In this document: positions 1 to 64,000 of the stretch, piece after piece
How positions within the stretch are numbered: the first letter of the stretch is position 1
Layout of the letters: each line of letters opens with the position of its first letter
Position numbers and translations under genes: made by a program
Origin: Thermodesulfobacterium sp.
Lineage (GTDB): Bacteria; Desulfobacterota; Thermodesulfobacteria; Thermodesulfobacteriales; Thermodesulfobacteriaceae
Direction of reading: 5' to 3'
DNA: 64,000 nt
Assembly (NCBI GenBank): GCA_017656385.1
Contig: JACDNX010000004.1
Location: 1 to 64,000, forward strand
Notes under the pieces: model-generated
Database searches by the model: none
What the model saw: the letters and a program-made list of their open reading frames with translations, nothing else
Told to the model about the DNA's origin: nothing

Positions 1-2
1 CT

Positions 3-149
3 TGTGTTACAATTTTAGGTGGAATTATAGGTGGAAAATTTTCTTTGAAGTCAAAGCCTAAAAACTTGAAAAAGCTTTTTGCTTATACAAATTGGATAGC
101 AGCCCTTTTTATGATTTTCAATGCTTTTCATACAAAAGGAATAATATAA
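3..149 (+). CDS. C-terminal end of a membrane protein, possibly TauE/SafE-like permease (partial)
   Basis: An open frame runs in from the window edge and stops at 147-149, giving 48 residues. The residues are glycine-rich (GGIIGG), then basic, then form one hydrophobic helix (WIAALFMIFNAF). That is the usual layout of the last helix pair of sulfite-exporter TauE/SafE (TSUP) proteins. The match is by general pattern only, so the family call is tentative. The start lies outside the window. A decayed insertion sequence begins about 40 bases after the stop. Confidence 0.4.
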   Translation, partial: CVTILGGIIGGKFSLKSKPKNLKKLFAYTNWIAALFMIFNAFHTKGII

Positions 150-188
150 ATTTGGCATAACAAGACGCTTCACCTGACTGTTAAGTGA

Positions 189-209
189 TGTCAATAATTT
201 TGTGTAGGT
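189..209 (+). repeat. Left terminal inverted repeat of the IS256-family element
   Basis: Read inward, this end matches the right end (1092-1113, reverse complement) at most positions with small gaps: TGT, CAATA, TTGTGTA and GGT are shared in order. The exact outer edge is uncertain by a few bases. Confidence 0.65.
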
Positions 210-211
210 CA

Positions 212-1024
212 TTAAGAGTACTTTTTTCTAATCTCTTTTATCACCCTCTTTATTAAATTGGTCGTATAAATTACCCTCTGAATAGATTCAGGATACTTAA
301 CTACCCACCTTTCTTTAAATCCTTTGCCAGTTTTTTCCTATCCTTAACCCTTACTTTGTTTAATGTATTTCTCACTTTGTGAAGCACACAACATTGAAAA
401 TCTGCTTTCGGAAAATATTCCTTTATCTTTTGTTCCAGCCCAGGTATCCCATCTGCTACAAATAAAAGGACTTCATTTATCCCTCTCTCATAAAGCCTTT
501 TTATTAACTCGCCCCAACTCTCTGCCCCTTCTCCTGGATTAACTTCAAAATCAAGAATTTCTCTATACCCTTGTTCGTCTATCCCAAGAACAAAAAGCAC
601 TACTTCTTTTTCCACCGTGTCTCTTCTTACCGATAAATACACCCCATCCAGCATTATAACAGAATATCTTCTTTGTTGAAGGAGAGTATTTTAATTCAAA
701 AATTACCTCAAGGGTTTGTGCTATTGCTCTTGCACTCATACCACGGGCAAACATTCCAAAAATTAATTCGTCAAGACTAATATCCCTTCTTTTGTAAGGT
801 TCAATTAACTTAGTTTTAAAGTTTCCTTCTCTATCTCTTGGGATTTTAAGATCTTCAAGTTTACCCAAGAGTGTATCGAAATTTCTTGTATAAAATCCGT
901 TCTTTATTCCTCCATTTTCTTTTAAAAACACTTCTCTTTCCGCAATCATTATAATTTTCAAGGCTTGTTTTACTACTTTCTTGATTATTTCAGGTAAGTT
1001 TGGTAAAATTTTTGTTAATTCTAT
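212..1024 (-). pseudogene. IS256-family transposase pseudogene
   Basis: Three pieces of an IS256 (mutator) transposase lie in order in two reading frames. The N-terminal part (about 700-1024) includes the family-typical GMSARAIAQTLE and SPST. The DDE core (about 303-660) begins LDGVYLSVRR and contains VADGIPGL, with its first two acidic residues. The C-terminal piece (about 212-300) contains YPESIQRVIYTTN. Compared with family members, roughly 30-40 residues are missing near 660-670 and a longer stretch near 303-315, each with a frame change. The third catalytic acid (Glu) region is lost. No ATG sits after the Shine-Dalgarno sequence; the codon at the expected start is ATA (1022-1024). The gene cannot make an active transposase. 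Confidence 0.8.
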
Positions 1025-1029
1025 TTTTC

Positions 1030-1078
1030 ACCTCCTGGGGGATTGGGATTTTATAAGGGAGCTTGTTCCCCAGGAGGT
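1030..1078 (-). promoter_or_regulatory. Leader hairpin that would hide the transposase ribosome-binding site
   Basis: A perfect 11-bp inverted repeat (ACCTCCTGGGG at 1030-1040, CCCCAGGAGGT at 1068-1078) has a 27-base loop. On the transposase strand the 3' arm is CCCCAGGAGGT, so the Shine-Dalgarno GGAGG is fully inside the stem, five to six bases before the start position. Hiding the ribosome-binding site in this way is a known means by which insertion sequences block translation from read-through transcripts. The pairing is seen in the sequence; the function is inferred. Confidence 0.6.
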
Positions 1079-1091
1079 TACTCCAATTTTT

Positions 1092-1113
1092 ACCTTACAC
1101 AAGATATTGTACA
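1092..1113 (-). repeat. Right terminal inverted repeat of the IS256-family element
   Basis: This is the reverse-complement partner of 189-209 (TGTACAATA, then TTGTGTA, then GGT when read inward). It lies just outside the transposase leader hairpin. Confidence 0.65.
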
Positions 1114-1125
1114 CTACCAAAGCGA

Positions 1126-1932
1126 TTATTTTAAAAATTCTGGATGGTATTTAGAAGTATATTTGATAAGTTCTTGATGAAGTAATCCGTTAGAGGCAAC
1201 TATTGTGTTTAGAAAGGGATTATAAGAGTTACCAAAATAATCGGTAACTAATCCTCCTGCCTCTTTCACCAAAAGCATTCCTGCTGCTGTGTCCCAAGGT
1301 TTTAAATAGGGTTCCCAAAAACCGTCGTATCTCCCACAGGCTACATAAGCAAGATCTAAAGCTGCAGAACCAAATCTTCTAACTCCCTGAGATATTAGGT
1401 TAAACTCCTTAAAAAGAAGAAAACATTTCTCAAATCCTTTTTTTTTGCAATCTCCAGGAAAACTCGTACATAAAAGAGCTTTTTCTATTTTTTCTTTCTC
1501 TGAAACTTTGATAGGTAAACCATTTAAATAAGCTCCTTTATTTTTTACAGCGTAAAAACACTCTTTACTCAAGGGATTATATACTACCCCAAGAACAGGA
1601 CTTTTCTCATCCATAAGCGCTATAGATATGGAAACCCATGGAACCCGATGAATAAAATTTACTGTTCCGTCTAAAGGATCTATTAACCAGTAATATTTCT
1701 CTGTTATTTCTTCGTTTTTAAAGTTTTCCTCACCTATTATGTTAAAATCTGGGGTGAGCCTGCGAATATTTTTTCTCAGAAAATCTTCTATCTCAAAATC
1801 TACATCTGTTACAAGTTCTATCTCTTTTTTTATATAAACCTTAAAATCCTGGTAATAAAAAAACTTTGTTAGTATTTTTCCGGCTATTTTCACTAAAATT
1901 AAAACTTCTCTTAATATTTCTTCCAAATTCAT
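1126..1932 (-). CDS. Inositol monophosphatase family protein (likely DIPP/inositol-1-phosphate phosphatase)
   Basis: A Mg2+-dependent phosphatase of the inositol monophosphatase fold. Metal-binding motifs are intact: Glu68-Glu69 (GEEN), D85-P-L-D88-G-T and the C-terminal PWDTAAG. At 268 residues it has the normal length. It is divergent from, and 109 bp away from, the genes for inositol-1-phosphate cytidylyltransferase/DIPP synthase and inositol-1-phosphate synthase. It may therefore remove the phosphate from phosphorylated di-myo-inositol phosphate, the last step of that pathway. Family membership is certain; the substrate is inferred from context, and fructose-1,6-bisphosphate or inositol-1-phosphate are alternatives. 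Confidence 0.9.
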   Translation of the reverse strand: MNLEEILREVLILVKIAGKILTKFFYYQDFKVYIKKEIELVTDVDFEIEDFLRKNIRRLTPDFNIIGEENFKNEEITEKYYWLIDPLDGTVNFIHRVPWVSISIALMDEKSPVLGVVYNPLSKECFYAVKNKGAYLNGLPIKVSEKEKIEKALLCTSFPGDCKKKGFEKCFLLFKEFNLISQGVRRFGSAALDLAYVACGRYDGFWEPYLKPWDTAAGMLLVKEAGGLVTDYFGNSYNPFLNTIVASNGLLHQELIKYTSKYHPEFLK

Positions 1933-1990
1933 AGGATATTGACTTTATTTTTTTAATGCTTAATTTATATAACTAACTTACATAAATTCA

Positions 1991-2010
1991 ACCCTTAATT
2001 CATTAAGGGT
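1991..2010. promoter_or_regulatory. Perfect palindrome upstream of the DIP genes
   Basis: ACCCTTAAT, a 2-base spacer (TC) and ATTAAGGGT form a perfect inverted repeat with 9-base arms. It lies 31 bases before the GTG start of the IPCT/DIPPS gene and 58 bases before the divergent phosphatase gene. It has no T-run, so it is not a good terminator and is more likely an operator or a 5'-leader stem. Confidence 0.45.
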
Positions 2011-2041
2011 TTCTAAAAATTTAATTTTTAAAGGAGGTGAA

Positions 2042-3346
2042 GTGCAAGCTGTAATTCTTGCAGCTGGACTGGGAAAAAGAATTAAAAATTTCAGTAAAGA
2101 TAAACCTAAAGGACTTTTAAAAATTGCTGGCAAAGAAATAATTTACAGAAATTTAAAAATACTTAAGAATTGCGGAATTGAAGAATTCATAATAATAACC
2201 AATCCTAAGTTCAAACAGGCTTACGAAAACTTTTTAAGTCAAAATAAATTTAAATATAAATTAATTTTAAACCATTTCCCAGAAAAAGGTAACGGTTATT
2301 CCCTCTATCTTGCTAAGGATTTTGTTTCAGAAAAATTTGTTCTTTTAATGAGTGACCATCTTTATGAAGAAGGCTTTATAAAAAATGCCCTTAACAAAGA
2401 AGGCTTAATTATTGATAAAAAGGGATTTTACATAAACCAGGAGGAAGCTGTTAAAGTAAAAGTTGAAAATCAAAAGGTAAAAGATATTGGAAAAAATTTA
2501 AATTCATACTATGGATTTGATACAGGATTTTTTATTTTAAATTCTGAGATTTTTAAAATTGCAGAAAAATTGGTAAAAGAAAAAGAAGTTGTAGAACTTA
2601 GTGAAATAGTGAAAGAAGCCAAAATAAAGGTATCTGAAGTGAGTGGTTATTTCTGGTTAGACATAGATACTCCGAAGGATGTAAAGCTGGCTAAAAAATA
2701 CTTGATTAAGCGTTCTATAAAAAAAGAAGGGGATGGCTGGGTTTCTAAATTAATTAACAGAAAAGTTTCTACAAAACTCAGTGAATACCTTGTAGATTAC
2801 TTGACACCCAATCAGATTACTCTCTTAAACTTTCTAATAGGTATTTTTTCTGTAATTACGGTATGGATAAGTATTCCTCTTGCAGGTGTATTATATCAAA
2901 TAAGTTCTATTATTGATGGAGTAGATGGAGAAATAGCAAGGGCTTCTATGCAAACAAGTAAACTGGGAGGTTACATAGATTCTGTGCTGGATAGATTCAT
3001 AGATTTTTTATTTCTCCTTGCTTTAGCTTGTGTAATTAATCCAGCTTCTACTTTTTGGGTAATCATAGCTTTTGCTATGTTTGGATCTGTAATGGTAAGT
3101 TACTCAACTGAAAGATATAAAGCGTCTTTTTTTGAAGATATTTATCAGGTAATTCCACAAATGAAATATCTGCCGGGGAAAAGAGATGAAAGAATATTTA
3201 TAATTATGATTTTTTGCCTTATAAATAAAATTTTAGAATTGTTTATTTTTCTTGCAATTTTAACAAATCTTAGGGTGTTATTAACTTTACTATTAGCTTG
3301 GAGAAAAAACTCTGCTAAGAAAGGAGGTGAGAAGACCTATGGTTAA
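2042..3346 (+). CDS. Bifunctional inositol-1-phosphate cytidylyltransferase / DIPP synthase
   Basis: A two-domain enzyme of di-myo-inositol phosphate (DIP) synthesis. The N-terminal half (about 1-235) is a nucleotidyltransferase with LAAGLGKRIKNFSKDKPKGLL, making CDP-inositol from CTP and inositol-1-phosphate. The C-terminal half (about 240-430) is a membrane CDP-alcohol phosphatidyltransferase. Its signature DGVDGEIARA...GGYID...DR carries the catalytic aspartates, and several hydrophobic helices follow. It joins CDP-inositol to inositol-1-phosphate. The start is GTG at 2042, preceded by AAGGAGGTGA. The 434-residue length fits the known fusion. The end overlaps the next gene by 8 bp, so translation is probably coupled. 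Confidence 0.9.
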   Translation: MQAVILAAGLGKRIKNFSKDKPKGLLKIAGKEIIYRNLKILKNCGIEEFIIITNPKFKQAYENFLSQNKFKYKLILNHFPEKGNGYSLYLAKDFVSEKFVLLMSDHLYEEGFIKNALNKEGLIIDKKGFYINQEEAVKVKVENQKVKDIGKNLNSYYGFDTGFFILNSEIFKIAEKLVKEKEVVELSEIVKEAKIKVSEVSGYFWLDIDTPKDVKLAKKYLIKRSIKKEGDGWVSKLINRKVSTKLSEYLVDYLTPNQITLLNFLIGIFSVITVWISIPLAGVLYQISSIIDGVDGEIARASMQTSKLGGYIDSVLDRFIDFLFLLALACVINPASTFWVIIAFAMFGSVMVSYSTERYKASFFEDIYQVIPQMKYLPGKRDERIFIIMIFCLINKILELFIFLAILTNLRVLLTLLLAWRKNSAKKGGEKTYG

Positions 3347-4478
3347 AGTAGTTATTTTAGGACAGGGATATGTGGCAAGTATTTTTGCAATCGGTCTTGA
3401 AAGAATAAAAAATGGAGAAATTAAACCTTATGGAATTCCTCTCAAAAATGAATTGCCTATAAAATTTGAAGAAATTAAAATAGTAGGTAGTTATGATGTG
3501 GATAAAAGTAAAATTGAGAAGTCCATTTTTGAAGTAGCAAAAAATTATTGGCCAGGCAAAATTCCAGAAACATTAAAGGATATAAAAATCAAAAAAGGAG
3601 TTCATTTAAAAAGTTTAAGAAATCTTCCTATAGAAGCTGAAGGATTGGAAGATGGTCTTTCTCTTAAAGAAGCTGTAGAAAGATTGGTTGAAGAGTGGAA
3701 ATCTCTTAAGCCTGATGTAATAGTAAATGTTTGCACCACAGAATCTTTTGTTCCTTTTGGAAGTAAAGATAAGCTAATTGAGACTATAGAAAAAGACAAG
3801 AGAGAGGAAATAACTGCTACTCAAGTATATGCCTATGCTGCAGCTCTTTATGCTAAGGAGGTAGGAGGTGCAACTTTTGTAAATGCTATACCTACCCTTA
3901 TTGCAAATGACCCGGCTTTTGTAGAATTAGCCAAAGAAAGCAATTTAGTAATATTCGGAGATGATGGAGCTACAGGAGCTACTCCTTTAACAGCTGATAT
4001 TTTATCTCATCTTGCTCAAAGAAATAGATATGTAAAAAGCATAGCTCAATTTAATATAGGAGGAAACACGGATTTTCTTGCTTTAACAGATGATGAACGA
4101 AACAAAAGCAAGGAATTCACCAAGTCAAGCATTGTAAAAGATATTTTAGGATATGAAACTCCTCATTTTATAAAACCCACCGGTTTTCTTGAACCCTTAG
4201 GTGATAAAAAGTTTATTTCTATGCATATTGAGTATATAAGTTTTAACGAAGCAGTAGATGAACTTGTTATAAATGGAAGAATTAATGATAGCCCTGCTTT
4301 AGCTGGGCTTATAGTTGACCTTGTTAGATTAGGTAAAATGGCTATACAAAGAAAAGAATTTGGCACACTCTATCCTGTGAATGCTTTTTACATGAAAAAT
4401 CCCGGTCCAAAAGAAATGTGTAATCTTCCAAGAATATTAGCTTTTGAAAAGCTAAAACAGTGGATAGGGAATTTGTAA
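3339..4478 (+). CDS. myo-Inositol-1-phosphate synthase
   Basis: An NAD-dependent enzyme that turns glucose-6-phosphate into inositol-1-phosphate, the precursor for the preceding gene. The N-terminal dinucleotide-binding loop is GQGYVAS. Typical family segments include VNVCTTES, NAIPTLIAND and DGATGATPLTADI. I chose ATG 3339, 11 bases after AAGGAGG. An in-frame GTG at 3327 overlaps the Shine-Dalgarno sequence itself and is unlikely. The protein is about 379 residues, matching the archaeal/bacterial branch. It overlaps the end of IPCT/DIPPS by 8 bp. Confidence 0.92.
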   Translation: MVKVVILGQGYVASIFAIGLERIKNGEIKPYGIPLKNELPIKFEEIKIVGSYDVDKSKIEKSIFEVAKNYWPGKIPETLKDIKIKKGVHLKSLRNLPIEAEGLEDGLSLKEAVERLVEEWKSLKPDVIVNVCTTESFVPFGSKDKLIETIEKDKREEITATQVYAYAAALYAKEVGGATFVNAIPTLIANDPAFVELAKESNLVIFGDDGATGATPLTADILSHLAQRNRYVKSIAQFNIGGNTDFLALTDDERNKSKEFTKSSIVKDILGYETPHFIKPTGFLEPLGDKKFISMHIEYISFNEAVDELVINGRINDSPALAGLIVDLVRLGKMAIQRKEFGTLYPVNAFYMKNPGPKEMCNLPRILAFEKLKQWIGNL

Positions 4479-4508
4479 AATGAAATAAAAACTGGTAAAA
4501 TAGTAAAT

Positions 4509-4880
4509 ATGAGTGAAAAGAAGTATGGAGAAATTGCTATAGAAGAGGCCCAACTTGAAGCGTGGGATAATCCCTATCCTGATAGGGATTATCTGATAGA
4601 AATTACTTTTCCGGAATTTACCTGCCTTTGCCCCAGATCTGGATATCCAGATTTTGCAGTAATAAAAATTTCTTATATTCCTAAAGAAAAAATCGTAGAG
4701 CTTAAGTCTTTAAAACTCTGGTTAAATAAATTTAGAAACCGATACATTTCTCATGAAGCAGCAACCAATGAAATTTTTGATGCTCTGTGGAGTCTCCTTA
4801 AGCCTAAAAAACTTAAAGTAGTAGCAGATTTTCATCCCAGAGGGAATGTTCATACGGTAGTTACTGTAGAAAAACCTTAA
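4509..4880 (+). CDS. queF: NADPH-dependent 7-cyano-7-deazaguanine reductase QueF
   Basis: Reduces preQ0 to preQ1 in queuosine synthesis. The 123-residue protein is the short unimodular (YkvM-like) form. It shows the catalytic cysteine segment [12 protein letters not shown], the substrate-binding ELKSLKLW and SHEAATNEI with the conserved glutamate. It lies 30 bp after the inositol-phosphate synthase gene on the same strand and may be read from the same transcript. Its stop is only 2 bp from the end of the convergent lipoprotein gene. Confidence 0.95.
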
Positions 4881-4882
4881 TT

Positions 4883-6550
4883 TTAAAATATGCTGAGATA
4901 AAGTTCACTTTCTGCAGCTCCAGGATACTTACCTTTTACCAGAGTATAATAAATCCCGTTTTCAAATACTCCTAATCCTGTAATAAATCCTGTTTGAGAA
5001 GCCCATAAATTTCTAAAAAAGTAAGTCCCTTCAAAACCGAGAACAAATATTTGAGAAGTAGCACTATTTAAAGGTATGTATTTTAAATCCCTTTTAACTT
5101 TTTCCAAAGGAGATTCAGAGGAAACAAAAAGAACTTCTAATTTTCCGTCTTTGTTTATATCAGCTGGAACTGGTTTTATAAAAGGATAAACAATTTTTTT
5201 AACCACTTCTTGTCCTTTTTTCCCTTTAACAAGTTTTACTTCATAAAAATGTTTGGCAACAGGGTAAGGAGACACCCAGACTTCTTTAGAATCTTTATAA
5301 ACTGCCAGTCTTCCATCTGAGAGATAGTTAAGGATTTCAGGATTACCATCTCCATCTAAATCTACAAAAGCACTTCCAATGTTTTTATAATCTGGAGGAA
5401 CTTTTACTTGTGCTGCATATATTAATTGATTGTTTTCTCTTTTTAAAATATACACTTCATCTCCAAAAAAGTTTTCTGGATCAAAAATTTGTCCTATTAA
5501 AGTATCCCTTATTCCCCGTGCAGTATAATCTACAAAATTTAAAATAAGATTAACATTTGTAATAATAGGAATTAATTGCTGATTAGTATATCTCAAAATT
5601 TCACTTCTCATTACTCCTGCATTTTCATCAAAGATATTTAAAGCTATCCAAGAAGATGGTCCTATAGAAAAATTTACTATTTTCCCAGCTTTTGGAGTAT
5701 AGTGAACTAAAAGTCCACCTTTTATTTTTACTATAAAAAAACCTTGTGAATTAAAATAAATCATTTCAGGAACATTATCATTATCTATATCTGTAAATTC
5801 TGCCTGGATAACATCTCCTTTCATTTTACCTAAAATAGTAGGAGGATTAACAGAAAAAATCCCTGTTGCAGAGGGTTTATAAACCTTAGTTGTAGCTATT
5901 GAAGGTGTAATATGTTTTTTATAGCTCAAACTTCCATAATATCTTATTAAATCTAATTTGTAGTCAAAAACTTTTATTGTATTTTCTTCCAAAACAAAAA
6001 CCAAATCATACTGCTGGGAAACCACATACTGAGGAGTGAGATCTTTAAACTTTATATTGGGATCAAAAACCACTGTGGACTCAGGTAAATCATTTTTAAG
6101 TATCAAGAAAAGGTTTTCATCAAAAGTTTGCGTCTCAGAGATTATAAAAATTTTTAAATCTGTAAACCTTTCCACCGGGGTAGGCACGGGAAAAGCCTCT
6201 TTCTGAAAAACAACTCTTCCTGTAGCAAAGTTTTCTTCAACATCGGTTATTTCAATTTTTCCTATTATCTCTTTTAAAAAACCCAAGGTTTTCCCAGTTT
6301 CTGGATGAACAATTTTTTTCCCCCTCTTATAAACAGTAAAAATATCCTTGGGTTTAACCCCTTGAGCCCTTCCTTTGTCTATAATTATTTTGCTATCTTC
6401 TATACCGATAATTAGTGCAGATAGCGGAGTAAAATCTTTTTTGATTTCTTCGTAGGTTTGAGGAGAAATTAAAGAAAAAGAAGGTTTTGTGCAGCTTAAA
6501 ACAAAAATTAATCCCAATAAAAAAAAGAAAAACTTTTTTCTGATTTCCAT
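4883..6550 (-). CDS. Lipoprotein with FlgT-like N-terminal part and FG-GAP/VCBS-type repeats
   Basis: This 555-residue protein begins with a lipoprotein signal peptide (basic start, hydrophobic run, lipobox VLSC with Cys20), so it is probably exported and membrane-anchored. Residues about 45-115 look like a domain found at the end of FlgT-like proteins (DKGRAQGVKPKDIFTVYKRG). The rest carries FG-GAP/VCBS-like calcium-loop repeats such as DIDNDNVPEMIYF, DLDGDGNPEILNY and DINKDGKLEVLFV, which suggest a beta-propeller. The exact role is unknown. It is the last gene of the run that starts with the aldolase gene at 13.6 kb. Confidence 0.7.
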   Translation of the reverse strand: MEIRKKFFFFLLGLIFVLSCTKPSFSLISPQTYEEIKKDFTPLSALIIGIEDSKIIIDKGRAQGVKPKDIFTVYKRGKKIVHPETGKTLGFLKEIIGKIEITDVEENFATGRVVFQKEAFPVPTPVERFTDLKIFIISETQTFDENLFLILKNDLPESTVVFDPNIKFKDLTPQYVVSQQYDLVFVLEENTIKVFDYKLDLIRYYGSLSYKKHITPSIATTKVYKPSATGIFSVNPPTILGKMKGDVIQAEFTDIDNDNVPEMIYFNSQGFFIVKIKGGLLVHYTPKAGKIVNFSIGPSSWIALNIFDENAGVMRSEILRYTNQQLIPIITNVNLILNFVDYTARGIRDTLIGQIFDPENFFGDEVYILKRENNQLIYAAQVKVPPDYKNIGSAFVDLDGDGNPEILNYLSDGRLAVYKDSKEVWVSPYPVAKHFYEVKLVKGKKGQEVVKKIVYPFIKPVPADINKDGKLEVLFVSSESPLEKVKRDLKYIPLNSATSQIFVLGFEGTYFFRNLWASQTGFITGLGVFENGIYYTLVKGKYPGAAESELYLSIF

Positions 6551-6591
6551 AAATATTTTATCCTCCCTTCTTTACCATCTTTTTACAAAGA

Positions 6592-7938
6592 TTAATCATT
6601 TTTTAAAGAGCTCTGACCTGTGGATTCCAGCACAGATAGCCAGAATCTGCTGTGCAGGTTTATTTGCTTTCTCCTTTTTATAGCTTCTTTTATAGGGACA
6701 TGAACAAACTGATCGTTAAGGTAGCTTATCATTATTCCTGTCTTTCCAGCCATAGCAGCATGAACTGCATATTGTCCTAAAAATCCACAATAAATTCTAT
6801 CTTCCATATTGGCAGGAACACTTCTTATAATATAACTTGGATCAATGTATCTTATCACTACATTTGTATTTTTTTCTTTAAAGTATTTTTCAATTTTTTC
6901 TTTTAAAAATTTTCCTATATCACCCAATTTAATGTTTCCTGATGCATCGTATTCTGGAGGATCTTTTTGCACGTATTTTTGTCCTGCACCTTCTGCAACT
7001 ACAATTACTGCATGCTTCCTTTTTTGCAGCCTTCTTTCTAATTCTGCAAGAAGTCCTTTTTCTCCATCCAAATCAAAATCCATCTCCGGGATTAAACAAA
7101 AATTTACTTCCTTTGTGGCAAGAGTTGCAGCAGCAGCAATAAATCCTGAGTGTCTACCCATTAATTTAACTAATCCTATTCCATTAGGAACTGCTATAGC
7201 TTCTGTATGGGCACATCTTATGGCATTGCAGGCAAGCTCAACAGCTGTGTCAAACCCGAAAGTTTTTGAAACAAGCCAGATATCATTATCTATGGTTTTA
7301 GGAACGGCAATCACAGCAATTTTTAGTTTTCTTTTTGTTATCTCTTCTTTTATTTTGTATGCAGCTCTAAAGGTTCCATCTCCTCCAATCATAAAAAGTA
7401 TTTGAATATTCATTCTCTCAAGGGTATCCACTATTTCTTCAATAGATTGATGCCCTCGCGAAGTTCCAAGAAATGTACCCCCCATAGTGTGAATATCTTT
7501 TACAATCTCAGGTGTTAATTCCACTATTTCATGTTTATATTTAGGTATAAAACCCTGTAATCCATACTTAAATCCGATTATTTTGGTTACTCCATAAGAA
7601 TAGTAGAGGGTCATTACTATGGAACGAATTACATCGTTAATACCGGGACAGAGACCTCCACAGGTCACAATTCCTACTTTAACCTTAGAGGGGTCAAAGT
7701 ATATATATGGTCTCGGTCCAGCAAGCTCTAAAGAAGGAATTTCTTTATTTTGAGAAAATTGTTCTTTCAAATAATTATAATTAACTCTTAAAATAATCTT
7801 TGCTTCATCTTTAACGAAACACTGCGGTTCAAGTTTTAATGGTGAAGGAATTTTACAGGGGCCTAATTTTTCAATTGCTGTATCTATGTCTTCTATAATC
7901 TCTTCTGTAAATTCTAAATAATTGCAAAAATCTTTCAT
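6592..7938 (-). CDS. 6-Phosphofructokinase family enzyme (probably ATP-dependent)
   Basis: Phosphorylates fructose-6-phosphate in glycolysis. The 448-residue protein has an N-terminal extension of about 85 residues before the core (VGIVTCGGLCPGIND). It belongs to the long PFK group that also contains plant and trypanosome enzymes. Donor-site residues are GGDGT (glycine, ATP-type) together with PKTIDND (lysine in place of the glycine of classical bacterial ATP enzymes). This pairing is known in ATP-using plant and trypanosome members. The substrate motif MGRHSGFIA is intact. It follows hisD by 6 bp and shares the run with an aldolase gene. Confidence 0.88.
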   Translation of the reverse strand: MKDFCNYLEFTEEIIEDIDTAIEKLGPCKIPSPLKLEPQCFVKDEAKIILRVNYNYLKEQFSQNKEIPSLELAGPRPYIYFDPSKVKVGIVTCGGLCPGINDVIRSIVMTLYYSYGVTKIIGFKYGLQGFIPKYKHEIVELTPEIVKDIHTMGGTFLGTSRGHQSIEEIVDTLERMNIQILFMIGGDGTFRAAYKIKEEITKRKLKIAVIAVPKTIDNDIWLVSKTFGFDTAVELACNAIRCAHTEAIAVPNGIGLVKLMGRHSGFIAAAATLATKEVNFCLIPEMDFDLDGEKGLLAELERRLQKRKHAVIVVAEGAGQKYVQKDPPEYDASGNIKLGDIGKFLKEKIEKYFKEKNTNVVIRYIDPSYIIRSVPANMEDRIYCGFLGQYAVHAAMAGKTGIMISYLNDQFVHVPIKEAIKRRKQINLHSRFWLSVLESTGQSSLKND

Positions 7939-7944
7939 TAAAAA

Positions 7945-9255
7945 TCACCCCCCTTTTAACCTTACTTTTACTGCTTCAGCATGAAAAGGCAAATTTTCGG
8001 TTTCAGCAAGAAGTATTACTTCCTTAGCTTCTCTTTTTAAAGCTGTTTTAGAATACTTAAGGAAGTTTATCTTCTTTATAAACTTTTCTGCAGAAAGGGA
8101 AGAAGCAAACCTTGCAAATCCCATTGTCGGAAGAACATGGTTGGGACCTGCTATATAATCTCCCATTGCTTCAGGAGTAAAAGAACCTAAAAAAATAGCT
8201 CCAGCATTTCTAACAAGGGGTAAATAATCCATTGGCTCTTTAATCATAATTTCCAAATGCTCAGGAGCTATCATATTTGCTAAAAAGAAAGCAGTTTCTA
8301 AGTCCTTTACAATTATAATCCCACCTCTTTTTGAAAGAGCTTCCTTAGCTATTTCATTTCTGAAGCCTTTTTCCAGTGCCCGAGGAATTATATTTTTAAC
8401 TTCCTTAGCAATTTTAAGCGAAGTAGTAATAAGGACTGATAAACTCATAGGGTCATGTTCAGCCTGAGCAAGTAAATCCCACACTACAAATTCAGGATTA
8501 GCTGTTTCATCTGCAATAATCAGCACCTCACTTGGTCCAGCTATTATATCTATTCCCACAAATGAGGAGACAAGTTTTTTAGCAATAGTTACATAAATGT
8601 TTCCTGGTCCACAAATGACATCTACTCTGGGTAGAGTTTCAGTTCCATATGCTAAACCAAAAACTGACCAAGGTCCTCCAATTTTATATATTTCATCAAC
8701 ACCAGCTTCATTTGCAGCAACAAGTAAAGCTGGATGCAAAGTCTTGTCTCTTCTCGGTGGGGATACCATAACCACCTTTTTCACTCCTGCTATCTTAGCA
8801 GGAACAGCAGTCATAATAACTGTTGAAATAAGAGGTGTTTTCCCACCTTTACCTCCTGGAATATAAATACCTGCTACATCTACAGGTTTTACCATCTGTC
8901 CAAGAATAATGCCTGAATTGTCATTCATAAACCAGGACTGAGGAATACTCCGAGAATGAAATTTTTCTACCTTTTTTATAGCTAACTTAATAGCTGAGAG
9001 TAGTTCCGAAGAAATGTTTTTATAGGCTCTGTCAATTTCTTCTTTCTTTACTTTGAATTCTCTTGATACCAAGTGAACACCATCAAATTTATAGGTATAT
9101 TCAGTTAAGGCTCTGTCTCCTTCTTTCCTAACCCTGTCTCCTATTTTTTTAACTTCCTTTTCTATTTTTTTAGGAAACTCATCAATTCGGTTTATAATTT
9201 TTTGTAAATACTTATCAGCTCTTTTGGAAGGATAATTAAAGGTTCTTATTTTCAT
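7945..9255 (-). CDS. hisD: Histidinol dehydrogenase
   Basis: Catalyses the last two oxidation steps of histidine synthesis, histidinol to histidine, with NAD and zinc. The 436-residue protein shows the family motifs DVICGPGNIYV, GIDIIAGPSEVL, AQAEHDP, APEHLEI and GPNHVLPT, including the zinc- and substrate-binding histidines. It is the only histidine gene in the window. It sits between purL (15 bp upstream) and the phosphofructokinase gene. Confidence 0.97.
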   Translation of the reverse strand: MKIRTFNYPSKRADKYLQKIINRIDEFPKKIEKEVKKIGDRVRKEGDRALTEYTYKFDGVHLVSREFKVKKEEIDRAYKNISSELLSAIKLAIKKVEKFHSRSIPQSWFMNDNSGIILGQMVKPVDVAGIYIPGGKGGKTPLISTVIMTAVPAKIAGVKKVVMVSPPRRDKTLHPALLVAANEAGVDEIYKIGGPWSVFGLAYGTETLPRVDVICGPGNIYVTIAKKLVSSFVGIDIIAGPSEVLIIADETANPEFVVWDLLAQAEHDPMSLSVLITTSLKIAKEVKNIIPRALEKGFRNEIAKEALSKRGGIIIVKDLETAFFLANMIAPEHLEIMIKEPMDYLPLVRNAGAIFLGSFTPEAMGDYIAGPNHVLPTMGFARFASSLSAEKFIKKINFLKYSKTALKREAKEVILLAETENLPFHAEAVKVRLKGG

Positions 9256-9269
9256 ACCTTAACTCCTTT

Positions 9270-12200
9270 TTACCAGTCACTAAAAGGTTCTTGCCAGATT
9301 TTTTTCAAATCCATAATATGCTCTTTTATTACAACTTTTCCTTCAATTCCTTTTATAATTAAAAAGGGGTCTGCGATTACTTCCCCTATTAAAGTGCAGG
9401 GGATATCTTTCATAAGACTTTCAAAATCTTCTTTTTTCTCCCTTTTAACTGTTACAACTATTCTTCCTGCGCTTTCAGAAAAAAGTATAAAATCTTCTCT
9501 TAATTCTCCTTCATAAGGAACAGCAAAAAGATCAACCATTATTCCATATCCTCCAGAAAATGCCTTTTCAGCTAATGCAACTCCTAATCCTCCATCAGAA
9601 AGATCATGAGCTGACTCAACAAGACTACTATAAATAGCATCTCTTAGCTTGATATAGACTTTTTTATTTAAGTGTGGATCTGGCTTAGGGACTTTTCCTC
9701 CCTTTATTCCCAAAAGATTGAAATACTCTGAACCAGCCAGTTCATCCTTGGTTATTCCCAAAATATAAACAAGATCTCCAGGGTTTTTTACATCCATAGT
9801 CTGAGCAAAATAATACTTTGGAATTTTTGCAACCACAGAAAAGAGAAAGGTAGGGGGGATAGAAATTTTTAAACTCCCATCAGGAAAAATAGTTCCTACA
9901 CCAAAAGGATTTTTATCTTCAGGATTAAGTCCTACATGCATAAAATAGTCGTTTTTCATTGAATCTTTTCCTGAAATACAGGGAACTCCATAAGCTCTTG
10001 TAAAATCATAAAGTGCTTGATTGGCTCTTACCAGCTGAGCAAGTTTATATTTTCCATCAGGATTTTTTTTACTCTCTACAGGATCACACCAGCAAAAATT
10101 ATCAAGCCCTGCCATATACTCAATATCTCCTCCCACACAAACCGCATTTCGTATGCCTTCATCTATAGCATTGGCAACCATCCAATATGTATCGTAATCA
10201 GAAAACTTAGGACAAATACCGTGTGCAACCACGATTCCGCTTTCACTCTCCAGATCATATCTTAAAACTGCTGCATCACTTGGTCCGTCATTATTGATAC
10301 CTGTTAAAGGTTTTACAACACTCCCTCCCTGAACTTCATGGTCATATTGAGTAACTACATACTCTTTTGAGCAAACATTGTAGGTTTTTAAAATTTTCTT
10401 TAAAATACTTCCGTAATTCTCAGGGATTTTCACTTCAGGCTTTAAAGGATAAAGTGGTGTTTTCCATTCTGCATACAATTCAAGCTGAGGAACTCCTTCG
10501 TGAAGAAAATTTAAAGGTAAAAGTCCTACAGTTTTCCCTTCATATAAAACATGAAAATATCCTGAATCTGTAAATTTCCCTAAAACTGTTGCTAAAACAC
10601 CCATCTTTTTTGCTAAATTTAAAAATCTTTCTGCTTTATCAGGAGGCACAGCTACAGTCATTCTTTCCTGACTTTCTGAGAGCAGGATTTCCCAGGGGCG
10701 AAGCCCGGGATATTTTAAAGGTGCTTTGGCAAGGTCTATCTCAGCCCCTCCTGACTCCTTAGCCATCTCTCCCACAGAAGAAGAAAGTCCTCCTGCACCG
10801 TTATCTGTGATGGAGTTATATAAATTTTCATCTCTTGCCTTCAGCAAAAAATCCACCATTTTTTTCTGGGTTATGGGATCTCCTATCTGTACAGCTGTAG
10901 CAGGAGAGCCTTCGTGTAAAGCTTCAGAAGAAAAGGTAGCACCATGAATTCCATCTTTTCCAATTTTTCCACCAATCATCACCACCAAATCTCCTGGTTT
11001 AGCTCCCTTTTTCCAGCAAGGTTCTCCTTTTATATACAAAGGTAAAAGCCCTCCTGTGCCACAGTAAACCAGCGGTTTACCAAGATAGCGAGGATCAAAA
11101 ACTATGGAACCATTTACTGTAGGAATTCCACTCTGATTTCCTCCATGTTCAACACCTTCCCTTACACCCTCAAAAATTCTTCTTGGATGTAGAATTCTCG
11201 GAGGCAAAGGTTTATTCCAATCTGGAGGAGCAAAACAAAATACATCTGTATTAAATATTAGTTTAGCTCCTTTACCTGTTCCGAGAGGGTCTCTATTTAC
11301 CCCTACAATACCAGTTAAAGCCCCTCCATAAGGATCAAGTGCTGAAGGACTATTATGGGTCTCAACCTTAAAAGCTAAAGCCCATTTTTCATCAAGCTTT
11401 ATAATTCCCGCATTGTCAACAAACACAGAAAGACAAAAGTCTTTTTCTCCCTTTTCTCTTCTTATTTCTTCTGTAGCACCCTTAATATAAGTTTTAAAAA
11501 GGCTATCTATAACTGTGTCTTTCCCATTATCAAGATTTTTATAAAAAATTTTGGCATTAAATATCTTGTGCTTGCAGTGCTCTGACCAAGTTTGAGCAAT
11601 ACACTCAAGTTCTACATCTGTGATAGCTTCATCTAATCCGTATTTTTCTCGCAACTTTATAAATTTGGAATTGGAAAAAAAATCCTGAATAGTTTTCATT
11701 TCTTTAAGATTAAGAGCAAGCAGTCTCTCTTGAGATAACTTTAAAAGTTCTCTATCGGATAACTTTTTCAAATTAAATCTTTCAACTATAGGAGGAAAAA
11801 ATTCTGTTACTCTGGGAACAGAATAGAAAAAGCCATTTTCTAATAGCTCGTTCTTAGAAAGAATAAACCATCTCTCTATAAGTTCATTAGCAAGAAGATC
11901 CTTGGCTATCTTTTCAACATCATTCTTGGAAACTTTCCCTTTTATCAAAAATTGACGGGAAAAGTAAACTCCTTCTTTTTCAGTATCTAATGGCCTTTCT
12001 AAAATATAACTGAGAGCCTCTTCAGCAGTTTTACCTTCGTTATCGGTAACTCCTGGACGATATCCAATTTCCAAAATCCAATCAAAGGAAAACCCCATTT
12101 TTAGAGATATGGGTTCATTTATACTATATGCTTGAATTACAGGATCGCAGAGAGCTGATTCTGCAAAAGTTTTCACTATTTCTTTGGTAAAATTACCCTC

Positions 12201-12353
12201 AACTAAGTATACTTTTACAAAATAAAGTTCGTCTATCTGAAGATTTAAGTGATGCTGTATTTTTCTTTTGACTTTAGTGCTGATAGCATCTTTAAAGGTA
12301 GGCTTGAATGAAACTTCTATTCTGAAAACATTCATAGAATTGAAATATATCAT
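9270..12353 (-). CDS. purL: Phosphoribosylformylglycinamidine synthase with N-terminal PurS-like domains
   Basis: Makes FGAM from FGAR, ATP and glutamine-derived ammonia in purine synthesis. Two PurS-like segments lie at about residues 7-85 and 88-180. The synthetase core follows, with QTWSEHCKHKIF, the catalytic ETHNSPSA, GGNQSGIPT and a second ATP-binding half. There is no glutaminase domain at the C-terminus, so a separate PurQ is needed and is not in this window. Length is 1027 residues. The start could instead be the second ATG at 12335 (MNVFRIEV); neither start has a good Shine-Dalgarno sequence. It lies 22 bp after the aldolase gene. Confidence 0.93.
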   Translation of the reverse strand: MIYFNSMNVFRIEVSFKPTFKDAISTKVKRKIQHHLNLQIDELYFVKVYLVEGNFTKEIVKTFAESALCDPVIQAYSINEPISLKMGFSFDWILEIGYRPGVTDNEGKTAEEALSYILERPLDTEKEGVYFSRQFLIKGKVSKNDVEKIAKDLLANELIERWFILSKNELLENGFFYSVPRVTEFFPPIVERFNLKKLSDRELLKLSQERLLALNLKEMKTIQDFFSNSKFIKLREKYGLDEAITDVELECIAQTWSEHCKHKIFNAKIFYKNLDNGKDTVIDSLFKTYIKGATEEIRREKGEKDFCLSVFVDNAGIIKLDEKWALAFKVETHNSPSALDPYGGALTGIVGVNRDPLGTGKGAKLIFNTDVFCFAPPDWNKPLPPRILHPRRIFEGVREGVEHGGNQSGIPTVNGSIVFDPRYLGKPLVYCGTGGLLPLYIKGEPCWKKGAKPGDLVVMIGGKIGKDGIHGATFSSEALHEGSPATAVQIGDPITQKKMVDFLLKARDENLYNSITDNGAGGLSSSVGEMAKESGGAEIDLAKAPLKYPGLRPWEILLSESQERMTVAVPPDKAERFLNLAKKMGVLATVLGKFTDSGYFHVLYEGKTVGLLPLNFLHEGVPQLELYAEWKTPLYPLKPEVKIPENYGSILKKILKTYNVCSKEYVVTQYDHEVQGGSVVKPLTGINNDGPSDAAVLRYDLESESGIVVAHGICPKFSDYDTYWMVANAIDEGIRNAVCVGGDIEYMAGLDNFCWCDPVESKKNPDGKYKLAQLVRANQALYDFTRAYGVPCISGKDSMKNDYFMHVGLNPEDKNPFGVGTIFPDGSLKISIPPTFLFSVVAKIPKYYFAQTMDVKNPGDLVYILGITKDELAGSEYFNLLGIKGGKVPKPDPHLNKKVYIKLRDAIYSSLVESAHDLSDGGLGVALAEKAFSGGYGIMVDLFAVPYEGELREDFILFSESAGRIVVTVKREKKEDFESLMKDIPCTLIGEVIADPFLIIKGIEGKVVIKEHIMDLKKIWQEPFSDW

Positions 12354-12375
12354 TTAATAAATTAAAATTCAATAT

Positions 12376-13644
12376 TTATGAAGATAAAACCTTGGATTTA
12401 ACCAGATCGGAAGTATTTACAACATTTAATGCCCTGAAAATTTTTTCAAAAAGTCCTTCCATATCGCTTAAAATCTTTTCTTTTATTTCAGAAGAAAGGT
12501 CCCACCAATCTTTTTTGAAAACTCCAAATCCTTTTTTTCTTGTTTTATAAATAAATTGAGCTTCTGTCATATCTTCTTTCCATTCATTTTTCAAGTTTGT
12601 TTTTAGATAACTGTAAATTTTTTCTCTAAATTCCTGAGGTAGTGCCGGGTGATCATAAATAAAGTTTTGAAAACCTGTAGCTAAATGAACCTCCACGCAT
12701 TCACATTCTGGGAAAAGATTAAAATAATCTTCTGGAAGAGTAGATGCCCCATGCTGAACTGCTCCAGCTAATCCAAATTCTTCTCTTGCAATTTTTGAAA
12801 GCGTCTTTAAAGTATTAAAATCAAGATTTATTGTAGCAACTTTCCCATCAGGTAAAACCACACCTCCGTGAGATGTTCCTGTTTGCACGCTGATTTTTGA
12901 AATTCCTACCTCTCTTTTAAAAACCCTGTTAAATCCTTTCATAAATACTCTCAATTCTTCAGGAGTGCTATTGTGCCCTCCAATTTCTCCTATCTCTCCT
13001 CCGAGATTTACAGTTATTCCTTCTGGTTCTATAGACCTTACAAATTCTGCCATTTCAGCAGTAACTTCATAATTATGTTTCTGTTGTTCCTCAAGACTTT
13101 CTTTCTCAAGAACTACCAAAGTTGAGGCATCAATGTCAATATTATAAAACTGTGCAGAAATTGCCTCTTTTATGAGATTTTTTATGTTACTTTTTTCTCT
13201 ATCTGCATCAGCAAAATAAGATTTTCTATTAAATTGAAAATGATCACCTTGAATAAAAATAGGACCTTCAAACTTTTCTCTAAAACCTGCAGAAAGAACT
13301 ACAGTAGCATACTCCAAAGGGGATTGTTTAGTATAACCCATTTCTGATTTTGCAATTTCAAAAATTAAAGCCCCTACTTTTAACTTCTTTGCTACTCTAA
13401 AAATAGTTCTTGCTACATCGTATGTCATTCCTCTTATATTAATTGCAGGCACACTAAAGCCTAAAAATTTTTTTGAAAACTCTCTGTATAAAGGATAAAT
13501 AGAATAACCTTTGTATCCCAATTGTTTCAAGCTTTCTTGAAGGGGAATAAAAAGTTTTTTATTTTTAAATACAGCTTTGTAGAGGATTTTATCTATTTCT
13601 TCAGGGGTTTCTTTTAGTTTATTTAAAAGGTCATCTTTTTTCAT
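12376..13644 (-). CDS. Class II aldolase family protein, probable fructose-bisphosphate aldolase
   Basis: The 422-residue protein keeps the metal- and substrate-binding signs of class II aldolases: FIQGDHFQ, YNIDIDAST, GEIGEIGG, TGTSHGGVV and QHGAST. It is longer than and divergent from the usual 280-350-residue enzymes, with extra sequence at both ends. Its substrate therefore cannot be fixed from the sequence. It is the first gene of a run that also encodes phosphofructokinase, which fits a glycolytic or gluconeogenic role. A probable promoter lies 36 bp upstream. Confidence 0.75.
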   Translation of the reverse strand: MKKDDLLNKLKETPEEIDKILYKAVFKNKKLFIPLQESLKQLGYKGYSIYPLYREFSKKFLGFSVPAINIRGMTYDVARTIFRVAKKLKVGALIFEIAKSEMGYTKQSPLEYATVVLSAGFREKFEGPIFIQGDHFQFNRKSYFADADREKSNIKNLIKEAISAQFYNIDIDASTLVVLEKESLEEQQKHNYEVTAEMAEFVRSIEPEGITVNLGGEIGEIGGHNSTPEELRVFMKGFNRVFKREVGISKISVQTGTSHGGVVLPDGKVATINLDFNTLKTLSKIAREEFGLAGAVQHGASTLPEDYFNLFPECECVEVHLATGFQNFIYDHPALPQEFREKIYSYLKTNLKNEWKEDMTEAQFIYKTRKKGFGVFKKDWWDLSSEIKEKILSDMEGLFEKIFRALNVVNTSDLVKSKVLSS

Positions 13645-13679
13645 TTTTTACCTCCAAACAAACGTGCTTTTAATAATTA

Positions 13680-13709
13680 ATTATACAATAAATTTTTATA
13701 AAAAAACAA
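13680..13709 (-). promoter_or_regulatory. Probable promoter of the aldolase-purL-hisD-pfk run
   Basis: On the minus strand TTGTTT (13704-13709) and TATAAT (13680-13685) are separated by 18 bases, a near-consensus housekeeping promoter 36 bases before the aldolase start. Confidence 0.55.
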
Positions 13710-13738
13710 AATTCAGCGATCAAAAATTCTAAATTTAC

Positions 13739-13766
13739 TTGTTTAAAAAGAATTTTTTAGTAAAAT
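13739..13766 (+). promoter_or_regulatory. Probable promoter of the acyl-CoA dehydrogenase/ETF operon
   Basis: TTGTTT (13739-13744), a 16-base spacer and TAAAAT (13761-13766) lie 26 bases before the ATG. An AAGGAG ribosome-binding site lies at about 13780-13785. The match is moderate. Confidence 0.45.
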
Positions 13767-13792
13767 TACTCACTTAAAAAAGGAGTTTTTCT

Positions 13793-14944
13793 ATGATTCA
13801 ATACAATTTTACCGAGGAACAGAAAATTCTAATTGATTTAATAAAACAGATCGGAGAAGAATATATAAAACCTTACGCTCTGGAATGGGATGAAAAAGAG
13901 ATTTATGATGAAAAACCAATTAGAGCTTTAGCAGATGCTGATTTGTTTGGGATAATCATTCCCGAGGATTATGGAGGTCTGGGGTGGGGCAGTTTTGAGA
14001 TGTGTTTAGCAGTAGAAAAGCTTTCCTATTATTGCGGAGGAGTATCTACCACTTATGCAGCTTCTTTTCTTGGGTCCTATCCAATTCTTCTTTTTGGTAA
14101 TAAAGAACAAAAAGAAAAATACTTGCCAGACATTGCAAAAGGTAAGAAGCTTTGTGCCTTTGCCTTGACAGAACCTCAAGCAGGAAGTGATGCCTTTGCT
14201 ATAAAGACCACTGCAAAAAAAGAGGGAGAGTTTTACATACTAAATGGTATGAAACAATGGATAACAAACGGTGGTATAGCTGATATTTACATTGTAGTTG
14301 CTGTAACTGACCCTTCAAAAGGTGCCAGAGGTGCAAGTGCATTTATTGTAGAAAAAAACGATCCTGGTTTCTCTGTAGGTAAAAAAGAAAAAAAACTTGG
14401 ATTAAGAGCATCAGTTACCACAGAGCTTTTCTTTAATGACTGCAAAATTCCTAAGAACAGATTACTTGCAAGAGAAGGAATGGGGTTTATAGTGGCTCTC
14501 AGAACCTTAGATTTTGGCAGATGTGGTGCAGGAGCTCAGGCTCTTGGAATAGCACAAGCTGCTATGGAAGTTTCTCTTAAGCATGCTACCTCAAGAATAC
14601 AGTTTGGGCAACCCATTTACAATTTTCAGGCTGTTAACCACACCTTTGCAGATATGGCAGTTAAAATAGAAGCAGCAAGAGCGTTGATTTATAATGTAGC
14701 TAAATTTATAGATAGTGGGGCTAAAGAAATTTCTGGAGCATCTTCTATAGCCAAATGCTTTGCTACAGATATTGCCATGTGGGTTACTGAAAGAGCTATT
14801 CAAATGATGGGTGGTTTTGGATATATGAGAGATTATCCAGTTCAAAAATATTTTAGAGACGCAAAATGTCTTCAAATTTATGAAGGAACTAACGAAATCC
14901 AAAGAAACATAATAGCAAGAGAATTAATCAAATATTATAAATAG
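13793..14944 (+). CDS. Acyl-CoA dehydrogenase (short-chain/butyryl-CoA type)
   Basis: A FAD enzyme that introduces a double bond into acyl-CoA and passes electrons to ETF. The 383-residue protein has the usual domains: CAFALTEPQAGSD and MKQWITNGG for FAD/substrate binding, and RIQFGQPI in the C-terminal helices. The catalytic base is Glu364 in IYEGTNEIQR. That position is typical of short- and medium-chain enzymes rather than isovaleryl or long-chain ones. It is followed at 14 bp by etfB and then etfA, so the electron acceptor is encoded in the same operon. The natural substrate is not determined. Confidence 0.93.
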   Translation: MIQYNFTEEQKILIDLIKQIGEEYIKPYALEWDEKEIYDEKPIRALADADLFGIIIPEDYGGLGWGSFEMCLAVEKLSYYCGGVSTTYAASFLGSYPILLFGNKEQKEKYLPDIAKGKKLCAFALTEPQAGSDAFAIKTTAKKEGEFYILNGMKQWITNGGIADIYIVVAVTDPSKGARGASAFIVEKNDPGFSVGKKEKKLGLRASVTTELFFNDCKIPKNRLLAREGMGFIVALRTLDFGRCGAGAQALGIAQAAMEVSLKHATSRIQFGQPIYNFQAVNHTFADMAVKIEAARALIYNVAKFIDSGAKEISGASSIAKCFATDIAMWVTERAIQMMGGFGYMRDYPVQKYFRDAKCLQIYEGTNEIQRNIIARELIKYYK

Positions 14945-14958
14945 CGAGGTAGTTTTAA

Positions 14959-15753
14959 ATGGAAAAAATAATAGTATGTATAAAAGGTGTACCTGAACCA
15001 GGGAGTGTAAAAGTTGATCCTGAAACCCATGCTTTAAAAAGAGAAAGCATGGAATTAATATTAAACCCTAACGATAGACCAGCCTTAGAGATGGCTGTAA
15101 GGTTAAAAAATGACTATAATATAGAATTAGTGGCAATTTCCATGGGACCTCCTAATGTTATTCCTCTCTTGAAACATGCTTATGCTTTGGGAGTTGATCA
15201 GATGATTCTTCTTTCTGATAGGGCTTTTGCAGGTTCAGATACTCTCGCAACAAGCTATGTTTTAGCAGAGGCCATCAAAAAACTTTCTCCCTTTTCACTT
15301 GTTTTGATGGGTCTCAAGTCAATTGATGGAGAAACAGCACAGGTTCCTCCAGAAACAGCAAGCTTACTTGATATTCCTTCACTTACCAATGTAAAAAGCC
15401 TTTTTATGAAAGATAATAAATGGATAGCTATAAGGGAAATTGAATACGGAGAGGAAGAAGTTGAAGTAGAAGGACCTTTAGTTTGTTCTGTTTCACCTAC
15501 AGCTTTTGAATACATAAGACCACCATCCTTAAAGAGACTTTTGGAAGTAAAAAATAAGGAACCTATAGTTTGGCAGGCAGGTGATTTAAATTTGGATTCT
15601 CAAAAATTGGGGCTTAAGGGATCACCAACACAGGTAGTGGAAGTTATTGAGAAAAAAATAGAAACTAAAGGTATTATCTTAGAGGGTGAAACAGAGGAGC
15701 TTGTAGAAAAATTGATAGAAGTGCTTAAGGAAAAAGCTTTAATAAAAAATTAA
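14959..15753 (+). CDS. etfB: Electron transfer flavoprotein, beta subunit
   Basis: Small subunit of the ETF heterodimer that takes electrons from the acyl-CoA dehydrogenase next door. The 264-residue protein starts IIVCIKGVPEPGSVKVD. It shows the adenine-nucleotide-binding region of the family (DTLATSYVLAEAI, GLKSIDGETAQVPPE) and the partner-recognition loop around SLKRLLEVK. It lies 14 bp after the dehydrogenase gene and 8 bp before etfA. Whether this ETF performs electron bifurcation cannot be told from what I can see. Confidence 0.95.
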   Translation: MEKIIVCIKGVPEPGSVKVDPETHALKRESMELILNPNDRPALEMAVRLKNDYNIELVAISMGPPNVIPLLKHAYALGVDQMILLSDRAFAGSDTLATSYVLAEAIKKLSPFSLVLMGLKSIDGETAQVPPETASLLDIPSLTNVKSLFMKDNKWIAIREIEYGEEEVEVEGPLVCSVSPTAFEYIRPPSLKRLLEVKNKEPIVWQAGDLNLDSQKLGLKGSPTQVVEVIEKKIETKGIILEGETEELVEKLIEVLKEKALIKN

Positions 15754-15761
15754 TGAGGTGA

Positions 15762-16772
15762 ATGATGTTTGAAAGGATAAACATAGAAAATTTGCCCAAG
15801 GGCAATATTTTAGCTTTTGGAGAATTTTATAGAAATGAGTTAAACAACTCAAGCTTAGAGATACTTTCTCCTTTAAAAGAAGTGGCTCAGGCTTTAAATA
15901 AAAAACTTATTCTACTTTTTTTGATAGGTTCTCTGGAGGATATTAAAAATCTGGAAGAAATAAAAAAATCCTTAGCAGACGAAGTATGGTTTGTAGTAAA
16001 TAATGAATTAAAAGATCTTAAAGATGATCTTTATACTGAAGTTCTTGCTCAAATAGTCAAGTCTTCTCAACCTTATGGACTTTTCTTTCCTGCAACAAAA
16101 ATAGGGATGTCTTTAGCTCCAAGAGTTGCAGGAGCATTAAAAGTAGGACTGTGCGCTCATGTTAATTATTTAAAAGTAAAGGATAATCAAATTATAATGT
16201 CAAGACCAACATACGGAGAAAACATAATCGCTAAACTCGTGTCTAAAAGTTCTCCTGTTATGGCTACCATATCTTTGGGAGCCTTTAATATAAAGTATGG
16301 AGAGAGAGAACCCTTAATGAAAGAAATAATCTTTCCAGAAAATTTTTCCTGGAGTAGCAAACTAAAAATAAGAAATTTCATTCCTTCTAAGAAAAAACTT
16401 ACCAAACTCTCTACAGCTAAAATAGTGGTTTCAGGAGGCAGGGGACTCAAAAATAAAGAAACTTTCCAAAAACTTTTTGAGCTTGCAGAAATTTTAGGAG
16501 CTGAAGTTGGAGCAACTCGTCCAGTATGCTACGAAGGTTGGGTAGAAGAAGAAAGAATGATAGGGGTGAGTGGAGTTACTGTTAAACCAAAGATTTATAT
16601 CGGTTTTGGTATTTCAGGAGCTTTACAGCATACAGTTGGAATGGAAAACTCTGAGTTTATAATTGCAGTGAATACAGATAAAGACGCTCCTCTTGTTAAA
16701 ATGGCAAATCTGGCTTTAATAGGAGACGCAAGAAAAATCCTTGAGCTTTTACTGAAAAAGTTAAAAAGTTAA
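15762..16772 (+). CDS. etfA: Electron transfer flavoprotein, alpha subunit
   Basis: FAD-carrying subunit of ETF. The C-terminal FAD domain shows VVSGGRGL, the conserved arginine in GATRPVC and YIGFGISGALQHTVGM followed by NTDKDAPL. The N-terminal domain is more divergent. Length is 336 residues, normal for the family. Its 3' end overlaps the convergent uracil-DNA glycosylase gene by 12 bp, so there is no room for a terminator between them. Confidence 0.95.
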   Translation: MMFERINIENLPKGNILAFGEFYRNELNNSSLEILSPLKEVAQALNKKLILLFLIGSLEDIKNLEEIKKSLADEVWFVVNNELKDLKDDLYTEVLAQIVKSSQPYGLFFPATKIGMSLAPRVAGALKVGLCAHVNYLKVKDNQIIMSRPTYGENIIAKLVSKSSPVMATISLGAFNIKYGEREPLMKEIIFPENFSWSSKLKIRNFIPSKKKLTKLSTAKIVVSGGRGLKNKETFQKLFELAEILGAEVGATRPVCYEGWVEEERMIGVSGVTVKPKIYIGFGISGALQHTVGMENSEFIIAVNTDKDAPLVKMANLALIGDARKILELLLKKLKS

Positions 16773-17321
16773 TGTTTTTAATTTCTTGAAGTCTTCCTCT
16801 AAAACTTTTCTAATCTTTGGAAATCTTATACCAGCTGCTGGATGGTAGGTAACAAAAAATTTTTTATTTTTTCTTTCTATCCATTTTCCTCTAAAATCTT
16901 TTAACTTTTTATCAGGAAAAAATACCGAAAAGGCTATCTCACCTAACAAAATAAATATTTCTGGATTAATAACTTCAATTTGTTTTTTGAGCCAAGGAAG
17001 ACAGGCTTCAATTTCCTTCTTTTTAGGTTTTCTATTAATTGGTGGTTGAGGAAGGCACTTTAAAGGTGAGGTTATAAAGATTTCTTTTCTATTTAGACCT
17101 GCCAACCCAAGAAGATAGTTTAAAAATTTTCCTGCAGGACCGACAAAGGGTCTTCCTGTTTTATCTTCCTGAACACCAGGAGCCTGTCCTATAATCATAA
17201 CTTTTGCATTAGAGGGACCTTCTCCTGGAACAACATTATTTCTCATTTTCCACAATTCACATTTTTTACATTTTTTTATTTTTTCATTTAATTGTGTCAG
17301 TTTTTCTTTCTTGGCTTTCAT
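16761..17321 (-). CDS. Uracil-DNA glycosylase, family 4 type with iron-sulfur cluster
   Basis: Removes uracil from DNA, an activity especially useful in thermophiles, where cytosine deaminates fast. Four cysteines fit the [4Fe-4S] pattern of the family: C18, C21, C89 and C107. The active-site motif is GQAPG (family 4 usually has GEAPG). The second motif is HPAA (family 4 HPS/HPA). Length is 186 residues. The start overlaps the end of the upstream Mut7-C gene by 4 bp (ATGA-type), so the two are translationally coupled. Confidence 0.9.
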   Translation of the reverse strand: MKAKKEKLTQLNEKIKKCKKCELWKMRNNVVPGEGPSNAKVMIIGQAPGVQEDKTGRPFVGPAGKFLNYLLGLAGLNRKEIFITSPLKCLPQPPINRKPKKKEIEACLPWLKKQIEVINPEIFILLGEIAFSVFFPDKKLKDFRGKWIERKNKKFFVTYHPAAGIRFPKIRKVLEEDFKKLKTLTF

Positions 17322-17782
17322 TTTTCAATCAAACTTTTCAATCTTTCTTCCAATCTTTTTATATGATCTCCTTGCCAATAAAGCTTTTTGCATTGAGGAC
17401 AGTAATTGAATTCATCATAAAATTGATATACCTTTGGAGGAATTAAATCCTTAAAGGCTTCTTTTTTAACCGAAACCAATTCTTCTCCACAAAGACTGCA
17501 TACATTGAGTTTAAGCTCGGTATTTAAATTTAATTTGTTTACAAGCATTTTAAGCTGTGCTTTCAGGCTATCTCTTGGTAAAAGTAAATATTTAACTCCT
17601 ATTTTCTCAAGAAATTCTGCAGTGATAGGACTCGTAATAAGAAAAATTTTGTTTTTATGTTTAAGTATTTCTTTTCTTGTTATCTTATTTTTACAAATAG
17701 TAGTTTTATACCCTAAAAACCTAAGCCATTTGTTTAAGCCTTTAAGGGAAGCTTCAAGAAAAAACTCCATTATAAATTTCAA
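17318..17782 (-). CDS. Mut7-C (DUF82) family protein with zinc ribbon
   Basis: The 154-residue protein has the layout of the Mut7-C family: a PIN-like N-terminal part (GLNKWLRFLGYKT) and a C-terminal zinc ribbon with CSLCGE and CPQCKK. Family members are predicted RNases. In the usual family pattern the first motif reads GYD and a later one TRD. Here these read GYKT and TSPI, so the acidic residues expected at the active site appear to be missing and the protein may be inactive or changed in function. It lies between aspS and the uracil-DNA glycosylase gene. Confidence 0.7.
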   Translation of the reverse strand: MKFIMEFFLEASLKGLNKWLRFLGYKTTICKNKITRKEILKHKNKIFLITSPITAEFLEKIGVKYLLLPRDSLKAQLKMLVNKLNLNTELKLNVCSLCGEELVSVKKEAFKDLIPPKVYQFYDEFNYCPQCKKLYWQGDHIKRLEERLKSLIEK

Positions 17783-17794
17783 AAATTAAAAACT

Positions 17795-19594
17795 TTAATT
17801 TTCCTTTTTCTTTTCCCAACCTGGCAAAAGATGCAATTCCAAAATTTGCTCAATTTTAACTTCAGCAGGAGCACCTGTAAGCAAACACTGAGCTCTCTGA
17901 GTTTTTGGAAAAGGAATCACCTCTCTTATACTTTTTTTACCAAGCATCAACATGATAAGACGATCAAGCCCAAAAGCTATACCTCCATGTGGTGGAGCAC
18001 CGTATTCTAAGGCTGTAAGTAAAAATCCAAACTTTTCTTCTGCTTCATCAGGAGAAATCTTTAACAATTCAAAAATCTTTTTCTGGACCTCCTTTTTATG
18101 AATACGAATACTTCCTCCTCCTATTTCTATTCCATTTAATACAATATCATAGGCTCTTGATTTTACTTTTAAAGGGTCGGTCTCAAGAAGAGGAATATCC
18201 TCTTCCTTTGGATGAGTAAAAGGATGATGAACCGATACCAAACGATTTTCTTCTTCATCCCATTCAAACAAAGGAAAATCAACTATCCAAACAAAGCTAA
18301 ATTTTTTCTCAGGAACAAGGTTTAGCTTTTTAGCTAAATGAATTCTCAATTCTGCCAGCACAGAGTTGGCAATCTCTTCTCTATCTGCAACAAAAAAGAA
18401 TGTTGCAATGTCTTCTAAAGGATTGAAAGTTTCTTCCAGTTTTTCTAAAACTGGCTTTTCAAAAAATTTTACAATGGGAGAAGACCATTTTTCCTCAAAG
18501 GATTTTGCATTTTTATTATATTTTATCCAAGCAAGGCCCTTTGCCCCCATTTCCTGAGCAAATCCAGTTAGCTCATCAAGTTCTTTTCTGGAAAAATTGG
18601 CAGGAGCTTTAAGACCTTTTATAACCCCACCAGAATCTAAAACACTTCTAAAAACTTTAAAAGATGTATCTTTAAACAAATCTGAAAGTTCTTTTAATTT
18701 CATATCAAATCTAATATCTGGCCTATCCGTTCCATAGTATCTTAATGCATCCTCGTAAGAAATTCTGGGAAAGGGTGTATCCAAGGTAATATTTAAAACT
18801 TTTTCAAAAAGATAAGCCAGAAGTTCCTCAACCAGAATCATCACATCATTTTCATCTACAAAAGACATTTCCATATCAAGTTGGGTAAATTCTGGTTGAC
18901 GATCAGCTCTTAAATCTTCATCTCTAAAACACTTTACTATCTGATAATACTTATCCACTCCAGCAACCATTAAAATTTGTTTAAAAAGCTGTGGAGATTG
19001 AGGTAGCGCATAAAATTTTCCTGGATAAAGCCTACTGGGAACTAAGTAGTCTCTTGCTCCTTCAGGAGTGCTTTTAGTTAAAAATGGCGTTTCAATTTCT
19101 AAAAAACCTCTATTGTTTAAAAACTCTCTTATAGTTTGGTTTACCTGGTGTCTGAAAATAAAAGGCTTTAAACCATCTAAGGCTCTCATTTCTAAGTAAC
19201 GATATTTCAAACGCACAACTTCTGAAACCTCGGAAAGATCCTCATCCATAGGGAAAGGAGGAGTTTTGGAAGTATTTAAAATTTCTACATCACTTGCAAC
19301 AAGTTCAATTTCCCCTGTTGGAATTTTAGGATTTTCCATTCCAGGAGGTCTTTTCCTTATTAAACCTTTTACACTAATTACATATTCTATTCTTATAGAA
19401 TCTGCCAGTTCGTGTATCTTCGGGTCAAGACCTTCTTCAAAAACTACTTGCAGAAGCCCAGTTCTATCTCTTAAATCTAAAAATATAACTCCTCCGTGAT
19501 CCCTTCTTCTTAAAACCCATCCAGAAACTATAACCTCTTTACCTATAAATTCCTTGTTAAGTTTTTCTATATAGTGTGTTCTTTTTAACCTCAT
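17795..19594 (-). CDS. aspS: Aspartyl-tRNA synthetase (bacterial type)
   Basis: Charges tRNA-Asp. The 599-residue length and the domain order fit the bacterial class II enzyme: N-terminal OB fold, class II core, inserted GAD domain at about 290-410. The OB fold shows VSGWVLRRRDHGGVIFLDLRD. Core motifs include RYLEMR, FRDEDLRADRQPEFTQLDMEMSF, EIGGGSIRIH and the C-terminal GGIAFGLDRL. It stands downstream of tatD by 18 bp within the minus-strand run. Whether it also charges tRNA-Asn was not assessed. Confidence 0.97.
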   Translation of the reverse strand: MRLKRTHYIEKLNKEFIGKEVIVSGWVLRRRDHGGVIFLDLRDRTGLLQVVFEEGLDPKIHELADSIRIEYVISVKGLIRKRPPGMENPKIPTGEIELVASDVEILNTSKTPPFPMDEDLSEVSEVVRLKYRYLEMRALDGLKPFIFRHQVNQTIREFLNNRGFLEIETPFLTKSTPEGARDYLVPSRLYPGKFYALPQSPQLFKQILMVAGVDKYYQIVKCFRDEDLRADRQPEFTQLDMEMSFVDENDVMILVEELLAYLFEKVLNITLDTPFPRISYEDALRYYGTDRPDIRFDMKLKELSDLFKDTSFKVFRSVLDSGGVIKGLKAPANFSRKELDELTGFAQEMGAKGLAWIKYNKNAKSFEEKWSSPIVKFFEKPVLEKLEETFNPLEDIATFFFVADREEIANSVLAELRIHLAKKLNLVPEKKFSFVWIVDFPLFEWDEEENRLVSVHHPFTHPKEEDIPLLETDPLKVKSRAYDIVLNGIEIGGGSIRIHKKEVQKKIFELLKISPDEAEEKFGFLLTALEYGAPPHGGIAFGLDRLIMLMLGKKSIREVIPFPKTQRAQCLLTGAPAEVKIEQILELHLLPGWEKKKEN

Positions 19595-19612
19595 TTAACA
19601 CAAACCCTCCTT

Positions 19613-20386
19613 TTATATTTTTAGATTGAAATATTTAACTGCATTTTCCGTGGTTTTTTCAGCAACAGTTTCCAAATCAATATTTTTTATTTCTGCCACC
19701 TTTTGAGCTGTATATATTAAAAAAGCTGGCTCATTTCTCCTTCCTCTTACAGGATGCGGAGCTAAAAAAGGACAATCAGTTTCTAACACCAATCTGTCTA
19801 TAGGAATAAATTTAACAGCAGATCTTAAATTTTCAGCCTTCTGAAAGGTTACAACCCCCGGGATAGAAATCAATCCTCCTAAATCAAGAATTCTGGAAGC
19901 AATAAACTTATCTGAAGTATAACAATGAAAAAGAAGCTTTAATTCTATATAATTTTTTAAAATGTTTAAAGCTTCATTCCAAAATGAATCTTCTCCTCTC
20001 AAATGAAGAATAACAGGCTTACTATATTTTTTAGCAAGTTCTAACTGTCTTATAAAATGTTCTATTTGAACTTCCTTAGGTGAATACTCCTTCACCCAGT
20101 CAAGTCCAATTTCTCCTATGGCACACACTTTGTCTATATTTTCCTCTAAAAATTTGTAATCTCCTTCTCCAATTTTTTTGGTTTCGTGAGGATGAAATCC
20201 AATTGCAGGTTTAATAAATTCAGGATATAACTCCGCAAGTTCCAGGGCTTTTTTGTTAGTATTTACATTTATTCCAACAACTACAACTTGACAAACCAGA
20301 TTCTCTTTTGCTCTTTTTATTACATTTTCTAAATCTTTCTTAAATTCTGGAAAATTTAAATGTGCATGAGTATCAATAAATCTCAT
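19613..20386 (-). CDS. tatD: TatD family metal-dependent deoxyribonuclease
   Basis: A TIM-barrel hydrolase with FIDTHAHLNF (HxH metal site), AIGEIGLDW, PVILHLRG, LLFHCYTSD and VLETDCPFLAP, all characteristic of TatD DNases. I chose the ATG at 20386, directly before FIDTHAHL, because it overlaps the stop of the permease gene by 4 bp (ATGA). A longer frame starting at 20467 would lie largely inside that gene. Length is 257 residues, normal for the family. Confidence 0.92.
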   Translation of the reverse strand: MRFIDTHAHLNFPEFKKDLENVIKRAKENLVCQVVVVGINVNTNKKALELAELYPEFIKPAIGFHPHETKKIGEGDYKFLEENIDKVCAIGEIGLDWVKEYSPKEVQIEHFIRQLELAKKYSKPVILHLRGEDSFWNEALNILKNYIELKLLFHCYTSDKFIASRILDLGGLISIPGVVTFQKAENLRSAVKFIPIDRLVLETDCPFLAPHPVRGRRNEPAFLIYTAQKVAEIKNIDLETVAEKTTENAVKYFNLKI

Positions 20387-21204
20387 TTTAAAAAGCTCCA
20401 CACAAAAGAAATTAAAATATACAAGCTCATAAATATAACCACAGCTCCAGAAAATGGAATATCCCACAAAATAGAAATTAAAATTCCTCCAATGATTCCT
20501 AAAATATTCAATAAAGCAGTAAATAATATTAAAAATTTAAAATTTTTTGTAAATTTTAATACCGAACTTGTTGAAAATACAAATAAAACTGAAACTAAAA
20601 GTATACCCATTAACTTAACTCCAACTATTATCTGTAAAGTAATTAAAATTAAGAAAAAGAAATTGGCAAATTTAAAATCAATACCTGGAAGTCCTTTATC
20701 TGTAAGCTGGGCTATCCATAAAGGATAATACTTAAAAAATAAAAAAAGGGTCAATATGAGAACTATGAAACTCTCATAAAATTCTTTAGAACTAATACCA
20801 ATCAAGCTTCCAAAAAGATAGGAAAGGATTTTTGCATCATACTGATAAGTTTTGGCAGCAATTATAAGAGCTAATCCCAAGGCTAAGTGGGCAACTATGG
20901 AGGTTGAGGTGTCCTCATAAAATTTCGTTTGCTTTTTTAAGACCCAAATTAAAGAGGCAAAAAATAGAGTAAAAACACTTATAAAAGGAAAAGAAAGGAA
21001 AGATGGGATTTTATCTGAAATTATAGAAGTTAAGATTATAGCTAAAAAGTATATATGAGTTAAGGCATGAGGAAAAAGGGCATTTCTTTTTAAAATAAGA
21101 AAAGGAGAAGTAAAAGAAATTGAGATTCCAAGAATTATTCCTGACAAAACTCCCCATTTTATTAAATTTATGGAATTCCATATAAAATCCATAATTTTTA
21201 CCAA
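20383..21204 (-). CDS. Metal ABC transporter permease (ZnuB/ABC-3 family)
   Basis: The 273-residue protein has about seven to eight hydrophobic helices. Family segments include SPFLILKRNALFPHALTH, TSTSIVAHLALGLALI and KLMGILLVSVLFVF, as in zinc/manganese permeases of the ABC-3 family. The paired ATPase gene overlaps it by 7 bp. No substrate-binding protein gene is nearby, so the metal is unknown. Together with the ATPase it probably imports a divalent metal such as Zn2+ or Mn2+. Confidence 0.88.
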   Translation of the reverse strand: MVKIMDFIWNSINLIKWGVLSGIILGISISFTSPFLILKRNALFPHALTHIYFLAIILTSIISDKIPSFLSFPFISVFTLFFASLIWVLKKQTKFYEDTSTSIVAHLALGLALIIAAKTYQYDAKILSYLFGSLIGISSKEFYESFIVLILTLFLFFKYYPLWIAQLTDKGLPGIDFKFANFFFLILITLQIIVGVKLMGILLVSVLFVFSTSSVLKFTKNFKFLILFTALLNILGIIGGILISILWDIPFSGAVVIFMSLYILISFVWSFLK

Positions 21205-21929
21205 TGGGTATGCTCAATTTTATGATATTCCGGAAAAAATTCCAATTTTTTTGCAACTTCACAAAAGCTTTCGTGATCTCCATGAAAATAAAGTTTCTGA
21301 TTTATACAGGCAACTTTATTAACCCATTTAGTTAAAAGCCATGTTTCGTGAGTTACTAAAACTATGGTAAGTCCCTTTTTATGAATTTCTCCCAGAGTTT
21401 CGTAAAAGATCTCCTGAGTAAAAAAATCCAGACCAACAGATGGTTCATCAAGTATTAAAAGTTCTGGATTTAAAATAAGGGCTCTTACTATATATGCCCT
21501 CTGAAGCTGTCCATAAGAAAGTTCTCCTAATTTTTTGTGAAGAATGTTTTTTATACCGAATTTTTCCACAAGCTCATCCATTAGCATTGGATTAAAGGTA
21601 TTTTTATACCACTTAAATGGTAATAAAAGAAAATCTTTAACAGAAAGAGGGGTTAGATGATCAACCAGATCTCCCGCCCTTTGAGGGACATAACCAATTT
21701 TATACCAGTCTTTAAAACTTTTAATTGTTTTCCCCCATAGAAATATCTCTCCTCTAAAAGGTTTTAAAAAACCAAGAACACATTTTATAAGAGTAGTTTT
21801 CCCTCCTCCGTTAGGTCCAATTAAAGCTAAAAAGTCTCCTTTTTCTACTTTTAGATTGATACTTTCAAGAATTAAATGCTTTTCATAGGAAAACGATAAA
21901 TTTCTGACTTCAATGATTGTTTGACTCAT
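21198..21929 (-). CDS. Metal ABC transporter ATP-binding protein (ZnuC-like)
   Basis: ATPase of the ABC transporter whose permease follows. It has Walker A GPNGGGKTT, signature LSYGQLQRA (in place of LSGGQ) and Walker B LLILDEPSVGLD, then the switch histidine in LVTHE. Length is 243 residues. The C-terminus ends in a histidine-containing tail (EHTHW), in keeping with metal transport. It overlaps mazG by 20 bp and the permease gene by 7 bp. Confidence 0.9.
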   Translation of the reverse strand: MSQTIIEVRNLSFSYEKHLILESINLKVEKGDFLALIGPNGGGKTTLIKCVLGFLKPFRGEIFLWGKTIKSFKDWYKIGYVPQRAGDLVDHLTPLSVKDFLLLPFKWYKNTFNPMLMDELVEKFGIKNILHKKLGELSYGQLQRAYIVRALILNPELLILDEPSVGLDFFTQEIFYETLGEIHKKGLTIVLVTHETWLLTKWVNKVACINQKLYFHGDHESFCEVAKKLEFFPEYHKIEHTHW

Positions 21930-22707
21930 AAAAACTCTTTACTTCTTCCCATATTTGGTCAAGCTCTTTAATGCTGAGATTTTCCCAAGATAAACCTCTA
22001 TTTTCTACTTCTTTTTCAAGGAGTTTAAAACGATTTTCAAATTTAGTTAAAGCAATTTTCAAAGCTTCTTCAGGATTAATATTAAGCTTTCTTGAAAAAT
22101 TTGCTATACTGAACAAAAGATCTCCTATTTCTTCTTTCAGTTTTTCTTTTGAAGAGGTTTTTAAAGTATTTTTAATTTCTTCTATCTCTTCCTTTATTTT
22201 GTCAAGCACATCTTCTCCTCTCTCCCAGTCAAAACCCACTCTACCAGCTCTTTCTCCCAACCTGAACGCTCTTTGGAGTGCCGGCAAACTTTTAGGAAGA
22301 TTGCCAAGAACCGAAGATTCTTTTCCTTCTTTCTTCTTAATTTTTTGCCATTGGTATATTACCTCTTCAGCACTTTTAGCAACTTCTTTTCCAAATACAT
22401 GTGGGTGACGACGGATCATCTTTTGAGCTGTTAAATAAAGAAGCTCTTTTAAAGAAAAACATTTTTCTTCTTCATAAAGATATATAATAAAAAGAAGGAG
22501 AAATAAAAGATCTCCAAGTTCTTCCCTTATCTCTTCTGGATTGTTTTTATCTATGGCTTCCAAAACTTCATAAGCTTCTTCTATAAGGTATTTTTTTAAG
22601 GTTTGAGGTGTTTGCTTTTTATCCCAAGGACAACCATTCTCACCCCTTAAAGTTTTAATAATCTCCCAGAGAGTAAAAAAGTCTGCTTTCTCTTTTTCTA
22701 TTTTCAT
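21910..22707 (-). CDS. mazG: Nucleoside triphosphate pyrophosphohydrolase MazG
   Basis: Cleaves (d)NTPs to NMP and pyrophosphate and is thought to clean non-canonical nucleotides. The 265-residue protein has two MazG halves. The first shows GCPWDKKQTPQTLKKYLIEEAYE and EELGDLLFLLLF (EExxE and ExxD metal ligands). The second shows KEEIGDLLFSIANFSR. It lies 3 bp after leuD and overlaps the ABC ATPase gene. Confidence 0.95.
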   Translation of the reverse strand: MKIEKEKADFFTLWEIIKTLRGENGCPWDKKQTPQTLKKYLIEEAYEVLEAIDKNNPEEIREELGDLLFLLLFIIYLYEEEKCFSLKELLYLTAQKMIRRHPHVFGKEVAKSAEEVIYQWQKIKKKEGKESSVLGNLPKSLPALQRAFRLGERAGRVGFDWERGEDVLDKIKEEIEEIKNTLKTSSKEKLKEEIGDLLFSIANFSRKLNINPEEALKIALTKFENRFKLLEKEVENRGLSWENLSIKELDQIWEEVKSFYESNNH

Positions 22708-22710
22708 CTT

Positions 22711-23211
22711 TTATTGAAGTTTAAATTTTTTCATGATATGAGGAATGAGTCCACCATCCTCAAGAATTTCTTTCATAAAACCAGGTAATGGTTTGGTAAT
22801 ATAGGTTTTATTTTTAGTTAAATTTATTATTTTTCCTTCTTCTGGATAGATTTCCAGTTCATCTCCTGTTTCAGCCTCTTTTGCAGCCTCTGGACATTCT
22901 AAAATTAAAAGCCCAGTATTGAAAGCATTTCTGTAAAAAATTCTTGCAAAACTTTCAGCAATAACACAGGCTATCCCACAAGCTTTTATTGAAATAGGTG
23001 CATGTTCACGAGAAGAACCACATCCAAAGTTCTTTCCTGCAACAATAATATCTCCTTTATTCACTTTTTTAGAAAACTCTGGATCTGCATCTTCCATACA
23101 ATGTTTAGCTAATTCCTCAGGATCTGTGGTATTTAAGTATCTTGCAGGAATTATTACATCTGTATCTATGTTATCTCCAAATTTCCATACTTTCCCTTTA
23201 ATTTTATCCAT
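22711..23211 (-). CDS. leuD: 3-Isopropylmalate dehydratase, small subunit (archaeal-type LeuD)
   Basis: Swivelling domain subunit of isopropylmalate isomerase in leucine synthesis. The 166-residue protein shows [26 protein letters not shown] and [12 protein letters not shown], typical of the short archaeal/anaerobe-type subunit. It follows leuC by 15 bp. In this branch the same enzyme may also act on citramalate-pathway intermediates or homologous tricarboxylates, so leucine is the default reading, not proven. Confidence 0.92.
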
Positions 23212-23226
23212 TTTAAAGCCCCCTTA

Positions 23227-24507
23227 CTATTTTACACCTAATTCCTCTGGTGTTGCTATATATCCAAGCACTGCACTTGCAGCAGCAACTGCAGGACCAG
23301 CAAGGTAAACTTCACTTTCAGGATGTCCCATTCTTCCTACAAAGTTTCTATTAGTAGTTGCTACAGCTTTTTCACCTTTGGCTAAAATTCCCATATGTCC
23401 TCCAAGACAGGGTCCACAAGTGGGAGGTGATACTATAGCCCCAGCTTCTATAAAAACTCTTATATAGCCTTTTTTTAATGCATGATAGTAGATAGTTGGA
23501 GTTGCAGGAATAATAATACATCTTACATTGGAATTTACTTTCCGATTTTTTAAAATTTTTGCTGCTATGGCTAAATCTTCAAGTCTACCATTGGTACAGG
23601 AACCAATTACCACCTGATCAATAAAAATCTTTTCAGACAAATCTTTTACTGCTTTTACATTTGAAGGAAGGTGGGGTAGGGCAACAACAGGTTCTATCTT
23701 AGATACATCATATTCTCTAATTTCTACATATTTGGCTTTTTTGTCAGCTTTTAAAACAAGAGGAGCTCTTTTAAAACGATTTTTTATATACGTTAAAGTT
23801 CTTTTGTCAGCTTCTATTAAACCAACTTTCCCTCCTGCTTCAATTGCCATGTTTGCCATAGTAAATCTTTCAGCCATAGAAAGTTTTTTAATAACTTCCC
23901 CTGTAAACTCCATAGCCTTGTAAAGTGCTCCGTCAACCCCTATATCACCTATGGTATAAAGGATAAGATCCTTTCCTGTAACCCAGGGCTTGAGTTTTCC
24001 ATAATAAACAAATTTAATACTCTCTGGAACTTTAAACCAGATTTTTCCAGTAATCCATGCAGCTGCAAGATCAGTTGAACCAACTCCTGTTGCAAAAGCA
24101 CCTAAAGCACCATAAGTACAAGTATGGCTATCTGCTCCTATTACAATATCTCCAGGACCTACAAGCCCAAGCTCTGGAAGAAGAGCATGTTCAATACCGC
24201 AATTGCCTCCTTCATAATAGTGAGAAATCCCATATTTTCTGGCAAATTCTCTGCAAATTCTAACTTGTTCAGCACTTTTTATATCTTTATTAGGAGTAAA
24301 ATGATCCATCACCAAAACAATTTTTTCTGGATTAAAAATTTTTCCAATTTTTGTTGACTCAAAAATTTTTATGGCTAAAGGACCTGTAATATCATTGGCT
24401 AAGGTCAAATCTACTGGAACTTCAACTAATTCTCCAGCTTCTACAAAAGGTCTATTTAATTTTTTTGCTAAAATTTTTTCAGCTAAGGTCATTGGATATC
24501 TTTTCAT
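23227..24507 (-). CDS. leuC: 3-Isopropylmalate dehydratase, large subunit (LeuC)
   Basis: Carries the [4Fe-4S] cluster that isomerises isopropylmalate. The cluster cysteines are visible in GSCTNGR and in PPTCGPCLGGH. Other family signs are DHFTPNKDI, GADSHTCTYGALGAFATGVGSTD and TTNRNFVGRMGHPES. I chose ATG 24507 (MKRYPMTLAEKI), which has AGAGGGG about 9 bases upstream. A longer frame from 24573 runs through the promoter and operator and is not supported. Length is 426 residues. Confidence 0.94.
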   Translation of the reverse strand: MKRYPMTLAEKILAKKLNRPFVEAGELVEVPVDLTLANDITGPLAIKIFESTKIGKIFNPEKIVLVMDHFTPNKDIKSAEQVRICREFARKYGISHYYEGGNCGIEHALLPELGLVGPGDIVIGADSHTCTYGALGAFATGVGSTDLAAAWITGKIWFKVPESIKFVYYGKLKPWVTGKDLILYTIGDIGVDGALYKAMEFTGEVIKKLSMAERFTMANMAIEAGGKVGLIEADKRTLTYIKNRFKRAPLVLKADKKAKYVEIREYDVSKIEPVVALPHLPSNVKAVKDLSEKIFIDQVVIGSCTNGRLEDLAIAAKILKNRKVNSNVRCIIIPATPTIYYHALKKGYIRVFIEAGAIVSPPTCGPCLGGHMGILAKGEKAVATTNRNFVGRMGHPESEVYLAGPAVAAASAVLGYIATPEELGVK

Positions 24508-24523
24508 AAATTTAACCCCTCTT

Positions 24524-24547
24524 AAAATTTCATAGAAATGAAATTTT
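24524..24547. promoter_or_regulatory. Operator-like palindrome overlapping the leuC promoter
   Basis: A perfect inverted repeat, AAAATTTCAT, a 4-base spacer (AGAA) and ATGAAATTTT, lies 17 bases before the leuC start. It covers the -10 element of the proposed leuC promoter. A repressor bound here would block transcription. Confidence 0.5.
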
Positions 24548-24570
24548 ACTTTCTTTAAGCAAAATTGCAA
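24543..24570 (-). promoter_or_regulatory. Probable promoter of the leuC operon
   Basis: On the minus strand TTGCAA (24565-24570), a 16-base spacer and TAAAAT (24543-24548). TTGCAA is its own reverse complement and could also serve as the -35 of the divergent protease gene (weak TAAAAA at 24588-24593, 17-base spacer). Confidence 0.5.
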
Positions 24571-24616
24571 CAAAAAACCTTGTATTTTAAAAATATTTTT
24601 TTAAATTTTAACTTAT

Positions 24617-26992
24617 ATGGCTTGGAAAAAGCTTTCTTTTGAAAATCTTAAACTTGAATTTAACTTCCCTTCTGGAACTTTTAATTATCCTGAAGAGGAA
24701 ATTTTTCTTCAACAGGAGAGACTGGAAAAAGCATTTAATTTAGCCCTGCAACTTGATAAGGACGGTTATAATGTCTATGTGTGTGGCCCTAATGGTATTG
24801 GAAGAAGTAGATACACCCTTAAAAGACTTCAAGAAATAGCTCCTACAAAAGAAAAACCTTCTGATATATGTTATGTAAATAATTTTAAAGATTCTTACAA
24901 GCCAAAAGCTATAATACTCCCGGCAGGCTATGGAAAAAAACTGGCTGATCATGTAGAAGAAATTTTGGAATTTTTAAAAAAGGAAACTTTTAAAGCTTTT
25001 GAAGGTAAAGAGTATGAAGAGGAACTTAATTCTATTACCAAAGAAATAGACCTTCAGAAAGAAAAAGTAATAAATGAACTTATAGAAGAAGCTAAAAAAT
25101 ACAATTTAATGGTTCTTTTTGGTCCAGAAGGTGTAAGGCTTCTTCCTATGTTTAAGATTGAAACTCCTGTGCCACAAGAAAAACTGCTGGAAAATCCTCA
25201 AATTAGGGAAGAGTATCAGAAAAATTTAAATGCCTTTGACCCCGTTTTTAGAGACTATATGAGAAAACTCCGTGAACTTGATAGCTCCTTAGGAGAAAAT
25301 TTGTCCAAATTAAGAAAGAAAATAGCTACTAATCTGGTGAATAAAGCTTTTGAAAAGGCAGAAGAAGAATTTAAAGAAATAGAAAGTGCAAAAGAATTTC
25401 TCTCGGAGATTAAAGATGAAATAGTAAAAAATATACACCTTTTTATTGAATGGGAAAAGGCAAAAGGCAATGTGGTTGTTCAAAATAGCATTAACCGAGC
25501 TTTAAATATTTTTAGAGTAAATGTGTTGGTTGACAATACAAAAACAAATGGTGCTCCTGTAGTATACGAAAAAATCCCTACTTTAAAAGGGCTTTTTGGA
25601 CAAATCAATTATAGAGCTGAAATGGGAATACTTTATGCTGATCACTTAAGTATTGCCCCGGGAACTCTTCATAAAGTTAATGGTGGTTATCTGGTTTTGG
25701 ACCTCTTAGAAATTTTAAAAAATCCGTATATCTGGTTCTTGCTAAAAAGAACTTTATTACATAAGAAACTTTACATTATGGGTGGTATGTCCGAAGAAAT
25801 TCCAGTTCCTCATATCGGGCTTCTTCCAGAACCAGTTCCTTTTTCAGTAAAAGTATTTTTAATCGGAGACCCATATCTTTACCATCTCTTAACACTTTAT
25901 GATAAAGAGTTTACTGAACTCTTTAAAATAAAAGCAGAATTTAACCCTGTAATAGATGTAAACGGAGAAGTGATAGAAGCATTTCCTAAAATTATTAAAA
26001 AAATTATTAAAGAGGAGAACATTAAAAATCTTGATGCCTCCGGTCTTTCTGAAATATTTAGATATGCTGTATACCAGGCAGGAAGCAGAAAAAAAATTAA
26101 TGTTGTTTTAGAAAACCTTATAGATTTATTGAGAGAAGCAAACACCCTTTCTAAAAATGAAATAATCAGTGATAAAGAAATAAAACAGGCGTTAAAAGAA
26201 AAAATATTTAGAGTTAACTTAATAGAAGAAAAAATCAGGGAGCTTATAAAAGAAGGAAAAATAATAATAGACATAGAGGGTAAAAAACCTGGACAGATAA
26301 ATGGCTTAAGTGTGTATGTCCTTGGAGACCATAGTTTTGGTAAACCTTCAAGAATTACAGCTAATGTATTTCCAGGAGCTAAGGGGATTGTGAATATAGA
26401 AAGAGAAATAGATATGAGTGGACCTATTCATTCAAAGGGAGTTTTTATTTTATCTTCTTACTTATACAACAAATACAGCACTGATTTCCCCCTTCAACTC
26501 TCTTGCACCCTTACTTTTGAACAGTCCTATGAGCCTGTAGAAGGAGATAGTGCTTCTGCTGCAGAACTTATGGCTATACTTTCTGCTATCTCCAAAGTTC
26601 CTATAAGACAGGATATAGCAGTAACTGGCTCCATTGATCAATTTGGTAATGTGCAACCAGTGGGTGGAATAAAAGAAAAAATAGAAGGATTTTACAAAAT
26701 TTGTAAACTTACTAAATTTACAGGTAAACAGGGAGTAATTGTGCCTGCTAAAAATTTTGATAACATTCTTCTTGATGACGAAGTACTGGAAGATATTAAA
26801 GCTGGAAAATTTCATATATACACGGTAGAAACTATAGATGATGTAATAGAAATTCTCACAGGGAAAAAACCAGAAAATTTTCATAAAGCAGTTGTTAAAG
26901 GATTAAAAAAACTTTACGAATTAAGCAAAGAAAAAGAGAAAAAAGACAAAAAGAAAGCAAAAACCTCTAAAACCAAAGGAAGTCAAGGTTAG
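24617..26992 (+). CDS. LonB-like ATP-dependent protease (AAA_32 / S16 family)
   Basis: The 791-residue protein has an N-terminal AAA-type region (GPNGIGRSRYT at 57-67, a degenerate Walker A with arginine instead of lysine), a helical middle and a C-terminal Lon (S16) protease domain. The catalytic serine is Ser645 in EGDSASAAEL, and the partner lysine is in GGIKEKIEG. The lysine-rich C-terminal tail has low complexity. This type is common in Desulfobacterota and Firmicutes beside true Lon. No Shine-Dalgarno sequence is evident before the ATG. Its stop overlaps the convergent selB gene by 4 bp. Confidence 0.9.
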   Translation: MAWKKLSFENLKLEFNFPSGTFNYPEEEIFLQQERLEKAFNLALQLDKDGYNVYVCGPNGIGRSRYTLKRLQEIAPTKEKPSDICYVNNFKDSYKPKAIILPAGYGKKLADHVEEILEFLKKETFKAFEGKEYEEELNSITKEIDLQKEKVINELIEEAKKYNLMVLFGPEGVRLLPMFKIETPVPQEKLLENPQIREEYQKNLNAFDPVFRDYMRKLRELDSSLGENLSKLRKKIATNLVNKAFEKAEEEFKEIESAKEFLSEIKDEIVKNIHLFIEWEKAKGNVVVQNSINRALNIFRVNVLVDNTKTNGAPVVYEKIPTLKGLFGQINYRAEMGILYADHLSIAPGTLHKVNGGYLVLDLLEILKNPYIWFLLKRTLLHKKLYIMGGMSEEIPVPHIGLLPEPVPFSVKVFLIGDPYLYHLLTLYDKEFTELFKIKAEFNPVIDVNGEVIEAFPKIIKKIIKEENIKNLDASGLSEIFRYAVYQAGSRKKINVVLENLIDLLREANTLSKNEIISDKEIKQALKEKIFRVNLIEEKIRELIKEGKIIIDIEGKKPGQINGLSVYVLGDHSFGKPSRITANVFPGAKGIVNIEREIDMSGPIHSKGVFILSSYLYNKYSTDFPLQLSCTLTFEQSYEPVEGDSASAAELMAILSAISKVPIRQDIAVTGSIDQFGNVQPVGGIKEKIEGFYKICKLTKFTGKQGVIVPAKNFDNILLDDEVLEDIKAGKFHIYTVETIDDVIEILTGKKPENFHKAVVKGLKKLYELSKEKEKKDKKKAKTSKTKGSQG

Positions 26993-28905
26993 AATCTTTT
27001 TCTTAAAACTCTTTTATCTCCCACTCTTAAAGTTACTTTCTTTTTATCAAGATACTCTACCAGAGGAATTAAATATTTTCTGCTTACATTAGAACCAAGT
27101 ATGGCTCTAAAATCAGATAAAGTCATTTCTTTATTTTTACTGAAAAAGTCTATTACTTTTTTTTCAATCTCTTCCAATACCTTCTTATGATAAACTAACT
27201 TTTCTGAAACCTTAACAAGAATTCCCTCTCTTAATAAAGTTTGTGAAAGCTCTTTAGCAGCCTTATATTGATCTCTAAATTCTAAGATTATTTCTTCAAA
27301 ATTCCTGGGAGTTATTCCTTCTTTCAATAATTTTTCTTCTATTTGTTTTCTAAGCTCTTCTTTTTCTGTAGTTCCTATTTTTTTAAATTCAGAAAGTAAT
27401 AAAATCTCTTTTTCCTTAGTAAGAATCTTTTTTTGAATAAGTTGTTCTATTACATAATTAAAAAAACTATCAGGAATAAAAGAAGATATTCTGCTTTTTA
27501 GCAGCTCTTTTGTTATTCCAGGACTAAAAGGGTGATTCTCATGATACTTTTTAAGTGCTTCAACTATTTTATTCTGAAGTTCCTCCTGAGATTTTGTAGA
27601 GAAATAAAGGATCTTCTCTCCTTCCTTTAATTTTATGATTTTTTGAGAAAGTTTTTTAATTAGTTTTTCAAAATTTTTACCAAAAATAGATACAAAAAGT
27701 TGCAAGTCCTTTTCCGCAATTCCTAAGAATCCTTTCTTTTCTATATAATATTGGATTAGACTTAAAGGATCTGCTTGGGAAATAAATTCCAATTCTTTTC
27801 TTTCCCAGGGTTTGGTTCTTTTTCTTCTGTAAGATATAGGGCTTATTATTTCTCCTCCACCTACGGTGGTATTTGTAGAAGCTCTTCTTAAAATAAATCT
27901 ATCACCTCTCCATACTGTAACAGGTTTTTGGAGAAATATTTGAGCTATATCCGTTTGCCCAGGTTCTAAATAATCCTTTCCAAAAAGAATAATTTTACCA
28001 ATAACTTCTGTAGTTCCTACATAAAAAAGTAGGTTTTCAAGGTTTTTTATTGGATGTTTTATATCTTTAAGAGATGTAAGTTTAATATCCAACCATTGAG
28101 AAGGTTTTAAAACTTCTGGTTCTGCAACAACGTCACCTCTTTCTATCTGTTCTTTTTCAACTCCTTGAAGATTAAGAGCTGTTCTCATACCTGCATAAGA
28201 GGCCTCTACATTTTTACCGTGAACCTGAATATTTCTTACTTTGGTTTCTATTTCCTTGGGATATATTTTTAATACCTGATTGAGAGTTACTTTTCCTGAA
28301 ATAGCAGTTCCTCTTACTACAGTTCCAAAACCCTTCACTATAAAAACCCCATCTATCGGTAATCTAAAAGGCTGATTTTCTGGTTTCATAATTATGTTAG
28401 AAGCTTTTTCATTTAATACTTTTAAAAGTTCATTTTTGCCTTCTCCTGTAATAGCTGAAAAAAGAATAACAGGAGCATTTTTTAAAAAGGTATTTTTTAA
28501 AAAATTAATCACATCTTCTTTGACAAGCTCTAACCATTCTTTTTCCACAAGGTCTATTTTTGTAATAACCACCACTCCGTCTTTTATTCCCAGAAGTTCA
28601 CAAATCTCCAAATGTTCTTTAGTCTGGGGCATAATTCCTTCATCTGCAGCAATTACCAAAATCACCAGATCTATACCAGTTGCTCCAGCCACCATATTTC
28701 TTATAAATCTCTCATGTCCAGGAACATCAACAATCCCAGCCAGTATTCCTGAAGGCAGAACAAGATTAGCAAATCCTATGTCAATAGTTATACCTCTCTC
28801 TTTTTCTTCTTTTAAACGATCTGTATCAATTCCGGTAAGAGCTTTTACTAAAGCTGTTTTTCCGTGATCTATGTGACCAGCAGTTCCTATAATAATTCTA
28901 CGCAT
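26989..28905 (-). CDS. selB: Selenocysteine-specific elongation factor SelB
   Basis: A GTPase that brings Sec-tRNA to UGA codons marked by a SECIS hairpin. The N-terminal EF-Tu-like part shows [29 protein letters not shown] and TKIDLVE. The C-terminal half (about 370-638) is made of winged-helix repeats, which bind the SECIS RNA in this family. Length is 638 residues, normal for bacterial SelB. It is last in the order purM-glyQ-glyS-selB (18 bp after glyS). The other sel genes and any selenoprotein are outside this window. Confidence 0.95.
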
Positions 28906-28923
28906 TTTTAAAAATAATTGTAA

Positions 28924-30996
28924 TTATATAAGTACAGCTAAATCTCCAAAAGAATTAAACAAAAATGAAATCTCTGCCAGCAGTTTAAGTCTGTTTTCTC
29001 TTATTTCCTTATTTTCTACCATAACAAAAACATTGTCAAAAAATCTGTCAATTAATTCTTTAAACTCAAGAAGCATTTCAAGGTATTGAATGTATTCTCT
29101 GTTAACCAGGAGATCTTTTAACTTAGGAGAAAGTTCTACAATTTTAGAATAAAGCTCCTTTTCTTCTTTTTCTTCTAAAAGAGCTGGATTTAAGTTGTTA
29201 AGTTTATCTATCTCAACTCCTTTTAAAATCTGGGCAACTCTCTTAAATCCTGTAATCAGGTCTATAAAATCTTCTCTACTCTGGAACTCTTCCAGCGCTT
29301 TTATTCTTAAAAACAGGTCAAAAGGATCAAGAGGAAGATTTATAACAACTCCGACAAGAAGTTTATTAGAGACTATGTTAGAAAACTCACCTTCCAAACG
29401 CTTTCTAAAAAATTTTAAAATCTCTGAAAGGATATCTCTTTCCCTTAAATATCCTTGTTGTCTAATAATTTCCAAATTATAGTTAACAGTATCCTCTATA
29501 CTAAGAAATATTTTTTTCCCAATCAAAATTTTTATAACTCCGTAAGCTGATCTTCTCAATCCATAAGGATCGGCTTCTCCTGTAGGTTTTTCTCCACTTG
29601 CAAAAAGAGATGATATATGATCAATTTTATCTGCCAGAGAAAGAACGAGACCTTCCTGTGTCTGAGGCAAACTTTCATCCTGAGGATAAGGAAGGTATTG
29701 TTCATACAAAGCTCTTGCTATATCCTTTTCTCCGAAGTAATCCGCATATATACTTCCCATAACTCCTTGAAGAGAAGTAAATTCTTTCACCACCTCTGAG
29801 GCAAAATCAGCCTTAGCATAAAAACAAGCTTTTTTAACTTTTTCTAAATCTATTTGAGAATTTATTTTTTGAGCCAGATATTGTCCAAGCTTAATTAGTC
29901 TTTGAGTTTTATCCCATAAAGTTCCACATTTTATGTGATAAACAATTCCTTTTAATTTTTCTACCTTTTTCTCTAAGGGTTCTTTTAAATCTTTTTCAAA
30001 ATAAAATTTTGCATCTTCCAGTCTTGCCTTGGTAACTTTTTCATGTCCTTTTTTAAGTATTTCTGGATTTTTAGGAAAGTTATTATTTATAGCTACAAAG
30101 TAATTTATGAGTTTTCCATTTTGATCTTTTATACATATATATCTCTGATGTTCTTTTAGTGCTGTAACTATAAGTGGCTCAGGAAGTTTCAGAAATTCTT
30201 TTGAAAATTCGCCAATTATGGGAAAAGGATATTCAACTAAATTAGCATTTTCTTTTAATAAATTTTCTTCTATATCTGGATTGCCAATTCTTTCAGAAAT
30301 TTTTAAAATCTCTTCTTTGGTTTTTCTAATTCTTTTATCTGGATCTACAATTACATAATTTTTCTCTAAGGTTTCTTCGTAGATATTCCAATCTGCTTCA
30401 GAAATTTTAATGGGCTTTTCTAATAAAAACCGATGTCCCTTAGTTAGATCAGATGTCTCAACATTTGCTATGTTTAGAGGAATTATTTCTTTTCCATAAA
30501 GGCACAACATCCATCTTATAGGTCTTGCAAATCTTATATCATAACTACCCCATCTCATAGATTTGGGAAAATAAATATTTTTAAGAATATTTAAAAGGAT
30601 ATGAGGAAGAAGTTCTACGGTTTTTTTACCTGGTATAATTCTTTTTAAGCAAAAGTATTCTCCTTTTTCAGTGTTTTTAATTACAAGATCCTCGGGACTG
30701 ACACCAAATTTTTTAGCAAATCCTATAACTGCTTGGGTATAATTCCCTTTTTTATCAAGTCCTATTTTTATTGAAGGACCAAGGATTTCTTCTTCTTTTT
30801 CTTCTTGCTTTTCAGAAAGATTTTTAACAAAAAGAACAATTCTTCTTAATGTCCCTGCAGTTTTTACTTCTTCAAAAGTTAGCTGATTTTCCTTTAATTT
30901 TTTTTCAGCAACTTCTTTTAGACTTTTTAAGGCAGGGATGATAAACCTTGCAGGAAGTTCTTCAGTTCCTATTTCCCAAAGTAAATTTTTCCCCAT
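28924..30996 (-). CDS. glyS: Glycyl-tRNA synthetase, beta subunit
   Basis: tRNA-binding subunit of the alpha2beta2 bacterial glycyl-tRNA synthetase. The 690-residue protein starts LLWEIGTEELPARFI. It includes RWGSYDIRFARPIRW, TKGHRFL and ADKIDHISSLFASGEKPTG...DPYGLRR, all diagnostic for GlyS beta. It follows glyQ by 5 bp. Confidence 0.97.
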   Translation of the reverse strand: MGKNLLWEIGTEELPARFIIPALKSLKEVAEKKLKENQLTFEEVKTAGTLRRIVLFVKNLSEKQEEKEEEILGPSIKIGLDKKGNYTQAVIGFAKKFGVSPEDLVIKNTEKGEYFCLKRIIPGKKTVELLPHILLNILKNIYFPKSMRWGSYDIRFARPIRWMLCLYGKEIIPLNIANVETSDLTKGHRFLLEKPIKISEADWNIYEETLEKNYVIVDPDKRIRKTKEEILKISERIGNPDIEENLLKENANLVEYPFPIIGEFSKEFLKLPEPLIVTALKEHQRYICIKDQNGKLINYFVAINNNFPKNPEILKKGHEKVTKARLEDAKFYFEKDLKEPLEKKVEKLKGIVYHIKCGTLWDKTQRLIKLGQYLAQKINSQIDLEKVKKACFYAKADFASEVVKEFTSLQGVMGSIYADYFGEKDIARALYEQYLPYPQDESLPQTQEGLVLSLADKIDHISSLFASGEKPTGEADPYGLRRSAYGVIKILIGKKIFLSIEDTVNYNLEIIRQQGYLRERDILSEILKFFRKRLEGEFSNIVSNKLLVGVVINLPLDPFDLFLRIKALEEFQSREDFIDLITGFKRVAQILKGVEIDKLNNLNPALLEEKEEKELYSKIVELSPKLKDLLVNREYIQYLEMLLEFKELIDRFFDNVFVMVENKEIRENRLKLLAEISFLFNSFGDLAVLI

Positions 30997-31001
30997 CTTT
31001 A

Positions 31002-31844
31002 CTATCCCTTATTCTCTAACCATTTTTCAGCTGTTTTTTTTGCTATACCTCTAACTCTTCCTATATAATTTGCTCTTTCTACCGGGGAGAGAACTCCTCT
31101 TGCGTCAAGTAAATTAAATACATGTGAACATTTTATAACAAAGTCATAACCAGGTAAAACTAATCCACGATCTAAAAGTCTATTAGCTTCTTTTTCAAAT
31201 TTATCAAACAGGTCTTTTAAAAGGGCTACATCAGCTTCTTCAAAATTATAGATAGAATATTCCACCTCACCTCTAAAGTGAATGTCTTTATAAGTCACTT
31301 TTTCGTTCCATTTTATATCAAATACATTTTCTACTTCTTGGAGATACATGGTGATTCTTTCAAGTCCATAAGTAATCTCTACTGTTACAGGATTGCAGTC
31401 AAATCCACCAATTTGTTGAAAATAGGTAAATTGAGTAATTTCCATTCCATCAAGCCAAACTTCCCATCCAAGACCCCATGCGCCAAGGGTAGGGGATTCC
31501 CAATCGTCTTCTACAAATCTAATGTCGTGTTCCTTAGGATCTATTCCAAGAGATTTCAAACTTTCCAAATAAATTTCCTGAATATCATCTGGAGAAGGTT
31601 TTATAATTACTTGATACTGATAATAGTGTTGAAGTCTATTTGGATTCTCTCCATATCTACCATCTGTGGGTCTTCTACAAGGCTCTACATAAGCTGCTGA
31701 AAAAGGCTCTGGACCAAGGGCTCTTAAAAAAGTAGCTGGATGAAAAGTTCCTGCTCCAACTTCCATATCATATGGTTGTAAAATAACACATCCCTTATCT
31801 GCCCAAAACTTATTAAGAACTGCTATAACTTCTTGAAAATACAT
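31002..31844 (-). CDS. glyQ: Glycyl-tRNA synthetase, alpha subunit
   Basis: Catalytic subunit that activates glycine. The 280-residue protein contains [53 protein letters not shown] and [10 protein letters not shown], signatures of the heteromeric class II enzyme. It lies between purM and glyS. Confidence 0.97.
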
Positions 31845-31856
31845 TTCTGGTTTCCC

Positions 31857-32903
31857 CTAAATAAAAATTACCTGTTTTTCGTTTTCTTTTCTCTTGTCAA
31901 TATATCCTATAACATAACACTTTTCTCCAAGAGCAGAAATAATGTTCTGCACATCTTCTAATATTTCTTCACCTATTATCAACACAAAACCTACTCCGCA
32001 GTTAAATACTCTAAACATTTCCTCTTCAGAAATATCGCCTAATTTTTGAATAAAATCAAATATAGGAGGAATCTCCCAAGTTCTCTTTTTAATAACAGCC
32101 TTACAATTTTTAGGTAGTATTCTTGGAATATTATCTATAAAACCACCTCCTGTGATATGGGCACATCCTTTTATTTGAAAATTTCTGTGAATAAGGGTCT
32201 TTATTATTGGAAAATAAATTTTGGTCGGGGTTAAGATTTCTTCTCCAATAGGCTTCCCCAGTTCTTCTGGGATATAGTCTAAATCAAATTTATTTTCTTC
32301 AAATAAAATCTTTCTTACAAGAGAAAAACCATTGCTGTGAAGTCCACTTGACGGTATCCCTATAATAATGTCTCCTATTGAAATATTAGAGCCATCTATA
32401 ATTTTATCTCTTTCTACAATCCCTACAACAAAGCCAGCACAATCATATTCTTCAGGAGCATACATTCCTGGCATTTCAGCAGTTTCTCCACCTAAAAGGG
32501 CACATCCAGAAATTTTACATCCCTCAACAATACCTTCTATCAATTCTGAAAAAACTTTTTCATTAAACTTGCCAAAAGCTAAGTAATCTAAGAAAAACAA
32601 AGGCTTAGCACCACAGGTAATTATATCATTTACACACATAGCAACCAAATCTATACCTATTCCTCTGTGCATATTGGCTTTAATTGCTACTTTAATCTTT
32701 GTCCCTACACCATCTGTTGAAGCTGTAAGCACCGGATTTTTGTAGGAAGTAATATCTAAGGAGAAAAGCCCTGAAAATCCTCCTACTTCAGAAACAACAC
32801 CTCTTTGGGGAAGTTTACCTGCAATACTTTTAACAATATCTACCAAAAGATTTGCCTTTTCCAAATCAACACCTGCAGATTTATATTTCTCAGCTGTCTC
32901 CAT
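31857..32903 (-). CDS. purM: Phosphoribosylformylglycinamidine cyclo-ligase (AIR synthetase)
   Basis: Closes the imidazole ring in purine synthesis. Motifs include YKSAGVDLEKAN, STDGVGTKIKVA, NDIITCGAKPLFFLDY, GGETAEMPGMY and GIPSSGLHSNGFSLVR. I chose ATG 32903 because it has GAGGGAAGG five to six bases before it and starts at the normal family N-terminus (METAEKYKSAG). An upstream in-frame ATG at 32957 would add 18 unusual residues. The protein is 348 residues. Confidence 0.95.
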   Translation of the reverse strand: METAEKYKSAGVDLEKANLLVDIVKSIAGKLPQRGVVSEVGGFSGLFSLDITSYKNPVLTASTDGVGTKIKVAIKANMHRGIGIDLVAMCVNDIITCGAKPLFFLDYLAFGKFNEKVFSELIEGIVEGCKISGCALLGGETAEMPGMYAPEEYDCAGFVVGIVERDKIIDGSNISIGDIIIGIPSSGLHSNGFSLVRKILFEENKFDLDYIPEELGKPIGEEILTPTKIYFPIIKTLIHRNFQIKGCAHITGGGFIDNIPRILPKNCKAVIKKRTWEIPPIFDFIQKLGDISEEEMFRVFNCGVGFVLIIGEEILEDVQNIISALGEKCYVIGYIDKRKENEKQVIFI

Positions 32904-33000
32904 ATCCCTTCCCTCATCTATAAGATAATTTTTAAACGCATAAATTTTATAATACATTTTGGCAAAAACAAGTTTTTCAGATAAAATATTGAATTTAGCT

Positions 33001-33471
33001 ATGGAAACAAGATTTCCTCAAAAAGTTCTTGACGAAGAAAGAAAAGAGGTTCTTCAATACTTAGAAGATAGGTTTGGTATAGAGGCTTTTCACTTTGAAA
33101 ACTATGAAATCTTAAGAGGTGTTTCCAATTTCTGGCTTTTTCCAAAAACCGTTTATTTAGAAAAACTAAAAAATCTTCAAGTGCAAACAGTAGGACTTTT
33201 ATTTCTAAGAAAGGTTTCTAAATACTTAAAACCTACTTCTGTATTTCTTCAGAGATTTGGCTATTTAGCCAAAAAAAATATAATTTCACTCCCGGAGGAA
33301 ATTCTTTCTATACTAAAAGAAAAAAATAAAGTTGAAATAGAACTTCCTCTGGAACCAGGTTATATAATTTTAAAAAATAAACACTGGATACTTGGCTGTG
33401 GTCTTTATTTACCGGGTAAACTTTTTTCTTATTTAGAACCTAAGGTTTTAAAAAATTTACATAATCATTAG
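33001..33471 (+). CDS. Small protein with NOL1/NOP2/Sun-associated PUA-like C-terminal domain
   Basis: The 156-residue protein (from ATG 33001; an in-frame TTG at 32959 is less likely) has an N-terminal segment with FPQKVLDEERKEVLQYLEDRFGI. Its C-terminal segment resembles the PUA-like domain found at the end of RsmF/NOL1-type RNA methyltransferases. Key residues are EPGYIILKNKHWILGCGLYLPGKL (read in parts) and a PKVL ending. It lacks any methyltransferase domain. An RsmB/NOP-type methyltransferase without this domain is encoded at 47.4-48.4 kb. An RNA-binding role is inferred from the fold resemblance only. Confidence 0.6.
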   Translation: METRFPQKVLDEERKEVLQYLEDRFGIEAFHFENYEILRGVSNFWLFPKTVYLEKLKNLQVQTVGLLFLRKVSKYLKPTSVFLQRFGYLAKKNIISLPEEILSILKEKNKVEIELPLEPGYIILKNKHWILGCGLYLPGKLFSYLEPKVLKNLHNH

Positions 33472-33517
33472 GAAACTTAATTAAACCGTGAATTGTTTTT
33501 GCTTTTTATTTTTAATT

Positions 33518-34216
33518 TTATCTGTTTAAAACAGGTTTCTTTTCACATTTGATAATAACTGGAATATTTTTAGTTTCGTTAATATAACCGATTTCCTGTT
33601 TTTGAGTTATATGATCTCCTATATTAACTTTGATTTCATCAAGCTTAGAAAGAGAAATTATACAATTTTGGGTTTTTATAACAATTTCAATATTCTTAAA
33701 CCGATAAGTTATTTTTTTTATCACACCTTTAACCGGTGCTAATACAGGAGCAGGTCCTTCCAATCTAAAAGTATAATTCCCGGATTTCATAGGAAAACCA
33801 TATAAAGAACTAAAAATGCAGTGCCTTTTAACTTTTAAGTTTTTTATCTCTCTTACAGTTTTATTATAGGCAGTATCCAGTTTCTCTTCTTCTTTTTTTA
33901 TTTCAAGTATTTTTTTTATCAGAGCTTTTTTTATGAAATTAAGTTTTTCTTTTTCATAAAAATATGCTGAATAATCAGGACTTTTAAAAATTTCAGAAAC
34001 ATTATTTTTGTAAAGTCCTTTTATATATAGAGCTATATAAACTCTTAAAAACTTTTCTTTTAGCTCCTCAAGGGCTTTTCTCTTCTCTTTAATCTCAATT
34101 AGCTGTTTTTCTTTGCTTTTAATCATTTTATCTATATCTTTCTCTGTTACCTGAGAAAAAGTTAAAGACGGAAAAATAAGAAACAGCAATATTAAAAAAA
34201 TTTTGTTAGATTTCAT
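33518..34216 (-). CDS. EnvC-like FtsEX partner with coiled coil and degenerate LytM domain
   Basis: The 232-residue protein starts with a signal peptide (basic start, hydrophobic run, SLTFSQ). A long charged coiled coil follows (about 22-140). The C-terminal domain has the glycine pattern of M23/LytM peptidases (APVKGVIKKI, VNIGDHITQKQEIGYI). The zinc-binding HxH and the other metal ligands of active M23 enzymes are absent, as in E. coli EnvC. The gene overlaps ftsX by 11 bp at the end of ftsE-ftsX. It probably links FtsEX to a cell-wall hydrolase during division. Confidence 0.7.
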   Translation of the reverse strand: MKSNKIFLILLFLIFPSLTFSQVTEKDIDKMIKSKEKQLIEIKEKRKALEELKEKFLRVYIALYIKGLYKNNVSEIFKSPDYSAYFYEKEKLNFIKKALIKKILEIKKEEEKLDTAYNKTVREIKNLKVKRHCIFSSLYGFPMKSGNYTFRLEGPAPVLAPVKGVIKKITYRFKNIEIVIKTQNCIISLSKLDEIKVNIGDHITQKQEIGYINETKNIPVIIKCEKKPVLNR

Positions 34217-35072
34217 AATTTCTATAACTTATTAAAATTGTGAGCCAAGGAAGTAAAAATATAGTAAAAAATGTATATATTCCAAAGTATAACATATCTT
34301 TTTCCTTAGAAATATCTGGATAATGTTTAAAAAAGGGAAATATAGAAGAAATAGTGTCTGAAATAAAGAAAAATAAAGAGGAAGAATGCCCAAAAGCAAG
34401 AACTAAAACTGATACCAAAAAAAAGAATCTTAATAGTTTAAATTTTCTTAATGTTCCTCCAAGTAAGAGAAAAATTTGAGTTTGATTTTTTAAATGTAAA
34501 TTTAGTAAATTGTTCAAAAAGTAAAGAAAAAATATGTAAAAGAAAATCCAAATTGCAACAAAAATTACAAAACCAATTTTTAAAAAATAAGCGTAATATA
34601 TAAGTTTAAAAAACCTGGGCTCATATATTTGTATATTCGAATTTACCTTGGTCAAAAGATTAAGCCGATCTTTCAATGCTGGATAATCCTTTATAGATAA
34701 AGGATAAATTTTTAAAATATAGGGAAATTCTGCTTTCAGCTCTTCTTCAGAAAAATTTTCTAAGATCTCTGAAGGAAGATCTTTTTTTACCTTTTCTAAT
34801 AATTTCTCTGGAGAAACTATATCTATATTTTTTACATGAGGAATTTTTTCAATTTCAGACAGTAAATTAAATATGTTTAAAGGATTTTTTTCGGAAAAAA
34901 TAAGCATATTTATAGCCAGCCTATCCTGATAGATTTGTAAGGTATTTTGAATATTTAAATAAAAATAAAAACTAAAAAGAGAAAAAAAATTCCAAAAGGA
35001 AAAGAACAGAAAGAGAAAAAGATAGTAAATTATACTTTGTTTTATTTCAATTTTGCTTAAATATCTAAACAT
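34206..35072 (-). CDS. ftsX: Cell division ABC transporter permease FtsX
   Basis: The 288-residue protein has the FtsX layout: one N-terminal helix, a periplasmic domain (about 45-165, with VKNIDIVSPEKLLEKVKKDLP), then three C-terminal helices. It is preceded by ftsE with an 8-bp overlap and followed by an EnvC-like gene with an 11-bp overlap. The FtsEX complex controls peptidoglycan hydrolases at the division site. Confidence 0.88.
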   Translation of the reverse strand: MFRYLSKIEIKQSIIYYLFLFLFFSFWNFFSLFSFYFYLNIQNTLQIYQDRLAINMLIFSEKNPLNIFNLLSEIEKIPHVKNIDIVSPEKLLEKVKKDLPSEILENFSEEELKAEFPYILKIYPLSIKDYPALKDRLNLLTKVNSNIQIYEPRFFKLIYYAYFLKIGFVIFVAIWIFFYIFFLYFLNNLLNLHLKNQTQIFLLLGGTLRKFKLLRFFFLVSVLVLAFGHSSSLFFFISDTISSIFPFFKHYPDISKEKDMLYFGIYTFFTIFLLPWLTILISYRNYEI

Positions 35073-35742
35073 CTTCTACCAACTCACCTCTGTTAAGCCT
35101 GATGGTCTTTCCTAAGTTTTGATTTAAAATAATAGGATCGTGAGTTGCCAAAATAATTGTTTTTCCTTTTTCGTGAAAATCTTTCAAGATCTCAAGTATT
35201 TCGTTTATACTTGATGGATCTAAATTTCCGGTTGGTTCATCAGCTATTAAAATTTCTGGATCTCTTATAATCCCTCTTATAATCCCTACCTTCTGTTGTT
35301 CTCCTCCAGAAAGTTCTTTTACTTTTTTCTGTGCTTTTTCAGAGAGTTTAAATCTTTCTAAATACTCATAAATCAAAAATTTATCATTTTTAACAAATTT
35401 TTGTGAAAGAACTAAAGAAATTTTAATATTTTCATAAACTGTTAATTCTGGGAAAAGTTTATAATCTTGAAAAATAATCCCCAAATTTTGTCTAAAAAGA
35501 CTTAGTTCTTTTTTCTTTAGTTTAGAATAGGGAACATCTTCATAAAAAATTTCTCCTGAGGTGGGTTTTTCTTCTCTATAAATAAGTTTAAGCAAAGTAG
35601 TTTTACCTGATCCAGTAGGACCTGTAAGGATTACAAAATCTCCTTTATAAATTTTTAAATTGATATTAATAAGAGCCTTAAAATAAGGAGGATAAATTTT
35701 GCTCACATTTTGAAAAGTTAGCAGTGCCATTTGAAAAATCAT
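35065..35742 (-). CDS. ftsE: Cell division ATP-binding protein FtsE
   Basis: An ABC ATPase of 220-225 residues with Walker A GPTGSGKTT, signature KELSGGEQQKVGI and Walker B EILIADEPTGNLD, then ATHD. Y-loop and D-loop segments are close to classical FtsE. The start may be ATG 35742 or the ATG five codons later (35727, MALLTFQNVSK), which is nearer the usual N-terminus. It is the first gene of ftsE-ftsX-envC-like. Confidence 0.92.
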   Translation of the reverse strand: MIFQMALLTFQNVSKIYPPYFKALININLKIYKGDFVILTGPTGSGKTTLLKLIYREEKPTSGEIFYEDVPYSKLKKKELSLFRQNLGIIFQDYKLFPELTVYENIKISLVLSQKFVKNDKFLIYEYLERFKLSEKAQKKVKELSGGEQQKVGIIRGIIRDPEILIADEPTGNLDPSSINEILEILKDFHEKGKTIILATHDPIILNQNLGKTIRLNRGELVEDV

Positions 35743-35773
35743 TATAATTGAAAAAATTATTTTAACAAATCTT

Positions 35774-35801
35774 TTGACATTTAATAACTTTTTGTTATAT
35801 T
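35774..35801 (+). promoter_or_regulatory. Probable promoter of the PpiD-like gene
   Basis: TTGACA (35774-35779), a 16-base spacer and TATATT (35796-35801), 26 bases before the ATG at 35828. The -35 is a perfect consensus. The short inverted repeat ATAAC/GTTAT lies in the spacer. Confidence 0.6.
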
Positions 35802-35827
35802 TAAAAAAATTTTAAGATAAACTTTTT

Positions 35828-37645
35828 ATGTTAAGATCCTTAAGAAAAGGGGCTACATCATTATATGTCAAACTTTTTCTTGTTATTATTGTTGTTGTTT
35901 TTGTATTCTGGGGGATAGGCAATTTCGCTTCTGGAAGAAAAAATCTTGTAGCTAAGGTCAACGGAATACCTATTACTTTAAAGGAATTTTATGAATATTA
36001 TAACTTCCAGGTCTCAAGATTAAAACAAACTTTTGGAGAAATTTCAGCAAAAGATTTAGCCAAACTTAAATTAAAGGAACAGGTACTTGAAGACCTGATA
36101 AGAATAAAACTTCTTGAAAAACAAGCTGAAAAATTTAAAATCAAAATAACTCCTGTAGAAATTACTTACGCTATTTCTCAAATATCTTCTTTTCAAGAAA
36201 ATGGGAAATTTAGTATTCAAAAGTATCAGTATATTTTAAGGGAACTTGGTATCTCTCCTGAATTTTTTGAAAAACTTATTAAATCAGATTTGATTTATCA
36301 AAGGTTAAAACTCCTTCTTACTACACCTGTTTTAATCTCAGAAGAAGAAATCAAGGAATATCTTAAATACAACAAACAGATTTTAGAAATTTTAGAAACT
36401 GATCTACCTTTAAAAGGTTGTATTAAAAAAGTTGTTTTTTCTGAAAAGGATCTTGAAAACTATTATCTTGCCCATAGAGATATGTATAAAGAAGAAGAAA
36501 AGGTCAAATTAGTATATCTTTTCTTTCCATATAAAGGGAAGGCAGAGATTTCAGAAAAGGAAATTAAAGAATATTACGAAAAAAATATTGAAAGATTTAG
36601 AATACCTTTAAGAGTAAAATTAAAAAGAATTTTTATACCAGGAGATCATCCAGAAGCTTTTAAAAAAGCCCAAACTATAAAATCAAGATTAAAATCTCTC
36701 TCCGATTTTTCTAAGTTTGGAGCTACTGAAAGCAATTGGTTTGAAGAATCTGCTTTTCCAGAAGCAATTCGGGATATTATTAAAACTTCTCACCCTAAGG
36801 AGATAATTGGACCTATAAAAGTTACTTCAGGATATTTAATTTTGGGAATTGAAGATATACAACCAGAAAGAATTTTAAAGTTAGATGAGGTTAGGGCAGA
36901 AATTCGCAAATTTTTAGAAAAAGAAAAATTGGTAAAGAAAGTAAAAGAGAAAGTTGACAAAATTTATACAGAAGTGGTTAAAGCCAATGGGTTAAGTATC
37001 TGGGCTAAAGAAAATAATATTAAATTAAAAGAAACTAAATGGCTTACCAGAAAAGAATTGAGTAGAAAATTCAATAACTTTAAGTTAGCCCAGAATATTT
37101 TTAATGCTCCTAAGGGAGAATTTTTTTCTCCTGTTGAAACTCTGGAGGGAATATTGTTAATAGAGTTAAAAGATAAAAAACCAGAAAGAACTCTATCTTT
37201 TAAAGAAGTAAAACAGAAGGTAAAAAAAGATTTCCTTAATGATAAAGGAAAGGAGATCTGTGAAAGGAAAGCTCAACAGTTAATTAAAGAATTAAAGAAC
37301 AAAAATTTGAAAGAAAATATACTAATTCTTAAAAAATATAACACCAAGGAATTTAGAATAAAAAGATATGAATTAAGTCAAAATTTTTCTCCTGCAATTT
37401 ATCAAAAATTGATAAATGTTGGCAAAAAAGGGCTCATTGAAAAACCTTTCTGGGATGGGAAGGTTTTAAAAATATTTTATATAAAAAACATTATACCCTT
37501 TGAAGGCAAAATTGAAGAAAGAGAAATTTCAGAAATAGCTTTAAAACTCCTGAAAGAAAAGAGAGAAATCTGGTTTAACACTTGGTATCAACTTTTAAGG
37601 AAAAAAGCCAAGGTTAAATTTTATCCGGTTTTTGAAAGACTTTAG
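35828..37645 (+). CDS. PpiD/SurA-like periplasmic peptidyl-prolyl isomerase
   Basis: The 605-residue protein has one N-terminal membrane helix (about 14-34, LFLVIIVVVFVFWGIGNFASG). A SurA-type N-terminal chaperone domain follows (about 35-215, KVNGIPITLKEFYEYY). A central parvulin-type PPIase domain (about 240-355) contains VKLKRIFIP and GPIKVTSGYLILGIEDI. A long helical C-terminal part ends the protein. The layout is that of PpiD, a membrane-anchored chaperone for newly exported proteins. The PPIase domain is poorly conserved and may be weakly active or inactive. Confidence 0.85.
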   Translation: MLRSLRKGATSLYVKLFLVIIVVVFVFWGIGNFASGRKNLVAKVNGIPITLKEFYEYYNFQVSRLKQTFGEISAKDLAKLKLKEQVLEDLIRIKLLEKQAEKFKIKITPVEITYAISQISSFQENGKFSIQKYQYILRELGISPEFFEKLIKSDLIYQRLKLLLTTPVLISEEEIKEYLKYNKQILEILETDLPLKGCIKKVVFSEKDLENYYLAHRDMYKEEEKVKLVYLFFPYKGKAEISEKEIKEYYEKNIERFRIPLRVKLKRIFIPGDHPEAFKKAQTIKSRLKSLSDFSKFGATESNWFEESAFPEAIRDIIKTSHPKEIIGPIKVTSGYLILGIEDIQPERILKLDEVRAEIRKFLEKEKLVKKVKEKVDKIYTEVVKANGLSIWAKENNIKLKETKWLTRKELSRKFNNFKLAQNIFNAPKGEFFSPVETLEGILLIELKDKKPERTLSFKEVKQKVKKDFLNDKGKEICERKAQQLIKELKNKNLKENILILKKYNTKEFRIKRYELSQNFSPAIYQKLINVGKKGLIEKPFWDGKVLKIFYIKNIIPFEGKIEEREISEIALKLLKEKREIWFNTWYQLLRKKAKVKFYPVFERL

Positions 37646-37703
37646 AAAATTACCCAGTTTTTATTAAACCAAGAGGAAAGGAAATACAAAAGAGGAAAGG
37701 AGT

Positions 37704-40700
37704 ATGCCTAAAAGGACAGACATTAAAAAAATTCTAATCATAGGTTCTGGTCCTATAGTAATTGGACAGGCTTGTGAGTTTGATTATTCAGGGAGCCAAG
37801 CCTGTAAAGCTTTAAAAGAAGAAGGATATGAGATTATTCTGGTTAATTCTAATCCTGCTACTATAATGACTGATCCAGAAATGGCAGATAAAACCTATAT
37901 AGAACCCTTAACACCGGAAACATTAGAGTATATCATTAAAGAAGAACGTCCAGATGCTTTGCTACCTACTTTGGGTGGGCAAACAGGACTTAATATAGCT
38001 TTTGCCCTTGCTAAAAAGGGAGTTCTTGAAAAATATAAAGTTGAACTTATTGGAGCAAAAGCCTCTGCTATTGAGAAAGCAGAAAGCAGAGAACATTTCA
38101 GAAAGGCTATGGAAAATATCGGTTTAAAAGTGCCAAAAAGTGCTATTGTGCACTCAATTTCTGAAGCTGAAAAGATCATTAAGGAAATAGGATTTCCTGT
38201 AATAGTCAGACCAAGTTTTACATTGGGTGGCACAGGAGGAGGAGTAGCTTACAATATTGAAGAGCTTAGAGAGATTGTAGAATTGGGTCTGGATATGTCC
38301 CTAATTCATCAGGTAATGCTTGAAGAATCTGTTATAGGATGGAAAGAATTTGAACTGGAAGTAATGAGAGATTTTAAAGATAATGTGGTAATTATCTGTT
38401 CTATTGAAAATTTCGATCCCATGGGAGTTCATACTGGAGACTCCATTACTGTTGCTCCTGCTCAAACCCTTAGTGATAAAGAGTATCAAAGAATGAGAAC
38501 AGCTGCTCAGGCTATAATTAGAGAAATAGGAGTAGAAACTGGTGGTTCAAATATTCAGTTTGCTATAAATCCCAAAAATGGAGATATGGTTGTAATAGAA
38601 ATGAATCCAAGGGTTTCTCGTTCATCTGCTCTGGCAAGTAAAGCAACGGGTTACCCTATTGCTAAAATCGCTGCAAAATTAGCTATAGGTTATACACTTG
38701 ATGAACTTCCCAATGACATCACTAAGGAAACTAAAGCAGCTTTTGAACCCACCATAGATTATGTGGTTGTTAAAATTCCGAGATTCACTTTTGAAAAATT
38801 TCCAGAATGTCCAGACGAAATCACCACTTCCATGAGATCTGTTGGAGAAACAATGGCAATTGGAAGAACTTTTAAGGAGGCTTTGCAGAAGGCTATTAGG
38901 GGATTAGAAATAGGAAGATATGGATTTGGTGCTGATGGTAAATCTCCATCTGATCAGGGAATTATTCTACCTAAGGAAGCAATAAGAGAAAAGCTTGTGC
39001 GTCCAAATAGCCAAAGACTTTTTTATATAAGAGAAGCTTTTAAAGCTGGATTTACTATAGAAGAAATTTACAGTTTAACATACATTGATCCGTGGTTTCT
39101 ATCTCATTTAAAAGAAATCTTTGATAAAAGCGAAGAACTTAAAGGTAAAAAACTGGAAGAAATCAAAGAAGAAATGAGAGAACTCAAACAGATGGGTTTT
39201 TCTGATTATCAAATAGCTTTTCTAACAGGAGCTACTGAATTACAAGTAAGAGAATATAGAAAATCCTTAGGAATAAAACCTACTTTTAAACTTATAGATA
39301 CCTGTGCTGCAGAATTTGAAGCCTATACACCTTATTATTATTCTTCTTGGGAAGTAGAAAATGAGTCAAGAGTATCCAAAAATAAAAAAGTTTTGATAAT
39401 AGGTGGGGGGCCAAACAGAATAGGGCAGGGGATAGAATTTGATTATTGCTGTGTGCACGCTTCCTTAGCGTTAAAAGAGCGTGGTATCGAAGCTATTATG
39501 GTAAATTCAAACCCTGAAACAGTTTCAACTGATTACGATATATCTACCAGACTTTATTTTGAACCTTTGACCTTGGAGCATATCCTAAACATTTATGAAG
39601 AAGAAAATCCCGATGGAGTAATAGTTCAATTTGGAGGACAAACACCTATAAATTTAGCTGTTCCTCTTTATAAAGCTGGAGTAAAAATACTTGGCACCTC
39701 TCCAGAAAATATTGATAGAGCTGAAAATAGAGAAAAATTTGATCAGCTTTTAGGAAAACTTGGGCTTAAAAGACCGAAAGCTGGAACTGCTTTTAGTGCT
39801 GATGAAGCTTTAAAAGTGGCACAAAATATAGGATATCCTTTACTTGTTCGCCCCTCTTATGTGCTTGGTGGAAGAGCTATGAAAATAGTCTATACAGAAG
39901 AAGAATTAAAAAATTTTATTGAAACAGCAGTTAAGGTGAATCCAGAACATCCTATTCTCTTAGATAAGTTTTTAGAGGATGCTATAGAAATTGATGTAGA
40001 TGCAATTTCAGATGGAGAAACAGTTGTTGTAGCAGGTATAATGGAGCACATTGAAGAAGCAGGAATTCATTCTGGAGATTCAGCCTGTATCCTACCTCCC
40101 TTACATATTCCTGATAAACTTATAGAAGAAATAAAAGAAGCAACTAAACTCTTAGCAAAAGAGTTGGAAGTCAAAGGGCTTATTAATGTGCAGTATGCTA
40201 TAAAAGATAATCAACTTTATGTTCTGGAAGTTAATCCCCGAGCTTCAAGAACTGTTCCCTTTGTTTCAAAAGCTATAGGGGTCCCTCTTGCCAAACTTGC
40301 TACCTGGATAATGATAGGAGAAACTTTAAAAGACATAGGATTTACCAAGGAAGTTACTCCTTCATATTATTCAGTAAAAGAAGTTGTTTTCCCATTTAAA
40401 AGATTTCCCAGGGTTGATGTAATACTGGGACCTGAAATGAAATCAACAGGTGAAGTAATGGGAATAGATTGGGATCCTGCCTTAGCTTATGCTAAGGCTC
40501 AGATTGCTGCAGGAATGAAATTGCCAACCGAAGGAACAGTTTTTATTTCTGTTAAAGATGAAGATAAACCCATGGTTGTTCCCATTGCCAAAAGTCTTTC
40601 AGAACTTGGTTTTAAATTAATTGCTACAAAAGGAACTGCTCAATTCTTAAAATCTTTTAATATAGAAGTAAATGAAGTGCCTAAAATTTCAGAACACATA

Positions 40701-40955
40701 AGACCTAATATTCTGGATCTAATAAAAAATAAAGAAATCGCCTTGGCTATTAACACAGCCAAAGGAAAAGAAAGCAAGGACGATGCTTATCTGATAAGAA
40801 GATATACTATGGAACTGGATATTCCTTATGCTACTACTTTATCTTGTGCAAGGGCTATGGTTGAAAGTATTAAAAGGTTAAAAACAAAACCTCTCTCTTT
40901 TTGCCCTATTCAAAAATATTATACTCATCTTGATTACAGGTTTTACAAGAGATAA
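37704..40955 (+). CDS. carB: Carbamoyl-phosphate synthase, large subunit
   Basis: Makes carbamoyl phosphate for pyrimidines and arginine. The 1083-residue protein has two homologous halves, each with an ATP-grasp domain ([10 protein letters not shown] and [12 protein letters not shown] in the first; [10 protein letters not shown] and [11 protein letters not shown] in the second), then the MGS-like allosteric domain at the C-terminus (about 940-1083). AGGAAAGGAG lies just before the ATG. The glutaminase subunit gene is not adjacent. The 3' end overlaps convergent birA by 13 bp. Confidence 0.98.
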
Positions 40956-41725
40956 AAAATTTCTCCTGAAGAAAATTCTAAAACTTCTTTAGAAGAAATC
41001 TCCTCTACTAAAAGAGTTCCTTTTTCAGTAATATCTACAGCCTTTCCTATAACAATATATTCTTCTTTATCAAAATTGTATGAATAAATTACACAATTTC
41101 CAATTGTATCAGAAAAAGTTTTAAAATCTTCTCTTATCAAATTTACAATTTTTTCTTCTTCAAGCTCTTTTCTTTCGTAAAATCTCAAAAAACCAAAATA
41201 ATATCTTAACCAGTAAATTGTAACTTCTAAAACCTTTAAAATGGATAACTCTTTTCCCAAAATTTTTTTAAAACTGGTAGCAGGAAGATTATCTGGTAAT
41301 GGGTTATTAATATTCATACCTATACCAGCAATATACCAATTATCAAATCTTTCTAACAGAACGCCTCCTATCTTTTTTCCATTAAAATGAAGATCATTAA
41401 TCCACTTAATCCTTGCCTGCTCAATATTAAAATAATTAGCACACCTTACCATAGCCAAACCAAAAATTAAAGAGATGAGAGAAGCGTTTTCTGGCAGAAA
41501 TTCATCATAGATACTAATTGCCATCCAAAGACCACCTTCTTGAGCAAACCACTTTCTATCAAATCTCCCCTTAGCCTCAGATAAAACATCAGCTCTTACT
41601 ATTCTCCCATTGGCTTTTTCTGGATGAATAGCAATCAGATCTTTAATAAGGCTCATTGCCCGGTTAAGGTTTTTATAGTGCCAGATTTCCTGACCTATTT
41701 CTGGGAAATATCTGGAATAGTCCAA
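40943..41725 (-). CDS. birA: Biotin-[biotin carrier] protein ligase without DNA-binding domain
   Basis: Attaches biotin to the carrier protein encoded directly upstream. The 260-residue protein has [26 protein letters not shown]. This region corresponds to the biotin-binding GRGR loop of BirA, here changed to [23 protein letters not shown] and [10 protein letters not shown] follow, with a short C-terminal cap domain. There is no N-terminal helix-turn-helix, so it is unlikely to repress biotin genes. It ends the acc operon and lies 2 bp after the carrier gene. Confidence 0.85.
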
Positions 41726-41727
41726 TT

Positions 41728-42390
41728 TTAAAAATCAGACCATTCTTCTTTTATTCTTTCAATAATTTTTTGTAGATAAGGAAGATTCTCTTCCTGACAG
41801 AAACCGAGTAAAGGTTGGTCTCTTTCTACAAGTTGAAAAGGTGTAAAATAAATATAATACAATACAAAATTTCCATCTTCAGAAAAATAAATAGGAGTTT
41901 CTCTTTTCATAAAAGTCATTATCAAAACTTCTTCTCCTTTTTTAACTTTAACCTTGCCCAACCCTTGTTTTTCCAAACGAGAAGCAAGAGCAGGACTCAA
42001 AATATATCTTGCTGTTTCAGGAGCTTTTATTATATAAAGAGCAGAAAGTAAAATTTCTGAAATAATTTCTTTTTGAGAGAGGGGATGCTTAATTTCTAAA
42101 ATTGTTTCTTCAGCTTCTACAAATTTATTTAGAAGATCTGTTCTCAAATTTTGAACTATACCATTTATTTTAGCTCTTATGATCTTTTGATTTTTTTCTC
42201 TTTCGAGAACAAAAAGAGGGCTTCCTGGTTTTTCAAGCCATTTACCAGATGGACCTCTTACAGTATCTCCCTCTTTAACTTTAAATTCTTTTATATAACC
42301 CGTATGAGGTGTTAATACAGGATAAATCTTATAGGGATTAGCTTTAAACTTTTGCAACATTAAATTAAGATTTTGATACTCTATTTTCAT
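41728..42390 (-). CDS. Divergent biotin carrier-like protein
   Basis: The 220-residue protein contains a biotinyl/lipoyl-type barrel at about residues 22-104. TPHTGYIKEFKVKEGDTV opens the domain. VLEREKNQKIIRAKINGIV aligns with the biotin hairpin, placing Lys66 exactly where the biotinylated lysine of the usual EAMKM motif stands. The flanking methionines are replaced (EKN). The C-terminal half (about 105-220) is unlike ordinary carrier proteins and unrecognised. It lies between the carboxyltransferase fusion and birA. A role as the BCCP of this carboxylase is inferred from position and lysine alignment. Confidence 0.65.
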   Translation of the reverse strand: MKIEYQNLNLMLQKFKANPYKIYPVLTPHTGYIKEFKVKEGDTVRGPSGKWLEKPGSPLFVLEREKNQKIIRAKINGIVQNLRTDLLNKFVEAEETILEIKHPLSQKEIISEILLSALYIIKAPETARYILSPALASRLEKQGLGKVKVKKGEEVLIMTFMKRETPIYFSEDGNFVLYYIYFTPFQLVERDQPLLGFCQEENLPYLQKIIERIKEEWSDF

Positions 42391-42399
42391 ATCTATCTC

Positions 42400-44616
42400 T
42401 TACCTGTAATATAAATTTTTACCTCCCATAGTGAGTAGAGCAGTAAAAAGTTTTTTCCTTAATTCTCTTCTATCCCAGATACCTTGAATATGTCCTCTTT
42501 TTAAAGCATTTTTTGCACTATGGTAATCTGGAGGAACATCTTGTCCAGTTGTTTCTCTTATTACTCGCGGGCCTGCAAATCCCAATCTGGTAGATTTAAG
42601 AGCAAATTGATAAGGAGCTGATCCTAAAAAGCTTGCCACAGGACCTGCATAAGAATTATTATCATATACCACTATATAAAGCCCTCCAGCATCTACATAG
42701 TCTCTTACAGCCATTGTGCACCTTGGCATTTGAATTAATCCCAAGGTTCCTTCATGAATTCTTATTCCTCCTGTAGTATGAACTAAAGCCAAAAAAGGAC
42801 GACGGGTGATTTTAGCAAGCTCAATTGCTCTTATAAACTTTTCTCCTTCAGCTACTCCAACTGTGCCCTGTCTGAACTCTCCTACCAACATAACTGCAAC
42901 TAAGGATATGCCTCCTATTTTTGCTTCAAAAGAAAGAAGAGCAGATTTTAAACCAGTCCTCTTTCTCGCTGCTTTTAATCTTTCAGCATAACCCTCAAAT
43001 TCTAAAGGATTACCTGAAGCTATGTTATCATTAAATGTTCTTACACTATTTTTATCAAAAATATTATTGAGATACCATTTATACTCTAATGGAAAGTGAT
43101 ATCCGCAATTAGGACAAACTCCACAAAATTCTCCATAAAGATCAGGCACCCATATATCAGGACATCCATATTTTTCAGCTTCAGGACAGGTTACAGTTCT
43201 GTCTTCCAAAGCCAGAGGACTTGTATAAGGACTAATTTCTTCCTCTGTTAAAGTTGGCGCTGGAAGTTTAGTTTTAACTTTTTTACCTACGATAAGATTA
43301 TAAACTGTTTTTACAGGATCTGAAACCGGCTTAAAAAGTAAAGAAGATTCTGTAGTTAACTCATCAATAAATTTTTTAAAACTTCTGTGTCCTGCTTTAA
43401 GAATTTTATATTTAATTTCATTTTTAAATTTCAAACTTAGATTATGACTAAAATTGATAAAGGTTTTAAATGTGCTTTTGGGCTCACACACTGCCCATTG
43501 AGCCATTTTTTTATATTTTTTATATCTATTTTCAATTAAAATCTCCTTTTCATCCTCATCAAGATCCCAGTTGACATAAAATTTAAAATCCTCTGTATCC
43601 TGTTTTGAAAGTGCATATTTTCTCAAAAATTTTAAACTTCTTGTCTGTAAAACCACTTCGTCTGTAGCTCTTATCAATTCAAACTTTAGCTTTCTAAAAA
43701 ATTCGTAATCTTTTCTTCTTGCTCCAAGAGGTGGTTCAGAAATAATTCTGTCTATGGTTCCAAACTCCAAATTATCCTTAGCAGTTAACTTTAAAGCTTT
43801 AGCACATTTTTCTACCAGTTCTCTGGGTGGTCTTCCTTCTTTGAGTTTTGCTTCAATCGCTGCGGCTCCCTCAGGACTGATGACTGAATAATACCCCTTT
43901 TCAGCCATTAACCTCATATCTGCAAGGCCTATGGCTTCAGCTCCTCCGGAACCACCTTCAGAAATAAAAGCAACAGTAGGAACTTTAAGCTTTGCCATAT
44001 AATATAGATTTCTTGCTATTTGTTGAGCAGCCCCAGGGTAGTCCTCAATGGGATAGGCTCCAGGAGTAAAAATAAAAAAATGTATAGGTATCCCTTCTGT
44101 TTCTGCCATTTTCATATAGCGAAGAGCCTTTTCATTACCCCAGGGTTTTGCACTCCCTCCTTGACGAAACTCCTCACCATGTCCCTTTTCATGCCCAATA
44201 ACCATTACCTGATGAAAATAAAGATCATTTCCCACTTTTCTCACTATCATTGCCTTGGCACATACTATAGCAGGATCTATATTTAATTCTTCCTCCCCTC
44301 CCAATTCCATATAAGAATCATAAACATTCTCCAAAATATCCTGAAGAGTAAATCTTTGAGGATGTCTTGTAATTTTCACAATTTCATAAGGAGTAAGGCT
44401 TTTTTCTCCTTCCTCTAATATAGAATTAAGACGGTTTTCAGTCTGAAGAATAAAGTTTTCTATAAATTTGCTGTCATACTGATAAAAATTCTCATAAACT
44501 TGAGAAATTTCTTCAATCAGAGAAGATATATTGAAGAACTTTTCACCTTTTATATCTTTTATATAAACGGCTGTGTCTAAGAGATCTTTAATTTTTCTAT
44601 GCCATTCAAGTTTCAT
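42400..44616 (-). CDS. Acetyl-CoA carboxylase carboxyltransferase, fused alpha/beta subunits
   Basis: The 738-residue protein joins an AccA-like half (about 1-330, with AMIVRKVGN, SAKPWGNEKALRYMK, FISEGGSGGAEAIG and ISPEGAAAIEAK) to an AccD-like half (about 470-738). The second half begins with a cysteine-rich zinc region (CPEAEKYGCP, CGVCPNCGYHF) and has VHTTGGIRIHEG, GPVASFLGS and FAGPRVIRETTGQ. The order alpha then beta is unlike that of separate E. coli subunits but is known in sulfate-reducing bacteria. It transfers the carboxyl group from biotin to acyl-CoA. It lies 6 bp from accC and 9 bp from the carrier gene. Confidence 0.88.
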   Translation of the reverse strand: MKLEWHRKIKDLLDTAVYIKDIKGEKFFNISSLIEEISQVYENFYQYDSKFIENFILQTENRLNSILEEGEKSLTPYEIVKITRHPQRFTLQDILENVYDSYMELGGEEELNIDPAIVCAKAMIVRKVGNDLYFHQVMVIGHEKGHGEEFRQGGSAKPWGNEKALRYMKMAETEGIPIHFFIFTPGAYPIEDYPGAAQQIARNLYYMAKLKVPTVAFISEGGSGGAEAIGLADMRLMAEKGYYSVISPEGAAAIEAKLKEGRPPRELVEKCAKALKLTAKDNLEFGTIDRIISEPPLGARRKDYEFFRKLKFELIRATDEVVLQTRSLKFLRKYALSKQDTEDFKFYVNWDLDEDEKEILIENRYKKYKKMAQWAVCEPKSTFKTFINFSHNLSLKFKNEIKYKILKAGHRSFKKFIDELTTESSLLFKPVSDPVKTVYNLIVGKKVKTKLPAPTLTEEEISPYTSPLALEDRTVTCPEAEKYGCPDIWVPDLYGEFCGVCPNCGYHFPLEYKWYLNNIFDKNSVRTFNDNIASGNPLEFEGYAERLKAARKRTGLKSALLSFEAKIGGISLVAVMLVGEFRQGTVGVAEGEKFIRAIELAKITRRPFLALVHTTGGIRIHEGTLGLIQMPRCTMAVRDYVDAGGLYIVVYDNNSYAGPVASFLGSAPYQFALKSTRLGFAGPRVIRETTGQDVPPDYHSAKNALKRGHIQGIWDRRELRKKLFTALLTMGGKNLYYR

Positions 44617-44622
44617 AAGTCT

Positions 44623-46014
44623 TTAAGATCCTACAAATTGGTAAAGTTGTTCTAATTTTTCTTTCAAAAATTCTATGTTAGTAACCAGTTTTTCTCCTTT
44701 AGGAGTGTATCCTTCTATTATAATATCATTCAAAAATTCTAAGCTTCTTTTTTTTGCCTCTTCAAAGTTATTTCCGTAAATTATAGCTAAGGCTAAATTA
44801 GGATCAAACTGTGTAGGGATAGTATATGGTTGATCTTGAGGTACATGTGTTCTTACAGTAAGCCAAGGCTTAGGAGTCCATTTAAATCTGGTAATAGTTC
44901 CGCTTAAAGGAAGAAAACCTCTCTGGGTATCCTCAGCAATAAGCCTCAGTTCAATGCTCACTCCTTTAAAAGTAATATCTTCTTGAGAATATTTTAATTT
45001 TTCACCAAAAGCAACTCTTATTTGCTCTTTTATCAGGTTAACTTGTTTATTCTTTACAAAAGAAATTTTAGCAGAAATTTCATTTTCTACCTGAATTCTT
45101 GTATTAACCTCCATAAGAAAATACTTTCCTTCAGGAGTGATTAGCCACTCCCATGTTCCCACACTATCATATTTGAAGTATTTAGCCAGTTTTAGAGAAT
45201 AATTAATAATATTTGCTTCTGCCTCTCTACAATCAAAAGCATACTTACTTTCTTTATTAAATCCCGGTGCAATTTCTATTCTTTTCTGTTTGGAAATGCT
45301 TTGGATAGTGCAATTTCTTGTTCCAAAATGCACATACTCTCCGTGCTTACTACCAAGAATTTGAACTTCTATATGTTGCAGAGTAGGGATTTTAGCTTCT
45401 ATAATTATACCTTCATCCCCAAAAAGCCTTTTAGCATAAGCTTTAATCTTTCTAAAAGTGGGGCGTAGTTCTTCCAGATCTTTCACTTCTGCAATTCCCA
45501 TTCCTCCACCACCAGCAACAGCTTTAACAAGAAGCGAAGGATTGTTAATTCCTTCAGAATTCAAGCTTTCATAAAGTTCTTCAGCCTTCAATTCTGCTTC
45601 AATTTCATTATAAATAGGCTCTGTAGTTCCAGGAATAACAGGTATTCCTAAATCCTTAGCTAATTTTTTTAAAAAAAGTTTATTCCCCAGATCTCTTATT
45701 GCTTCCCAAGAAGGACCTATAAAGATTAAAGGTCGTCCTCTTTTTACCACTCTTCTTGCAAATCTATAATTCTCTGAAAGGAAACCATATCCTGGATGGA
45801 TAGCTGTGCACTTAGCTTCATCAGCCACAGCCAGAAGATCGTTCATATCTTTATAATCAGAAATTCTATACTTTTTTTCTGCTAACCTAACATGAAGAGA
45901 ATCCTGATCTTCCTTAGTATAAACTACTACATAATCTATCCCCAAATCTTTACAAGCTTCCATTATTCTTAATGCAATTTCTCCTCTGTTTGCTATAAGG
46001 ACTCTTTCTTTCAT
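44623..46014 (-). CDS. accC: Biotin carboxylase subunit
   Basis: An ATP-grasp enzyme that carboxylates biotin. The 463-residue protein begins RVLIANRGEIALRIMEACKDLG. It has HPGYGFLSEN, a glycine loop AVAGGGGMGIAE (most family members have GGGGRGM), HIEVQILG, NCTIQSISKQKRIEIAPG and FLMEVNTRIQVEN with catalytic residues intact. The sequence is closer to pyruvate/acyl-CoA carboxylase types of sulfate reducers than to E. coli AccC. It stands between purA and the carboxyltransferase fusion. Confidence 0.92.
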   Translation of the reverse strand: MKERVLIANRGEIALRIMEACKDLGIDYVVVYTKEDQDSLHVRLAEKKYRISDYKDMNDLLAVADEAKCTAIHPGYGFLSENYRFARRVVKRGRPLIFIGPSWEAIRDLGNKLFLKKLAKDLGIPVIPGTTEPIYNEIEAELKAEELYESLNSEGINNPSLLVKAVAGGGGMGIAEVKDLEELRPTFRKIKAYAKRLFGDEGIIIEAKIPTLQHIEVQILGSKHGEYVHFGTRNCTIQSISKQKRIEIAPGFNKESKYAFDCREAEANIINYSLKLAKYFKYDSVGTWEWLITPEGKYFLMEVNTRIQVENEISAKISFVKNKQVNLIKEQIRVAFGEKLKYSQEDITFKGVSIELRLIAEDTQRGFLPLSGTITRFKWTPKPWLTVRTHVPQDQPYTIPTQFDPNLALAIIYGNNFEEAKKRSLEFLNDIIIEGYTPKGEKLVTNIEFLKEKLEQLYQFVGS

Positions 46015-46025
46015 GAAATTTTTAG

Positions 46026-47393
<1,368 letters not shown>

Positions 47394-48350
47394 TTAATTT
47401 ATTCTTCTTATTTTTGCCACAAAAAACCCTACTGCATGGACTTCATGAGTGTAATAGCGCTTGGTTAGTTTTAGTGAAGGATGATAAGGTTTACCCTCCC
47501 ATTCAGTTAAGCCTGGATGAAAGGGTAGGGGAGATTCCCACTCCACTATCTCTGCCTGTCTTTTCCTAAGTAAATAATCAACAACCTCTTCATTTTCCTT
47601 AGGATTGATGGTACACGTGCTATAAACTATTATTCCACCTGGTTCAACGAGATCAAAAGCCCTAACAAGCAGACCTTTTTGAATAGAAGGGAGATTAGCT
47701 CTGCCTGTTCCTTTTTGATAAAGAACTTCTCCCTCCAATCCTACTCTATATCTCCCTTCCCCTGTGCAGGGAGCATCTACTAAAACTTTATTAAAAGGAA
47801 TCCCAAAAGGAAATTGTTCACCTCTATATCTTGTGGTAATAGCACATGTTATTCCAAGCCTTTTAATATTGGAAACCAGTGCTGTTAATCGATCAATTCT
47901 CTTATCATTGGAAACAATTATTGCTCTATCCTCAGTTACCATAGCTATAAGACCGGTTTTCCCTCCAGGAGCTGCACACATATCTAGAATTAATTCTCCA
48001 GGTTTAGGATCAAGAGCAATAACTGGTAAACTGCTTGAAAGGGTCATAGAATGAATAAGACCTAAACTATATTCCTCAAGATTACCCAAGGAAATTTCTT
48101 CGTTATTGATAACTCTATAAAAATAAGAAATTTCTCTAACTTCCTCAAATTCAACTCTCCTTTTTCTGAGAATATTTAGTAAATATTCCTGTTCATCTTT
48201 AGTTGAAGCTTTGAGGGTATTTATCCTGAAGTATTGAGGCATAGGAGTTTTTAAATAAGAAAGAAAACTTTCATAATCGGGAATTAAGTTTTCATACTTA
48301 CTAAAATACTCTTCGTAGTGGAAAAGACGATTATTGTTCCTTTTTCCCAT
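47394..48350 (-). CDS. RsmB/NOP family RNA cytosine-C5 methyltransferase
   Basis: The 318-residue protein has the SAM-binding LDMCAAPGGKTGLIA and both catalytic cysteines: Cys in DAPCTGEGR and Cys in YSTCTINPKENE. The N-terminal segment (YFRINTLKAS) is the short RNA-binding part of archaeal-type NSUN/NOP2 enzymes. The C-terminal PUA-like domain of RsmF/NOP2 relatives is missing. Target RNA is unknown (rRNA or tRNA m5C). It overlaps the HAD gene start-to-end by 20 bp. Confidence 0.88.
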   Translation of the reverse strand: MGKRNNNRLFHYEEYFSKYENLIPDYESFLSYLKTPMPQYFRINTLKASTKDEQEYLLNILRKRRVEFEEVREISYFYRVINNEEISLGNLEEYSLGLIHSMTLSSSLPVIALDPKPGELILDMCAAPGGKTGLIAMVTEDRAIIVSNDKRIDRLTALVSNIKRLGITCAITTRYRGEQFPFGIPFNKVLVDAPCTGEGRYRVGLEGEVLYQKGTGRANLPSIQKGLLVRAFDLVEPGGIIVYSTCTINPKENEEVVDYLLRKRQAEIVEWESPLPFHPGLTEWEGKPYHPSLKLTKRYYTHEVHAVGFFVAKIRRIN

Positions 48351-48990
48351 TTAATAAAATCTCTTGAAGTTCTTTGTGATTTTTTACAATAAGATCTGCT
48401 AAACTAAGGTGTTGTTCTGAAAGGGTTGTGGTTATTCCTATACAAAAAAGTTTTGCATTCTTAGCAGACATAACCCCTGCTGGAGAATTTTCAACTACCA
48501 AAGCTTCTTTGTTCTTTATCTTAAAAGTTTCCAGAGCCCTCAAGTAAGGATCTGGATTGGGTTTTCTCTTTTCTATTTTATCTCCTGTAATTATCAATGA
48601 AAAATAAGGTAAAAGTTCTTTTGGAAAAACTTCATTAAAAATCTCACTATGAGAACTTGTAACCAATGCAATTTTCTTTTTTTCTTTTTTTAAATTTTTT
48701 AGTAAGTCTGGCACTTCAGGAAAAGGTTTTACCAATTTGGCGTATTTACTTTTAAAAATGCTCTTTTGAATTTTAAAAATTTTCTCAAAAAAATCAGGTG
48801 TAGGTTTAACTCCCTTTTTGAGAAACATATCTTTTGCAGTATCAAGCTCTATAGCCCCTTCGTGAAGATATATTTCTTTTTCTTCAAATTTCAAACCAAA
48901 CTGAGAAAAAGCTTCAATCCAAGCTTTAGCATGATAGGGCATACTATCTAAAATTACTCCGTCTAAATCAAAAAAAAGATAATCTTTCAC
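48331..48990 (-). CDS. HAD family phosphatase, beta-phosphoglucomutase-like
   Basis: The 219-residue haloacid dehalogenase-type hydrolase has motif I FFDLDGVILDSM (nucleophile Asp8), motif II VTSSH, lysine in KRKPNPDPYL and motif IV VVENSPAGVMSAKNA. Its helical cap is of the C1 type, as in phosphoglucomutases and phosphoglycolate phosphatases. The substrate cannot be told. It overlaps the methyltransferase gene by 20 bp and lies 4 bp after the DUF167 gene. Confidence 0.85.
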   Translation of the reverse strand: MKDYLFFDLDGVILDSMPYHAKAWIEAFSQFGLKFEEKEIYLHEGAIELDTAKDMFLKKGVKPTPDFFEKIFKIQKSIFKSKYAKLVKPFPEVPDLLKNLKKEKKKIALVTSSHSEIFNEVFPKELLPYFSLIITGDKIEKRKPNPDPYLRALETFKIKNKEALVVENSPAGVMSAKNAKLFCIGITTTLSEQHLSLADLIVKNHKELQEILLNGKKEQ

Positions 48991-48994
48991 AGCT

Positions 48995-49270
48995 CTAACC
49001 TTTTTTCAGTGCATTTTTAATTAATTCTATACCTTCTTTTTCTAAAATTCCTTCTACTTTTACAAGTTTCTTTCTTGATGTTTTACCTTTTAAAATTTTT
49101 ATCTGGTTTTGGGAGACATTTAAAATTTTTCCCAAAAAACGACAAAGGCTTTCATTAGCTTTATTTTTCTCTGGTTTTGCTTTTAAAGATATTTCAAGAT
49201 AATTAGGCTCTTTAAACATAAGAATTTTGTCTTTTGAAGAACCTGGTTTAACTTTTAACTCTAAAAGCAT
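48995..49270 (-). CDS. DUF167 (YggU) family protein
   Basis: The 91-residue protein matches DUF167: VKPGSSKDKI, then KAKPEKNKANESLCRFLGKIL and IKILKGKTSRKKLVKVEG. The molecular role of the family is not established. It overlaps the end of the yggT gene by 1 bp. The yggT-yggU pairing is conserved in many bacteria. Confidence 0.9.
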   Translation of the reverse strand: MLLELKVKPGSSKDKILMFKEPNYLEISLKAKPEKNKANESLCRFLGKILNVSQNQIKILKGKTSRKKLVKVEGILEKEGIELIKNALKKG

Positions 49271-49551
49271 CAGAACATTAAAAAGGTTATCATAAGACGA
49301 TGAAGTAGGTTTTGAATAACAAATATAATAAAAATTACAATAGCTGGGGTTATATCAATTCCTGCAATCGGAGGGATAATTCTACGAAGAGGAGCTAATA
49401 CTGGTTCTGTCACTCTGTAGAGAAATCTAACCACAGGATGATATGGATAAGGATTTACCCAAGATATTATTGCACGAGCTATAATAATCCATACATAAAT
49501 AGTTAAAAAAAGATCTACTAACTGAATAAATGCCCTTAAGATAATATCCAT
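49270..49551 (-). CDS. YggT family membrane protein
   Basis: The 93-residue protein has two hydrophobic helices flanking the family motif VNPYPYHPVVRFLYRVTEPVL and APLRRIIPPIAGIDITP. It is an integral membrane protein; in cyanobacteria and chloroplasts relatives are linked to cell or organelle division and osmotic tolerance. It stands between phoH and DUF167. Confidence 0.92.
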   Translation of the reverse strand: MDIILRAFIQLVDLFLTIYVWIIIARAIISWVNPYPYHPVVRFLYRVTEPVLAPLRRIIPPIAGIDITPAIVIFIIFVIQNLLHRLMITFLMF

Positions 49552-49554
49552 TTT

Positions 49555-50544
49555 TTAAGTATTAAAGGTTTTTCCTTTGCTTTCGTAAGCTTCTATAATT
49601 TTTTGCACTATAGGATGTCTCACTACATCTTTTTTGGTAAAATATACAAAAGTAATCCCTCTAATGCCTTCCAGTATTTCTATAGCCTCAAGCAAACCTG
49701 ATTTTTTAGGATCTGGAAGGTCTATTTGAGTTATATCTCCAGTAATTACAGCTTTGGAGCTCTGTCCCAATCTGGTAAGAAACATTTTCATCTGTTCTGA
49801 GGTTGTATTTTGTGCTTCATCAAGGATAATGAAGGCTTCATTTAGAGTTCTTCCTCTCATAAAGGCAAGCGGAGCTATTTCTATAACTCCTTTTTGGAAA
49901 AGTCTCATTACTTTATCAAAAGAAAGCATATCATAAAGCGCATCATAAAGAGGTCTCAGATAAGGATTTACTTTTTCTGCAATATCACCTGGAAGGAATC
50001 CGAGTTTTTCTCCTGCTTCAACAGCTGGTCTTACCAAAATTATTCTATTTATTTCTCCTTTCATAAGATAAGATACTGCCATAGCTACAGCAAGATAGGT
50101 TTTTCCTGTTCCAGCAGGACCTATTCCAAAAACCACTTCAGATTTCCTTATAGCTTCTATGTACTTTTTTTGAGTAACTCCCTTAGGAGTTATCACTTTT
50201 CTTCCTGAGGTTACAAATATAGTATCTAAGAATATATCTTTTAATCTTGCTTGCGGATTTTCTAAAATAATTCGTGATGCATATTCTACATCTGAAGGAT
50301 AAAGGTTATAACCTGATTTCACAAGAGAATATAATTCTTCTATAGCTTTTTCTGCAAGTTCAGAATCTATGGGCTCTCCAGTTATAAACACATGATTACC
50401 TTTAAGAGTTAATTGAACTCTGAAATAATTCTCCAAAATCTTAAAGTGCGCTCCTCTTTCACCATAAAGAGATCGTAAAACAGGATATTCTTCAAAAACA
50501 AGCTCTTTGGTAATAATTTCATCTTTTACATTTTCCAAATTCAT
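49555..50544 (-). CDS. PhoH family ATPase
   Basis: The P-loop ATPase has Walker A GIGPAGTGKTYLAVA, RPAVEAGEKLGFLPGD, FIILDEAQNTT (Walker B) and ITGDITQIDLP, typical of PhoH/PhoL proteins, which combine with RNA-binding segments. The start is taken as ATG 50544 with GAGGTGA upstream; the GTG one codon before it is possible. Length is about 329 residues. It heads the minus-strand run phoH-yggT-DUF167-HAD-rsmB. Confidence 0.93.
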   Translation of the reverse strand: MNLENVKDEIITKELVFEEYPVLRSLYGERGAHFKILENYFRVQLTLKGNHVFITGEPIDSELAEKAIEELYSLVKSGYNLYPSDVEYASRIILENPQARLKDIFLDTIFVTSGRKVITPKGVTQKKYIEAIRKSEVVFGIGPAGTGKTYLAVAMAVSYLMKGEINRIILVRPAVEAGEKLGFLPGDIAEKVNPYLRPLYDALYDMLSFDKVMRLFQKGVIEIAPLAFMRGRTLNEAFIILDEAQNTTSEQMKMFLTRLGQSSKAVITGDITQIDLPDPKKSGLLEAIEILEGIRGITFVYFTKKDVVRHPIVQKIIEAYESKGKTFNT

Positions 50545-50649
50545 CACTATTTTTCACCTCATTTACAAATTATTTAACTTTTCAGGCTATTTAAATAATA
50601 GATGAATTTATAATAATTTCAAGAGGAACAGTTTTTTAATTAAACCAGT

Positions 50650-50677
50650 TTGACAAAAAGTGAGTTGGGATTAAAAT
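50650..50677 (+). promoter_or_regulatory. Probable promoter of the Mrp-flavodoxin-ferredoxin-regulator operon
   Basis: TTGACA (50650-50655), a 16-base spacer and TAAAAT (50672-50677). It lies inside a possible 5' extension of the Mrp reading frame. This and the strong ribosome-binding site further on show that translation starts at 50731, not here. Confidence 0.6.
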
Positions 50678-50730
50678 ACTCAAGCTGTAAATCAGAAACA
50701 AATTTTTATTTTTCTGAGGAGGTGAGTTTA

Positions 50731-51897
50731 ATGATTAAAAAAGAAAAAAGTTTTATTATGGAACAACAGGATAAAAAATTAAGAGAACAACTCTCTAAGA
50801 TAAAACATAAAATTCTCGTTATGTCTGGGAAAGGAGGGGTAGGAAAAAGCACTGTTGCAGTTAATGTGGCAGTAGGGCTTTCTTTACAGGACCTTATGGT
50901 AGGTCTTCTTGATGTGGATCTTCATGGGCCTAATGTCCCTAAAATGCTCGGTGCAAGAGATCTAAAACTTTCAAGGAAACCTGACGGAAGACTGGGAGCT
51001 ATTAAATATTCTCCCAATCTCAAGTTTCTTTCCATTGAACCCTTTCTTCCTTCAGAAGATACCGCTGTTATCTGGAGAGGACCTATTAAACATTCAGCTA
51101 TAAGACAGTTTATAGGGGACATTGATTGGGGAGAGCTTGATTATCTGGTTATTGATGCACCTCCTGGAACAGGAGATGAACCTTTGACAGTTGCTAAAAC
51201 TATGCCTGATGCCTACGCACTTGTAGTAACAACTCCTCAGGAAGTCTCTCTCATTGATGTTAAAAAAGCAATAAAGTTTTGTCAAAAAATAAAGCTGAGA
51301 ATTCTTGGTATAGTTGAAAATATGAGCGGTTTTATTTGCCCACACTGTGGAAAGCCTGTAGATATATTTAAAAAGGGAGGAGGGCAAAAACTGGCAGATG
51401 AATGGGGAGTGAGATTTTTAGGTCGCATTCCTATAGATCCACGAATAGTAGATACTGGAGATGCTGGAAAACCTCTAATAGCTGCCTATCCAGAAAGTAC
51501 AACAGCTAAAGCTTTTGAAGAACTGGTTAGAAATATCATTGTTGCAACAGAAGAAATGAAAAAAGATATCTTAGAAGAAAAATTTATGAGAATAGCTGTC
51601 CCCATAAGCTCTCCTTCTAAAATTGAATCTGATCCAGAAAAATTTGAACTTTTTGCAATCTACGATATAGAAAACAATAAAATTTTGGTAAAAGATGTAG
51701 TTAAAAAAGCTGAAAATCAAGGCTTAATTGACTTTCTAAAAGAACAAGTAGCTACTCATATTCTGCTTTTTGATCCTCCCAAAGATCTGGCAGACTATAT
51801 TTCTCAAAATGAAATAAAAATTTTAGTTACAGACACCTCAACTGAATCTCCAGATAATTTAATTGAAGACTTTTTAAAAGAAAGACAACTACATTAA
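50731..51897 (+). CDS. Mrp/NBP35 family ATPase fused to a NifX/NifB-type C-terminal domain
   Basis: A P-loop iron-sulfur carrier or scaffold. The N-terminal part shows VMSGKGGVGKSTVAVN (deviant Walker A), DVDLHGPNVPKMLG, DAPPGTGDEPL and the cluster-binding CPHCGK. The C-terminal about 105 residues (MRIAVPISSPSKIESDPEKFELFAIYD in parts) resemble the dinitrogenase iron-molybdenum cofactor family (NifX/NifB-C-like). The start at 50731 is set by GAGGAGGTGAG at about 50716. It is the first gene of an operon with a flavodoxin-like protein, a ferredoxin and a sigma-54 activator. Confidence 0.88.
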   Translation: MIKKEKSFIMEQQDKKLREQLSKIKHKILVMSGKGGVGKSTVAVNVAVGLSLQDLMVGLLDVDLHGPNVPKMLGARDLKLSRKPDGRLGAIKYSPNLKFLSIEPFLPSEDTAVIWRGPIKHSAIRQFIGDIDWGELDYLVIDAPPGTGDEPLTVAKTMPDAYALVVTTPQEVSLIDVKKAIKFCQKIKLRILGIVENMSGFICPHCGKPVDIFKKGGGQKLADEWGVRFLGRIPIDPRIVDTGDAGKPLIAAYPESTTAKAFEELVRNIIVATEEMKKDILEEKFMRIAVPISSPSKIESDPEKFELFAIYDIENNKILVKDVVKKAENQGLIDFLKEQVATHILLFDPPKDLADYISQNEIKILVTDTSTESPDNLIEDFLKERQLH

Positions 51898-51906
51898 TTA
51901 TGGTAG

Positions 51907-52323
51907 ATGGATATCTATTACTTTACCTACACGGGAACCTCCAAAAAAATAGCAGAGTGGTTAAGTAAAAAATTAAATATAAGACCAAAAGAAATAAAAA
52001 CCTATAAATTACCTTATTTAATATGGCTTTTTCTTTCTTTTTTCCCCTATTTACCTTTTAAAGCTACTTTTGATCCCCCTTCTAATAAAACTATAATTCT
52101 TTGTTTTCCTAAATGGACTTTCAACTGTCCCCCTGTAACATACTTTTTAAAAAAAGTACATTATGAAAAACTTTTTTTAGTAATAAGCTACAAAGGTTGG
52201 GGAGAAAAACTTTACTACCGTTTATATTACAAACTTACCTATAAAAAAACAAAAGAAATAAAAATAATTTTTATAAAGAAAAAACTTTGGGAAGCTGGGA
52301 TTTTTCCTGAAATAGAATTTTAA
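51907..52323 (+). CDS. Small flavodoxin-like protein
   Basis: The 138-residue protein begins YYFTYTGTSKKIAEWLSKKL. This fits the N-terminal strand and FMN phosphate-binding loop (TxTGxT/S) of flavodoxins. A later strand, TIILCFPKWTFNCPPVTYFL, fits the second loop. The rest is lysine-rich and divergent. It is only 9 bp after the Mrp gene and 78 bp before a ferredoxin gene, so an electron-transfer role is likely. The family call rests on the loop and strand pattern. Confidence 0.55.
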   Translation: MDIYYFTYTGTSKKIAEWLSKKLNIRPKEIKTYKLPYLIWLFLSFFPYLPFKATFDPPSNKTIILCFPKWTFNCPPVTYFLKKVHYEKLFLVISYKGWGEKLYYRLYYKLTYKKTKEIKIIFIKKKLWEAGIFPEIEF

Positions 52324-52347
52324 AAATTTGTTTAGTAAATTACTTAA

Positions 52348-52599
<252 letters not shown>

Positions 52600-52604
52600 G
52601 CAGT

Positions 52605-54128
52605 ATGAAAATTTCTTCTCAGGAACAATTAAAAAGAAAAACAAAAGAACTTACTGCACTCTTTGAAATTAGCAGAATATTAAGTTCTTCTTTTGACCTA
52701 AAAAATAATCTTTACAGAGCTTTAAAGACTATTTCAGAAATTCTTGATATGCAAAGAGCAACCATTACTCTTTATGACCACGACACAAATACTCTCCAAA
52801 TTGCTGTAGCTTACGGATTGACAGATGAGCAGATAGCAAAAGGAAAATATAGTGTAGGGGAAGGAATAGTTGGAAGGGTTTTTCAAACAGGAGAACCCAT
52901 AATAGTTCCTAATATAGGAAAAGAACCTCTTTTTCTAAATAGAACAGGTGCAAGAATTAAAAAGGACAACATATCTTTTCTCTGTGTGCCTTTAAAAATA
53001 GGAGACGAAGTGTTGGGAGTTTTTTCTGTTGACAGAATTTTTAGCAGTGAGATTGATTTGAAAGAAGATATAAGGGTGCTTAACATAATTGCCACACTTA
53101 TTACTCAGTATTTAAAGCTTTATCAGTTATTTAACAGAGAAAAAACAGAAAGAGAAAAATTAACTTTAGAACTTAAAAAGAGATACAGTTTGCGAAATGT
53201 AATAGGAATTTCAGATAAGATGCAAGAGGTTTTTAAAACTGCCTTAAAAGCTGCCAAAACTAAAGCCACTATTTTACTCACAGGGGAGTCAGGCACAGGA
53301 AAGGAGCTTATTGCTAAGGCCATTCATTTTGAAAGTGATAGAAGTAAAGGCCCTTTTATAGCCATAAATTGTGCAGCCATTCCTGAAAATTTACTTGAAG
53401 CAGAACTTTTTGGATATGAAAAAGGTGCCTTTACAGGAGCTTTGATTTCAAAACCCGGTAAATTTGAGTTAGCAAATGGAGGAACTATTTTCTTAGATGA
53501 AATAGGGGATCTGCCTCTTCATTTACAGGCAAAGCTTTTAAGAGTGATTCAGGATAAAACCTTTGAAAGGATAGGGGGAACTAAGTCTATAAAAGTAGAT
53601 ATAAGAATTATTGCAGCAACCAATAAGGATCTTGAGGAGATGGTTAAAGATGGCAGTTTTAGAGAAGATCTTTATTTTAGATTAAATGTAATTCCTATCT
53701 ACCTTCCTCCTTTAAGAGAAAGGAAGGAAGACATTCCCCTTTTAATTGACCACTTCCTTAAAAAGTTTAACGAAGAATATGGCAAAAACATAAATATAAC
53801 TAAAGAAGCCATGGAGAAACTTGTAAACTATTCTTGGCCCGGGAATGTAAGGGAACTGGAAAATACCATAGAAAGACTGGTAATTCTTGCTGAGGGAAAT
53901 GAAATTACCTTGAATGATCTTCCTTTCTACATAAGACAGGAAGATGATACCAGAATAACATGTGTAAAACTTAAAGAGACTCTTCCTTCTCAACTTGAAC
54001 TTATTGAGAAAAAAGCCATAAAAGAGGCTTTAAAAGCCTGCAATTACAATCAAACAAAAGCTGCTAAAATGCTTGGATTAACTAAAAGACAGATTAATTA
54101 CAAGATTAAAAAATACGGATTAATGTAA
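52605..54128 (+). CDS. Sigma-54-dependent transcriptional activator with GAF domain (NifA-like layout)
   Basis: The 507-residue protein has a GAF sensor domain (about 20-170, [24 protein letters not shown]). The AAA+ activator domain follows (about 190-430): Walker A GESGTGKE at about 227-234, the sigma-54-contacting GAFTGA and Walker [11 protein letters not shown], then GNVRELEN. A Fis-type helix-turn-helix stands at the end ([24 protein letters not shown]). There is no receiver domain, so it is not phosphorylated like NtrC. It is encoded with redox proteins and 1.2 kb before glnA, whose upstream region carries a sigma-54-like promoter. Confidence 0.93.
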
Positions 54129-54237
54129 AACTAAAAAGATAAAATTTTTTTCTATATATTTCAAAGCAAAAAAGCTTTTTCTAATTCATCAGTATGTATT
54201 TATACCTTATATTTTGAAGGAAAATTTTTAATAAATT

Positions 54238-55002
54238 TCAAAGTTTGGGAAATGATGGTAATCTCCTTTTATGTTCACTTTTTTTTATTAGCTTTTCTAC
54301 ATATAAAACTCTTTCTAAAGGTATATTTAAATCTTCTGCTATCTTTTCCTTTTGCATTTTTAAGTCTACCAATCTATAGAGAATTTTATCAAGCAGATTG
54401 TATTCTATTCCTAATTCATCTTCATCTGTTTGTCCTGCCCATAAACCTGCAGTAGGTTTTTTTGAAATAATTTTCTCAGGTACTTCCAATATTTTAGCTA
54501 ATTCCCTTACTTCTGTTTTATATAAACTCAAAAGTGGAGCTATATCACTTGCTCCATCTCCCCACTTGGTAAAATATCCTACTAAAAATTCGGTTCTATT
54601 TGATGTCCCGAGAACGAAATAATTTTTAGCATTTGCAATTCCATAAAGAATAACCATTCTACTACGAACCATTAAATTGCCCTTGGCTAATTTATCTATT
54701 TTAAAATTTAAAGCTTTTTCAAATTCATCAACTATATTTTTAATACTTATAGTCTTATAGTATATTCCCAGATGTTTGCATACTAAAATAGCATCTTCCA
54801 GTTCCTTATTTTGATAATATGGCATTATTATTCCTAAAACTTTTTTTTTACCTAAGGCTTTTACAGCAAGAGAAGCTGCGGTTGCGCTATCAATTCCACC
54901 ACTAATTCCTAAAACTACCCCACTGACTTTACTATTTTTTATTTTTTTTCTTATAAAATTAACGATTTTTTCAACTATAGCGTTATAATCAAGTTTTCGC
55001 AT
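54238..55002 (-). CDS. nadE: NAD+ synthase, ammonia-dependent type
   Basis: Makes NAD from deamido-NAD. The 254-residue protein has the ATP pyrophosphatase loop [58 protein letters not shown] and [13 protein letters not shown]. There is no N-terminal nitrilase (glutaminase) domain, so ammonia is the direct donor. It is divergent from glnA, with a 290-bp control region between them. Confidence 0.96.
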
Positions 55003-55047
55003 AAATTTTTCCTATGATTATTTTAGCATTTTAAGAAATTTCTAAAA

Positions 55048-55076
55048 AATTTATTACAAATTTTATAAACTGTCAA
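55048..55076 (-). promoter_or_regulatory. Possible promoter of nadE
   Basis: On the minus strand a perfect TTGACA (55071-55076), a 17-base spacer and TAAATT (55048-55053). The -10 is weak. It lies 12 bases from the palindromic site shared with the glnA side. Confidence 0.4.
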
Positions 55077-55087
55077 ATTTATGTGTT

Positions 55088-55123
55088 GATACAAATTTGT
55101 ATTTAAAATAACAATTTTGTATC
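55088..55123. promoter_or_regulatory. Palindromic site in the nadE-glnA control region
   Basis: ATACAAATTTGTAT (55089-55102) is a perfect 14-base palindrome. Together with CAATTTTGTATC (55112-55123) it also forms a wider inverted repeat with 12-base arms (GATACAAATTTG at 55088-55099, one mismatch) around a 12-base spacer. The centre is about 65 bases upstream of the -24 element of the proposed sigma-54 promoter, a fitting distance for an activator site. Confidence 0.5.
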
Positions 55124-55166
55124 AAAAGTTTTATTTTAAACTCTTTTAACTTTCTATTTTGCAGTA

Positions 55167-55182
55167 TTGGCATAAATTTTGT
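55167..55182 (+). promoter_or_regulatory. Probable sigma-54 promoter of glnA
   Basis: TTGGCA, a 6-base gap and TTGT keep the fixed -24 GG / -12 TG spacing of sigma-54 promoters (consensus TTGGCAC, N5, TTGC). The -12 motif has T for C. It predicts transcription starting near 55193, about 100 bases before the glnA ATG. The same region shows no convincing -35/-10 pair for the main sigma factor on this strand. Confidence 0.5.
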
Positions 55183-55292
55183 TTAAGAGTTTTAAATAGC
55201 TAAAAATATTTAAAGCCCATAGATTAATAAATAGCTTTTTAAAGTATCAATTTGTGGTAAAATTTTTAAAAAACTTCAGGAGGAATTTCCTT

Positions 55293-56624
55293 ATGGAGGG
55301 AACTATCAGAGATAAAAAAGATGTTATGGAAGCTATCAAAGCAAATAATGTAAAATTTGTGATGTTATGGTTTACTGACGTTCTTGGGCAGTTAAAAAGT
55401 CTTGAATTGCTTGTAGATGAATTAGAGGTAGCTTTTGAAGAAGGTATGGGTTTTGATGGATCTTCTATCGAAGGTTTTGCTCGTATTGAGGAATCGGATA
55501 TGCTTGCTTTTCCTGACCCCCACACTTTTGCTATTCTACCTTGGGAGTATAAAGGATATAAAATCGCACGTATGTTTGCTGATATTTACCTTCCGGATTT
55601 AACGCCTTATTCTGGAGATTCAAGATATATCCTTAAGCATAACTTAGAAAAAGCCAAAGAAATAGGATATACTTTTTATGTAGGTCCAGAGCTTGAATTT
55701 TTTATCTTTAAAAACAACAAACAACCAGAATTTTTAGACGAAGGTGGATATTTTGATTATTCTTTAGATATAGCTGAAAATTTTAGAAAAGAAGTAATTC
55801 TTGCTTTAGAAGCTATGAACATCAAAGTAGAGTACTCACATCATGAAGTTGCCCCTTCTCAACACGAAATAGACCTTCGATATACTGAAGCCCTTCAAAT
55901 GGCAGATATTGTGGTAACGGTAAAAGCTATAATTAAAGAGGTTGCAAAAAGAAATGGTATATATGCTACTTTTATGCCCAAACCTGTTTATGGTATAAAC
56001 GGGTCTGGAATGCATATTCATCAAAGTCTTTTTATAGGTGAACAGAATGCTTTTTTTGATCCTAAAGATCCTTTTCGTATTTCTCAAACTGCAAAATACT
56101 ATATTGAAGGTTTGCTTACACATATAAAAGAAATTACTATCATACTTAATCAGTGGGTCAATTCCTATAAAAGATTAGTCCCTGGATATGAAGCCCCTGT
56201 AAATATCTGTTGGGGACACAGAAATCGCTCTTCTCTTATTAGAGTTCCGATGTATAAACCTGGTAAAGAAAAAGCTGTAAGGATTGAACTTAGGTCTCCT
56301 GATCCAGCTTGTAATCCTTACTTAGCATTTGCCTGTATGTTAGGAGCAGGTTTAGAAGGTATAAAAAAACAATACTCTTTAAGAGAACCTATAGAGAAAG
56401 ATGTTTATCTTCTTTCTGATGAAGAAAAAAAAGCTTTGAATATAGAGTATCTTCCTGGAAGTTTGATAGAAGCTATCGAAATTGCTGAAAAAAGTGATCT
56501 TCTTAAAAAGACTTTAGGAGAAAAAATTTTTAATTTCATAATCCAAAATAAAAAACTTGAATGGGATATGTATAGAGTAAAAATCACATCTTTTGAATTA
56601 GAAAGATACTTGCCTATTTTATAG
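55293..56624 (+). CDS. glnA: Glutamine synthetase, type I (GSI-alpha)
   Basis: Makes glutamine from glutamate, ammonia and ATP. The start at ATG 55293 follows AGGAGG (about 55279); an in-frame GTG at 55254 lacks a site. The 443-residue protein has MGFDGSSIEGFARIEESDM, GPELEFFIF, HHEVAPSQHEIDLRY, GSGMHIHQSL and NICWGHRNRSSLIR. Its length and the absence of the NLYDLP adenylylation loop place it in the alpha group. Control is therefore probably transcriptional or by feedback, not by adenylylation. The upstream region has a sigma-54-like promoter and a palindrome. Confidence 0.97.
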   Translation: MEGTIRDKKDVMEAIKANNVKFVMLWFTDVLGQLKSLELLVDELEVAFEEGMGFDGSSIEGFARIEESDMLAFPDPHTFAILPWEYKGYKIARMFADIYLPDLTPYSGDSRYILKHNLEKAKEIGYTFYVGPELEFFIFKNNKQPEFLDEGGYFDYSLDIAENFRKEVILALEAMNIKVEYSHHEVAPSQHEIDLRYTEALQMADIVVTVKAIIKEVAKRNGIYATFMPKPVYGINGSGMHIHQSLFIGEQNAFFDPKDPFRISQTAKYYIEGLLTHIKEITIILNQWVNSYKRLVPGYEAPVNICWGHRNRSSLIRVPMYKPGKEKAVRIELRSPDPACNPYLAFACMLGAGLEGIKKQYSLREPIEKDVYLLSDEEKKALNIEYLPGSLIEAIEIAEKSDLLKKTLGEKIFNFIIQNKKLEWDMYRVKITSFELERYLPIL

Positions 56625-56658
56625 GATTTATTTAAAAAAATTAAAGAAGGAGGTAAGT

Positions 56659-58299
56659 ATGTTTGAATGGCGTAAAACTAATGATGCAATTGGTACAACC
56701 AATCGTGGAAATCCTGCAGAATCTGGTCTTTGTACTCTTTGTAGATGTGATTGTAAAGGTAAATGCGAAGTATGGATGTCAAGCTTGGTAGGTAGGAAGC
56801 TTCTTTATCCACGTGATTTTGGAAAAGTCACAGCTGGAAGTGCTAACACTTTCCATGTTGGGGTTTCTTATAATTCTATAAGAATTGTAGGAAGACTCTA
56901 TGGTGCTAAAGGCTTACCCAAAGGTGTTACAGATTCTCCTGATGATTGCATTTTTCCTAATGTCAGCATAGAAGGAAATTTTGGAGCCAAGGTAAAAACT
57001 AAATTTAGAATACCCATTATAAGTGGTGCTATGGGTTCTACTTTCATTGCTGCTAAATATTGGGAACCCTTAGCAATAGGAGCTGCTTTAGCTGGATTCC
57101 CGCTGGTTATTGGAGAAAATGTAGTAGGAGTAGATAAAAATTCAGTAATTGAAAAAGGAAGAATTAAAAAAGCTCCTGAGCTTGAAAGAAGAATTGATAT
57201 TTATAAAAAATACTATGATGGATATGGTGCTATACTTTTTCAGATGAATGTAGAAGATACCAGAAATGGAGTAGCAGAATATATTATAGAAAAATATGGA
57301 GATGATATTATTGTAGAATTAAAATGGGGACAAGGAGCTAAAAGTATTGGTGGAGAAATTCAAGTAAAAGATCTTGAATATGCTCTATTTCTCAAAAAAA
57401 GAGGTTATATCATAGATCCAGATCCTGAACTTCCAGAAGTTCAGGAAGCCTTTAAAAGAGGCGCTATAAAATCTTTTGCAAGACATAGTAGACTCGGTTT
57501 TACTAATGCCAGAACTACAGAAGAAGCTATGGAATTTTTCTATAAAGAAGTAAAAAGATTGAGAAAACTTGGTTTTAAGAGAATTACCTTAAAAACAGGG
57601 GCCTATGGAATGGAAGCACTTGCTCTTGCTATAAAAGTAGCAACAGAGGCTGAACTTGACCTTTTAACCATTGATGGGGCAGGTGGTGGAACAGGAATGA
57701 GTCCATGGAACATGATGGAACACTGGGGTGTACCTTCTGTTTACCTTCATTCAAAAGCTTATGAATATGCTACTATCCTTGCTTCTAAAAAAGGAAAAGT
57801 TGTTGATATGGCTTTTGGTGGTGGTTTTGCCAGAGAAGATCATATATTCAAAGCATTAGCTCTTGGTGCACCCTTTGTTAAGCTTGTATGTCTGGGAAGA
57901 GCACTTCTTATACCATGCCACTTAGGTTCTAATATTGAAGGTGTACTTAGACCTGAGAGAAAAGAAGCAGTTAATGGAAATTGGAATGAATTACCACCTT
58001 CTGTAACAGCTATAGGTAAGACCCCTGAAGAAATTTTTGCTTGCTATTATGAAGTAGAAAAGAAAGTAGGTAAAAAAGAAATGAAAAATATACCTTTTGG
58101 AGCTATTGCTCTTTATACTTACATTGATAAATTATCTGCAGGACTTCAACAACTGATGGCTGGTGCAAGAAAATTCAGTCTTTCAGCAATTTCACGTTCA
58201 GATATTGTAGCTGCAAATAAAGAAACTGCTGAAATTACAGGGCTTCCCTTTATCACTGAAGCCGAAGATGACTTAGCTAAAAAAATTTTAGAACTGTAG
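56659..58299 (+). CDS. Glutamate synthase FMN-binding domain protein (archaeal-type GltB central domain)
   Basis: The 546-residue protein carries the FMN/iron-sulfur synthase domain of glutamate synthase: ELKWGQGAKSIGGEI, TIDGAGGGTGMSPW, GGGFAREDHIFKALALGA and the following cluster region. It lacks the N-terminal glutaminase and the C-terminal GXGXG domain, which must be separate proteins elsewhere. The N-terminus has a tight cysteine cluster (C25, C28, C30, C32, C36 in LCTLCRCDCKGKC) that could hold an iron-sulfur centre. GGAGG lies before the ATG, 34 bp after glnA, so both are in one nitrogen-assimilation operon. Confidence 0.9.
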   Translation: MFEWRKTNDAIGTTNRGNPAESGLCTLCRCDCKGKCEVWMSSLVGRKLLYPRDFGKVTAGSANTFHVGVSYNSIRIVGRLYGAKGLPKGVTDSPDDCIFPNVSIEGNFGAKVKTKFRIPIISGAMGSTFIAAKYWEPLAIGAALAGFPLVIGENVVGVDKNSVIEKGRIKKAPELERRIDIYKKYYDGYGAILFQMNVEDTRNGVAEYIIEKYGDDIIVELKWGQGAKSIGGEIQVKDLEYALFLKKRGYIIDPDPELPEVQEAFKRGAIKSFARHSRLGFTNARTTEEAMEFFYKEVKRLRKLGFKRITLKTGAYGMEALALAIKVATEAELDLLTIDGAGGGTGMSPWNMMEHWGVPSVYLHSKAYEYATILASKKGKVVDMAFGGGFAREDHIFKALALGAPFVKLVCLGRALLIPCHLGSNIEGVLRPERKEAVNGNWNELPPSVTAIGKTPEEIFACYYEVEKKVGKKEMKNIPFGAIALYTYIDKLSAGLQQLMAGARKFSLSAISRSDIVAANKETAEITGLPFITEAEDDLAKKILEL

Positions 58300-58312
58300 C
58301 AAAACTTTAATT

Positions 58313-58338
58313 CCCAGGCAGAAAGTTTTCTGCCTGGG
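58313..58338 (+). terminator. Terminator hairpin of the glnA operon
   Basis: CCCAGGCAGA (58313-58322) pairs perfectly with TCTGCCTGGG (58329-58338) around a 6-base loop, the strongest GC-rich hairpin seen in any gap. A T-containing stretch (ACTTTTATT) follows after 6 bases, 14 bp after the stop codon. Confidence 0.75.
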
Positions 58339-58468
58339 GATATACTTTTATTAAAATCACTGTGCACTAAAAAAACAATTTCACTTTCTAGCATTTAAAA
58401 AGAAATATCGCACAATTTCATGTGTAATTTTAAAAATTTCTATTTTACATAATATTCATTATCGGAAG

Positions 58469-58676
58469 TTATTTATTTGAACCATTTCCTGAACCAAACC
58501 TAATAATAAGCCTTTCTCCTTCAAACCTGACAGGAGAAGATTGCAGTCGCGTAAAGCCCAAGTTCTTCATATAATTAATAAACTTAAAATCAAATACTTC
58601 TGAACCAAACTTGATAAGTTTTTTAACTAAAAGGTCGTTTTTCTGTCTTTGTCTAATATTGATTTTATAACTTAAA
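58469..58676 (-). pseudogene. Unrecognised coding remnant, C-terminal about 65 codons
   Basis: An open minus-strand frame ends with TAA at 58469-58471 and reads protein-like sequence, including DLLVKKLIKFGSEVFDF, YMKNLGFTRLQSSPVRF and EGERLIIRFGSGNGSNK. It has no start codon with a ribosome-binding site and is cut off next to the ZIP gene. It is probably the tail of a lost gene. I do not recognise the family. The rest of the gap 58300-58712 holds only the glnA terminator and no other structure I can name. Confidence 0.35.
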
Positions 58677-58712
58677 AAATATAAAATTTATTTAAAAAGA
58701 GAAGATAATTTT

Positions 58713-59516
58713 ATGCTACAAAATTTCTTTAGCTCTATAATTGACTGGATTTTAGTTTCTTTTAACTACAATATAATACCTATTATGTTTATAGCAGGAG
58801 CATTTTTAACCATTATGACATCCTTAGGAGCTTTTATAGCTATTTTTTCCAAAAATATGCCTTCTTGGGGAATAAACTTCAGTCTTTCTTTTGCAGCAGG
58901 AATAATGCTTGTTGCAAGTTTTACAAGTTTAATTTTGCCCTCTATAGAAATATCCAGTACTTTCTTTCCTACAGCTACAGGAATATTTTTAGGAATCATA
59001 CTGATGCTCATCATTGATAAAAGTATTCCCCATGAACATTTAATCAAAGGTTATGAAGGCCCCCCTGAACTGAAAAACAAGTTTAAATTGGCCTGGCTTC
59101 TTGTTTTTGCTATGATTGTTCACAATTTTCCAGAAGGTTTAGCTGTTGGAAGTGCTTTGGCTTTTGACCTTAAAGATGGACTAATTACTGCTGTTGCTAT
59201 AGGAATTCAAGACTTCCCTGAAGGCACAGTTGTAGCTCTGCCTCTTTCTGTTCTACAAAAAAGCAGGTTAAAACCTGTTTTAATAGGCATATTAAGTGGA
59301 TTTGCTGAGTTTATAACAGTAATAATTGGTGCTTTGTTCTTTAAAAAATTTAACTTTCTTCTACCCTATGGATTGAGTTTAGCAGGTGGAGCTATGCTTT
59401 ATGTTACGATAAAAGAGCTTATACCAGAAATATATAAAAGTGAAAAAAACGAACTTATAATCACTGCAGGATTTTTCTTAGGTTTTTATACAATGCTTTA
59501 TCTTGATTCTATGTAA
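58713..59516 (+). CDS. ZIP family divalent metal transporter
   Basis: The 267-residue protein has about eight hydrophobic helices. The metal-binding motifs of the ZIP family are intact: HNFPEGLAVG in helix IV, QDFPEGTVVALPL in helix V, and LSLAGGAMLYVTIKELIPE near the end. It probably brings Zn2+, Fe2+ or Mn2+ into the cell. The His-rich loop of many ZIPs is short (PHEHLIK). Its stop is 3 bp from a trpB2 relic on the other strand. Confidence 0.9.
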   Translation: MLQNFFSSIIDWILVSFNYNIIPIMFIAGAFLTIMTSLGAFIAIFSKNMPSWGINFSLSFAAGIMLVASFTSLILPSIEISSTFFPTATGIFLGIILMLIIDKSIPHEHLIKGYEGPPELKNKFKLAWLLVFAMIVHNFPEGLAVGSALAFDLKDGLITAVAIGIQDFPEGTVVALPLSVLQKSRLKPVLIGILSGFAEFITVIIGALFFKKFNFLLPYGLSLAGGAMLYVTIKELIPEIYKSEKNELIITAGFFLGFYTMLYLDSM

Positions 59517-59519
59517 AAA

Positions 59520-59788
59520 TCAAACATTGTCCACTATAGCATGTGCAGTCTCAGGAGCTGGTAATATACCCTCAGTTTTGGCAAAAATAATTGCTGCCTC
59601 AAATACAGATTTTTGTGTATAAGCAACTGCTTCAACTAATTTTTTATGAACAAGATAACAAAGGATTGGTACATCTCCATGATATCTCAATCCACCCGCG
59701 TGAATCTTGAGAGGCACAAAGTTATGTCCTAAGGTGGGGGCAATTGCTCAGGTAAATCAGGTAAAACATTATACCATTCGGTAGGCAT
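59520..59788 (-). pseudogene. Internally deleted tryptophan synthase beta-type gene (trpB2 relic)
   Basis: Reading from 59788, the frame gives [19 protein letters not shown], the N-terminal signature of TrpB2-type proteins, then hits a stop. At that point (about 59735) another frame continues [18 protein letters not shown] and runs to the C-terminal ARTEGI-like end ([17 protein letters not shown]). The first part corresponds to the first 20-30 residues of TrpB2 and the second to about the last 70. Some 300 residues between them, including the pyridoxal-phosphate lysine, are missing. It is a relic of a single large out-of-frame deletion. Confidence 0.8.
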
Positions 59789-59839
59789 TTTTCAAAAAGA
59801 TTTCTAAAATTTCCATATTTTTAATATCAAGTTTTAATT

Positions 59840-60658
59840 TTATATAAATTTAGAAAGATATCTCCATGCGTTTCTGTATAAAAAACTATTTTCTATATTT
59901 TCTTCCATTTCTAAAAACATCTCAAAAGGAATAGCAAAAGTAAAAATATTATCTCCAAGTTGTTTTCTAATATTTTTCCTTGCTGAAAGATCCGTTAGTC
60001 CCACCACTGCTTTTTGAGGTTTTGAGTAACATTCCTTATAAGCACATATCCCGATTGTTTGACATCCTGCAGCCCAAGGAATAACTACGTTATCAAAACT
60101 ATCTCTTCCATAATTTGCAAGTACAACAAGAGCTGAAAGTTGATGAGGATTAACAGGAAAAACAATCAAAATGGGCTTTTCCTCATCAGGATTAACCTCT
60201 TTTAAGGGTTTAAAGATTACATATTCTGTTGGAACTTCCATAATAGGTAAATTTTCTACAAACCTTTTAACTAACTCAGGGTCTTTTAAATATCTTTCTC
60301 CTTCTAAAAATTCATCAAGAAATTCTTTTGTGACATAAGATCTAATTTTTTCTGCTACCTCCTTCCCTTTTTCCCAGTTTTTATTTCCTGAGGATAAAAA
60401 ATAATAAAAACATTCAATCCCTCCTGGAAAATCAAAATATTTGTTTCCAAAACCTAATCCAACACCTCCTCCCCAACATCCGTAAGTTTTTCTATCAAAT
60501 ACAGCAGTTTTTCCTTTAGCCACATTAGCAAAAAGCCACATTACACAGCCCCATTTACCTCCTTTAAATTGTAAGGCATTTTCTGGTTTTTTATTTGACC
60601 ATATTATCGCTACCGGATTTAATATCATGTTTAAAGCTTTTGCTATTTTACTTTCCAT
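59840..60658 (-). CDS. DUF169 family protein
   Basis: The 272-residue protein matches DUF169: NPVAIIWSNKKPE, then KGKTAVFDRKTYGCWGGGVGLGF, GGIECFYYFLSSG and IPWAAGCQTIGI. It has several conserved cysteines (CVMWLF, YGCWGG, AAGCQ). Members are widespread in anaerobes and often lie near metal or redox genes; the function is not known. It lies 15 bp after trmO on the same strand and is probably co-transcribed. Confidence 0.88.
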   Translation of the reverse strand: MESKIAKALNMILNPVAIIWSNKKPENALQFKGGKWGCVMWLFANVAKGKTAVFDRKTYGCWGGGVGLGFGNKYFDFPGGIECFYYFLSSGNKNWEKGKEVAEKIRSYVTKEFLDEFLEGERYLKDPELVKRFVENLPIMEVPTEYVIFKPLKEVNPDEEKPILIVFPVNPHQLSALVVLANYGRDSFDNVVIPWAAGCQTIGICAYKECYSKPQKAVVGLTDLSARKNIRKQLGDNIFTFAIPFEMFLEMEENIENSFLYRNAWRYLSKFI

Positions 60659-60673
60659 TCTTACCCTACCCTT

Positions 60674-61099
60674 TTAATTTTCTTCCTTATCAGTAACTTC
60701 AGAATAAGCTTTATATGGCTTTATATCAAAAACAGGTGTTCCATCAAACATATCTATTCTTTTAACTTTTATAATATTATCTTTTACTTCAAGAACATCT
60801 AATACAGAAAGTCCTATAGGATTAGGTCTTATAGGTGAGCAAAGACTAAAAACACCTTTAGGACTATCTTTATGAGGTGGTTTTTGAATTAGCTTATCTT
60901 TGGTAAATGGAGGAGACTTGTGAAAACAAAAAAGAACAACTATTTTATCTCCAGATCTTATATCTTTTAGCCCTTCCTTATATTCAGGATTTATAATTAT
61001 TTCTCCTTCTACATCAGAACAACTCCAATGTCGTGGAATAGAGGTGGCAAAAGTTTTTACATAACCAATAGGTTTAAAAATATACTCTTTTTTTTCCAT
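60674..61099 (-). CDS. tRNA (N6-threonylcarbamoyladenosine-A37) methyltransferase, TrmO/TsaA family
   Basis: The 141-residue beta-barrel enzyme of the TsaA/YaeB family has FKPIGYVKT, GDKIVVLFCFHKS, GVFSLCSPIRPNPIGLS and DMFDGTPVFDIKPY. The usual active-site stretch is RSPxRPNPIG; the first arginine is cysteine here. No Shine-Dalgarno sequence precedes the ATG, and a possible promoter stands only 12 bases upstream, so the message may be nearly leaderless. Confidence 0.88.
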   Translation of the reverse strand: MEKKEYIFKPIGYVKTFATSIPRHWSCSDVEGEIIINPEYKEGLKDIRSGDKIVVLFCFHKSPPFTKDKLIQKPPHKDSPKGVFSLCSPIRPNPIGLSVLDVLEVKDNIIKVKRIDMFDGTPVFDIKPYKAYSEVTDKEEN

Positions 61100-61110
61100 T
61101 TTTATTATTT

Positions 61111-61139
61111 ATTATAAATTATAAAAGCAGGCTTGTAAA
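61111..61139 (-). promoter_or_regulatory. Possible promoter of trmO-DUF169
   Basis: On the minus strand TTTACA (61134-61139), a 17-base spacer and TATAAT (61111-61116) lie 12 bases before the trmO start codon, leaving almost no leader. Confidence 0.35.
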
Positions 61140-61200
61140 CTAAAAAAAAGCTTTATATAGAAATTGAGCTTCTTTCCTCAATGATTTTTGCAATAATTAA

Positions 61201-61596
61201 GGAGGCAAAGAAGAATACATAATTCCAGATACTTGCAAAATAAAATTTGAATTTTTTCTTAAACCTGAGGAAAAGCTAAATGATTATTCGAAAAAAATTG
61301 AATTATTTAAAGAATATGGAAACTATGAAATAGATCATGCTTATGAAGGCTATGTAAGTGGCGATATAGTCTTTTATCTTGAAAAAGCTCTTGAGGAAAC
61401 CGGGCTTCCGATTATATATACCGAAATGAAATCCTGGACCGATGCCTTAAATTTAAAAGAAAGATTTGATGTAGTAGTCTGGGGACCAGGAGAGTTACCT
61501 TTATGTCATACTAAAGAAGAAAAAAAAATTCGGATAAAAGATATTAAAAAAACTATAGAGGTTTTAATAAGGTTAAACTCGTTTTTTTCTACCTAA
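61201..61596 (+). pseudogene. C-terminal relic of an M20 family metallopeptidase/deacetylase
   Basis: An open plus-strand frame of 131 codons without a proper start reads sequence like the last third of M20 peptidases (DapE/ArgE/LysK group). It runs from EYIIPDTCKIKFEFFLKP through YEGYVSGDIVFYLEKALEE and DVVVWGPGELPLCHTKEEK to IKDIKKTIEVL. The CHT element contains the C-terminal metal-ligand histidine. The catalytic N-terminal part is absent, so it cannot be active. Confidence 0.65.
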
Positions 61597-61726
61597 AAAT
61601 AGCCAAGATAAAATCAGAGGAGTTTTTACTAAAATACGAAGAAATACTGCTGAACTAATCGAAGTTAAGGCTATAAAAGATAAAATTTTGGTTGAAGTTT
61701 TAAAAGATTTTTTGTTAGTTATTTGA
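61577..61726 (+). pseudogene. Possible short coding remnant
   Basis: A plus-strand frame, shifted by one from the M20 relic, reads NSQDKIRGVFTKIRRN, then AELIEVKAIKDKILVEVLKDF before TGA at 61724-61726. The residue mix looks protein-like, but there is no start and no recognised family. A 62-codon minus-strand frame over the same bases (61573-61761) looks like its shadow. Confidence 0.2.
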
Positions 61727-61784
61727 ATTTTTGTTAATTCTGATTTTGGTGCTTTTTTCATAAAATTATTATTCCCCCTACCCT

Positions 61785-61917
61785 TTAGTTATCTACTACT
61801 ATCTGATAGGCTTCCAGTATATTATTAGATAACAGATCATCATCTTTAAATCCAATTTCGGTTCTTTCTGGATCAATTGAGCTTTTATCACATAAAATTT
61901 AAACTCAGTAACAGCAT
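61785..61917 (-). pseudogene. Possible frameshifted coding remnant
   Basis: On the minus strand a segment reading HAVTEFKFYVIKAQ is followed, in another frame, by IDPERTEIGFKDDDLLSNN and ILEAYQIVVDN ending at TAA 61785-61787. It may be the end of a decayed gene, but I do not recognise it. The remaining bases to the KaiC-like gene at 61993 show nothing else. Confidence 0.2.
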
Positions 61918-61992
61918 GTTAAGTTATCTGCTAATTTAGTAAAATATTAATTGTTATCCCGTTGTCAGTGACAAACAAACTTATCGATGCTA

Positions 61993-63411
61993 TCATTTCA
62001 TAATACCTTTAGATACAAGTTCTTTTATTATAATACCTTTTCCTTCTACAATATCAAATTCTCTTATCTCCTTTGAGTGATTACTTCCTCTTATCTTTAT
62101 TACAGATAAGGCCCTTTTTATATAAGGAGAATCTTCATAATATCTAAGCGTTATTATACTGTCTGAAAGCACGGAAATCTTCATCTCATGGGCAATAAGA
62201 TTTACTCCAAAAGGATCCTCAACCTCATATGTTATAAATGCAGTATTGTTGCTATATTTGAAAAAATTCATAAGGCTCCATAGCATCTCCCTATACCTAA
62301 TATCATCTCTTTGAGAGTATCTAAAAGAGGTGATGGAATCTATAGCAATACCTGTATCCTCTCCTGTATTCCTTATCTCATACATTATCCTGAAACAAAG
62401 ATAATCCAGATCCAACTCCACAGGAGACAAAAATATGAACTTAAGTTTATTGTTTTTTATAAAGGGCTCCAGCTCGAAGTTTAGGGCTTGAGCGTATTTA
62501 ATAAGCCAGTCTGGGGATTCCTCAAAAGAGAAAAAAAGAAATTTGTGATTCTTATCTGCCTTTAAATAACTCTCTGCAAACTTCAGTGTAAATATAGTCT
62601 TTCCTATACCCGTAGGTCCAGATATCAAGGTTACAGATCCCTTTCTGATTCCTCCTCCAAACATTCTGTCTATTTCTGCTATACCTGTTTTTATCTCTTT
62701 TTCTGAAAAACAATATCTGATCCTTTCAATATCTGGTCTCAGCCTGAGATATATCTTTATGCCATCACTTGTTATGTCAAAATACTGCTTTCCTTTTTCA
62801 AAAGAAGAACCTCTTAATTTGAGGATCTGAATATATCTTTTTTGAAGTTCTGCTTCCTCTGTTCCGAACAGGTAGATTATACCGTCAGCAACTGAAAACT
62901 CTATCTCTTTCTTTATGTCTGAAAGCAGATATTCTCCTACAAAAAAGCTGGTAACCTGCCAAATAGAAAGCCTGAGCGATAAAGTATATAAAAACTTTCT
63001 TTTTATCTTCTCACTGTCAAAAAGGTTCTCACAAAGGCTTTTAAAGGAATCAATTATCAAAAGTTCGGGCCTTATCTTCTTTATCAAAAAATCAATATGC
63101 TCTAAAATTACAGCAGGATCCTCTTTTTGAATAAACTCGCTTATATCCTCAAAAAAGATCTCTCTGCCTATGAATTTTTTGTCAAAGAAGGAAAAAGAGC
63201 TCATAAAACGAACCATCTTTGCAAGGGGTTCAGAAACGGTGCTTATAATAAGAGTTCTTTTCCCATCTCTTGCCAAATTAAAAGCTGTCTCAAATGCCAG
63301 TGTGGTCTTACCGGATCCAGGACTACCAGCAAGTATAATGGTTGAATACTTAGGAAGACCTCCATGTGTTAATTCATCAAACCCAAATATGCCTGTCCTT
63401 AGTTTTTCCAC
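61993..63411 (-). CDS. KaiC-like double-domain RecA-fold ATPase
   Basis: The 472-residue protein has two KaiC/RadA-type domains. Domain 1 shows Walker A AGSPGSGKTTLA (about 28-39) and Walker B LLIIDSFKSL. Domain 2 shows GIAEIDRMFGGGIRKGS, Walker A SGPTGIGKT, the catalytic pair in FSFEESPDW and IAIDSITSFR, then RALSVIKIRGSNHSKEIREFDI. In domain 1 the usual EE pair is reduced to SEP. Near the site of KaiC autophosphorylation the sequence is KISVLSDSII, so a serine but no neighbouring threonine is kept. It is last in the order EAL protein, 98-residue protein, KaiC-like. Circadian function is not implied. Confidence 0.85.
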   Translation of the reverse strand: MEKLRTGIFGFDELTHGGLPKYSTIILAGSPGSGKTTLAFETAFNLARDGKRTLIISTVSEPLAKMVRFMSSFSFFDKKFIGREIFFEDISEFIQKEDPAVILEHIDFLIKKIRPELLIIDSFKSLCENLFDSEKIKRKFLYTLSLRLSIWQVTSFFVGEYLLSDIKKEIEFSVADGIIYLFGTEEAELQKRYIQILKLRGSSFEKGKQYFDITSDGIKIYLRLRPDIERIRYCFSEKEIKTGIAEIDRMFGGGIRKGSVTLISGPTGIGKTIFTLKFAESYLKADKNHKFLFFSFEESPDWLIKYAQALNFELEPFIKNNKLKFIFLSPVELDLDYLCFRIMYEIRNTGEDTGIAIDSITSFRYSQRDDIRYREMLWSLMNFFKYSNNTAFITYEVEDPFGVNLIAHEMKISVLSDSIITLRYYEDSPYIKRALSVIKIRGSNHSKEIREFDIVEGKGIIIKELVSKGIMK

Positions 63412-63414
63412 CGA

Positions 63415-63711
63415 TTATTCCTCCTTTTTAGCCTTCCTTAATAGCTCCTTTTTAAACTCATCCCCCAGTATGTTTCCAACTATGTCTACAAGCATGTGAT
63501 AAAATTTTTTTAATTCCTCTATAGAAAACTTTGAAAAGTCAACTTCCTCTGGATCACTTATTTCAATGTGCTCCCACGCAGGATTATATACAGAAAGATC
63601 AAAAAATATCCTTTCCAACACAACCTTTAATGCGCTTGTGCCTATATACATAGAAATCTCGTTTAAGCTCTCTTTTATTAAGACAATAAGTCTGCTTTTT
63701 TCTTTATCCAT
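63415..63711 (-). CDS. Hypothetical 98-residue helical protein between EAL and KaiC-like genes
   Basis: I do not recognise this family. The 98-residue protein is predicted to be mostly helical and highly charged, without cysteine, signal peptide or membrane helix. A short central segment (YNPAWEHIEISDPEEVD) is followed by two amphipathic helices (LKKFYHMLVDIVGNIL and a lysine-rich end). It overlaps the EAL gene by 8 bp and lies 3 bp before the KaiC-like gene. This strongly suggests co-translation and a shared function, perhaps as an adaptor between the two. Confidence 0.7.
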   Translation of the reverse strand: MDKEKSRLIVLIKESLNEISMYIGTSALKVVLERIFFDLSVYNPAWEHIEISDPEEVDFSKFSIEELKKFYHMLVDIVGNILGDEFKKELLRKAKKEE

Positions 63712-64000
63712 TATTTTGGATTCTCTCCTTCATAAATTCTATCAATGAGTTTAGTTCCATAGGGGGACTAAAATAGTAACCTTGAGCTTCTCTACAACCA
63801 AGGTTTTTAAGCTTAATCAAGTGCTCCTGTGTTTCAACACCTTCTGCTACAGAAACAATATCCAAAGCCCTGCACAATCCTATTGTCATTTTTACTATGG
63901 TCATGGCCTTGCTGTTACTCAGCATAGGCAAAACAAACTTTTTGTCTATTTTAATCTTGTCAACTTCAAATTCTATTAAATATTCCAAAGAAGAATAGGC
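63704..64000 (-). CDS. EAL domain protein, C-terminal part (cut by window edge)
   Basis: The open frame enters from the window edge and covers the last about 98 residues of an EAL domain, the cyclic-di-GMP phosphodiesterase fold. Visible motifs are FEVDKIKIDKKFV, SVAEGVET (with the catalytic glutamate) and CREAQGYYFSPP. These motifs match active EAL enzymes, but the EAL signature itself and any sensor or GGDEF domains lie beyond the window, so activity cannot be judged. It is followed with an 8-bp overlap by the 98-residue protein gene. Confidence 0.88.
   Translation of the reverse strand, partial: AYSSLEYLIEFEVDKIKIDKKFVLPMLSNSKAMTIVKMTIGLCRALDIVSVAEGVETQEHLIKLKNLGCREAQGYYFSPPMELNSLIEFMKERIQNNG

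Follow-up and report, generated by a model that had tools for sequence, protein, structure and literature searches.

The 290-bp gap between nadE and glnA very probably contains the control region of an ammonia-assimilation operon, at which a one-component NifA/Nlh1-like activator encoded nearby would bind a pair of dyads and drive glnA and an adjoining glutamate synthase (GOGAT) gene via sigma-54. The gap lies in a 64-kb stretch of DNA, referred to below as the window. This explanation is preferred because the dyads and promoter recur in 17 control regions, the activator gene is linked to them and all are lost jointly in one relative (G009); because the dyad pair is unique in the genome and the same layout is found elsewhere ahead of ammonium transporter genes and glnB; and because rpoN is present, the GAFTGA motif of the activator is intact and P-II, an ammonium transporter (Amt) and any regulator over the NtrC cut-off are missing from what the genome searches detected.

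Genes and control elements at the locus

The genes at this locus are as follows.

50752-51897, plus strand: Mrp/ApbC-type iron-sulfur carrier ATPase (PF10609; MrpORP model 414 bits, cut-off 450); the start is probable, and the listed open reading frame opens at 50650
51907-52323, plus strand: flavodoxin-like protein (TYTGTSKK motif recognized by eye; no Pfam or NCBIfam match)
52402-52599, plus strand: 4Fe-4S ferredoxin (ferredoxin-type NCBIfam matches, all under cut-off)
52605-54128, plus strand: GAF-AAA+-Fis sigma-54 activator, NifA/Nlh1-like (Pfam GAF, Sigma54_activat and HTH_8)
54238-55002, minus strand: nadE, divergent from glnA (PF02540)
55293-56624, plus strand: glnA, type I glutamine synthetase (PF00120/PF03951; TIGR00653 508 bits, cut-off 429)
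56659-58299, plus strand: glutamate synthase (GOGAT) domain protein (PF01645)

The GOGAT gene is probably in one operon with glnA, from which it is separated by 34 bp. The ferredoxin gene stops 5 bp ahead of the activator gene. The activator gene ends 1.16 kb before the start of glnA, with only nadE in between, in agreement with the 1.2 kb given by the first-pass annotation of this DNA. The gap between nadE and glnA (19% G+C) has the following elements.

55086-55125: outer inverted repeat TTGATACAAA...TTTGTATCAA, covering both dyads (direct reading)
55089-55102: perfect 14-base palindrome ATACAAATTTGTAT, 65 bp upstream of the TTGGCA element
55091-55100: predicted operator dyad 1, core ACAAATTTGT, inside the palindrome (direct reading; dyad kept in relatives)
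55111-55120: predicted operator dyad 2, core ACAATTTTGT, 20 bp from dyad 1
55168-55182, plus strand: predicted sigma-54 -24/-12 promoter TGGCATAAATTTTGT (direct reading, shuffles, relatives)
55278-55283, plus strand: glnA ribosome-binding site AGGAGG (direct reading)

The first-pass annotation had reported TTGGCA-N6-TTGT with -24/-12 spacing at 55167-55182 and a 14-base palindrome about 65 bp upstream of it; the letters and coordinates of the former are right and the palindrome is exact. The larger inverted repeat that it described is also present and corresponds to dyads 1 and 2 together, the second of which (55111-55120) it had missed.

TTGGCA (55167-55172) is separated by six bases from TTGT (55179-55182), such that GG and G are 11 bp apart, a -24/-12-like arrangement. 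The definition of a sigma-54 promoter applied here was TGGCAY-N5-TTGCW, with GG and GC at a distance of 10 bp. The sequence TGGCAT-N5-TTGT at 55168-55182 agrees with this definition except at -12, where T replaces C. This -12 element, TTGT and not TTGC, counts against the preferred explanation; among relatives, the element is TTGC, TTGA or TTGT. The promoter is identical in G011, a relative with 98% identity. Transcription of glnA is predicted to start at approximately 55194, 12 bp past the -12 element. The predicted leader (55194-55292, approximately 99 bases) is longer than that of most relatives, exceeding that of G011 by 14 bases, and has no Rfam match to an RNA element. A sigma-70-like match to a nadE promoter (55076-55048, minus strand; 10/12, within chance expectation) abuts the dyads. 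One other strict -24/-12 match, TGGCACACACTTTGT (20119-20133, plus strand), is found in the 64-kb window, and there is no third.

To assess the statistical weight of these elements, the 290-bp gap was subjected to 20,000 dinucleotide shuffles. A perfect 14-base palindrome of some kind appeared in 18% of them and so the palindrome by itself is weak evidence. A loose -24/-12 match appeared in 0.6%, while two ACAANNTTGT dyads 16-32 bp apart were found in 0/20,000 shuffles, as was the full layout (dyad pair and -24/-12 element). The glnA gap is the only place in the 1.67-Mb genome with the exact dyad pair (reversed-pattern control: 0). The genome scan suggested by the first-pass annotation was informative in this form only: used as a probe, the single palindrome matched 33 places at up to 2 mismatches, equal to the reversed control, and was set aside. 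Because single dyad-like sites are no commoner than the control, only the dyad pair is informative. The earlier interpretation of the gap as a putative sigma-54 promoter with an activator site is supported.

Conservation and natural loss in relatives

In the family genomes that recover both on one contig, the activator gene adjoins glnA or GOGAT-glnA. The activator gene and glnA are divergent in g6, G003, G008 and G014, convergent in G002 and G004 and in tandem in G005, and the order is activator-GOGAT-glnA in G001, G007, G010 and G013. Within the family, 17 control regions at glnA or GOGAT-glnA have two ACAAWWTTGT dyads followed by a -24/-12 element. In G001, G007, G010 and G013, the operon begins with GOGAT, and the dyad pair and promoter are ahead of this gene instead of the glnA that follows it. 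Leave-one-out scores of the pairs are 19.6-32.8 (shuffled 99th percentile 12.3, maximum 18.5). The distance from the start of dyad 2 to the -24 element is 53-112 bp in the 17 regions. The spacing between dyads is either short (17, 17, 18, 19, 19, 19, 19 and 20 bp) or long (28, 29, 29, 29, 30, 30, 30, 30 and 30 bp), with no spacing of 21-27 bp among the 17 regions. These two classes (17-20 and 28-30 bp) are one helical turn apart, and the spacings fit placement of both dyads on one DNA face. Alignment with relatives, which the first-pass annotation had proposed as a check, thus recovered the dyads and the -24/-12 element; the outer inverted repeat at 55086-55125 is not kept as such and the two dyads alone are conserved. 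Outside of the family, G057 and G046 show the layout at glnA with a spacing of 31 bp.

The NifA site consensus, TGT-N10-ACA, happens to be present between the dyads in the window. It was set aside as a candidate NifA site because it is not conserved, relatives having other gaps between the dyads (7-9 or 18-20).

G001, G007, G010 and G013 also carry a second glnA-activator pair (L104, L112, L117 and L121) with a strong -24/-12 element and diverged dyads at the same distance. The recognition helix of the second-copy activator is similar despite this divergence, which counts against the preferred explanation. A specificity switch between the two activator copies was considered but not retained, as the recognition helices are too alike and the second-copy sites too degenerate for a conclusion. 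In the P-II-keeping relatives G003, G018 and G020, a second GAF activator is encoded in glnA-glnB-amt clusters (L106, L123, L124 and L109); it is most similar to Nlh2 (tested on G018). A Nitrospirae contig (L220) has a cluster that encodes P-II, Amt, GlnA, a GlnE-like protein and an activator with 61% identity.

No activator gene is present in G009 (92% complete). Its second glnA is accompanied by PhoH, Mrp, flavodoxin-like and ferredoxin genes in the same order as in G004, with the activator absent from between ferredoxin and glnA, and the dyads and -24/-12 element are missing at both of its glnA copies. By sequence comparison, this is a clean joint loss of the activator, the dyads and the predicted promoter. 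The same comparisons establish the dyad pair and predicted promoter in the window, their conservation and their linkage to the activator gene. The proposed one-protein circuit, with its predicted promoter and operator and the natural deletion in G009, offers a small system in which GAF-sensed nitrogen status could be tested. In G006, the activator is also absent and glnA has a weak, degenerate dyad pair (score 18.8) and no -24/-12 element; a weak pair where there is no activator counts against the preferred explanation, in an assembly that is fragmented.

Activator class, proposed circuit and alternatives

The source assembly is rated 100% complete (1.67 Mb). It encodes RpoN (205.8 bits, cut-off 22.8), the absence of which the first-pass annotation had named as evidence against its reading. 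Eight proteins have a full sigma-54 interaction domain. Besides the GAF activator, these are four response-regulator types and three others, and none of these seven reaches the NtrC cut-off. A P-II protein was not detected in the genome with a model that detects one in 13/14 control genomes, nor was an Amt; the best match to NifH has 25 bits (cut-off 394). Nif-bearing relatives are present within the family and order. With the seven other activators under the NtrC cut-off and P-II not detected, the earlier proposal that the neighbouring GAF activator may act in place of NtrB/NtrC is upheld.

The activator (52605-54128) has a GAF domain, an AAA+ domain with an intact GAFTGA motif and a Fis-type HTH, the domain composition of NifA. 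The first-pass annotation had correctly described it as having no phosphorylation domain: Pfam finds no receiver domain, and with 367.7 bits (cut-off 558.6) the protein cannot be classified as an NtrC. On the NCBIfam NifA equivalog model TIGR01817 it scores 543 bits (cut-off 528.85). Several other glnA-linked activators also exceed this cut-off, with scores up to 559. The nif-linked activators of the phylum score 498-515, under the cut-off, and so this model cannot separate glnA-linked from nif-linked activators. As seen with 52605-54128, L159, L168 and L170, TIGR01817 accepts glnA-linked activators from nitrogenase-free genomes and rejects the nif-linked ones tested from this phylum; a curated NifA model thus labels GS/GOGAT regulators as nif-specific. 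In an unrooted tree of 57 rows, the nif-linked activators form a separate clade (support 100/100) and the window activator is outside of it. Its GAF domain is most similar to that of Aquifex Nlh1 among solved structures (4g3k, E-value: 1e-28), followed by Nlh2 and then NifA. Given this match and a genome without nif genes, the protein can be described as Nlh1-like.

Aquifex aeolicus Nlh1, for which GAF structures are available (4g3k and 4g3w), has been speculated to act in nitrogen assimilation and not fixation, and its ligand is not known (PMC9866876). Like Nlh1, the window protein is a GAF-AAA+-HTH sigma-54 activator of a thermophile; it comes from another phylum, its target promoter, operator and conservation are identified here by comparison, and the likeness described is that of the GAF domain and the domain order. 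The GAF domain of Azotobacter vinelandii NifA binds 2-oxoglutarate (PMC8219145) at approximately 60 micromolar (PMC9866876). The window activator shares with NifA its domain order, GAFTGA motif and a passing TIGR01817 score, but differs in its nifH-free genome, its GS/GOGAT target, its operator of paired ACAAWWTTGT dyads and its position outside of the nif-linked clade. In Desulfovibrio vulgaris, operons of nitrogen metabolism are the predicted targets of the one-component sigma-54 activator DVU1949; no conserved sigma-54 promoter is found near its gene and the regulon was inferred otherwise (PMC4641369). The two proteins, compared by description only, are alike in being one-component sigma-54 activators with a predicted nitrogen role. 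Desulfovibrio has P-II genes, whereas none was detected in the window genome. In Geobacter sulfurreducens, of the same or a near phylum, glutamine synthetase is likewise under a sigma-54-dependent promoter (glnB-glnA, with primer-extension support), but P-II is kept in the operon and the activator was not the subject of that study (PMC2725144). In the enteric NtrB/NtrC-glnA system, too, the sigma-54 promoter of glnA is preceded by enhancer dyads; here, in contrast, the linked activator has no receiver domain and neither an NtrC over the cut-off nor P-II is detected. The NtrC site differs in sequence from the ACAAWWTTGT dyads.

Sigma-54 promoters require an ATP-driven activator bound upstream. 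In the proposed circuit, the one-component GAF-AAA+-Fis activator would bind the two dyads on one face of the DNA, oligomerise and loop to RNA polymerase-sigma-54 at 55168-55182, where its ATP hydrolysis would open the promoter of the glnA-GOGAT operon. We strongly infer the link between this regulator and this operator. The GAF domain would be the nitrogen/carbon sensor. Because no P-II, Amt or NtrC-grade regulator is detectable, a signal that acts directly on the GAF domain is probable. This signal can reasonably be expected to be a metabolite; 2-oxoglutarate is the leading candidate, a choice that is itself tentative.

Several alternatives were weighed against this circuit. Since seven other sigma-54 activators are encoded and the sites of Fis-type activators are not assignable from sequence alone, one of the four response-regulator types or three others might bind the dyads, with the GAF activator a mere neighbour. 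We consider this improbable: the GAF activator has stayed linked to glnA through many rearrangements and was lost jointly with the dyads in G009, and no other activator qualifies as an NtrC. The dyads also abut the sigma-70-like nadE match, and the AT-rich genome has many single dyad-like sites, as would be expected if the dyads were bound by a repressor of nadE, glnA or both, the -24/-12 element accidental and glnA expressed from a sigma-70 promoter. It is very hard to reconcile this with a -24/-12 element that accompanies the dyads in 17/17 regions at 53-112 bp and is lost along with them in G009, or with the four genomes in which dyad pair and promoter have both moved to GOGAT.

The first-pass annotation had tied nitrogen assimilation to a possible redox signal through the ferredoxin and flavodoxin-like neighbours, and this suggestion was not sustained. 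Mrp and flavodoxin-like genes accompany the activator in G000, G012, G002 and G004, and do so without the ferredoxin in G001, G007, G010 and G013; neither is beside the activator in G005, G003, G008, G014 or g6. General redox coupling is unsupported because these neighbours are limited to one subgroup within the genus, where the ferredoxin is itself often absent, and coupling via ferredoxin/flavodoxin was rejected as the linkage is not conserved. The 5-bp distance between the ferredoxin and activator genes and, in four relatives, the dyad pair ahead of a gene for a small, cytochrome c-like CxxCH protein are points in favor of a GAF domain that senses redox state through such neighbours, but this is unlikely, as the activator-glnA link persists without them in most relatives and G009 retains the ferredoxin with the activator gone. 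Finally, the passing NifA equivalog score and the nif-bearing relatives in the family and order would suit a leftover NifA whose role at glnA is secondary to a lost nitrogenase. There is little to recommend this reading, as nif-linked activators have their own 100/100 clade apart from the glnA-linked ones (unrooted tree) and nifH-free genomes actively maintain the dyads, the promoter and the linkage.

It is possible, and not far from probable, that a single NifA-like protein replaces the whole P-II/NtrBC circuit in genomes that have lost P-II, Amt and nitrogenase, with the GAF domain alone reading the carbon/nitrogen state (by 2-oxoglutarate or another metabolite) and setting GS/GOGAT through an operator with two helical spacings. 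Few nitrogen-signalling proteins are as widespread as P-II, as the control genomes above illustrate, and several genus and family members without it still keep conserved control elements at glutamine synthetase. This is a candidate function for NifA-like proteins in bacteria without nitrogen fixation. Judged by the literature searched, the two-spacing operator, the target assignment and the P-II-free setting are new.

The layout at other genes and in the wider phylum

The exact layout of dyad pair and promoter was searched for in 395 genomes of the phylum, of which 15 were positive (control matches: 0). Outside of the family, it is found ahead of ammonium transporter genes in G118, G324, G138 and G260. 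In G114, it precedes a gene for a Peripla_BP_5 protein that probably serves urea uptake. In G035, a member of the same order, the dyad pair and promoter are ahead of glnB. Some matches in the phylum, such as that in G297, have no evident nitrogen role, which counts against the preferred explanation. In one distant genus (L181-L184), the layout is ahead of a solute-binding protein gene (SBP_bac_6).

In the family member G024 (L156, 1501-1611), a dyad pair and -24/-12 element are ahead of a CN-hydrolase gene adjoining glnA, the product of which is probably a glutamine-dependent NAD synthetase; in the window, it is nadE that is transcribed divergently from glnA. Four relatives (L158, L153, L145 and L146) have dyad pairs with a spacing of 21-23 bp ahead of a gene whose product is a small, exported protein with CxxCH (81-106 aa), assigned to no Pfam family; a -24/-12-like element is present in 3/4. 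In G005 (L157; G005:C1, approximately 1256300-1257670), a dyad pair and -24/-12 element are aimed at a P-II gene, with an IS110-like transposase in between. G005 is without Amt, and this arrangement may represent a step on the way to losing P-II.
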